A stretch of 37,829 bases of DNA from Bacteroidota bacterium. GTDB taxonomy: Bacteria; Bacteroidota; Bacteroidia; Flavobacteriales_D; Sanyastnellaceae. Under the pieces are notes generated by a model. The model saw only the letters and a program-made list of their open reading frames with translations, had not been told where the DNA came from and searched no databases. The translations under genes and the position numbers were made by a program. This document shows positions 1 through 37,829 of this stretch, piece after piece. The stretch's first letter is position 1. Every line of letters begins with the position of its first letter. The DNA lies in NCBI GenBank assembly GCA_027593035.1, contig JAQCJQ010000011.1, positions 1 to 37,829 of the forward strand, written 5' to 3'.

Positions 1-1
1 C

Positions 2-628
2 AATGAGCCTGGAGGACAAATGGATCAATACGCGTGTGCGCTCGGCGGAGTGCATCGTTTTTCGTTTCAACCAGAGTTTAAAGCGGAAACATGGCCGATC
101 CCATCGGGGGAATGGCTGTTGTTGGACTCTCGAGAACCCAAGAATACGTTGGGTATTTTGCATCGCGCCAAAACAGAGCGATTGGAATTGCTGCAGGCCT
201 GGAGTGATGATTGGGACTTGCTCTCTTCAGAGTCGCCTCCCGATTTCCCTCCATCCTTTTCCGCAAAACAAAGGGCATTGATGCAAGGAACTTTGGATTT
301 GCGTTCCGTCTCAGAACAAGGCCCGCATGCGATTCGGGAGTTCCCGTCAGATCCCGCGAATTGGTCGGTTTTGCTCACGGAGCATCACCGTTTGCTGCGG
401 GATATCTTGGGGGTCTCGACCGAGCGAATTGAGAACTTGTTGCTTGCGGCGCAATCCTCGGGGGCGTGGGGAGGGAAGATCAACGGTTCAGGTGGAGGCG
501 GAACGTGTTTTGTCGTTGGCCCTCCTGAGGCCACACCGAAAATCCAGGAGCACGCAACATCGATGGGAGCGCTAGCGATTCCCATTCAATTGGGGGCCCC
601 GGGCGTTCGGGTGTTTCAACAAGATTGA
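2..628 (+). CDS. Galactokinase-like GHMP sugar kinase, C-terminal half (partial)
   Basis: The reading frame is open from the first bases of the window, so the gene begins upstream; about 208 C-terminal residues are visible. The piece opens with a GGQMDQ sequence, which matches the galactokinase CGIMDQ motif whose Asp is the catalytic base. A galactokinase-like stretch (EHHRLLRDILGVS) and the C-terminal glycine-rich GHMP loop (GKINGSGGGG) follow. GHMP kinases phosphorylate small molecules with ATP; galactokinase-type members make sugar 1-phosphates in the cytosol. The next gene, 44 bases downstream, starts with a sugar-1-phosphate nucleotidyltransferase domain, so a kinase then nucleotidyltransferase order fits sugar activation. 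The substrate cannot be told from this half. Family assignment is firm; calling it galK would not be. Confidence 0.85.
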   Translation, partial: NEPGGQMDQYACALGGVHRFSFQPEFKAETWPIPSGEWLLLDSREPKNTLGILHRAKTERLELLQAWSDDWDLLSSESPPDFPPSFSAKQRALMQGTLDLRSVSEQGPHAIREFPSDPANWSVLLTEHHRLLRDILGVSTERIENLLLAAQSSGAWGGKINGSGGGGTCFVVGPPEATPKIQEHATSMGALAIPIQLGAPGVRVFQQD

Positions 629-672
629 ACGTTCATGGTTCTGAATTGATGGCTTTTACAGACCTTTAAGGC

Positions 673-2184
673 ATGCGATGCGATCGAATCATCATATTGG
701 CTGCAGGACGTGCTTCCCGCATGAAGTCCAGCGCAGAGAACGCCGGCTTGGAATTGCCCTCCATTTGGCAGGCGGATGCGCTCACGCGCCCCAAACCGAT
801 GATCCGCATTGGGCCGGAAGGCCAGCCTTTTTTGCATTACCTACTGGAGGCAGCCGAGGCCGCTGGATTCACGGAAGCGACCTTGGTCGTGGCTCCGAAC
901 GACGACGTGACCGCTTCATTTTCGGAGTCATGGAACCAACAGGCTACCGGGATGCGGATGCGCATTCGATTGGTCGTCCAGCCGACTCCTCAGGGAACAG
1001 GGCACGCTGTTCAAATCGCCATCGAAAACGACCCCATTCCGCAGGGACTTGGATTTGTCTTGTGCAATGGAGATAACCTTCCATCCGTGCAAGCGATGTC
1101 GACTTTGCGTTCTGTGCCCCAAGGCCAGGCGCTACTGGCGTATCATCAAGACCATTTGGGATTGCCACCAGAACGAGCCCAGGCATTTGCCCTGCTTCAG
1201 TCGTCTGACGGATGGCTTCAAAAAATCATCGAAAAGCCCAACGATTCTGTTTGGAAACATTGGTTGGAAACCCAAGCCCATCGCGGGGTTTCCATGAACT
1301 TATTTCGCCTTGACCCCGTGTCCCTCTTACCGGCCTTGCAGGCCTTGGAACCCCACCCCGAGCGGGGTGAACTTGAGTTGCCAACGGCCATCCAATCCAT
1401 GTTGGAGCACAACATGAGGATGGAAGTCATTCCATTGCAAGAACCCATTTTGGATCTCACGGGGGCAGCGGATTTGGAAAAGACTTCACAGGGTTTAATC
1501 GGGGGGAAGGACACCTGGACGCTGGAAGTCTGTGCCAGCAGCCCCGAAGATGTTCATGTGGCCGCAATGCACGGTGCTCAAAGAGTCGAGCTTTGTGCGC
1601 ATTGTGAATGTGGCGGATTGACCCCGTTGGAATCGGACATTCGCAGTGCCGTGCAGGAGGGCTTGCCCGTGCATGCCCTGATTCGTCCGCGTGCGGGGCA
1701 CTTCACATACATCGAAACCGAATGGCAGAGCATGCACCGTCAAATTGACGCGTCGTTAGCGGCAGGGGCCAGTCGTGTGGCGGTTGGAGGATTGGATGCC
1801 GCAGGTCGGTTTGAAGTGGAGCGCGTGCGCCAATGGGTGGATGCGTTCGGTGGGCACCGCTTGGTGATCCATCGGGCATTGGATGCATCGACCCAATGGG
1901 AAGAGGATGCGCAGGCTTTGCGCGCTCTTGGTGTGTTCCGGATTTTGAGCAGTGGAGGCGAAGCGAACGCTTGGGAAGGCCGTGAACGCATCCAACAATT
2001 GATGGCATGGGGCTTTGATGTGACAGTAGCGAGCGGTGTGTCTCCTGCTCAGAAACAGGCTTGGCTCGAGCTGGGTGTGCGGAATTTTCACGCGTCATGC
2101 CGCATGGAAGACGTCCGGGAAGTGCGCCATTTCGACGGCGCGACATTCCCCGTTTCGGCTGAGCGAGTGAGCGCCTGGTTTTAA
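673..2184 (+). CDS. Fusion of sugar nucleotidyltransferase and CutC domain
   Basis: The 503-residue protein has two unrelated domains. Residues about 4-265 form a RmlA/GlmU-type nucleotidyltransferase: a degenerate signature loop LAAGRASRM (9-17), K41 in RPKPM, GTGHAV (108-113), CNGDN (131-135) and IEKP (186-189). Residues about 281-503 match CutC along its whole length, with RVELCA (304-309), GGLTP (314-318), LIRPRAGHF (337-344 region), VIHRALD (398-404) and SSGG (426-429). Stand-alone CutC is about 240 residues, so both domains are nearly complete. The first would join a nucleotide to a sugar 1-phosphate. CutC is annotated as copper homeostasis, but its biochemical role is poorly settled. 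The gene sits between a GHMP kinase and a GH20 hexosaminidase, which points to sugar metabolism rather than copper. No frameshift or stop lies between the domains. Confidence 0.88.
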   Translation: MRCDRIIILAAGRASRMKSSAENAGLELPSIWQADALTRPKPMIRIGPEGQPFLHYLLEAAEAAGFTEATLVVAPNDDVTASFSESWNQQATGMRMRIRLVVQPTPQGTGHAVQIAIENDPIPQGLGFVLCNGDNLPSVQAMSTLRSVPQGQALLAYHQDHLGLPPERAQAFALLQSSDGWLQKIIEKPNDSVWKHWLETQAHRGVSMNLFRLDPVSLLPALQALEPHPERGELELPTAIQSMLEHNMRMEVIPLQEPILDLTGAADLEKTSQGLIGGKDTWTLEVCASSPEDVHVAAMHGAQRVELCAHCECGGLTPLESDIRSAVQEGLPVHALIRPRAGHFTYIETEWQSMHRQIDASLAAGASRVAVGGLDAAGRFEVERVRQWVDAFGGHRLVIHRALDASTQWEEDAQALRALGVFRILSSGGEANAWEGRERIQQLMAWGFDVTVASGVSPAQKQAWLELGVRNFHASCRMEDVREVRHFDGATFPVSAERVSAWF

Positions 2185-2231
2185 TGGTGTGTCATGTGAA
2201 GTGACCTTGGCTCCAAGGGTTTTCAAACGCC

Positions 2232-4502
2232 ATGATTCCCCTATTTTTGGCCATGCGACCATATCATCTTATCGTTTTGGTGTTGGTGTTTTCGGCGGCT
2301 TGTCAACCGCCCCAGTCCACATGGGTCGGGTCGACCGATGGACTCATTCCGCTGCCAGTTAGCCTGGTGCTTGCTGCTGGATCTGAGAAATTGTTGGTGC
2401 CTTCATCCCATTGGCATTGGCAAGTAGACGACGCCTGGGTGGATCAAGCCGAATTTTGGACAACGTGGTTGCCGGGTCAATCAGATGAGGCGGGAGCGGC
2501 CATCCAATTGCAGCGCATGGAAGGAATGCCTGTGGAAGGATACCAATTGCGGATTGCGGCCAACGAGGGAGTCTGGATCGGAGCTTCGGATGCGATCGGT
2601 GCGTTTCGCGCCTTGACAACATTGCGGCAGCTGTTTCCGGTGGAGCTAGAGCTTGAAATGACGGGGCAGGATTTTTGGTTGCCTGCGCTTGAGATGGAGG
2701 ATTTCCCGCGATTTGAACACCGCGGTTTGCTTTTGGATTGCTGCCGCCATTTTATGGAGCCTGAATTTGTCAAAAAGACCATCGATCTCCTCGCTTTGCA
2801 TAAAATGAACGTGCTTCATTGGCATTTGACAGAGGATCAAGGATGGCGGGTTCCGATTGCATCCTATCCCAATCTGGAAACGGTGGGGGCCTGGCGTGAG
2901 GAAAAGGATGGTCAATTGCATGGCGGTTTTTACACGAAAGAAGAAATTCGGGCCATCGTTGCCTACGCCACAGAGCGCGGTGTTACGGTCATCCCCGAAA
3001 TCGAGTTGCCAGGCCATAGCCGCGCTGCCATTGCGGCCTATCCCTGGTTGAGTTGCACGGGCGACACGTTGCCGGTGCCCAATGATTGGGGTGTATTCAA
3101 AGACATATACTGCGCTGGGCAAGACACGACGTTCCGATTTTTAGAAGCCGTGTTGGATGAGGTCATGGAGCTTTTTCCATCAGAATACATCCACATCGGT
3201 GGAGATGAAGCGCCGAAGGTCCGGTGGGATGCCTGTCCAAAATGCCAACGGCGCATGGAGACGGAGGGATTGCATGACAGCCATGAGTTGCAGTCGTGGT
3301 TCATTTCCCAGATTGGCGCTTACCTCGAAGCCAACGGTAGAAAACTCATCGGTTGGGATGAAATCTTGGAAGGCGGTTTGCCAGAAGGAGCTACGGTGCA
3401 ATCGTGGCGTGGAATGGACGGTGGACTCGCAGCGGTGGCAGCTGGGAAAAATGCGATCATGTCGCCGACCTCCCACTGCTATTTCGATTATCCACTTTCT
3501 GCTACAGACATGGAGGAGGTGTACCAATTTGAGCCCGTTCCAGAAAACATGGTTGGGGAGGGACGGATCTTGGGGGGAGAATGCAACATGTGGACGGAGC
3601 ATGCCCCGCAAGAATTGGTGGAGTCCAAGATTTATCCTCGGATCTTGGCCATGGCCGAAGTGCTTTGGAGTCCGAAAGCATTGCGCAATTATGCGGAATT
3701 TCAGGAGCGAAAGGCGCGGCATGATCAACGATTGAATGCGTGGGGCGTAGAGAGCGGATTGGAGAGCGATCCATTGGAGGCTCGTTGGGAAAAAGGAAGT
3801 GATCCATTCCGCGTTGAAGTGCAGGTGGATGCGGCGTTGGATCGCATCGAAGGAACGGTGGTTTTCACTCCCATATCCGCCCTTTCAGAGCCATCCCGAC
3901 ATGAGTTGGGATCGCGGATTCAAGTGGCAGGAGAAGGTGTGCTCCGAGCGGATCTAACGCGGGATGGCCGACCGTTGCGCGATGCCGTTTTGTTGCCGGT
4001 CGCGGGGCACATCGGTGCACACAGTGAAGTCACGATTGGCCACAATTTGAGCCCCTATTATCCGGGAGGCGGGGAGAATGGTTTGGCAGACGGTCGATTG
4101 GGAAGTCTGGATTTTAGAGATGGTTGTTGGCAAGCCACGCAATCGGACAACATGTCGGTGACCCTCGCTTTGCCCCAAGCCATTCAGCTGGATTCCCTGA
4201 GCATGCAATGTTACCGCTACCAAGACGCTTGGATATTCTTGCCGCAATTGATGGTCTTTGGCTGGTCAATGGATGGGGTGAATTGGGAAAATTCAATCAT
4301 TGACTTGCAAGAAAGAACAGGGCTTCCGGTGCTCGGCCCTACCGATGCTCAAGATGTGGTCAGGATCGCTTGTCCTGTAGGGGCAACGGCCCGTTTTGTG
4401 CGGCTGGAAGCTGTCAATCCAGGACCTTGTCCGGATTGGCATGATGCAGCATCATCGGCTTCCTGGATGTTCTTGGATGAATTGGTTGTTCACGGCAAGT
4501 AA
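2232..4502 (+). CDS. GH20 beta-N-acetylhexosaminidase, lipoprotein
   Basis: The 756-residue enzyme is predicted to remove terminal beta-linked GlcNAc or GalNAc from glycans. A hydrophobic signal ends in a lipobox with Cys24 (FSAAC), so it should be lipid-anchored in the envelope. Residues about 35-140 resemble the GH20 N-terminal domain. The catalytic barrel spans about 160-490, with LHWHLTEDQGWR (195-206), the EIELPGHS motif (256-263) and the catalytic Asp325-Glu326 pair in HIGGDE. GWDEI (374-378) and GGECNMWTEH (449-458) are further substrate-pocket motifs. The last ~150 residues look like a discoidin/F5-8 type C carbohydrate-binding domain (NGLADG, then a C-terminal RFVRLEA strand). A second in-frame ATG at 2253 gives a shorter, more typical lipoprotein signal and may be the true start. 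It follows the nucleotidyltransferase-CutC gene by 47 bases on the same strand. Confidence 0.93.
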   Translation: MIPLFLAMRPYHLIVLVLVFSAACQPPQSTWVGSTDGLIPLPVSLVLAAGSEKLLVPSSHWHWQVDDAWVDQAEFWTTWLPGQSDEAGAAIQLQRMEGMPVEGYQLRIAANEGVWIGASDAIGAFRALTTLRQLFPVELELEMTGQDFWLPALEMEDFPRFEHRGLLLDCCRHFMEPEFVKKTIDLLALHKMNVLHWHLTEDQGWRVPIASYPNLETVGAWREEKDGQLHGGFYTKEEIRAIVAYATERGVTVIPEIELPGHSRAAIAAYPWLSCTGDTLPVPNDWGVFKDIYCAGQDTTFRFLEAVLDEVMELFPSEYIHIGGDEAPKVRWDACPKCQRRMETEGLHDSHELQSWFISQIGAYLEANGRKLIGWDEILEGGLPEGATVQSWRGMDGGLAAVAAGKNAIMSPTSHCYFDYPLSATDMEEVYQFEPVPENMVGEGRILGGECNMWTEHAPQELVESKIYPRILAMAEVLWSPKALRNYAEFQERKARHDQRLNAWGVESGLESDPLEARWEKGSDPFRVEVQVDAALDRIEGTVVFTPISALSEPSRHELGSRIQVAGEGVLRADLTRDGRPLRDAVLLPVAGHIGAHSEVTIGHNLSPYYPGGGENGLADGRLGSLDFRDGCWQATQSDNMSVTLALPQAIQLDSLSMQCYRYQDAWIFLPQLMVFGWSMDGVNWENSIIDLQERTGLPVLGPTDAQDVVRIACPVGATARFVRLEAVNPGPCPDWHDAASSASWMFLDELVVHGK

Positions 4503-4509
4503 ACGCGAC

Positions 4510-7500
4510 TCACGGAGAGCAGGGGAACCCCCATACCGTCAGCAACCCCAATAAATCGCCTGTGTCAATGACGCCATCCGCGTCGAGGTCAATCACAGGG
4601 GAGGCTCCACCGCCGTCGATGCCCGTGGTTTGTCCATAGTGAATCAGGAGAATCAATAAGTCGAGCAGATTTCGTGTGCCATCCGCATTGAAATCTCCAA
4701 AACAAGGGCAATCATCCAGACCGTTGCAATCGAAAACGAGCAGTGGAAAGGCGTGCATTTCGGCGAGCATAAACGCGTCGACACCGATCGTCATGCCCAT
4801 CATCCGGCCGGGGAAATCATCTTGAGGCGGATGAATTCCGCCCCAAATTCGGGACAATGCACTTTGGTCCGCCGCATCCCGATACGTGGCCCATTGCAAT
4901 TCAATGTCCTGTGATGGGCCGTCTTCAAAAACGAGAAACTCATGCGCTTCGGCCGTGAAGGTCCCAATCCCGCCGGGGAAGAACGGGTCACCGGTCATGA
5001 GCGTCAGCACTTCGGCGGCTGCGCGGCTGAAGGTGGAGTGCCCACTGACATAGCCCGCAAAGGGCGGCGTAACAAATGTCGGGCGCTGATAAGGCCACCA
5101 TTCTTTGGCGCGAATCCAGTCGACTCCTGCTTGGTCAGTGGCCGGAACAGCGATCGCGAAGGGCCCGCGCCATGCCTTCAGCTTGATGTCATCCACGAAT
5201 TCATTGTTTTCGCCACGCAATTCAAGGGCGTCCTCATCGGTGATGAGCTCCACAAACCCGGGCACGAGAGGAAGACCCGCTCCGTGATAATGGGGCAATT
5301 CTGGATCGCTACTTTGGCCTTGATCCGCCATCCAGCGCAAGGCAGAAACGGGGCGGATGTAGTCGTACCAACCTTTGCAACTCCAAGCGGCAATGGCGGC
5401 ATCGTGCATGGCTCCGCCCATCGTGAAGTAACCCAGCACATCCCAATCAAGCATCGACAAGGTCGCACCCGTGCCGCGCCATTTCCTGTTCAATTCCGGT
5501 TGGTCATTGACATAGTTGAGTAAATCGAACCAATGACCGGGTGGAGTTTCTGAATCCGGTCCGTCTGCCCAGAATTCAGCCAAAACCCGTGTGAAATCCC
5601 CACGAAAAACCGGTTGTGGCGCATAGGGTTCTTGGGTAATGGGATTCAATGGATGGCCAAGTCCACTGGCTCCTTCGGCCATTCCGCCTTCCTCAAAAAC
5701 ATAATATGAGCGCGCTTCTTCCATGGTGGTCGGCATTTCGCCATCTCGGCCAAAAACTCCAGGACTGATGTCCCAGATGACCGAGTCTATGGGGTCGAGA
5801 TGGGAAGACCACAGCGCCACGAGCAGATGGCCCCATTTGTAGTCCGACTCGAGTGCAATGTCCACATTGGGATCAATGAGAGGCGGTGCGCCGGGATCAT
5901 GGTATACGGTGTAGTCGCTGCCGAGGCGTTGGTACATGCTGGTATCCGATGGATTCATCGCAAATGGCGTGACATTGCCCCACTCCGGACTGAGAAATTC
6001 AGGAGAGATGTTGGAACCTGTGTTGCCCGATTGATCAATGAATTCATTCAATTGCAAGGGTTGCCAGCGGTTGGGGAAGAACATGTTGGGATTGCCAGGT
6101 TCGTCCATGACAAGGTTCCAATTCATCGGGTTGTAATACGTGTTTTGGTATTGAATGGCTTCATTGGAGCCATCTTGAAGACCAAAATTGATGTACTGTT
6201 CTGCCAAATAGTTTCCCAAGGCAGCAGCAGCATTGACCGCATCTCCTGCCCCATAATCGGTAGAAACAAAAGCCGTGTCATAGCCCAAAGAAATCATGCG
6301 CGAGTCGATGTGTACTTGGATCAGTTCGGATCGCGGCGCTTCGGAAAAACGATGCTGCATCAACCGGTAAACCCCATAGCTGATCGCGCGTTCACGAGCC
6401 TGTTGACGGGCCTCCGCGGTGAGCGGTTCTGCGATTCCGTCAAAAGGACAGACGTATCCATCAACCGTATCTCCGAGCAGCCAGGGTTGAGGGCTGATGC
6501 TGCTGGGCTCACTAAAAGCAGACCAAGCGTCGTACATGAGCGCCGAACTGTGCCAGAGATTTCTTGCATGCACCGTGGGACGCGCCCAGTCGTTTCGGAT
6601 TCCGGTCAACAGAGCCTCATTCCAAATTCGCGCAATGCTATGCGTTTCTACCGTTGGAAATGATTCCAGCGGGGTTCCATCACAATTCAATCCCGCTTCA
6701 GGGTAGAAGCAAGAGCCGTTGTCGATGACAACACCCAAGTGGAAGTTGCAGGCGTGCGAATCTGAGCAGCCTGTAAAAAACCAAGGCGATGCTCCCGGTT
6801 CAAGGATGTGGTACAAGGTGTCAGCAGACAAAGAGTCTTGCTGGCTTATGAGGCCACTTGGCCATTGAATGATCACGGAATCGACGACCGTAACCTCCCC
6901 CAAACCAAAGTGCAGATGAAACGAGCTTGACCCGCTATATCCCTGTCCGCAGTGCACCTCGTCTGTGCGAACTTGATCGTTGAAATACGCGGTAACCCGC
7001 GCTCCGATGGCGTCCCGATTGGACGTCGTGCCTTCCAAACGGATGAGCGCTGCGTGCCCGGTCACATTGGTGTTTTCCAAAACGGTAAATCCCGGCTGGA
7101 CGGAAGATCCTGATGTGGCAATGGCCAAATCCAAGTCGCCATCCCCGTCCAAGTCCCCTTGGGCGAGACCGTAATCTTGATAAGGGTGTTCCAAATCTGC
7201 GATACCGGTGCTTGCAATCTCAAACTGCAAGTCCCCCAAGCCGTGGTAGAGCAAGTTGGGATAGGCGGCGAAGACATAATCGTTGACGATGTACAAGTCG
7301 GTTTCGGAATCGTTGTCATAGTCAAACCAAGCGCAGCCCCAAGTCATGCCCGTGTCATTCACTCCAGAAGATTCTCCAATGGCCGTGAAGGTTCCATCGC
7401 CGTCATTGAGGAACAACGCACTGGGGTAGAGATCGGTGACGTACAAATCCATCCAGCCGTCGTGGTTGATGTCTGCGGCATCCACACCCATGCAGTTCCC

Positions 7501-8268
7501 TTGATAATCCAATCCCACTTCAGCGGCGGCTTCTGTGAACGTGCCGTTCCCATTGTTCCGGTAATAACGATTGACCTGATTCCCGTCATGGGTCAAGTAC
7601 AAATCAACGTCGCCGTCATTGTCAGCGTCAAAAAACAAGCTGCCCATGCCGATGCCTGTATCGATGGCCCCTGAGGGGAAGGTTCTGTTTTGAAAGCCCG
7701 TGCCATTGAGGTTTCGCCACATCACATTGTGACTGTTGATGTTGACTACATACAAATCAAGCCAGCCGTCTTGATCATAATCAGCCGCATGGATGCTTCT
7801 GCAGGGCCCCATGTTGCCGATGCCCAAAGCAGTGGTCATATCCGTGAACGTACCGTCCCCATTGTTTTGAAAGAAACGATTGGCTTCCAGATAATTGCCA
7901 TTGACCAAGTCCAAATAACCATCGTTGTTGAAGTCCCCCCAAATGGTCGCCTGGGTGTTGCCCGCATCATCCACACCCGCAGCCACCGCCACCTCTTGGA
8001 ATTCCATGTTGCCCAAGTTTCGGAACAGCTTGTTGGCGGCAAACTTGGTGCCGACATAGATGTCTTGCAAGCCGTCGCGGTCATAATCACCGATGGCTGT
8101 GGCATGATGCAGCCCTTCTAGATTCAGCCCGGCAATTGCTGAAATGTCTTGAAACAAATCCTCTTGGGCCATGACTGATGTGGGCAACACCAGAAGGAGC
8201 GCAGGGAACCAGAGCAGCATCCAAGTCGAAAATGAGGTAAAGGAATTGAGCATGGTTCTGGCGGCCAT
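4510..8268 (-). CDS. Secreted FG-GAP/UnbV - vanadium haloperoxidase - dockerin-like fusion
   Basis: From the ATG at 8268 the protein has 1252 residues; in-frame ATGs at 8370, 8301 and 8253 are alternatives. The 8268 start gives a basic residue before the signal peptide, which ends near MAQ (33-35). Seven Ca-binding FG-GAP loops of the DxDxDG type follow (near 61, 112, 163, 214, 266, 316, 372). Next come an ASPIC/UnbV domain (about 418-475) and a Cys-rich CSDSHACN motif (501-508). Residues about 540-1175 form a vanadium-haloperoxidase/PAP2-type domain with all three active-site motifs: K965-x6-R972-P973, S1075-G-H1077, and S1139-R-x2-G-G-I-H1146. The tail carries two EF-hand-like loops (DFNADG at 1192, DLDADG at 1227), like dockerin repeats. 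It probably acts outside the cell as a haloperoxidase or phosphatase; the substrate is unknown. It converges on the GH20 gene. Confidence 0.88.
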   Translation of the reverse strand: MAARTMLNSFTSFSTWMLLWFPALLLVLPTSVMAQEDLFQDISAIAGLNLEGLHHATAIGDYDRDGLQDIYVGTKFAANKLFRNLGNMEFQEVAVAAGVDDAGNTQATIWGDFNNDGYLDLVNGNYLEANRFFQNNGDGTFTDMTTALGIGNMGPCRSIHAADYDQDGWLDLYVVNINSHNVMWRNLNGTGFQNRTFPSGAIDTGIGMGSLFFDADNDGDVDLYLTHDGNQVNRYYRNNGNGTFTEAAAEVGLDYQGNCMGVDAADINHDGWMDLYVTDLYPSALFLNDGDGTFTAIGESSGVNDTGMTWGCAWFDYDNDSETDLYIVNDYVFAAYPNLLYHGLGDLQFEIASTGIADLEHPYQDYGLAQGDLDGDGDLDLAIATSGSSVQPGFTVLENTNVTGHAALIRLEGTTSNRDAIGARVTAYFNDQVRTDEVHCGQGYSGSSSFHLHFGLGEVTVVDSVIIQWPSGLISQQDSLSADTLYHILEPGASPWFFTGCSDSHACNFHLGVVIDNGSCFYPEAGLNCDGTPLESFPTVETHSIARIWNEALLTGIRNDWARPTVHARNLWHSSALMYDAWSAFSEPSSISPQPWLLGDTVDGYVCPFDGIAEPLTAEARQQARERAISYGVYRLMQHRFSEAPRSELIQVHIDSRMISLGYDTAFVSTDYGAGDAVNAAAALGNYLAEQYINFGLQDGSNEAIQYQNTYYNPMNWNLVMDEPGNPNMFFPNRWQPLQLNEFIDQSGNTGSNISPEFLSPEWGNVTPFAMNPSDTSMYQRLGSDYTVYHDPGAPPLIDPNVDIALESDYKWGHLLVALWSSHLDPIDSVIWDISPGVFGRDGEMPTTMEEARSYYVFEEGGMAEGASGLGHPLNPITQEPYAPQPVFRGDFTRVLAEFWADGPDSETPPGHWFDLLNYVNDQPELNRKWRGTGATLSMLDWDVLGYFTMGGAMHDAAIAAWSCKGWYDYIRPVSALRWMADQGQSSDPELPHYHGAGLPLVPGFVELITDEDALELRGENNEFVDDIKLKAWRGPFAIAVPATDQAGVDWIRAKEWWPYQRPTFVTPPFAGYVSGHSTFSRAAAEVLTLMTGDPFFPGGIGTFTAEAHEFLVFEDGPSQDIELQWATYRDAADQSALSRIWGGIHPPQDDFPGRMMGMTIGVDAFMLAEMHAFPLLVFDCNGLDDCPCFGDFNADGTRNLLDLLILLIHYGQTTGIDGGGASPVIDLDADGVIDTGDLLGLLTVWGFPCSP

Positions 8269-8436
8269 GAAGTTAAGGAATTCGACGGATTGAGTCTTCA
8301 TCGGATCCGGGGAAGACTTTTCGATGAAGGGCATGTCTGGAAACGAATGGTTGGCTCTGGTTGTCGTCAATCACTTTAATAACGACATTAATCTTTGGAA
8401 AAAGCATTTTTAACGAAAAAAATTCCTTAATATCGC

Positions 8437-8533
8437 GTTGCATTGTGGCGGAAGTTTGCAGGCTTCCCCATTTCACAATGCAACCAGATTGTTAGGATGA
8501 AAGGACGCAGGGGTGCGTCCTTTCTGTTTCTTA
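8437..8533 (+). ncRNA. Candidate structured small RNA (hairpin plus terminator)
   Basis: An 11-bp perfect stem (8437-8447 GTTGCATTGTG with 8474-8484) encloses a second stem (GGAAG 8450-8454 with CTTCC 8463-8467) and an 8-base loop. Fifteen bases later comes a strong terminator hairpin on the + strand. No protein gene on the + strand ends here, so the terminator would have to serve a short transcript. I could not match it to 6S, SRP RNA, tmRNA or a known riboswitch, and no good promoter box was found just upstream. It could instead be a - strand leader element of the haloperoxidase-fusion gene. Confidence 0.35.
8500..8533 (+). terminator. Intrinsic terminator upstream of rpsT promoter
   Basis: A perfect 10-bp stem AAAGGACGCA (8500-8509) pairs with TGCGTCCTTT (8514-8523) around a GGGG loop. 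The T-rich tract CTGTTTCTT follows on the + strand. No + strand coding gene lies upstream within the gap, so it either ends the candidate small RNA or stops read-through into rpsT. Confidence 0.75.
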
Positions 8534-8599
8534 GTATGCGTGTTGCGATCATTTTGAATGGACTCTGTATTATTTCGAGTCGATGATTTGCATGGAACG

Positions 8600-8630
8600 C
8601 TTGCAGGAGTTTGAATATGAACTATATTTG
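8600..8630 (+). promoter_or_regulatory. rpsT promoter, Bacteroidota type
   Basis: CTTG at 8600-8603 lies 19 bases before TATATTTG at 8623-8630, an exact match to the TAnnTTTG -7 box with the expected spacing. Transcription should start near 8636, giving a leader of under 20 bases before the rpsT ATG at 8654. Confidence 0.75.
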
Positions 8631-8653
8631 CACCCCCTTACCGGAAAAAAGAC

Positions 8654-8905
8654 ATGGCTCACCACAAATCAGCACTCAAGCGGATTCGTTCAGATCGCAA
8701 GAAAGCGCTTCGGAATCGCTACTACCACAAAACGACTCGTAATGCGGTTCGCGCACTGCGTGCTACTACGGATCCTGAGAAGGCAGCAGAGATGTTGCCG
8801 ACTGTTAGCGCCATGCTGGATAAGTTGGCGAAGAACAACGTGATCCACAAAAACAAAGCATCCAACCTCAAATCAAGCCTTGCCGTTTACATAGCAAAGC
8901 TCTGA
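8654..8905 (+). CDS. rpsT: 30S ribosomal protein S20
   Basis: The 83-residue, Lys/Arg-rich protein begins [12 protein letters not shown], the usual start of S20, and keeps the family length and its helical pattern with KNKASNLKS near the C-terminus. S20 binds 16S rRNA early in small-subunit assembly. The gene is monocistronic here, with its own TAnnTTTG promoter and a strong terminator just downstream. A poorly conserved overlapping frame starting at 8583 is a shadow. Confidence 0.98.
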
Positions 8906-8927
8906 TTGAATCGATATTTTAGGAACT

Positions 8928-8955
8928 AGCCCTCTGGAAACAGGGGGCTTTTTTT
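8928..8955 (+). terminator. rpsT intrinsic terminator
   Basis: A 9-bp stem AGCCCTCTG (8928-8936) pairs with CAGGGGGCT (8941-8949), with one G-U pair and a GAAA tetraloop. A run of seven T (8949-8955) follows. It ends rpsT transcription only 25 bases before the radC start. Confidence 0.9.
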
Positions 8956-8979
8956 GTTTCTTAAAATCTGGAAAAGTTG

Positions 8980-9648
8980 ATGGAAGAGAGGATTCGCCCA
9001 AGAGAACGGTTGTTGCGGGATGGTCCGCAAGCATTGTCCAATGCCGATTTGCTAGCCATTTTGATTGGGTCAGGACCTCGAGGAAGCTCGGCCATTGAGG
9101 TGGGCAAAGCCTTGCTGCAATTGGTGGAGAGTAATTTGAATGCCTTGGGACGCATCCCGGTTGAGGCCTACATGGAAATCCCTGGAATTGGCCTGGCGCG
9201 ATCGGTTCAAGTCGCTGCGGCATTGGAACTTGGTCGGAGACGACACCAAACCATTGGTCAATTGGATGGGCCTGGCTTCATTCGCGCTTCATCGGATATC
9301 CATCGCCGATTTGCCGTGCGATTATCGGATTTACCACACGAAGAGTTTTGGCTCGTTTTATTGCGACGGTCCAATGAAATCATTGCAGAACTCATGGTCA
9401 GTCGGGGGGGGTTGACCGGAACAGTTGCTGACCCCAAGGTCATCTTTGGAAAAGCATTGGCATTTCGTGCCGCAGCGATTGTTGCCGTTCACAATCACCC
9501 GTCTGGCAACATCCGTCCGAGTGAAGCGGATCGAAAGTTGACCAAGAATTTGAAACAAGCCGGAATGGTGTTGGATTGCCCACTCTTGGATCACGTCATT
9601 GTATCGCGGGAGCGCTACTTTAGCTTTGCTGACCAGGGCCTTCTTTAA
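8980..9648 (+). CDS. radC: RadC family JAB/MPN-domain protein
   Basis: The 222-residue protein has a helix-hairpin-helix-like N-terminal part (PGIGLARSVQ, about 68-77) and a C-terminal JAMM metalloprotease-like domain. The zinc-site motif is HNHPSGN (171-177) with Asp184 eleven residues after the second His. RadC was once linked to DNA repair, but its function is not established. The frame has a stop at 8962-8964, so only ATG 8980 or TTG 8977 can be the start. The protein therefore lacks most of the short leader many RadC proteins carry before the RPRERL motif. It begins just after the rpsT terminator. Confidence 0.93.
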   Translation: MEERIRPRERLLRDGPQALSNADLLAILIGSGPRGSSAIEVGKALLQLVESNLNALGRIPVEAYMEIPGIGLARSVQVAAALELGRRRHQTIGQLDGPGFIRASSDIHRRFAVRLSDLPHEEFWLVLLRRSNEIIAELMVSRGGLTGTVADPKVIFGKALAFRAAAIVAVHNHPSGNIRPSEADRKLTKNLKQAGMVLDCPLLDHVIVSRERYFSFADQGLL

Positions 9649-9682
9649 ACAACACTTTGACGCTTGAAGCGTTTCTCTTGAG

Positions 9683-10789
9683 ATGAAAACTTTGCTGACC
9701 GTTATTGGGGCGCGACCACAATGGATCAAAGCGTCGGCCATGAGCCGCGTTTTGCAGCGTGCTGAGCATGGTATGCAAGAGCACGTGGTGCACACAGGTC
9801 AGCATGTTTCACAAGAGATGTCTGGAATCTTTTTTGAAGAGTTGGGCATGAAAGCCCCCGATACCCAATTGGAAGTGGAATTCGATCCCGCTCGTCGCAT
9901 GGGTCAAATGATGCAGGGGATAGCGGCGTCCATTTCTCAGGTCAAGCCGGATGCCGTGCTCGTATATGGGGATACCGATTCTACGTTGGCTGGTGCATGG
10001 GCTGCGTCAAGAGCGGGTGTTCCATTGATCCACATGGAAGCGGGATTGCGTTCTTTTGACCGTGCCATGCCTGAAGAAATCAATCGGATCCTTACGGATC
10101 AACTGAGTGCTGTTTTGTTGTGTCCTTCGGAAGCGGCGGTCAGTCAGCTGCGCAAGGAAGGTATTTTCACAAATTGCCGTCCAGGTGTTTTGGTGCAAGC
10201 CGCCGGGGATTTGATGTTGGATACGGCCTGTTGGATTGGCGGCGAGCCTGTGTCGCGCGTTTCCAATGGCAATAAGGTTTTATTGACCTTGCACCGACCA
10301 TCCAATGTGGATGACATGGATCGGCTTCGTTTGTGGATGGAAGCGATTAGAGACACCATCTGTCAGCAGGGGCTTGTGGTGATTTTCCCGGTGCATCCTC
10401 GCACAGCCGTAGCACTTCAAAAGGCTTATGGATTCGAATGGGATCTCATTCTGAAAGATTGGGGCATCCACGTGCAACGGCCTGCGGGGTATGTCCAAAT
10501 GATGGAGTGGCTGAATGAAGTCAATGCTGTTTGGACGGATTCAGGCGGGGTGCAGAAGGAGGCCTTTTTCAGGCATCGACCGGCCTTGGTGCTCAGAGAT
10601 ACGACGGAGTGGACGGAGTTGTTGGATGTGGGTGCTGCGGTATTAAGTCCAGAGCCAAAGGGATTGATGAGGCGAAATGCGGATCTCATGGCACGGGATT
10701 TCTCGCAGGTATTTGAAACGAATTTGTTCGGTGATGGGCACGCCGCTGAACACATTGCAGCAGCATTGCAGGCATGGTTCCAAAAGTAA
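9683..10789 (+). CDS. wecB: UDP-N-acetylglucosamine 2-epimerase (non-hydrolysing)
   Basis: The 368-residue enzyme interconverts UDP-GlcNAc and UDP-ManNAc, supplying ManNAc units for surface polysaccharide. It has the family N-terminus GARPQWIKA (9-17), HTGQH (37-41), YGDTDS (95-100), HMEAGLRS (117-124), PEEINR (130-135) and LHRPSN (203-208). Asp97, Glu119, Glu132 and His204 line up with the catalytic residues of E. coli WecB. DSGGVQKE near the C-terminus forms the UDP-binding loop. Its last 16 bases overlap the next gene, a deacetylase-like protein, so the two are probably translated from one mRNA. No wzx, glycosyltransferase or wecC neighbours are present, so its polysaccharide is not identified. 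Confidence 0.95.
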   Translation: MKTLLTVIGARPQWIKASAMSRVLQRAEHGMQEHVVHTGQHVSQEMSGIFFEELGMKAPDTQLEVEFDPARRMGQMMQGIAASISQVKPDAVLVYGDTDSTLAGAWAASRAGVPLIHMEAGLRSFDRAMPEEINRILTDQLSAVLLCPSEAAVSQLRKEGIFTNCRPGVLVQAAGDLMLDTACWIGGEPVSRVSNGNKVLLTLHRPSNVDDMDRLRLWMEAIRDTICQQGLVVIFPVHPRTAVALQKAYGFEWDLILKDWGIHVQRPAGYVQMMEWLNEVNAVWTDSGGVQKEAFFRHRPALVLRDTTEWTELLDVGAAVLSPEPKGLMRRNADLMARDFSQVFETNLFGDGHAAEHIAAALQAWFQK

Positions 10790-12156
10790 AAATTTGGTCG
10801 AGTCGGCTCGATGAAGCTGTCACGGAAAGACACCGTTATGCTGCTTATGTGGCGTTTGAGGCCATTCTTGGGTGGGAGTTCGAATGGTGTTTGAAGACCG
10901 AATGGAATGGGAGTGAAGGCGCGCTAATGCTTCAGTATGGCGGTTTAAAATCAGATGTCCCGCCCGGAGTCCTCTGGATTCCGGATGCGGGCTTGCTTCA
11001 CTCTTCTGGATGGGATTCTTTGGATTGGATTTGGTCCGATGCGTCCCTGACGCCCGGCCACATTCGCTTGCCATTTGGTGTGAAATTGGATGGTCAAGAG
11101 GGGGCCGAATCGGATTGGTTGAGCTGGGTTTTTTGGATGGCCAGTAGGATGGAAGAATGCGCTCCGAATCACAACGATTTGCGGGATGAACTGGGTCGCT
11201 TCAAGGGCACGGAGTCATGGGCGCATCAGGAAGGTTGGCTTCAGCACCCCATTTTGGAGAAATGTGTCCGGGCATGGGCCCAACAGGTGGCTCCGACCTT
11301 GCCCATTCCAGGGGGGTATCGCGTGCAACCCACCATTGATGTAGACAGTGCTTTTGCCTACCGGCACAAGGGACTGAAATTAACACTGGGGGCGGCAGTG
11401 AACGATTTAATTCGGGGAAGGTGGTATCGCTTCGCAGAGCGACCTTTGGTGTTGCTCGGATGGAAACAGGACCCTTATGATACCTACCAGTGGCTCGAGA
11501 AAGCGCATGAAAAGGCTGGGCTTCGGGCACAGTATTTCTTCTTGCTTTCCAATCGAGGAAAACGGGATCGTGGCGTGCCATGGCACGCTCCCAAACTGCA
11601 ACAAGGCATCCGCGGATTGAGTGCATCCGCTGATCTGGGCATTCACCCCGGATTTTCAGCGCATGATGCAATAGATGATGCGGCCATGCAAGAAGAAATC
11701 GGACGGCTTTCCGGAATCCTGGAAGCGCCAATTGAGCGCAGCCGACAGCATTATTTACTTCAGCGCTTTCCCCTGTCATGGCGTCGATTGGAACGCCTGG
11801 GAATCAAGGCGGACCATTCGTTGGGTTACGCTGACGTGGTGGGTTTTCGAGCGGGCATGTCTCGGCCATTTCGAGCATACGATATCGGAGAGGAACGCAT
11901 AATGGATCTTGTGCTGCATCCCATTGCGGCAATGGACGCCACGCTGATGCGTTATTTGAAGTTGAGTCCGAAAGGAGCGCTGCAGGTCATTCGGCAACTG
12001 TCATCCAATGTCCGGGAAGTCGAGGGCGTGCTGGTGCTGTTATGGCACAACGAGTCGGTCAGCGATCGTTGGCAATGGAAGGGGTGGAAGGTATTTTACC
12101 AAGAAGTGTTAGCGGTGGTGGTTCTCGAAAAGAATGGAATTACCTTGGAATCATGA
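10774..12156 (+). CDS. Polysaccharide deacetylase-like protein
   Basis: The 460-residue protein resembles the long Bacteroidota polysaccharide-deacetylase-like family. About 180 residues of unassigned N-terminal sequence precede a NodB-like core. The core opens with PTIDVDSAF (186-194), in the position of the TFDDG metal/catalytic motif, and continues with GIHPGFSAHD (289-298), in the position of the HxxxH motif. The spacing between the two His (291 and 297) is wider than in classical NodB proteins, so activity is not assured. No signal peptide is evident, so it may act in the cytosol. It overlaps wecB by 16 bases and the upp start by 4 bases (ATGA). Coupling to wecB suggests work on an N-acetylated sugar or polysaccharide. 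Confidence 0.75.
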   Translation: MVPKVKIWSSRLDEAVTERHRYAAYVAFEAILGWEFEWCLKTEWNGSEGALMLQYGGLKSDVPPGVLWIPDAGLLHSSGWDSLDWIWSDASLTPGHIRLPFGVKLDGQEGAESDWLSWVFWMASRMEECAPNHNDLRDELGRFKGTESWAHQEGWLQHPILEKCVRAWAQQVAPTLPIPGGYRVQPTIDVDSAFAYRHKGLKLTLGAAVNDLIRGRWYRFAERPLVLLGWKQDPYDTYQWLEKAHEKAGLRAQYFFLLSNRGKRDRGVPWHAPKLQQGIRGLSASADLGIHPGFSAHDAIDDAAMQEEIGRLSGILEAPIERSRQHYLLQRFPLSWRRLERLGIKADHSLGYADVVGFRAGMSRPFRAYDIGEERIMDLVLHPIAAMDATLMRYLKLSPKGALQVIRQLSSNVREVEGVLVLLWHNESVSDRWQWKGWKVFYQEVLAVVVLEKNGITLES

Positions 12157-12803
12157 TCCACGAGTTGATTCAAACACCGAGCGTCGCCTGCACCTACCTG
12201 GCAGAAATGCGCGATGAAACGATCCAAAAAGATCGGATGCGGTTTCGATTGAACTTGGAACGATTGGGCGAGTGCATGGCGATCGAGCTATCCAAGCACT
12301 TGAATTATGCGGATCAATCCGTGACGACTTCATTGGGAAAAGCGACGGTGAATCAATTGGTTCACCAACCTGTATTAGCGACCATATTGCGGGCAGGACT
12401 GCCCATGCACCAGGGCATGCTGCGGATGTTGGATCATGCGGATGTAGCATTTGCAGCGGCCTATCGCCAGACCCAACCCGACGGGGATTTCACCATCGAA
12501 ATTGACTACATCAGCACGGGGTCCATTGAAGGCCGCACCCTGGTCTTGGTGGATCCCATGCTTGCTACGGGGGCATCGATGATCGGCGTCTATCGTCGAT
12601 TGCGTGCTTATGGAAATCCGGCATCCGTGCACATCGTTTCCGCCATCGCAAGTCGCCATGGCATCTCTGAAGTCGAACAGGCCATGCCGGCTGGAACACA
12701 CATTTGGACAGGAGCGATTGACGAAGAATTGACAACGAAGGGATACATCCTTCCAGGACTTGGCGATGCAGGAGATCTGGCTTTCGGTAGTAAAATCGGA
12801 TGA
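12153..12803 (+). CDS. upp: Uracil phosphoribosyltransferase
   Basis: The 216-residue enzyme salvages uracil with PRPP to make UMP. It contains the active-site segment ATILRAGLPMHQG (76-88), the PRPP loop VLVDPMLATGAS (131-142) and the uracil-binding C-terminal segment with LPGLGDAGDLAFG. The frame is open upstream to 12042, but that extension is the antisense-free remainder of the previous gene's 3' end. The ATG at 12153 overlaps the previous stop (ATGA) and gives the family-typical length. It also ends in an ATGA overlap with the next gene. Confidence 0.96.
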   Translation: MIHELIQTPSVACTYLAEMRDETIQKDRMRFRLNLERLGECMAIELSKHLNYADQSVTTSLGKATVNQLVHQPVLATILRAGLPMHQGMLRMLDHADVAFAAAYRQTQPDGDFTIEIDYISTGSIEGRTLVLVDPMLATGASMIGVYRRLRAYGNPASVHIVSAIASRHGISEVEQAMPAGTHIWTGAIDEELTTKGYILPGLGDAGDLAFGSKIG

Positions 12804-13246
12804 TCGGTCCCATTGAAACCTTGCTCTGGATGTTGGCTGCGGTGGTCAAATTTGTGTTGACTCCGCCGTTGATGGTAAGCCGGGGATTCGGTTGGGGAAT
12901 GACGGTCGCTACGTGTTCTGTTGGGGCAGCCTTCGGGGTATACCTTTTCTTCTATTTTGGGAAGCTAATTTTTGCCCAATGGAACGCATACAAGCGAAAG
13001 CGTACAACCAAGAAGCCCGTATTTACGCCAGGAAGACGTCGTTGGGTGCGTTTCCAAAGACGCTTTGGATTGTGGGGATTGTTGGTCATTTCGGGCCTGA
13101 TTTCCGTTCCCATTTCTGCGGTATTGGCCGCTAAATACCACCAAAAAGATGAACGGATGCCATGGCTATTGATGCTCGCATTTGTGATTTGGGCGGTGAT
13201 CTTGACGACCATTAGTTTTGTGATCGACACCAATTGGGCAGAATAA
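12800..13246 (+). CDS. Small multi-pass membrane protein, unknown function
   Basis: The 148-residue protein has an N-terminal amphipathic stretch and hydrophobic segments at about 33-57, 89-111 and 120-141. A strongly basic cytoplasmic loop (KRKRTTKKP ... GRRRWVRFQRR, about 64-88) sits between the first and second. I do not recognise a named family. Its start overlaps the upp stop by 4 bases and the HAD gene follows after 7 bases, so it is expressed with nucleotide-salvage genes, but this gives no direct function. Confidence 0.75.
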   Translation: MIGPIETLLWMLAAVVKFVLTPPLMVSRGFGWGMTVATCSVGAAFGVYLFFYFGKLIFAQWNAYKRKRTTKKPVFTPGRRRWVRFQRRFGLWGLLVISGLISVPISAVLAAKYHQKDERMPWLLMLAFVIWAVILTTISFVIDTNWAE

Positions 13247-13253
13247 TTAGGGC

Positions 13254-13991
13254 ATGGAAGGACATCAGCAACCGTCGGATTTGTTTTTTGATTTGGACCG
13301 TACGCTGTGGGATTTTGACCGCAATTCTCGAGAGGCTTTGCAGGAAATATTTGCGGAGTTGGCGACTCCGCTACTCCCAAAGTCCTTGACGGCTCATGAT
13401 TTCATAGCGGTTTATGAAGTGGAAAATGAAAAGTGCTGGCGCCTTTACCGCGAAGGAAAGCTCACGCAGTCTGAGTTGCGTCCGCTCCGGTTCAAGCGCT
13501 CTATGGAAGGGTTGGGTATCCCAGTTTTTGATGGCATGGAGGCTTTGGCGGATTCCATGGGAGAGGCCTATGTGCAGCGCGCTCCTTACCGTACAGCGTT
13601 GATTTCTGATGCCATCGAAGTGGTGCAGACGCTAAAAGAACGTGGACATCGGATGTTCATCTTAACCAACGGATTTGAGGAAGTTCAGCACATCAAAATG
13701 AAAAAATCCGGACTCGAGCCATTTTTTGATGCGGTATTTACCAGCGATGCCTTGGGGTACAAAAAGCCCCATCCCGAAACCTTCAACCAATGTTTGATCC
13801 GGACTGACTCCCAGCCGAATCACGCTGTGATGATCGGGGATGACTTGGAATGTGATGTGGTTGGCGCGTTGAATTGCGGTTGGAGGCAGGTTCATTTCAA
13901 TCCGAATGGAGAACGTCATGGCCAGCAAATCTGGCGCACGGTGACGACATTGAAAGCCCTCTTGGATTTGCCATTGATGAATCCCCGGTAG
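13254..13991 (+). CDS. YjjG-family HAD pyrimidine nucleotidase
   Basis: The 245-residue HAD-superfamily hydrolase has motif I FFDLDRT with nucleophile Asp13 and acid/base Asp15, motif II ILTNG, motif III Lys in GYKKPHPE, and motif IV IGDDLECD. The cap pattern and overall length fit the YjjG/YfnB group, which dephosphorylates non-canonical pyrimidine nucleoside monophosphates. Position two genes after upp supports a pyrimidine-related role. A - strand frame over the same bases is a shadow. Confidence 0.88.
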   Translation: MEGHQQPSDLFFDLDRTLWDFDRNSREALQEIFAELATPLLPKSLTAHDFIAVYEVENEKCWRLYREGKLTQSELRPLRFKRSMEGLGIPVFDGMEALADSMGEAYVQRAPYRTALISDAIEVVQTLKERGHRMFILTNGFEEVQHIKMKKSGLEPFFDAVFTSDALGYKKPHPETFNQCLIRTDSQPNHAVMIGDDLECDVVGALNCGWRQVHFNPNGERHGQQIWRTVTTLKALLDLPLMNPR

Positions 13992-14051
13992 GCGACGTGG
14001 TTGGAATCATCGACTATTTACTGCGTACCTTCGAGATTCAAGACAACCACC

Positions 14052-14378
14052 ATGGCCCAGGAAGATCCTACTCAAAAGAAAAAGCTCAACATTGATTTGC
14101 CTGAAGACCAGGCTCAGGGCACGTATTCAAATTTGGCTGTCATCACGCACAGCCCTGTTGAATTTGTTGTGGACTTCGCGCAGGTGATGCCCGGCATGCC
14201 CAAAGCGCAAGTTCGAAGCCGGATCATTTTGGCTCCCCATCATGCCAAGCGTTTGTTGCAGGCGTTGAATGAGAACGTGCAGCGGTTTGAGAGCCAGCAT
14301 GGGACCATTCAACCATTGAAAGGCAGTTCTGACGCCTCCTTGCCGTTGACCTTCAGTGGTCCTCAAGGAGAAGCTTGA
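14052..14378 (+). CDS. DUF3467 domain protein
   Basis: The 108-residue protein matches the short DUF3467 family found in Bacteroidota: NLAVITHSPVEFVVDF, a MPGMPKAQVRSRI strand, and HAKRLLQALNENV before a variable tail. The function is unknown. The ATG at 14052 (MAQEDPTQ) is preferred over the open upstream extension to 14001, which is not family-like. It ends seven bases from the convergent dihydroorotase homologue. Confidence 0.85.
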   Translation: MAQEDPTQKKKLNIDLPEDQAQGTYSNLAVITHSPVEFVVDFAQVMPGMPKAQVRSRIILAPHHAKRLLQALNENVQRFESQHGTIQPLKGSSDASLPLTFSGPQGEA

Positions 14379-14385
14379 AGTGACG

Positions 14386-15690
14386 TTAGACCGTTCGTAG
14401 AAAAGAACCGCGGGCTGTAATCACGCCCAAAGGTTGGCCCTGCAGTGCACCGGATTTCCAACGCTTCCCAGCCAATTGTTGTTCTCCAACGGTGTTGGCT
14501 CCCTTTGAGACGTGCGATGATGTCCATGCTTGCTGGTCATGGAACCATGTCAAGTCCACAGCCGCTCCAACTTCAATGCGGACAGCTGGCCAACCAAAAG
14601 CTTCCCTTGGTCCGACCGTCAAACTCCGGACGACCGCGTCAACAGCCTTCGCGGCGGAGGATGCTTCGCTCAGAGCAGTGAAGCCTTCAGCGAATAGCGA
14701 TTCAATTCCAACCATTCCAGTCGGGGAAAGGGCAAATTCAACATCGTGGTGCTCCAGGTCTTGGGGCCGATGATCGGACACCAAGATGTCAATGGTTCCG
14801 TCAAGGATTCCTTGGCAAAGCGCTTTTCTGTCCGCATTGGATCGAAAAGGAGGGGATACACGCAACGTTCCATCAAAGGAGCTTAAATCCTCATCGATGA
14901 AAATCAGGTGATGGGCTGTCGTTCCACACGTCACTTGCAAGCCTTCTTTTTTCGCGGATCGAACGAGCTGCACTGCTTCTGCCGTGCTCAGAATGGAAAA
15001 ATGCAATCGCCCCCCAGCATATCGAAGAATTTCCAAATCGCGCTGGACGCGCATGATTTCAGAGCTGCCGGGATTTCCGGTCACTCCCATGCGGGTGCTT
15101 GTGATACCTTCATGCATCAATGCGTCGGAACTCAATCCGTGATCCAATGGGCAGGTAATCACCGGTAGATTGATGGATTCACTGTATTCCAAGGCTCTGC
15201 GCAGCATTTCGGTGCGGTCGATGGGCCGGTCGTCTGAAAATCCAGCGGCTCCGCTTTGGCTCAAATCATGCAATTCCGCCAATTGATCACCCAAACGTCC
15301 TTGTGAAATGCAGGCCAGAGGATGGGCATGGCACGGTGAATCAGCACTGCGTTTCAAGATGTAGTGGATGGCTGATTTGTGGTCCGGAGGGGGCTGCGTT
15401 CCTGAATTCAGCACGACGTGGCCAAATCCACCGCTGAGCGCCGCTTGCAGGCCGTTTTCAAGTCCCTCATTGGGTTCATGCCCTGGATCGCAAAAGTCAG
15501 CTTGACCATCAATCCAGCTCGCTGAAATGGCACTCCCAGGTTGATCCCAGATCTGTGTTTTGGATGGGGCCTCAATCTGCTCTGAGATTTCAGCAATCGC
15601 ACCCGATTGGATCAGCACATCACGCACAGCACCGTGGTGCGGTCCATTGGGGTCAATAATCCTTACGGATTTCAGGAGGATCGTTTCCAT
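14386..15690 (-). CDS. Dihydroorotase homologue with degenerate metal site
   Basis: The 434-residue amidohydrolase-fold protein aligns with type I dihydroorotases along its length. In the active enzymes the first metal motif is DxHxHFRxPG; here it is DGQADFCDPG (61-70), so both His are lost. The usual HAED segment is replaced by TCPLDHG (179-185), and the HIxHLST segment by HFSILST (230-236), losing another ligand His. TTAHH (257-261) and SDHRP (305-309) remain. It may be a catalytically inactive PyrC paralogue, as known for the pyrC-prime proteins that support aspartate transcarbamoylase assembly in pseudomonads, or a divergent enzyme. The ATG at 15690 (METILLKSVRI) fits the family start. 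Its first 19 bases overlap the end of the BatA-like gene upstream. Confidence 0.85.
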   Translation of the reverse strand: METILLKSVRIIDPNGPHHGAVRDVLIQSGAIAEISEQIEAPSKTQIWDQPGSAISASWIDGQADFCDPGHEPNEGLENGLQAALSGGFGHVVLNSGTQPPPDHKSAIHYILKRSADSPCHAHPLACISQGRLGDQLAELHDLSQSGAAGFSDDRPIDRTEMLRRALEYSESINLPVITCPLDHGLSSDALMHEGITSTRMGVTGNPGSSEIMRVQRDLEILRYAGGRLHFSILSTAEAVQLVRSAKKEGLQVTCGTTAHHLIFIDEDLSSFDGTLRVSPPFRSNADRKALCQGILDGTIDILVSDHRPQDLEHHDVEFALSPTGMVGIESLFAEGFTALSEASSAAKAVDAVVRSLTVGPREAFGWPAVRIEVGAAVDLTWFHDQQAWTSSHVSKGANTVGEQQLAGKRWKSGALQGQPLGVITARGSFLRTV

Positions 15691-17762
15691 GAGCGTAACA
15701 AGAATGATTCTGCAAATAAGGCAATAAGTGCGAGGAGAATGAAAAGAAACCACAGGGGCGTTCCTTTTTCCAAGCGGTCAATGACCTGGGTCAATCCGGC
15801 CGCAGAGGTTGGCAATACATCCACATGCGACCAACCCCATTCAGCCCATTGTGCTTGAAAGGAGGCCACGGAAAAAGCAATATGATCAGATTCTTTTCGG
15901 TCTTGGTTGATGCCAATGGTCGCCACTGGTTTCTTTGAAAAATCGATCTGGTAATGTCCAGGGTCGAGTGCTAGACTTCCAATTTGAAGGGAAGTTCGGC
16001 CTTGAATGAAGCGGGCTTCAGGAAGCCAATTTTGAGCGATCATCGGATCGCTTTCGGTTCCTTGTGCATCCGAGATGGGCCCCATGAGTTGCACGGACTC
16101 CAAGTCTTCGGGTGATGCTGTAATGGAAATGGGAAGGGTTTGTCCAATGACACCCCAAAGGATGGGTGTCGCTTTGGCCTGTTCTGCCATGCGCAGAAGG
16201 AGCGGTACCCACAAGGCATGCCGCGTCAAGTTGGAGCAGGAAGGGTCTGGGCTTGTAGCGAGGAAATAGGCGGTTCCTTGTCCCCAAGCGAGTCGCGAGA
16301 AAAACGGGTGTCCAAGCAAGGTGGAGGCCAAGACTTCTTCCCGCGCGGTCGTTTTTCGCTGCCACAAGGCTGAAATTGTTGGTAAATTCAGGCGTTCAGG
16401 CTGCTCATCGAAGACTCCCGCGAAAAAGGGGTGATTCGTTTGCAGCTCAGCGACCCGGTCCGATGCAGCAACCCAGGAACCTTTGCTCTCCGCACCCATG
16501 GCCTCAAAAAACGAGGTATTGGAGGACGCGCGGTCAGGCATGTAACAAACCGATCCACCCTGCTTGATAAATGTGGCAAGGGTTTGGATGAGTCCAGAAG
16601 AAGGCGAGGCGACACCGGACACGAGCACCAGATGCTCTTGGGTGATTTGTTGCGGCGTCCATGTTGCCGATGTGCTGAGTCGATAGAGGTTGTCAGTCGA
16701 TTGGAATACGCGAGCGATGGCCTGAGCGGACTTGCCGTTCGGATCGTCCGTGATGTGCAACACGCGTATTTCATCGCGGACTTCGTACCCGAAATACAGG
16801 TCATCATCAAATTGAATGGGAGCGTCCTCAATGGCAATGCGTCCTCGTTGCAATCCTGCTAGGCCATGGGTGAAACGCAAAGCGGTGTCCGTGGCCAGTC
16901 CAGGGATGAGATTGAAGGTACCTGCTGCAACCCGTTCGCCCTGTATGTTGAGATGCATGGGCAAGCCTTCGACGGCTTGCTTGGCGTTGTGACGTACTCG
17001 AATGCGCAACGATGCCGGCCGTCCGGCGAGTTGAAGCGGCTCTTCAAACCAAATGGAATCCACCCAGATGTTGGGAGCTGTGCTGGCAAATTCAGGAATG
17101 AAATGCCACCGAGCGTTGGTGTCGGCAGCGGTCGATTCCGGTTCAAATCGATGCGTGGACTCTTGCAAGTCTGAAAACAGATAGGCCACTCGTTTTCGGA
17201 GCGGTTCTTTTTCCAATTGACCAGCCATCCGCTTCATCACGGCTTCCACCGGTCGCACTACGGGACTGGTTTCAATTTCGACCAACCGTTCCATGGCCTG
17301 GTCTTGCGTTAAGAAGATTTGATCCCGGCCTGAAAAATCATTGGTGACGATTTGGAAGCGGTCTGTGGGTTCAAATTGCTCAACCACCACAGCGGCTTTG
17401 TTTTGAGCGGATTGAAGCAATTGCCCATCTTCTCCAAGTGCCTGCATGGAAAAGCTGTTGTCGACATAAATGGCAATGGCGTGCCCTGAGACGGAGTCTT
17501 CCCCTGTTCCAAGTTCATCCTCTGGTGGAAAGAATGGCTGGGCAAAGGCCAAGATGATCCCAGCCATTCCAAGCAGGCGGAGCAGGAGAATCAACCATTG
17601 TCTGATTTGCTGCATCGCCTTGGTTTCTCGCTTGACCTCATTCAAAAAGGCCACCTGGGAAAAGGCGACTTTTCGAAATCGTCGGAAATGCAGAAGGTGA
17701 ACAGCTATTGGAATAGCGAGTGCAGTGAGAGCCCAAAGTATTTCTGGATGCACAAATTCCAT
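15672..17762 (-). CDS. BatA-domain / VWA membrane protein
   Basis: The 696-residue protein starts with the BatA N-terminal double membrane-segment domain (MEFVHPEILWAL ... HLLHFRR, 1-27, and a second segment around 53-76). A von Willebrand factor A-like domain follows, with a MIDAS motif D101-N-S103-F-S105. A long extracytoplasmic region leads to a C-terminal membrane segment near residue 670-690. Such proteins are widespread in Bacteroidota and relate to the Bat aerotolerance family, but the exact role is not known. The ATG at 17762 gives the family start; the longer open frame to 17870 does not. A TAAATTTG box lies five bases upstream of this ATG. Confidence 0.88.
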   Translation of the reverse strand: MEFVHPEILWALTALAIPIAVHLLHFRRFRKVAFSQVAFLNEVKRETKAMQQIRQWLILLLRLLGMAGIILAFAQPFFPPEDELGTGEDSVSGHAIAIYVDNSFSMQALGEDGQLLQSAQNKAAVVVEQFEPTDRFQIVTNDFSGRDQIFLTQDQAMERLVEIETSPVVRPVEAVMKRMAGQLEKEPLRKRVAYLFSDLQESTHRFEPESTAADTNARWHFIPEFASTAPNIWVDSIWFEEPLQLAGRPASLRIRVRHNAKQAVEGLPMHLNIQGERVAAGTFNLIPGLATDTALRFTHGLAGLQRGRIAIEDAPIQFDDDLYFGYEVRDEIRVLHITDDPNGKSAQAIARVFQSTDNLYRLSTSATWTPQQITQEHLVLVSGVASPSSGLIQTLATFIKQGGSVCYMPDRASSNTSFFEAMGAESKGSWVAASDRVAELQTNHPFFAGVFDEQPERLNLPTISALWQRKTTAREEVLASTLLGHPFFSRLAWGQGTAYFLATSPDPSCSNLTRHALWVPLLLRMAEQAKATPILWGVIGQTLPISITASPEDLESVQLMGPISDAQGTESDPMIAQNWLPEARFIQGRTSLQIGSLALDPGHYQIDFSKKPVATIGINQDRKESDHIAFSVASFQAQWAEWGWSHVDVLPTSAAGLTQVIDRLEKGTPLWFLFILLALIALFAESFLLRSWKRSS

Positions 17763-17768
17763 TCCGTG

Positions 17769-17776
17769 CAAATTTA
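17769..17776 (-). promoter_or_regulatory. -7 box of the BatA-like gene
   Basis: The - strand reads TAAATTTG, a perfect TAnnTTTG match, then five bases to the ATG at 17762. No good TTG element was seen at the -33 position. If used, the mRNA would be almost or fully leaderless. Confidence 0.5.
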
Positions 17777-17869
17777 GCTCCAATTTTGCCGCCCATGGCA
17801 GCGACATTTCAGGAGAATCAAAACAATCCAAGCAAATCAACTCAAGTGAAGCGAAATCTTCCCGAATCA

Positions 17870-18655
17870 ATGAAGGTGTTTTTGCTTGAAAAGGCTGCCG
17901 AGTATGAAGACCGGAGTTTCATTGAGGATGATCCGATTGCCATTCCGCATCGATATTCTAAAACAGACGACATTGAATTGGCAGGTTTTTTAACGGCCTC
18001 TTTGGCCTGGGGAAATCGCAAATCGATTTTAAAAAGTGCCGATGCCTTGATGGGAAGGATGGATCATGAGCCTGCTGCATTTCTGCGGGAAGCATCGGAT
18101 GTGGAGTTGCAGCAAGCGGTAAAAGGATTTGTTCACCGAACTTTCCAAGAACGGGATGCCGCGTTGTTTTTTGTAGCCCTTCGCGGCATTTTAAAGCGGT
18201 ATGGGAGCCTGGAGGCGGTCTTTGTTGAAGGCCATCAGCAATCCACGGAAACGGACAAGAGTGCCATGGCGGATGCCATTGGGCATTTTCATCGGGTGTT
18301 TTTTGAATTGGCTGCAGCGGGCGGTATGCCAGCCGATCGGACGCGGAAGCACGTCGCGCAGCCCCAGAAAGGTTCGGCCGCCAAACGATTGAACATGTAC
18401 ACCCGGTGGATGGTGCGTCCCGCCACGCGGGGAGTGGACTTTGGTGTTTGGAAGGGCTTGTCACCGGCAGATTTGATGATACCATTGGATGTCCATACGG
18501 GCAATGTGGCGAGGAAGTTGGAGCTGATAGACCGCAAGGCCAACGATTGGCAGACGGTCGAATTGATGATGCAAGCCCTGCGGCAAGTGGATCCGATCGA
18601 TCCCGTTCGGATGGACTTTGCCCTTTTCGGTTTGGGGGCCATCGAAGGATTTTGA
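17870..18655 (+). CDS. TIGR02757 (DUF2400) family protein
   Basis: From the ATG at 17870 the protein has 261 residues and matches the TIGR02757/DUF2400 family of unknown function. Shared features are the N-terminal EDDPIAIPHRYS followed by DIELAGFLTASLAWGNRKSI, and a C-terminal half with RLNMYTRWMVR and a helix-hairpin-helix-like PLDVHTGNVARKL. That half is reminiscent of DNA-glycosylase folds, but this is only an inference. In-frame ATGs at 17786 and 17795 would add 25-28 poorly conserved residues. The BatA-like gene diverges from it, and a conserved hypothetical gene converges on it. Confidence 0.85.
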   Translation: MKVFLLEKAAEYEDRSFIEDDPIAIPHRYSKTDDIELAGFLTASLAWGNRKSILKSADALMGRMDHEPAAFLREASDVELQQAVKGFVHRTFQERDAALFFVALRGILKRYGSLEAVFVEGHQQSTETDKSAMADAIGHFHRVFFELAAAGGMPADRTRKHVAQPQKGSAAKRLNMYTRWMVRPATRGVDFGVWKGLSPADLMIPLDVHTGNVARKLELIDRKANDWQTVELMMQALRQVDPIDPVRMDFALFGLGAIEGF

Positions 18656-18917
18656 TGAATTGCGCGGAAAGTCGAAAATGGGCTGCTGTAAATGGCGGAG
18701 CCTTTTTTGCGCAACGTTTTATGACCTGATGATCAACTCATCGCGTTGAACTATCCATTCCTTTTGCAATCAAATGAAGCCGCAGCGGGGACGGAAGGAC
18801 CAGTGAGCTGTCCTGATGGAGCCTCCATTGCTCAGGCGATCTGGAAGGGTTTTCGCTCCTTTCGTTTTCTTACAGATCAATCGACCGTTCAGAAATTGGA
18901 GGAACACCTCGGTTCGG

Positions 18918-19499
18918 TTAGCCAATGAAGCCGAGACGGTGGCTCACGCAGTCGTTGACGCGTTCATAAAGATGAGCAGGAGAGAGGGTCCGCCATCCCA
19001 GCTCGCTCAGTTCTCCTCCCAAAACAAAATAGCTATCCAAGTCAATTGATTGCATGTCAGCAATGACATGTTCTCGGAAATTAAGCAAGGCAATCCAGCC
19101 GTCGTCCTCCGTCACTTCTTCGAACCATTCTTCATAGTAACAGTCGTCACTGAAGTGGAAGTTCAAGACGTTTTCTCCAATCAAGATGAAGCGGTGAATG
19201 CCCTCAGCCTGCATGACATCGATGACTTCCCGCTTCAATTGCATGATGTCATTGTAGAGGCAGTCGTTCCATTCCCCAATGAATTCCAAGATGGCAAAAC
19301 GTTCATCGTAATCCACGAAAAGCACTTTGCAAAACAAGGTTTGTGACTGCATCGTGTCCCATTGAGGGTGGATGTAGAAATTGTAAACCTTGGTGGAATA
19401 CTCAAACTCACTGTAAACACGCTCAAAAAACGGACTCTTGGGGTCTTCGCTGGCGACGTAGTGATTGCGCCAGGCGTAATACGGTTCAAGCGTGTGCAT
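18918..19499 (-). CDS. Conserved hypothetical protein downstream of murQ
   Basis: The 193-residue acidic, aromatic-rich protein has no signal peptide or membrane segment. Conspicuous segments are YNFYIHPQWD, ILEFIGEWNDCLYNDIMQLKREVID and the FILIGENVLNFHFSDDCYYEEW region. I recall similar sequences as conserved proteins of unknown function in Bacteroidota, but cannot name a family. The start at 19499 (MHTLEPYYAWRN) overlaps the murQ end by 14 bases, so it is the last gene of the - strand operon and probably translationally coupled to murQ. The 262 bases beyond its stop show no clear gene. Confidence 0.75.
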   Translation of the reverse strand: MHTLEPYYAWRNHYVASEDPKSPFFERVYSEFEYSTKVYNFYIHPQWDTMQSQTLFCKVLFVDYDERFAILEFIGEWNDCLYNDIMQLKREVIDVMQAEGIHRFILIGENVLNFHFSDDCYYEEWFEEVTEDDGWIALLNFREHVIADMQSIDLDSYFVLGGELSELGWRTLSPAHLYERVNDCVSHRLGFIG

Positions 19500-20313
19500 C
19501 GTCCTGAATTTGCTGGATGGCGGCCCGCACGTTGCCTGTAGATTCCAAAGCACTCTGTGCCTCTTCAAGGGATGCGCCGGTGGCTTCGATGATCATGCGT
19601 TGCCCGCGTTCGATCAACTTGGCATTGGACGGCCGCATATCGACCATGCGGGTGCCTTGCACATGGCCCAAATGAATCATGGCCACGGTCGAGATCATGT
19701 TGAGAAGCAACTTGGTGGCCGTGCCCGCATTGAGTCGTGTGCTGCCAGTGACGAATTCAGCTCCTGTTACGGCAACCAACGCGTGTTCCGCGGCCTCCTC
19801 AACGGCACTGTTGGGATTGCAAGTGATGCAAGCGGTCAGCAAGCCCTGAACGCGTGCAGCCTTCAAGCCGCCGATGACATAAGGGGTTCTTCCAGAAGCG
19901 GCAATTCCAATGACGGTGTCCTCGGTGGTTGGTTGGAATGAGGTCATGTCGTTCCAAGCCGCTTCAAGATCATCTTCCGCTCCTTCGACGGCGAGCCGAA
20001 GCGCGCCATCTCCACCGGCAATCAAGCCCATCACGCGGTCGGGTGAAACGCCAAAGGTCGGCGGACATTCACTGGCGTCCATAACGCCCAAACGGCCGCT
20101 GGTTCCCGCCCCGATATAAAAGAGGCGCCCACCGGCTTGCATGCGCGGAACGAGGGCTTCCATGAATTGATTCAAGGCTGGAATCGCAGCTTCAACCGCC
20201 TGCTGTACCGCTCCGTTTTGTGCATGCATTGCCGCAGTCAATTCGGCGATGCTGCGCTGTTCGAGATTGGCCACGGGCCCCGTCTGTTCAGTAGGAGGTA
20301 GGTTGGAATTCAC
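19486..20313 (-). CDS. murQ: N-acetylmuramic acid 6-phosphate etherase
   Basis: The 275-residue SIS-domain enzyme cleaves the D-lactyl ether of MurNAc 6-phosphate to give GlcNAc 6-phosphate, a cytosolic step of peptidoglycan recycling. It has LFYIGAGTSGRLG (64-76), DASECPPTFG (79-88) with Glu82, AVEGAEDD with Glu110, and a C-terminal segment NVRAAIQQ. The frame is open to 20430, but family alignment and the aroE stop at 20351 favour the GTG at 20313 as start (VNSNLPPTEQ). It lies 37 bases after aroE. No MurNAc kinase or transporter gene is visible nearby. Confidence 0.94.
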   Translation of the reverse strand: MNSNLPPTEQTGPVANLEQRSIAELTAAMHAQNGAVQQAVEAAIPALNQFMEALVPRMQAGGRLFYIGAGTSGRLGVMDASECPPTFGVSPDRVMGLIAGGDGALRLAVEGAEDDLEAAWNDMTSFQPTTEDTVIGIAASGRTPYVIGGLKAARVQGLLTACITCNPNSAVEEAAEHALVAVTGAEFVTGSTRLNAGTATKLLLNMISTVAMIHLGHVQGTRMVDMRPSNAKLIERGQRMIIEATGASLEEAQSALESTGNVRAAIQQIQDDAHA

Positions 20314-20350
20314 AAGGAGTAAGTTACGATTGCGCAGTGATTCACGGCCG

Positions 20351-21112
20351 TCAATCCGTTTGATTCCACCACTCCCAGGCTGCCTGAGCTTGGTTGAACA
20401 GCATGTCCTTGCCATTGAGGACGGTGGCACCTTGTTGTTTCGCGCGTTGGAGAAATTGTGTTTCCGACGGATTGTAGATCAAATCAATCACCAAATGCTC
20501 AGGACCCAATCCACCCCAAGGAAAGGGCAGGACTTCTTCCACTCGCGGCACGGTTCCCACAGGTGTCGCTTGAACAATCAACCCAAAGAAACGGACCGCT
20601 TCTTCGGTCAAATCTTCAAAACGAACCGCCCGCACCTCGTCGGAGTGTCGTCGAGTCACGTGAACAACGTCAATGCCCAACGTCTCCAGCACATAGCGCA
20701 CCGCTGCCGCTGCGCCGCCGTTTCCAAGGATCAACGCCCTTTCATGGCTGGATGTCAAAAAGGGCCGAATGCTTTTAGCGAAGCCTTGGGCATCGGTGTT
20801 GTGTCCCATCCATTGGCCATCGCCCATTGGGCGCAATGCATTGACCGCTCCGATGGCTTCCGCTTGGGGAGTCAATCGATCCAAATGGGCGAGGATGCTC
20901 TGCTTGTATGGTACGGTCACATTCAGCCCGAGCAGCGCCCCTTCTGGATGGCGCAATTGCGCATGCGACCAGGCCTGCCAATTGATTAAGTCGGACAATT
21001 CAAACAAAGAATAGGAGGCGTCCACGATGTTTTCTTGCGCGAACTTTTGCGCAAAAAGCGCTTGAGAATGCGAATGTTGCAGGGATTTCCCAAGAAGGCC
21101 GTAGCGTCTCAT
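20351..21112 (-). CDS. aroE: Shikimate dehydrogenase
   Basis: The 253-residue enzyme reduces 3-dehydroshikimate with NADPH in the aromatic amino acid pathway. It has the substrate-binding start GLLGKSLQHSHS, GLNVTVPYK with the catalytic Lys, NTDAQG with the catalytic Asp, and the nucleotide loop GNGGAAAAV. The ATG at 21112 overlaps the DUF368 stop by 4 bases (ATGA) and gives normal family length; the longer open frame to 21229 lies inside DUF368 coding sequence. Member of the seven-gene - strand operon. Confidence 0.95.
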   Translation of the reverse strand: MRRYGLLGKSLQHSHSQALFAQKFAQENIVDASYSLFELSDLINWQAWSHAQLRHPEGALLGLNVTVPYKQSILAHLDRLTPQAEAIGAVNALRPMGDGQWMGHNTDAQGFAKSIRPFLTSSHERALILGNGGAAAAVRYVLETLGIDVVHVTRRHSDEVRAVRFEDLTEEAVRFFGLIVQATPVGTVPRVEEVLPFPWGGLGPEHLVIDLIYNPSETQFLQRAKQQGATVLNGKDMLFNQAQAAWEWWNQTD

Positions 21113-22053
21113 GCCTTGCGAGGGGCTAGTGCATTTCCCATACGGCTCAACACGATGACGACGATTGCGCCCAAGAGGGCGAAACCAGCACACGAAAGCA
21201 GAAGATCCGACGATTCGGCTGCGGGCCATGCGTTGGTTTGAGACCAGGTTTCTCGGCCGTCAGAATGGGTGTAAAGAAGTCCCAAAGCTTTTTTCCAGGG
21301 CCAAAGCGCCTGAAGCGATCCCAAAAGAAATCCCGTCAGCAAGGCCAATGTTTGCGTGCGGGCCTTGGTCAAAAGTTTTTGCAGCAAGCGGCTGAATCCC
21401 AAGAGCCCGATCAACGCCCCACCTGCGATCGCTCCGATGCGCAAAAAATCCAAGTCTTTGAGCGCTCCAATGACGGCTCCATAGGCGCCAAGAAGCAGTA
21501 AAATAAAACTGCCCGAAATGCCAGGTAAAATCATGGCACAGGCGGCAATGGAGGCGCAAGCTGCTAAGAACAAGGGGCCGTCTGATCCGCTTGAAACGGG
21601 CAGGGAGGTGATGGCTGCAGCAATCGCGGTTCCGAGCAAGGCCAACACGAGGTGGCGTGCGCTCCAACGACCGAAGGTTCGGCCAACCAACGGCACGGAT
21701 GCTGCCACTAGGCCAAAGAAAAAGGCATAGAGCGCTTCTTTGTTGTGCACCAATAAATGGTGAAGCAGATTGGACAACACAGCGATGCTAGTGAAAATGC
21801 CTCCGGCAAGTGCGAGCATAAAAGAGGCGTTGGCTGCTTTCCAAGTGGCGCGCAGGCCTTCGCGAAAGAGGTCGGTCACGAGACGGATGCGCAATGCGGC
21901 GATGGTACTCAAGAGCTCGTCATAGATGCCTGCAATCAGCGCCACGGTTCCACCCGAAACTCCGGGGACCAAATCAGCCGCACCCATGGCCATTCCTTTC
22001 AGCCAGATGAGGACATAATCACGAAAAGATCGGGACACCGGAAGGTCCTTCAT
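21109..22053 (-). CDS. DUF368 membrane protein (undecaprenyl-phosphate translocase family)
   Basis: The 314-residue polytopic protein carries the DUF368 hallmark GAADLVPGVSGGT near residues 25-37 and a second, internally repeated ILPGISGSF near 170, among about eight to nine membrane segments. Recent work assigns DUF368 proteins (PopT) to flipping undecaprenyl phosphate back across the inner membrane for reuse in wall and glycan synthesis. Position with murQ in one operon fits an envelope role. Both ends overlap neighbours by 4 bases. Confidence 0.92.
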   Translation of the reverse strand: MKDLPVSRSFRDYVLIWLKGMAMGAADLVPGVSGGTVALIAGIYDELLSTIAALRIRLVTDLFREGLRATWKAANASFMLALAGGIFTSIAVLSNLLHHLLVHNKEALYAFFFGLVAASVPLVGRTFGRWSARHLVLALLGTAIAAAITSLPVSSGSDGPLFLAACASIAACAMILPGISGSFILLLLGAYGAVIGALKDLDFLRIGAIAGGALIGLLGFSRLLQKLLTKARTQTLALLTGFLLGSLQALWPWKKALGLLYTHSDGRETWSQTNAWPAAESSDLLLSCAGFALLGAIVVIVLSRMGNALAPRKA

Positions 22054-22379
22054 CCGACTTCGATTTGCGGGTCAATGGCGCGGGCCCATTCGGTCATACC
22101 CCCCGACAGGCTGTGCAAGTTCGTGAAGTCGTATTTGGACATGAGGGCACTGACGATGGCCGAGGAACGTGCCCCTGATCGACAATACACCACGACGGGG
22201 ATGTCCCGAGGGATTTCCGTTTGCCGAGATAAACAAAAAGCCATCGGAATGTGCGCAGCGTTTTCCAGGTGGCTTGTTTCCACCTCATGGATTTCCCGAA
22301 TGTCCAAAATGAAATGTGGGGCGTCTTCTTTGATCAAACGCCACAGGTCATCAACGGTCATTTGGGGCACTGCAGACAT
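22050..22379 (-). CDS. Single-domain rhodanese-like protein
   Basis: The 109-residue cytosolic protein is one rhodanese domain: FILDIRE near 23-29 and the active-site loop CRSGARS with Cys66 (66-72). Single-domain rhodaneses carry persulfide sulfur between partners. It starts 2 bases after the ComA-like gene and overlaps DUF368 by 4 bases, so it is tightly co-expressed. Neighbouring sulfonate chemistry makes a sulfur-transfer role plausible, but this is inference. Confidence 0.92.
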   Translation of the reverse strand: MSAVPQMTVDDLWRLIKEDAPHFILDIREIHEVETSHLENAAHIPMAFCLSRQTEIPRDIPVVVYCRSGARSSAIVSALMSKYDFTNLHSLSGGMTEWARAIDPQIEVG

Positions 22380-22381
22380 GG

Positions 22382-23179
22382 TCAGTCTTCTTCTACAGAA
22401 TCAGGCTCGAGACGCTTTCCTTCGGCCAATTCTTCGGGTAAATGCTCGAAAAAAGTATCTCCCCGAAGTCCTAAACGAAGACATTCCAATGGGATCAAAT
22501 CTTCTGGGCCGATGTTGCCCAAATTCACATTGGCGCCAAACTGCTTGATGAACCAAACTTGCTGCGTCTTTTTCGGAGCTTCCCACAAAATGTTGTCCAA
22601 GCTCACATTGGCAAGAATGCGGCGAATCAACTGCACATGTGCGGTGCCGTTCGGACGGTAGATGCCAACGGTTCCACTTTCGCGAGCTTCTGCGATGACT
22701 TTCCAGCTTCCAGCTTCCAGTTCATTGCTCATCATGCGAATCCATTTGGCAGGACTGATGAGGATGCCCTCTTCTTTCGATCCGACTTCGGAAAGAACGT
22801 TGTAGTTCTTGCTCAGACGGGCTATGATTTCACATTTTTCATCGTGTGGAATCACCATGGATCCGTCACTGACTTCGAGGCATTCAATGCCTAAATTGTC
22901 AATGAACCTCAGGAATCCATCCAGGTCATTTCGGACCAAGAACGCTTCGAAAAGTGTTCCTCCACAATACACTTCGACCCCGTGGTCTCGGTACATTTTG
23001 ACTTTTTCTTTCACGCCGGGAGTGACAAACGATGTGCCAAATCCCAATTTCAACAGGTCCGTTAATTCGGACCCTTTGGCCACGAGATCTTCGGCCTGGC
23101 GAAGGCTGAGTCCTTTGTCCATGACCATGGTGAGGCCATGGCTGCGAGGTTTGCTCGGGCGAGATGGAAGGTGCTTCAT
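22382..23179 (-). CDS. Phosphosulfolactate synthase-like protein (ComA family)
   Basis: The 265-residue protein matches the ComA family throughout: SHGLTMVMDKGLSL at 13-26, DLLKLGFGTSF, a VEVYCGGTLFEAF segment, LEVSDGSM, and a SEVGSKEEG segment. ComA adds sulfite to phosphoenolpyruvate to make phosphosulfolactate, the first step of archaeal coenzyme M synthesis. In Bacteroidota a plausible end product is cysteate for sulfonolipids, but no other genes of such a route are present here. It follows the TPR gene by 15 bases and precedes rhodanese by 2 bases. Confidence 0.88.
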   Translation of the reverse strand: MKHLPSRPSKPRSHGLTMVMDKGLSLRQAEDLVAKGSELTDLLKLGFGTSFVTPGVKEKVKMYRDHGVEVYCGGTLFEAFLVRNDLDGFLRFIDNLGIECLEVSDGSMVIPHDEKCEIIARLSKNYNVLSEVGSKEEGILISPAKWIRMMSNELEAGSWKVIAEARESGTVGIYRPNGTAHVQLIRRILANVSLDNILWEAPKKTQQVWFIKQFGANVNLGNIGPEDLIPLECLRLGLRGDTFFEHLPEELAEGKRLEPDSVEED

Positions 23180-23194
23180 GTATTGCTTTTCAAG

Positions 23195-24607
23195 TCAAGG
23201 TTTGTACCGATCGAAACGATCGACGAAGCGCGCATCATTGGCAAGCGCCGGAATCAAATTCAATAAATCGGTGGCGCCATCGAAATGATGGGTCAAAAGA
23301 TGTTCGAGGTAGTCAAAAGCTTGGGCGAATTGCCCCAAGGCGTATTGGCTGATAAACTGTCTGTACATGATCGGAACGGCATCGGCAATGTGTGTCAATG
23401 CCTTTTCAGCAAAGACCAACGCTTGCTCATGATTGGAGCAAACTTGCATGTTGTCGATCCGTTCAAACCACAGTTCTTCATGCGCCGGTTCCAAAGCAAG
23501 CCCCCGAGCGTACAATGTTTCGGCGAGTTCGTGGTTGGTTAATTTCTTATTGGCCGTCGCAAGCAAAAGGTAATAGTCTGCTTGCATGGGCTCCAAGGCA
23601 ATGGCACGCTCGAACTGAGCACAGGCTTCTTGCAAGTTGCCGCGCAATTCAGCCAGAACACCCAGCCCAATGAAGGCGTCGGGAAACTCCGCATCCAAAA
23701 CCAAGCTTGCTTTGTAGTGCTTGCTCGCCTCATCCAATTGCCCCATGCGCTCCAAACATTCTCCCATATAACATTGAGTCGCAGGAGAAGTCTCCTCGAA
23801 CTCCAAGGTTTCCTTGTACGTTTCTAGGGCGTCAGAATACCGTTCCATTGAAACCAGGGCCTCCGCTTTTTGATGGTAAGCTGGACCGAAGGCGTCCTCA
23901 ATGGCAATGGCGAAATCGTAAGCGTCGATGGCTTTGGTATACAGACCGCATTGCTGCAACGCATTGCCCAGACTATACCAAGCGGCAAAGGAGTACGGTT
24001 GTTCGCTGAGATACTGTTCATAGAACGCCGCGGCATGTTTGAATTGCCGCGTTCGCTCAAAACAAAAAGCCAATTCGTAGACGGCCGTCTCATTGAGAGG
24101 GTCTTCCGCAAGGGCCTCCTTCAAATTTCGGATGGCTTCTTTCCAAGCTCCGAGATTTTCGAATTCCAAAGCAATGTCAATGCGGATGTCTCGGCGTGTC
24201 TCTGTATCCGCGAACAACAAGGCTTGTTGGTAATGTTGGATCGCCAAGCGATGCTCGGTCATGTGGCTGTAAACTGAACCCAGGGTGAGGTGGACCTCTT
24301 CGTTGTGCGGTTCGATGGCGAGCAATTCCCGAAGAATCGGAATGGACTTCACCGGCTGTCCATTGTTGGCTAAAATTTGCGCATGCCGCAATTTCAAGCT
24401 CAGATGATTGGGGTAGAGCTGCGCTGCATATTGCAGTGCAGCCTTGGCTTTGCGCGTTTCTCGCAGGTCCATGTAGTGCTCAATCACCACCTCCAATTCG
24501 TCCACATCAAAGAAAGACTGCTCACCGCGTTTCACCATGTCTTCGAACTTTCGAATCAAGTCCAAAAGAGCCGGTTCATCTCGATATGCGCGTCCTTCAT
24601 CATTCAT
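23195..24607 (-). CDS. TPR-repeat protein
   Basis: From the ATG at 24607 the protein has 470 residues and is made almost wholly of tetratricopeptide repeats; about ten are seen from residue 60 to 430, such as AWYSLGNALQQCGLY and AFIGLGVLAELRGN. There is no signal peptide, so it is likely a cytosolic scaffold. The family resembles long TPR proteins common in Bacteroidota; partners are unknown. A TAAATTTG box overlaps the start region, so the ATG at 24607 rather than the open frame to 24679 is preferred. It heads the operon leading to ComA, aroE and murQ. Confidence 0.85.
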   Translation of the reverse strand: MNDEGRAYRDEPALLDLIRKFEDMVKRGEQSFFDVDELEVVIEHYMDLRETRKAKAALQYAAQLYPNHLSLKLRHAQILANNGQPVKSIPILRELLAIEPHNEEVHLTLGSVYSHMTEHRLAIQHYQQALLFADTETRRDIRIDIALEFENLGAWKEAIRNLKEALAEDPLNETAVYELAFCFERTRQFKHAAAFYEQYLSEQPYSFAAWYSLGNALQQCGLYTKAIDAYDFAIAIEDAFGPAYHQKAEALVSMERYSDALETYKETLEFEETSPATQCYMGECLERMGQLDEASKHYKASLVLDAEFPDAFIGLGVLAELRGNLQEACAQFERAIALEPMQADYYLLLATANKKLTNHELAETLYARGLALEPAHEELWFERIDNMQVCSNHEQALVFAEKALTHIADAVPIMYRQFISQYALGQFAQAFDYLEHLLTHHFDGATDLLNLIPALANDARFVDRFDRYKP

Positions 24608-24613
24608 CACCAT

Positions 24614-24621
24614 CAAATTTA
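24614..24621 (-). promoter_or_regulatory. -7 box at the head of the TPR-ComA-murQ operon
   Basis: The - strand reads TAAATTTG, a perfect TAnnTTTG match, six bases before the ATG at 24607 (and directly abutting another ATG at 24613). Transcription would start about at the start codon. No clear -33 TTG was found. Confidence 0.5.
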
Positions 24622-24706
24622 CGTAGGGGAAGTCAGAGGAGCGTTGTTTCGTGTGAAGGTTTTTCACATCCGCCGTCAAAATAGTCCACCATTTTTTGAA
24701 TCGGGT

Positions 24707-24714
24707 TACTTTTG
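24707..24714 (+). promoter_or_regulatory. -7 box of the phosphoglucosamine mutase gene
   Basis: TACTTTTG fits TAnnTTTG exactly and is followed by four bases and then the ATG at 24719. The divergent TPR operon box lies about 90 bases away. No good -33 element was seen. Confidence 0.5.
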
Positions 24715-24718
24715 CGCC

Positions 24719-26104
24719 ATGCTGATTACATCAATTTCAGGGATTCGAGGGACGATTGGAGGTCGCGCTGGAGAAGGATTGAATCCGCCAGATGTCGTTC
24801 GTTTTGCCGTTGGCTATGGCCAGTGGGTCAAGGAAGCTACCAGGAAAGAACACCCGACAGTGGTCATCGGCCGGGATGCTCGTTTGAGCGGACAGATGGT
24901 GCGAGACTGTTTGGTGGGAACGTTGAACGCATTGGGCATAGATGTCATCGACCTAGGTCTGAGCACCACTCCAACCGTGGAATTGGCTGTGACAGGCGAA
25001 CAAGCTGATGGTGGCATCATTTTGACCGCCAGCCACAATCCCAAGCAATGGAATGCCCTGAAGTTGTTGGATGCTTCCGGAGAGTTTTTGTCGAGTGAAA
25101 GTGGCGAACGCGTGCTAGAACTAGCCCAACAAGATGTGGCGTTTGCAGCCATTGAGTCCATTGGGACAACCACGGAGAATAACGGCTGGATGGAACGTCA
25201 TGTGAAGCACGCATTGGAGTTGGACTTGGTGGATGCTCCCCGTGTTCAGGCTGCGGGATTGAAAATTGCTGTGGATGCTGTCAATTCGACAGGCGGTGTG
25301 ATCATCCCACTTCTTTTGGAATCCATGGGGTGTGAGGTCGTCAAAGTACATTGCGAACCAACGGGAGATTTTGCTCACAATCCCGAGCCACTCCCGGCCC
25401 ACTTGACGGATTTGTGCGCAGCTGTGGTCGCCCAGGGCTGTGATTTGGGAATCAGTGTCGATCCGGATGTCGACCGCCTGGCTTTTGTGTGTGAAGATGG
25501 CTCGTGGTTTGGGGAAGAATACACGCTCGTCGCTGTGGCGGACTTCATTTTAAAACGCACGCCAGGCAATGCGGTCAGCAACATGAGTTCGACCCGCGCG
25601 TTGCGTCAAATAACAGAGCGACATGGAGGTCAGTACACCGCTAGTGCCGTGGGTGAAGTGAATGTCGTTGAGGCGATTCGTGCAACCAATGCCGTGATTG
25701 GAGGTGAAGGCAATGGGGGCATTATTTATCCGGCTTCACACTGCGGACGGGATGCCATTGTTGGCGCCGCTCTTTTCTTGACCCATTTGGTCGATTCCCA
25801 TCAAACGGCCTCCGAGTTGAGAAAGCAGTACCCGCAATGGGTGATTTCCAAAGACAAATTGGAGCTTCCTGATGCCGATGTTGAGGCAGCCTTGGACAAA
25901 CTTGTCGCCGCACATCCTGATGCCGAAGTGAATACGGTAGACGGCGTTAAATTTGACTTGCCAGAAGGTTGGGTTCACCTGCGTCGTTCCAACACCGAAG
26001 CCATTATTCGAGTGTATGCTGAAGCGGAAACCCAAGAATCTGCGGAAGCACTGGGGAGAAAGTTCAAAGAAGAGTTGCAAAGTTATTTGTCTGTAAACAA
26101 TTGA
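24719..26104 (+). CDS. glmM: Phosphoglucosamine mutase
   Basis: The 461-residue alpha-D-phosphohexomutase converts glucosamine 6-phosphate to glucosamine 1-phosphate on the way to UDP-GlcNAc. It has the start SISGIRGTIGG typical of Bacteroidota GlmM, the phosphoserine loop TASHNPKQWNALK with Ser105, the metal loop DPDVDR (248-253), the sugar loop GEGNGG (329-334) and the phosphate-binding RRSNTEAIIRVY near the C-terminus. The frame is open far upstream to 24377, but that part is antisense to the TPR gene. A phosphomannomutase/phosphoglucomutase activity cannot be excluded by sequence alone. Confidence 0.93.
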   Translation: MLITSISGIRGTIGGRAGEGLNPPDVVRFAVGYGQWVKEATRKEHPTVVIGRDARLSGQMVRDCLVGTLNALGIDVIDLGLSTTPTVELAVTGEQADGGIILTASHNPKQWNALKLLDASGEFLSSESGERVLELAQQDVAFAAIESIGTTTENNGWMERHVKHALELDLVDAPRVQAAGLKIAVDAVNSTGGVIIPLLLESMGCEVVKVHCEPTGDFAHNPEPLPAHLTDLCAAVVAQGCDLGISVDPDVDRLAFVCEDGSWFGEEYTLVAVADFILKRTPGNAVSNMSSTRALRQITERHGGQYTASAVGEVNVVEAIRATNAVIGGEGNGGIIYPASHCGRDAIVGAALFLTHLVDSHQTASELRKQYPQWVISKDKLELPDADVEAALDKLVAAHPDAEVNTVDGVKFDLPEGWVHLRRSNTEAIIRVYAEAETQESAEALGRKFKEELQSYLSVNN

Positions 26105-26161
26105 CATAAAGAGCTTTGTGCAATTTCTGCTCGAGAAGAATCCGGCAATCTTGAAAGGGAG

Positions 26162-26192
26162 TTGCTAGAAATAAAATGATAGCGCATTTTTG
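26162..26192 (+). promoter_or_regulatory. Possible promoter of the cysteine desulfurase gene
   Basis: TTG at 26162-26164 is 20 bases before CATTTTTG at 26185-26192, which differs from TAnnTTTG at one position. The predicted start near 26198 gives a short leader before the ATG at 26213. Confidence 0.4.
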
Positions 26193-26212
26193 CAAACCTG
26201 ACTGATCACGAA

Positions 26213-27343
26213 ATGTCCGTGTACCTTGATAACGCTGCCACCACTGCTGTGGCTCCTGAAGTATTGGAATCCATGATTCCGGTGTTGCGGGATTCCTACG
26301 GAAACCCGTCATCAAGTCATGCTCTCGGCCGCAAGTCGCGGGTGATCATCGAGCAGAATCGCCGGGCCATTGCCAAGCATTTGCGGTGCCATGCCAAAAC
26401 AATTTACTTCACATCAGGAGGGACGGAAGCCGACAATTTGGCGTTGCGGTCTGCGGTTCGAGATCTGAATTGTGAGCGCATCATCACTTCCGCAGCGGAA
26501 CACAGCGCTGTGATCAAAACGGCTGAATCGCTTGTTCGAAGTGAGGGCATCGTGTTGGAGTTGGTTCAACATTTACCCGACGGATCTGTGGATCTGGAGC
26601 ATTTGACGCGACTGCTTACTGACGGGCCGAAGACTTTGGTCAGTCTCATGCATGCCAACAATGAGGTGGCGGTGTTGCAGGATCTGGATCGGATTGGGAG
26701 CCTCTGTCGAGCGCATGGTGCCTTGTTCCATTCGGATACCGTGCAGACCATGGCACATTATGCGTTTGATCTTTCGAAGCTGCCCGTTGATTTCATCACG
26801 TGTTCGGCCCACAAATTCCATGGCCCCAAAGGCATTGGATTCTTGTACATCGCGGAGGGCTTGAAGGTGGGTGGACAAATCGAAGGAGGGAGCCAAGAAC
26901 GCGCCGTCCGAGGCGGAACAGAGAACATCCATTCCATCGTGGGATTGGCGACGGCGCTGGAGTTGGCTTACCGTGAATTGGAAGAGCATGAACGCCACAT
27001 TCGTGGTCTGAAGGCTCAGATGGTCGTTGGGTTGAAATCCATGTTTAGCGACTTGAAATTCAATGGAGATTCCGATGATCCAAGTCGGCTATACACCGTT
27101 CTCAATGTGTCTTTCCCGCCGCATCCAAAAAATGGCATGGCGCTTTTCCTTTTGGATTTAGAAGGCATCGCCTGTTCAGGTGGAAGTGCTTGTTCGAGCG
27201 GTGCAACGCTGGGATCCCATGTTTTAAGGGCGCTTCAATTCCATGATCAAACCCGCGCGAGCTTGCGTTTTTCATTCGGTCGATACAACACCGAAGGAGA
27301 CATCCAAGAGGCTTTGGCGGCGATCAAACGGGTTTTTTCATAA
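26213..27343 (+). CDS. Cysteine desulfurase (NifS/IscS class)
   Basis: The 376-residue PLP enzyme takes sulfur from cysteine for Fe-S clusters or tRNA thiolation. It starts YLDNAATT (4-11) and has the PLP region FTSGGTEADN (66-75), HANNEV (147-152), the PLP Lys201 in SAHKFHGPKG, and the persulfide Cys327 in GSACSSGA. Class I features are clear. No iscU or suf genes are adjacent, so it could be a stand-alone desulfurase; which sulfur acceptor it serves is unknown. Confidence 0.93.
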   Translation: MSVYLDNAATTAVAPEVLESMIPVLRDSYGNPSSSHALGRKSRVIIEQNRRAIAKHLRCHAKTIYFTSGGTEADNLALRSAVRDLNCERIITSAAEHSAVIKTAESLVRSEGIVLELVQHLPDGSVDLEHLTRLLTDGPKTLVSLMHANNEVAVLQDLDRIGSLCRAHGALFHSDTVQTMAHYAFDLSKLPVDFITCSAHKFHGPKGIGFLYIAEGLKVGGQIEGGSQERAVRGGTENIHSIVGLATALELAYRELEEHERHIRGLKAQMVVGLKSMFSDLKFNGDSDDPSRLYTVLNVSFPPHPKNGMALFLLDLEGIACSGGSACSSGATLGSHVLRALQFHDQTRASLRFSFGRYNTEGDIQEALAAIKRVFS

Positions 27344-27418
27344 ACCTTCCGGTAATTCCCTGGAAGAAAGCGCAACGAAACTGCGCGCATTTCTTACATT
27401 GGTTTAGAATTGTAATCA

Positions 27419-28975
27419 ATGGCGCTCAACTCTGCTTTTCGATGGTTTATTCGTCGTCGCATGGTGAACATCGAAATGGTGCGATCCAGGCCCGTCGAAA
27501 TTCAGCGTGCGGTATTTTCCAATCTGCTCAACGCTGGGCGAAATACGTCTTTTGGCCGGCAGCACGATCTTGACTCCGTAAAGAACCTGCGGGATTTTCA
27601 GCGACGTGTTCCCATTCGATCGTACGATGAAATCAAACCTTGGATTGATCGGGCGAGGGATGGAGAATCTGACGTTCTGTGGCCGGGGACGACGAAGTGG
27701 TTTGCCAAAAGTTCAGGAACGACAGCGGAGCGAAGCAAGTTTCTTCCGGTCACACGCAGTGCGCTGTACGGATGTCATTTTAAAGGAGGCCAGGACCTGC
27801 TGGCTTTGTTCAGTGACCAACGGCGGCAATCAAAGCTATATGGAGGCAAACATTTGGTTTTGGGCGGGTCTTCCTCTTTGACGGAAATGGGGGGGCTCGG
27901 GTATACGGGTGATTTGAGCGCCATCATCGTTGAGAATTTACCTTTCTGGGTCGAGTCCCGCCGCACCCCGCATCGCGAGATCGCCTTGATGGCGGAGTGG
28001 GAGCAAAAAGTGGATGCCATGGCGCGCGCTACGATCAAAGAGGATGTGCGAATATTGACTGGAATCCCGAGCTGGATGTTGGTCATTGTCAAGCGCGTTC
28101 TGGAGCTATCGGGGGCGTCAACCTTGGGTGAAGTATGGCCCAATTTGCAATTGTTCATGCATGGCGGAGTGAGTTTTTCGCCTTATCGGTCAGAATTTGA
28201 ATCGCTCATCGGTAGCACCAAGTATCCCTTTGATTATTTGGAAACCCACAATGCATCGGAAGGTCTTTTTGGTCTTCAAGACCGATTGGGAGAAAATGAC
28301 CTGCTGCTCATGCTGGACTATGGCATTTATTTTGAGTTTGTTCCAATGTCCGAATGGGGGAGTCAGAATCCCGTCTCCTTGGAGTTGAGGGAATTGGAGG
28401 TAGGAGCGGAATACGCCTTGGTCATTACAACCTCTGCGGGGCTTTGGCGCTATGCATTGGGTGATGTTGTACGCGTGACCGAATTGCACCCATTTCGGAT
28501 GCAGGTGTCGGGGCGAGTCAATGCCTACCTCAATGCCTTTGGTGAGGAATTGATGGGGCATCAGGCAGAAAAGGCCATGGCAGAAGCTTGCACACTCACC
28601 GGGGCGATGGTTCGTGATTATACTGCGGCACCGGTGTATATGCGATCCAACAGAACGGGCGGTCATGAATGGCTGATTGAGTTTGTGAAAAATCCCCAGA
28701 CCAGCATGCTGGAATTCATGGCTTTTTTGGACGCCTCCTTGATTCGCCAGAATTCGGATTATGCCGCAAAAAGAACCGGTGGATTGGCCATTGAACACCC
28801 TGTTGGTCGGGTTCTCGAGCCGGGGACATTTGACGCTTGGCTCAAATCGCAAGGAAAATTAGGGGGGCAGCATAAGATTCCAAGACTCTCCAATGAACGC
28901 CAATTGGTGGAGCAGATTCTGCTGCTGATTGGGCCGAAGGTCAAAAATCAAGCCCCCCCCGTTGTGACCAATTAA
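27419..28975 (+). CDS. GH3-family adenylating enzyme
   Basis: The 518-residue protein belongs to the GH3 (plant auxin-responsive) acyl-acid amido synthetase family of the firefly-luciferase superfamily. Landmarks are the nucleotide loop AKSSGTTAERSKFLPVT near 96, a FMHGGVSFSPYR segment, YLETHNASEG near 273-282 and RYALGD near 344. Plant members join amino acids to jasmonate or auxin; the substrates of the Bacteroidota group are unknown. A C8 homopolymer (28953-28960) lies a few codons before the stop, where slippage or sequencing error would alter only the tail. Confidence 0.88.
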   Translation: MALNSAFRWFIRRRMVNIEMVRSRPVEIQRAVFSNLLNAGRNTSFGRQHDLDSVKNLRDFQRRVPIRSYDEIKPWIDRARDGESDVLWPGTTKWFAKSSGTTAERSKFLPVTRSALYGCHFKGGQDLLALFSDQRRQSKLYGGKHLVLGGSSSLTEMGGLGYTGDLSAIIVENLPFWVESRRTPHREIALMAEWEQKVDAMARATIKEDVRILTGIPSWMLVIVKRVLELSGASTLGEVWPNLQLFMHGGVSFSPYRSEFESLIGSTKYPFDYLETHNASEGLFGLQDRLGENDLLLMLDYGIYFEFVPMSEWGSQNPVSLELRELEVGAEYALVITTSAGLWRYALGDVVRVTELHPFRMQVSGRVNAYLNAFGEELMGHQAEKAMAEACTLTGAMVRDYTAAPVYMRSNRTGGHEWLIEFVKNPQTSMLEFMAFLDASLIRQNSDYAAKRTGGLAIEHPVGRVLEPGTFDAWLKSQGKLGGQHKIPRLSNERQLVEQILLLIGPKVKNQAPPVVTN

Positions 28976-29112
28976 CCGCGATTGACCCTTGATATGAAGC
29001 GATGGGCTCATCCACAGTATGCCGTGGAAGGTCTGTTGGGGAAGTGTGGAAAACCATTTTTTCAAAGCCTCTTTAAACGCCCTATTTTGCACGTTCATTG
29101 GACATCCAAATC

Positions 29113-29730
29113 ATGCACGTAGCCATCGCGGGAAACATCGGTTCAGGTAAAACGACCTTGACAACATTGCTTGCCAAGCACTATCGTTATTCACCTCATT
29201 TTGAGCAGGTTGACGACAATCCCTACCTCAACGACTTCTACAAAGACATGCAACGTTGGTCCTTCAACTTGCAGGTTTTCTTCTTGCGTTCTCGATTTGC
29301 TCAACTGGCAGAATTGCAAGAAAGTGGTCAGAAGGTCATTCAGGATCGGACCATTTATGAAGACGCGCAGATTTTTGCGCCGAATTTGCACGCCATGGGA
29401 CTGATGAGCACGCGGGATTTCAAGAACTACCAGGATCTCTTTGAGTTGATGGAGCGTTTCATTTCGCCACCCGATTTGATGATCTATTTGCGAGCTTCGG
29501 TGCCTCGGCTAGTCGAGAACATCCAAAAGCGCGGCCGAGACTATGAGGAAGCAATTCGGTTGGATTATCTCAATCGATTGAACGAGCGATATGAGGCTTG
29601 GATTAGCACTTACGCGCATGGCAAATTGTTGATCATTGACGTGGACAACAACCGCTTTCATGAGAACAAGGATGACTTGGGTGCGGTCATTGAAGCTGTG
29701 GACGCACAACTGCACGGCTTGTTCGTTTGA
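29113..29730 (+). CDS. Deoxynucleoside kinase
   Basis: The 205-residue enzyme matches the dNK/dGK-dAK family, which phosphorylates deoxynucleosides with ATP for DNA precursor salvage. It has the P-loop GNIGSGKTT (7-15), the DRTIYED catalytic segment, and a lid Arg-rich segment KRGRDYE. The ATG at 29113 gives the expected start just before the P-loop; a TTG at 29098 is less likely. A TATTTTG stretch near 29090 resembles a shortened -7 box. A bidirectional terminator separates it from the convergent hppA. Confidence 0.92.
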   Translation: MHVAIAGNIGSGKTTLTTLLAKHYRYSPHFEQVDDNPYLNDFYKDMQRWSFNLQVFFLRSRFAQLAELQESGQKVIQDRTIYEDAQIFAPNLHAMGLMSTRDFKNYQDLFELMERFISPPDLMIYLRASVPRLVENIQKRGRDYEEAIRLDYLNRLNERYEAWISTYAHGKLLIIDVDNNRFHENKDDLGAVIEAVDAQLHGLFV

Positions 29731-29802
29731 GGAGGAGGTAAAGCGCAGGGGCTCGTTAAAGAGCCTCACACATGGGAGCATCTTTAGTTGACATCACGGC
29801 AT

Positions 29803-29837
29803 AAAAAAAGCGGACCATCAGGGTCCGCTTTTCTTTT
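29803..29837. terminator. Bidirectional intrinsic terminator
   Basis: An 11-bp stem AAAAGCGGACC (29806-29816) pairs with GGTCCGCTTTT (29822-29832) around a 5-base loop. A-tract on the left and T-tract on the right make it work from both sides, serving the convergent deoxynucleoside kinase (+) and hppA (-). Confidence 0.9.
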
Positions 29838-29852
29838 GAATGCGTTTTTTGA

Positions 29853-32096
29853 TTAATCGGCTGTAGCAACAGGCACCTCAACAACGAGGGTAGTTGGGGC
29901 AGCAGTCGTAGCATCTGAGTGCTCTTCTGCATTGAAACCATGCAAGATGGGAGCAATGACCAAACCGACCAAACACGTCAACTTGATGAGGATGTTCATA
30001 GACGGCCCGCTTGTGTCCTTGAAGGGATCTCCAACGGTGTCACCGGTGACAGCTGCTTTGTGCGCTTCAGATCCTTTGTAGGTCATCTCACCGTCGATTT
30101 CGACGCCGGCTTCGAATGACTTCTTGGCGTTGTCCCAAGCTCCTCCAGCATTGTTCTGGAAAATGGCCCACAACACACCGCTCACGGTCACTCCGGCCAT
30201 ATAGCCACCCAAAGTCTCAGCAGCCCATTTGCCGTCCATTCCGAACGCCAAAGGAAGCAATCCAATGATGAGTGGAGCGGCGATGGTCATCGCACCAGGA
30301 AGCATCATTTCGCGAAGCGCAGCTTGCGTTGAAATATCGACACACTTGTCATATTCCGGCTTGCCTGTTCCTTCCATGATGCCTGGAATCTCTTTGAATT
30401 GACGACGTACCTCCTTTACCATTTCCATGGCAGCTTCTCCTACAGAATTCATGGCCATGGCCGAGAATACTACGGGGATCATAGCGCCAATGAACAACGT
30501 CGCGAGGACGTTTGCCTTGAAAATGTTGATGCCATCAATGTCAGTGAACTCGACAAAGGCAGCAAACAAAGCAAGAGCGGTCAATGCGGCTGAGGCAATG
30601 GCAAAGCCTTTTCCAATCGCTGCAGTGGTATTTCCAACGGAGTCCAAGATGTCCGTTCGTTCACGCACCTCATCTGGCAATTCGCTCATTTCAGCAATAC
30701 CGCCCGCGTTGTCGGCAATGGGACCAAAGGCATCGATGGCGAGCTGCATGGCAGTCGTTGCCATCATGGCACATGCTGCAATCGCTACACCATAAAAACC
30801 TGCGAATTCATACGCAGCGAAAATAGCAGCGGCAAACAACAAGATGGGACCGAAAGTGGACTTCATGCCCGTGGCCAATCCTGCAATGATGTTGGTCGCA
30901 GCTCCTGTCGATGACTTTTGAACGATGTCCAAGATCGGCTTCTTGCCCAATCCGGTGTAATACTCTGTCATGTAGCTGATGGCTGCACCCACGGTGAGAC
31001 CGACCAATACTGCATAGAAGACATTGATGGAATCGAACGTACGATTCGCTTCACCGAAAAATTCCATGGTCAATTCACCAGGCAGCATCCATTCAATGAG
31101 GAAATAACAGGCAATCCCTGTCATAATGATGCTGCTCCAGTTGCCCATGTTCAACGCACGTTGAACTTGAGCTTCTTTCGCGCCATCCTTTACACGAATA
31201 AAGAGCGTTCCGAGAATTGAGAAAACGATTCCCAAAGCAGAAATGATCAAGGGCAACAAAATGGTAGACATGCCTCCGAAGTCATCTGTGAGGGAGCCTC
31301 CCATGTCCTTGATGACATAGTTTCCAAGGACCATGGCAGCCAGTACCGTTGCCACATAAGATCCAAACAAGTCAGCACCCATTCCAGCGACATCCCCTAC
31401 GTTGTCTCCTACATTGTCCGCAATGGTGGCCGGGTTTCGAGGATCATCTTCAGGAATGCCAGCTTCTACTTTGCCTACGAGGTCAGCACCGACGTCAGCA
31501 GCTTTGGTGTATATACCGCCACCAACACGAGCAAATAAGGCGATGGATTCAGCGCCAAGAGAGAAGCCTGCGAGTGCTTCCAAAACTTCGGTCATTTCCG
31601 AGACCCCCTGCCATTCACCGCCGCTGAGCATGCCCAGCAACAGCATGAACAACATACTCAATCCAAATACTGCCAATCCAGCAACACCCAGTCCCATGAC
31701 TGTTCCGCCTGTGAAGGACACCTTCAATGCGTGTGCGATGCCTGTTCGGGCCGCTTGCGTCGTTCGCACGTTTGCTTGTGTTGCAATCCGCATACCGATG
31801 TTTCCCGCGATTGCAGAAAAGATGGCACCGATCACAAATGCGACGACGATCCAATAAGGGGTGCTTTCAACAAAATGCGCAATAACGCCTAGCAAAGCTC
31901 CAGCGATCACAACGAAAACAGCGAGTACCCGGTACTCCGCTTTCAAAAAGGCCAAGGCGCCTTCATGGATGTGTTGAGCGATCTCCGCCATGCGCGGGGT
32001 GCCCGCGTCTTGTTTGCGCACCCAAGCTGCTTGGATAGCCATGTAAACCAATCCCAAAACGGCGATGGCTGGTACAGAATAAAGAATAATCTCCAT
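29853..32096 (-). CDS. hppA: Membrane-bound ion-pumping pyrophosphatase
   Basis: The 747-residue polytopic protein hydrolyses pyrophosphate to pump Na+ and/or H+ across the membrane. It has the PPi-binding block [18 protein letters not shown] (192-209), [20 protein letters not shown] (216-235) and the later [11 protein letters not shown] (456-466). GNTTAA (488-493) carries Ala where K+-independent enzymes have Lys, which indicates the K+-dependent subfamily. Glu183 in GAESIAL lies where Na+-pumping members carry a Glu, so Na+ transport is plausible but not certain. It follows the pyruvate dehydrogenase E1 beta gene by 52 bases on the same strand and may be co-transcribed. Confidence 0.95.
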
Positions 32097-32148
32097 ATGG
32101 TTTGTCAGTTGGCATCCGATTCTTGGATGCAGTTAGATTTCAATTGAA

Positions 32149-33129
32149 TTAAGCCACGTAGGCTACGCTTTTCACCGCCTCCATGATGTCTTTGACTTGA
32201 GGAAGTGCCTCTTCAATGAGCGTTGGCGAAAAAGCAAATGGGGTATCGGATTGGCACAGACGCACGATGGGCGCGTCGAGGAAGTCAAAAGCGTTGCGCT
32301 GCACGCGGTATGCCACTTCGCTGCTGATACTGGCCACCGGGAAGCTCTCCTCAACAATGACCAAACGGTTCGTTTTGCGAATGCTTTCGATGATGGTGTC
32401 CAAATCCAATGGACGAATGGTCACCAGGTCAATGATTTCAACTTCGATGCCTTCCTGTGCCAATTCATCCGCTGCAGCATGCACCGTTTTGAGGATCTTC
32501 CCGAAAGAAACAATGGTGCAGGCATCACCTGTTCGACGCACGTTGGCTTTGCCAATGGGCACGAGGTATTCACCTTCTGGAATGAGCCCCTTATCGCCGT
32601 ACATCTGTTCACTCTCCATAATGAGCACGGGATCCTCGTCACGAATGGCTGACTTCAGCAATCCCTTGGCTTCATAAGGAGTAAAGGGTGTGACGACTTT
32701 CAATCCTGGAATGGACGCGTACATGGATTCAAACGACTGGCTATGGGTCGCCGCTAGTTGACCGGCAGTGCCATTGGGACCCCGAAAAACAATCGGTACA
32801 TGGTACTGGCCTCCGCTCATCTGCAGCATTTTGGCTGCGTGATTGATGATTTGGTCAGCTGCCAGGATGGCGAAATTCCAAGTCATGAACTCAACGATCG
32901 GACGCAAGCCATTCATGGCAGCGCCGACAGCAATTCCGGAGAAACCGAGCTCTGCGATTGGCGTGTCAATGACACGCCGGGCGCCGAATTCTTCCAGCAT
33001 ACCCTTCGAAGCTTTGTAGGCACCGTTGTATTCGGCGACTTCCTCTCCCATCAAGAATACCCGCTCATCGCGGCGCATTTCTTCACTCATCGCCTCACGA
33101 ACGGCCTCTCTAAATTGTACTTCGCGCAT
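32149..33129 (-). CDS. Pyruvate dehydrogenase E1 component, beta subunit
   Basis: The 326-residue protein is the thiamine-diphosphate E1 beta chain: MREVQFREAVREAM at the start, MGEEVAEYNGAYK with the ThDP-associated Glu, DTPIAELGFSGIAVGAA, and PVIRP-like IRPLD with VEESFP further on. It matches the pyruvate class in Bacteroidota; a branched-chain oxoacid role is less likely but not excluded. The E1 alpha and E2 genes are not in the window. The ATG at 33129 is preferred over the open frame to 33237, and a clear promoter lies just upstream. Confidence 0.92.
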   Translation of the reverse strand: MREVQFREAVREAMSEEMRRDERVFLMGEEVAEYNGAYKASKGMLEEFGARRVIDTPIAELGFSGIAVGAAMNGLRPIVEFMTWNFAILAADQIINHAAKMLQMSGGQYHVPIVFRGPNGTAGQLAATHSQSFESMYASIPGLKVVTPFTPYEAKGLLKSAIRDEDPVLIMESEQMYGDKGLIPEGEYLVPIGKANVRRTGDACTIVSFGKILKTVHAAADELAQEGIEVEIIDLVTIRPLDLDTIIESIRKTNRLVIVEESFPVASISSEVAYRVQRNAFDFLDAPIVRLCQSDTPFAFSPTLIEEALPQVKDIMEAVKSVAYVA

Positions 33130-33154
33130 GAATCTGTCTTTTACAATAGGTCGG

Positions 33155-33184
33155 CAAAGATAAGTCAACTGCAAATGGAACAAA
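33155..33184 (-). promoter_or_regulatory. Promoter of the E1 beta gene
   Basis: Read on the - strand, TTTG (33184-33181) is followed after 18 bases by TATCTTTG (33162-33155). Both boxes match the Bacteroidota consensus. Expected start is near 33149, about 20 bases before the ATG at 33129. Confidence 0.75.
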
Positions 33185-33269
33185 ACAGGAATTTTCATTG
33201 TCGATTTTGAGGGATAATGAGGTGCTTGGAATCGCATGAATCAGCGCCTGAATTGCAGAAACGAAGGTC

Positions 33270-33288
33270 TTATGCATGCATAGCATAA
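33270..33288. promoter_or_regulatory. Inverted repeat in the divergent pdh-etf promoter region
   Basis: TTATGC (33270-33275) and GCATAA (33283-33288) form an inverted repeat around ATGCATA. It is centred about 40 bases before the etfB -7 box, where an activator or repressor could sit. No known regulator is implied. Confidence 0.4.
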
Positions 33289-33315
33289 CCCGTCTGATTT
33301 TGCCCCGGTCGGCCT

Positions 33316-33323
33316 TACCTTCG
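33316..33323 (+). promoter_or_regulatory. -7 box of etfB
   Basis: TACCTTCG differs from TAnnTTTG at one base and is followed by 16 bases to the etfB ATG at 33340. TCTG sits about 19 bases upstream in the -33 position. The same TACCTTCG box precedes the DUF3127 gene. Confidence 0.5.
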
Positions 33324-33339
33324 CAACAAATTCGAGGAG

Positions 33340-34077
33340 ATGAAAATTCTAGTTTGTATCAGCCAAGCTCCGGACACGACCAGTCGAATTGCTTTCACCG
33401 ACGGAGGCAAAACATTCGACTCAACGGGAGTTCAATACATCGTCAACCCATACGATGAATGGTACGCTTTGGTGCGTGGCATTGAATTGAAAGAGGCGCA
33501 TGGAGGCACCGTCACGACCATTACCGTGGGTGGCGCGGTCTGTGACCCGGTCATCCGCAAGGCATTGGCGATAGGCGCTGACGATGCCGTTCGAGTGGAT
33601 GCTGAACCCACCGATGCGATGCAAACGGCCGAACTCATTGCTTCTTACGCAAAAAACCAAGCGTTTGATTTGATTTTATGTGGCAAAGAAACCATTGATC
33701 ACAATGGCTCCTTGGTTCCGGCCATGGTGGCTGAAATGCTCGATTGGCCATTCATTGCTTTGGCGACACACCTGGAGGTGGAAGGCATTGAAGCTTCTTT
33801 GAAGCGCGAGTCCGCTGGAGGAACGGAACATGTCAAAGTCAACTTACCGCTTGTGTTGAGCGCATCGAAAGGCATGGCCGAACAGCGCATTCCCAACATG
33901 CGGGGCATCATGTCTGCTCGCTCAAAACCATTGAATGTGGAGCAAGGCGAGGCGGCAGCGATGTCATCAGTGCGCCAGTTTTCCTTGCCTCCAGAAAAAG
34001 GAGCCTGCAAAATCATTCCAGCAGACCAAGCGGAAGAACTCATTCGTTTGCTTCGTGAAGAAGCCAAAGCCATTTGA
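33340..34077 (+). CDS. etfB: Electron transfer flavoprotein beta subunit
   Basis: The 245-residue subunit of ETF carries electrons from acyl-CoA dehydrogenases and related flavoenzymes to the respiratory chain. It has the start MKILVCISQAPDTT, the NPYDEWYALVRGIELKE helix and the recognition-loop region LPLVLSASKGMAEQRIPNMRGIMSARSKP typical of EtfB. It is followed after 2 bases by etfA in the same frame direction, so both are one transcription unit. Confidence 0.95.
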   Translation: MKILVCISQAPDTTSRIAFTDGGKTFDSTGVQYIVNPYDEWYALVRGIELKEAHGGTVTTITVGGAVCDPVIRKALAIGADDAVRVDAEPTDAMQTAELIASYAKNQAFDLILCGKETIDHNGSLVPAMVAEMLDWPFIALATHLEVEGIEASLKRESAGGTEHVKVNLPLVLSASKGMAEQRIPNMRGIMSARSKPLNVEQGEAAAMSSVRQFSLPPEKGACKIIPADQAEELIRLLREEAKAI

Positions 34078-34079
34078 TC

Positions 34080-35024
34080 ATGTCAGTATTAGCAATAGTT
34101 TCCCTTAAAAATGGTCAACCCACCAAGGGAGGGTTGGAGGCTGCTTCGTACGCAGCGGCCTATGCACAAGCTCAAGGTGTTGAGGCGGTGGCTCTGGTAG
34201 CCGGTCCCATGCAGTCCGATGGGGGGCTGGGTGCAACTGGTATTGTGCGGGTTTTGCATTGCGCGACGGAACTCTCCGATAGCAGCCAATGGGCCCGTTT
34301 GGCGGATGCCGCTTCGAAAGAATGTGGGGCCAGCGGAGTCGTATTGACCCATGACCATACCGGTCGCGCGATTGGACCGCGTTTGGCGGTGCGCTTGCAG
34401 GCGGGCATGGTGAGTGGAGTTACAGAACTACCGAATGCCGGTGCTGTGCGAAAAAACGTTTTCTCAGGAAAGGCCATGGCCGATGTGGAAGTCTCATCCA
34501 ATACGGTCGTGTATTCCGTGACGCCCAATGCTTTTGGCGTGCGGGACGGAGGCGGTACTGCTGAGGTTAGCGCATTTTCGGCAGAAGTCGGCGAGGCACG
34601 CGAGCGCGTGACGGGCTTTGACCCTGCTAGCGCTGATGGCCAAACGCCGCTTCCAGAAGCTGATTTGGTGGTGAGTGCCGGAAGAGGGCTGAAGGGGCCT
34701 GAAAATTGGGGAATCGTTGAAGATCTGGCCAAAGCACTCGGTGCGACAACCGCTTGTTCACGTCCGGTTTCAGACATTGGCTGGCGTCCTCACCATGAGC
34801 ACGTGGGGCAGACGGGCATTACCATTCGACCCAATTTATACATCGCAGCGGGCATTTCAGGAGCGATTCAGCACCTGGCAGGAGTCAACCAATCCAAGGT
34901 GATCGTTGTGATCAACACGGACCCGGAAGCGCCGTTTTTCAAAGCTGCCGATTACGGAATCGTGGGCGATGCCTTTGAGGTCTTGCCCCGATTGACTGCT
35001 GCTGTCAAGGCATTGGATGCCTGA
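34080..35024 (+). CDS. etfA: Electron transfer flavoprotein alpha subunit
   Basis: The 314-residue FAD-binding partner of EtfB. The C-terminal FAD domain shows SAGRGLKGPENW, GQTGITIRPNLYIAAGISGA, and INTDPEAPFFKAADYGIVGD, all family hallmarks. The ATG at 34080 (MSVLAIV) is preferred over the TTG at 34074, which would overlap the etfB stop. A 51-base gap with its own -7 box separates it from the next gene. Confidence 0.96.
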   Translation: MSVLAIVSLKNGQPTKGGLEAASYAAAYAQAQGVEAVALVAGPMQSDGGLGATGIVRVLHCATELSDSSQWARLADAASKECGASGVVLTHDHTGRAIGPRLAVRLQAGMVSGVTELPNAGAVRKNVFSGKAMADVEVSSNTVVYSVTPNAFGVRDGGGTAEVSAFSAEVGEARERVTGFDPASADGQTPLPEADLVVSAGRGLKGPENWGIVEDLAKALGATTACSRPVSDIGWRPHHEHVGQTGITIRPNLYIAAGISGAIQHLAGVNQSKVIVVINTDPEAPFFKAADYGIVGDAFEVLPRLTAAVKALDA

Positions 35025-35046
35025 TTCCTGAACCAAATTGCCATCG

Positions 35047-35054
35047 TAACTTTG
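35047..35054 (+). promoter_or_regulatory. -7 box of the bifunctional nuclease gene
   Basis: TAACTTTG matches TAnnTTTG exactly and lies 21 bases before the ATG at 35076. The -33 position has only ATTC. The box lies in the 51-base gap after etfA, so the nuclease-purE-flavin reductase group may have its own start. Confidence 0.5.
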
Positions 35055-35075
35055 CAACGAACGGAATCCAAGTAG

Positions 35076-35663
35076 ATGAAGAAGGTTGAAATGGAAATCA
35101 CGGACATTGCGCTGAGCGGATCTTCCTCCGGCGCTTACGCGATGGTCTTGGGTGAAGTGACGGGCAATCGCAAATTGCCCATTGTGATCGGTGGAGCAGA
35201 GGCCCAGGCCATTGCCATTGAGATGGAGAAGATGAAAGCTTCCCGTCCATTGACCCATGATTTGTTCAAGTCGGCCTTCACCGCGTTTGAGATCCGTGTG
35301 ACAGAAGTCCTCATTTATAACATGGTGGAAGGCATCTTCTTTGCCAAGTTGATATGCGTGAATCATGCCAAAGAAGTTGAAATTGACTGCCGTCCCAGCG
35401 ATGCCGTAGCCTTGGCTTATCGTTTCGGTTGTCCCATTCAGTGTTATGAATCGGTGTTGCAGACAGCGGGAATCAAAGCAGAAGAATTGGAAGAGTCAGA
35501 GGATGCCTTTGAGAATACGCAAGAAGAATTGATTGCCGAGCAGCCAAAAGCGCCTTCTTTGACGGAATTGGAAAATGAATTGGCTCAAGCCTTGGCTCGA
35601 GAAGACTACGAGAAAGCGTCGCAATTGAGGGATCAGATTGATCAATTGAAAAAAACGAACTGA
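35076..35663 (+). CDS. Bifunctional nuclease domain protein with UVR motif
   Basis: The 195-residue protein has an N-terminal bifunctional nuclease (BFN/DUF151) domain, about 1-135, with LPIVIGGAEAQAIA and CRPSDAVALAYR. After an acidic linker, a C-terminal UvrB/UvrC-type motif (LENELAQALAREDYEKASQLRDQI, about 168-191) forms a helical pair used for protein contacts. DUF151 proteins are linked to nuclease activity in plants; the bacterial role is unsettled. It is followed 7 bases later by purE. Confidence 0.9.
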   Translation: MKKVEMEITDIALSGSSSGAYAMVLGEVTGNRKLPIVIGGAEAQAIAIEMEKMKASRPLTHDLFKSAFTAFEIRVTEVLIYNMVEGIFFAKLICVNHAKEVEIDCRPSDAVALAYRFGCPIQCYESVLQTAGIKAEELEESEDAFENTQEELIAEQPKAPSLTELENELAQALAREDYEKASQLRDQIDQLKKTN

Positions 35664-35670
35664 CAACAAC

Positions 35671-36186
35671 ATGGAATCCAATACCCCCGCGTTAGTGAGC
35701 ATCATCATGGGCTCAGCCAGTGATCTCCCTGTGATGGAGAAAGCGGCGGCTGTTTTGGAAGAGTTGTCGGTGCCTTATGAGATGACGGTTGTTTCAGCCC
35801 ACCGGACTCCGGAACGCATGATGGATCATGCGCAAAACGCCCGGTCTCGAGGCATTCGTGTAATCATAGCTGGCGCTGGCGGTGCCGCGCATTTGCCGGG
35901 CATGACCGCATCGGTGACTCCGCTCCCTGTGATTGGAGTGCCCATTCACAGCAGCAACTCCATCGATGGTTGGGATTCAGTGCTCAGTATTTTGCAAATG
36001 CCTTCCGGCGTTCCTGTGGCGACCGTTGCCTTGGACGGAGGACGCAATGCGGGGATCTTGGCCGCTCAGATTGTCAGTGTTGGGGATGAAGCCGCGATGG
36101 ACCGGATGGCGGCCTTCAAAGAAGCACTGAAAGCGAAAGTAGAAGCGTCCATCGAACGGGTTGAAAATCACAGGCCACAAGCCTGA
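35671..36186 (+). CDS. purE: N5-carboxyaminoimidazole ribonucleotide mutase
   Basis: The 171-residue class I PurE performs a step of purine synthesis, moving the carboxyl group of N5-CAIR to make CAIR. It shows MGSASD (13-18), SAHRTP (42-47) with the catalytic His44, and [11 protein letters not shown] (68-78). purK, its usual partner, is not next to it in this window. It is followed by the flavin reductase gene after only 2 bases. Confidence 0.96.
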
Positions 36187-36188
36187 AT

Positions 36189-37100
36189 ATGGCACGTCAC
36201 GAACACACTTCGTTTGATCCCGCGTCGTTGAATCCGGGTGACTTGCATGCCAAACTCCTGGGAGGCATTGCGCCGAGACCCATTGCGTTTGCGAGCACCA
36301 TCGATGCCGATGGACGACCCAATTTGGCGCCGTTCAGTTATTTCAACGTTTTCTCTGCCCAACCACCGGTTGTCATTTTTTCGCCAGCTCGACGGTTGCG
36401 CGACAACACGACGAAACACACCTTGGATAACGTCAAGGAAGTGGCTGAAGTTGTCATCAATTTGGTTGATTTCGCCATGGTCCATCAGTGCTCGCTAGCG
36501 AGTTCAGATTTCCCCGAGGGAGTCAGTGAATTCGAGAAAACAGGACTCACGCCTGAGCCTTCCGATCTGATCAGGCCATTCCGTGTAGCAGAAAGCCCGG
36601 TGCAATTGGAGTGCAAAGTTTTGCGCGTTGACTCCTTGGGAGAACAAGGTGGAGCAGGACAGCTGGTCATTTGCGAAGTGCTTCGCATGCATTTCCGAAA
36701 AGACGTACTCAACGAAAAGGGCCATCCCGATCCACAGAAATTGGACTTGGTTGGGCGTTGCGGCGGGAGTTCGTACGTTCGCGCATCCGGTGACGCGTTG
36801 TTTGATTTGCCCAAACCGATTTCGGCCCCCGGAATTGGGGTGGATGCCTTGCCCAAGGAAGTGCGAGAAAGTTCGCTGCTAACAGGCAACAACTTGGCGC
36901 AATTGGGCGCCCTTGAGACGTGGCCGAATGAAACGGACGTCAACGATTTCAAATTATTGGAATTGTCCGACTTGTTCATCGAGCATGAAAACAACGGTGT
37001 AGAATTGGAGCGAGCCCTCCACCGCTATGCAGCGGAGCAAATCGACCAAGGGCATCCTGAAAGAGCCATCAAGGCGCTGCTAGCTTTTAATCCTGGTTGA
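36189..37100 (+). CDS. Flavin reductase family protein
   Basis: The 303-residue protein has the FMN-binding split-barrel of the flavin reductase-like family, with GIAPRPIAFASTIDADGRPNLAPFSYFN in the first 60 residues, the phosphate-contacting RRLRDNTTKHT segment, and a GGSSYVRASGD segment near 193. The protein is longer than minimal flavin reductases; about 100 C-terminal residues are not assigned. Such proteins reduce flavin or act as flavin-dependent oxidoreductases; the partner is unknown. It starts 2 bases after purE. Confidence 0.88.
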   Translation: MARHEHTSFDPASLNPGDLHAKLLGGIAPRPIAFASTIDADGRPNLAPFSYFNVFSAQPPVVIFSPARRLRDNTTKHTLDNVKEVAEVVINLVDFAMVHQCSLASSDFPEGVSEFEKTGLTPEPSDLIRPFRVAESPVQLECKVLRVDSLGEQGGAGQLVICEVLRMHFRKDVLNEKGHPDPQKLDLVGRCGGSSYVRASGDALFDLPKPISAPGIGVDALPKEVRESSLLTGNNLAQLGALETWPNETDVNDFKLLELSDLFIEHENNGVELERALHRYAAEQIDQGHPERAIKALLAFNPG

Positions 37101-37154
37101 TAAGAATCGGTCGTTTTTTCTTGCGCTTTCTTGCGCAGTTTGACTTCGCATCGA

Positions 37155-37162
37155 TACCTTCG
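37155..37162 (+). promoter_or_regulatory. -7 box of the DUF3127 gene
   Basis: TACCTTCG lies four bases before the ATG at 37167, with a TTG 21 bases upstream at 37131-37133. It differs from TAnnTTTG at one base. The transcript would be almost leaderless. Confidence 0.45.
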
Positions 37163-37166
37163 CTAC

Positions 37167-37538
37167 ATGGGTTTTGAAATGAAAGGGAAGATTAAAAAAA
37201 TCTTCGAACAACAAGATTTTCCAAGTGGCTTTTACAAGCGCGAATTTGTAATCACAACGGAAGAACAGTATCCGCAGGATGTCAAATTCACTACGGTCAA
37301 AGAACGAACGGAACAAATCGCCAATCTGAAAGAGGGTGATGCTGTTTTGGTGAAGTTTGATGTCCGGGGAAATGAATACAATGACAAGTTCTATGTCGAC
37401 CTCAACGCGTGGCGTGTTGAATCTGGTGATTCCGCTGTTGCGGCTTCTCCAGATACCGCTGTTGCTGCGACACCGATGCCGGATGTGCCACCGATGCCCA
37501 CTGCACCTGCAGCGGACGATGATGACCTCCCCTTTTGA
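37167..37538 (+). CDS. DUF3127 protein with SSB-like acidic tip
   Basis: The 123-residue protein has a DUF3127 domain (1-85; MKGKIKKIFEQQDF, KREFVITTEEQYPQ, FDVRGNEYNDKFYVDLNAWR), expected to adopt an OB-like fold, and a low-complexity Ala/Pro linker from about 88. It ends DDDDLPF, close to the DDDIPF tip by which bacterial SSB recruits DNA repair proteins. Single-stranded DNA or protein binding is therefore plausible but not shown. The ATG at 37167 fits the family start (MGFEMKGK); the open frame to 37131 is an unlikely extension. Confidence 0.85.
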   Translation: MGFEMKGKIKKIFEQQDFPSGFYKREFVITTEEQYPQDVKFTTVKERTEQIANLKEGDAVLVKFDVRGNEYNDKFYVDLNAWRVESGDSAVAASPDTAVAATPMPDVPPMPTAPAADDDDLPF

Positions 37539-37583
37539 CCGAAGGTCTGGAGATGGTCAGGTGCTGGTTTAATGCAGAACTGA

Positions 37584-37829
37584 GTGTCTAGCTCCACTTC
37601 GAAAAACCTCCCTCAGTGGGGAAAGGAAGAGTTGCATACGGCGCGATTGGAAAATGGCTTTCGAATCATTTACAAAGAAGTCCCTCGTCCGGTCACCCAC
37701 TGCGGTCTGGTGATCAATGCGGGTTCACGGGACGAAATCACACTTCAAGGCGAAGCCGGAGCAGCGCATTTCATTGAACACACGTTGTTCAAGGGAACGC
37801 AAAAACGCAAAGCATTTCACATCCTCAAC
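37584..37829 (+). CDS. M16 family zinc peptidase, N-terminal part (truncated by window end)
   Basis: The first 82 codons of an M16 (insulinase/pitrilysin) peptidase run off the right end. They include LENGFRIIYKE, a GLVINAGSRDE strand and the inverted zinc motif HFIEH (HxxEH) followed by FKGT. A stop at 37581-37583 immediately precedes the GTG at 37584, which is the earliest possible start; there is no ATG in the visible piece. The motif His and Glu residues are intact, so it should be a catalytic rather than a partner subunit. Confidence 0.88.
   Translation, partial: MSSSTSKNLPQWGKEELHTARLENGFRIIYKEVPRPVTHCGLVINAGSRDEITLQGEAGAAHFIEHTLFKGTQKRKAFHILN

Follow-up and report, generated by a model that had tools for sequence, protein, structure and literature searches.

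The gene near the start of the analyzed contig (the window, i.e. the whole 37,829-nucleotide stretch of DNA) encodes a single chain in which a sugar nucleotidyltransferase (NTase) domain is followed by a domain of the CutC family. This architecture appears to be new, while both component families are known; in the open-access literature, the only kind covered, nothing relevant to it was found. The fusion protein is probably a bifunctional cytoplasmic enzyme of N-acetylhexosamine (HexNAc) salvage, the sugar probably being GlcNAc, and we consider it rather likely that the two domains work in a single route of amino-sugar salvage.

Domain structure of the fusion protein

The open reading frame encodes 503 aa, begins with ATG and contains no internal stops (Table 1). 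Pfam searches recognized NTP_transf_3 (residues 7–134, 34.5 bits, cut-off 27) and NTP_transferase (residues 38–250, 23.6 bits, cut-off 21.2) in the N-terminal half and CutC (residues 284–476, 125.1 bits, cut-off 23.3) in the C-terminal half, the latter match covering positions 3–200 of the 202 in the profile; scored alone, the CutC half reached 127.9 bits against the same cut-off. The AlphaFold2 model of the whole chain, calculated from an alignment of 21 fusions, has a mean pLDDT of 89.7 and a pTM of 0.90, which suggests a fixed mutual arrangement of the two domains; its helix end at residue 276 and the first CutC strand, predicted to run from residue 283, bound the linker. The model of the CutC domain gave a pLDDT of 97.1. 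The sequence-only reading had described two nearly complete domains with their key motifs in an unbroken frame, and the open reading frame, the Pfam matches, the model and the fold matches all bear this out. A scan of positions 1–5000 of the window for promoters and terminators gave matches no commoner than in shuffled sequences.

Table 1. Positions of the fusion gene, its parts and its neighbors in the window
Feature	Position	Strand	Basis
GHMP sugar kinase, C-terminal part, cut by contig start	2..628	+	Pfam GHMP_kinases_C, 38.7 bits
Putative bifunctional nucleotidyltransferase-CutC fusion gene	673..2184	+	ORF, Pfam, alignment, model
Sugar-1-phosphate nucleotidyltransferase domain, residues 1–276	673..1500	+	Pfam/NCBIfam, invariant motifs, fold match
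Short linker, residues 277–280	1501..1512	+	Secondary structure of model
CutC TIM-barrel domain, residues 281–503	1513..2181	+	Pfam, model, fold match, invariant columns
GH20 beta-N-acetylhexosaminidase, lipoprotein-signal-like N-terminus, last cassette gene	2232..4502	+	Pfam Glyco_hydro_20, 369 bits

The N-terminal half passes the profile cut-offs of the sugar nucleotidyltransferases (PF00483/PF12804) and exhibits their catalytic motifs LAAGR..RM, RPKPM, NGDN, EKP and LDLT, whose residues are invariant in the 21 fusions. G12/R13/R16, K41, D134 and D261, likewise invariant in 21 copies, are taken by us, from the chemistry of RmlA and GlmU, to be the G-rich nucleotide loop with its Arg, the following Lys and the two metal-binding Asp residues. 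Residues 1–281 superimpose on GlmU, GalU and RmlA-type enzymes with Z-scores of about 25–27 and share their fold and catalytic motifs, but the identity to the solved enzymes is only 14–22%. In NCBIfam this half is closest to archaeal GlmU and to RmlA, yet it lies far under all equivalog cut-offs (domain alone: 59.2 bits vs 292.1 for TIGR03992 and 47.2 vs 320.25 for rmlA_long) and failed the equivalog test. The acetyltransferase half of GlmU has no counterpart in the window chain. PntC-AEPT (6pd2), a cytidylyltransferase joined to a transaminase, likewise combines an NTase with an enzyme of its own pathway; its partner, however, is a transaminase of phosphonate synthesis, in place of which the window protein carries CutC.

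The C-terminal half belongs to the CutC family (PF03932) by its full-length profile match, its predicted TIM-barrel fold and its invariant residues. Residues 281–503 of the whole-chain model match solved CutC structures with Z-scores of 25–28, and the model of the CutC domain matches the Shigella protein (1twd/1x7i) with a Z-score of 30.6 and an rmsd of 1.8–1.9 over 221–223 aligned residues. Over all comparisons with the Shigella and human (CUTC, 3iwp) structures the fold is the same (Z 25–31, about 27–30% identity), but the known structures are single-domain, whereas the window CutC forms the C-terminal half of a two-domain chain. A broad CutC alignment has 18 invariant columns, all 18 kept in the fusion (E26, C28, R58, R60, H120, R121, D124, S147, G148, H193 and others, in domain numbering). 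In the model most of these residues map to the C-terminal ends of the barrel strands, which is the usual location of a TIM-barrel active site, and they look like the active site of an enzyme. The nearest folds outside the CutC family are those of phosphosugar enzymes and phosphate-binding barrels (MJ1099, Z 18.9; KGPDC, Z 17.3; HisA, about 17); since a shared fold does not show function, this likeness serves as a lead only.

Residue 311 of the window protein (positions 1603–1605) is Cys, in contrast to Trp in the other 20 aligned fusions (AHCECGG vs AHWECGG), even in a 99% identical sister genome; the Cys may reflect either variation between strains or an error in the sequence.

Conservation and origin of the fusion

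A search of 60 relatives recovered the fusion from almost every member of the genus and from a second genus, and a census was then taken of 114 genomes of the bacterial family of the window. Of the 22 genomes of the genus, 20, among them that of the window, have open fusions spanning both domains, with identities of 51–99%; one copy stops at residue 480, where its contig ends. The second genus, g9, has the fusion in both sampled genomes. The carriers thus total 22 genomes of two genera, i.e. the window genome and at least 21 relatives. Both genomes of the genus in which the fusion was not found are drafts, and in one of them the cassette is cut at a contig end. CutC was found in 95 of 296 sampled Bacteroidota genomes, among which only the window's CutC lies in a long fused frame (504 aa), one other frame having 401 aa. 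A related-locus search matched only the 99% identical sister contig.

Since the assembly is a draft and the window one whole contig of it, the fusion might in principle be an artifact of assembly or annotation, and the sequence-only reading had itself pointed to a stop or frameshift missed near codon 275, or to a fusion seen only in this assembly, as what would undo it. However, the frame is free of stops across all 21 aligned copies, and the same open fusion occurs in separate genomes of two genera. With the open frame conserved in other species we reject the artifact, the probability of which is practically negligible.

Both halves of the fusion are under purifying selection, with dN/dS values of 0.16 for the NTase and 0.10 for CutC in one pair (L004-L005) and of 0.12 and 0.14, respectively, in another (L005-L006). 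In the phylogenetic tree the fused CutC domains form one clade (support 100/99), which probably reflects a single fusion event, and the GH20-linked CutCs of the bacterial family group in a clade of their own.

Gene cassette and its rearrangements in related genera

The cassette in the genus has the order sodium:solute symporter (SSS), GHMP kinase, NTase-CutC and GH20 hexosaminidase, and the order in g9 is identical. GH20 occupies the same position in all complete cassettes. Intact orthologs of the kinase in relatives comprise GHMP_kinases_N, GalKase_gal_bdg and GHMP_kinases_C, and the kinase lies directly 5' of the fusion in L039-L042, L045 and L046. Its scores point to galactokinase and mevalonate kinase, but all fall short of the equivalog cut-offs, which leaves its sugar uncertain.

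Sister genera arrange the same modules differently. In g3 the order is symporter, kinase and NTase in one chain, separate CutC, GH20; in g14 the kinase-NTase chain, CutC and GH20 are either together or split over two places; and in g10 symporter, kinase and NTase form one locus and CutC and GH20 another. Lineages thus differ in the fusion partner of the NTase, which is either the kinase on its upstream side or CutC on its downstream side. A candidate 933-aa kinase-NTase-CutC triple fusion in one g3 genome (G397) was rejected, as translation revealed several stops between NTase and CutC.

These rearrangements bear on the possibility that the fusion is a neutral run-together of neighboring operon genes, which would be co-regulated without sharing a substrate or a channel. 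The gene order is indeed colinear, g3 and part of g14 have a separate CutC just 3' of the NTase, so that the fusion is dispensable, and g10 keeps CutC-GH20 and kinase-NTase at different loci. We nevertheless regard such an origin as unlikely, because the fusion has been kept in 22 genomes down to 51% identity, both of its domains are under purifying selection (dN/dS about 0.1–0.16), several genera bring these two modules together in one cassette, and the pTM of the whole chain is high.

The logic of salvage by a GHMP kinase and a pyrophosphorylase is common to the cassette and to the Bacteroides FKP, an L-fucokinase/GDP-fucose pyrophosphorylase with a C-terminal kinase (PMC11982464). FKP unites both activities in one chain, and so do the kinase-NTase fusions of the sister genera, but the kinase comes first in those of g3 and g14, whereas the window chain comprises only NTase and CutC, with the kinase separate upstream, and failed the test for FKP-type membership. 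Kinase-first fusions of this FKP-like kind with reversed domain order were seen in L034 (3497-5413), L133-L139 and L141.

Homologs of the NTase were found in 22 of the 296 Bacteroidota genomes. Of 20 loci from outside the bacterial family, 15 have the same GHMP kinase beside the NTase homolog (median gap 9 bp), and at one locus the order is kinase-NTase-GH20. The neighbors of the pair in genus g40 include a NagB-like gene, so named from the Pfam Glucosamine_iso match of a homologous protein, and an MFS transporter resembling NagP by eye; some relatives have a GH35 beta-galactosidase-like protein, likewise recognized by eye, after the pair. Three loci from other Bacteroidota (L116, L119 and L124) have a symporter-kinase-NTase cassette with no adjoining CutC, so the salvage module may predate its link to CutC. 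Genus g10 has a second, very divergent CutC with a long branch in the tree (L038, 10023-10772), beside a glutamate formiminotransferase-like gene.

Genomic neighborhoods of CutC

A glycosylasparaginase gene lies within 5 kb of CutC in 32 of 65 Bacteroidota loci, and in 25 it is adjacent and on the same strand, with 8 families represented; the control loci centered on the NTase have it in 0 of 20. The identity of this neighbor is secure (E-value 7e-112 to the solved enzyme 3ljq). No glycosylasparaginase was found near the fused gene. The enzyme is apparently exported and CutC has no evident signal, so the two may not share a compartment.

Plasmid-borne CutC genes give a similar picture, sugar genes being present in 10 of 15 annotated neighborhoods (not counted are five plasmid records in which the surroundings of CutC are unannotated). 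The neighbors include ROK/BadF kinases, NagA, SIS isomerases, MurQ, sugar ABC transporters, mannose-family PTS, fucosidase and glycosylasparaginase. The other 5 of the 15, Salmonella among them, show no sugar genes. At the level of whole genomes, 16 of the 22 with the NTase also have CutC, vs 95 of 296 overall (Fisher p 6e-5), a comparison uncorrected for kinship and hence only supportive. A search of the open-access literature for CutC with glycosylasparaginase, TIM barrels or GlcNAc operons found nothing relevant.

A sugar-linked role is the best reading of CutC, since elsewhere, across several phyla, it lies beside glycosylasparaginase, GH20, sugar kinases, NagA and SIS isomerases, and the fusion lies in a sugar-salvage cassette. 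The earlier suggestion that CutC acts on a sugar is upheld in so far as neighborhoods and cassette link it to sugars at the level of the pathway; direct action on a sugar would be a further step.

Proposed amino-sugar salvage route

In the proposed route the exported GH20 would free the sugar, the SSS symporter would take it in, and the GHMP kinase would convert it to a sugar-1-phosphate, from which, with NTP, the N-terminal domain of the fusion would form an NDP-sugar and pyrophosphate; the CutC barrel may catalyze one more step, with this amino sugar or its phosphate as substrate. An isomerization or hydrolysis near the anomeric carbon (C1), readying the incoming sugar for the kinase/NTase pair, is the form of that step we favor, though as a specific guess it is quite doubtful. 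What the computations show is that the fusion exists and is conserved, that its active sites are intact, that it lies in the cassette and that CutC recurs in amino-sugar surroundings; the substrate, the order of steps and the chemistry of CutC are inferred. Among the 22 genomes of the genus, a NagB-type deaminase and NagA above the curated cut-off were found in none, so that catabolism by the classical route is apparently missing; this would fit a pathway in which GlcNAc is salvaged into a nucleotide sugar instead.

The salvaged sugar could instead be GalNAc or galactose. The kinase has a Pfam galactose-binding signature, galactokinase and N-acetylgalactosamine kinase are among its best relatives of solved structure, and the GH35 protein that follows the kinase-NTase pair in some relatives is beta-galactosidase-like. 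On the other hand, GH20 and the link of CutC to glycosylasparaginase point to GlcNAc, as do the NagB-like and NagP-like neighbors in one genus, and we consider the galacto-sugars possible but the less likely choice. The fusion and its kinase, symporter and hexosaminidase cassette define a small set of substrates with which the function of CutC can be directly tested.

CutC proteins occur from bacteria to humans, and for decades there has been no settled view of what they do. The wider neighborhoods argue that the "copper ion homeostasis" labels assigned to them automatically may be wrong. It is plausible, albeit somewhat short of probable, that copper homeostasis is the wrong heading for the CutC family as a whole, human CUTC not excepted, and that its members are amino-sugar enzymes whose site of action, on GlcNAc-type sugars or the phosphates of these, is the anomeric carbon or its vicinity. 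If this is true, the NTase-CutC fusion is a direct genetic link that exposes the misfiling.

The contrary view is that CutC is a copper-binding module, which in the fusion would sense or buffer Cu(I) and tie sugar activation to copper stress. Apart from the family name, it draws on Cys287 and Cys308, which are invariant in the 21 fusions, stand at positions that we take to be those of Cys31 and Cys52 in human CUTC, and make weak copper binding possible; the first of these Cys residues, however, varies in the wider CutC family, and the invariant residues resemble an enzyme active site. Genes annotated for copper, besides CutC itself, are found in 0 of the 15 annotated neighborhoods and none is in the cassette; one of the 15 has an RND efflux pair nearby, with the substrate unstated. 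Human CUTC binds one Cu+ per monomer with weak, micromolar affinity and has been judged an unlikely chaperone, yet its silencing raises copper sensitivity (PMC11083455). For E. coli cutC, the founding copper phenotype is now put down entirely to MicL, an sRNA encoded at the same locus (PMC6538781). On balance we regard a copper-sensing role in the fusion as very unlikely.

Other genes of the window

Downstream of the cassette, positions 9683-10789 encode a UDP-N-acetylglucosamine 2-epimerase (Epimerase_2, 264 bits); similar epimerase genes lie near the cassette in L033, L035 and L039-L043, so the neighborhood may be syntenic. The complementary strand (4510-8370) encodes an exported protein of 1286 aa that combines FG-GAP repeats, UnbV_ASPIC and a part resembling vanadium haloperoxidases and has a dockerin-like repeat (DLLxLLxxWGxxC) at its end; a similar ending is shared by many of the exported proteins in the loci of the bacterial family. 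Positions 27419-28975 encode a complete protein of the GH3 family (PF03321), which is acyl-adenylating and known chiefly from the conjugation of plant hormones.
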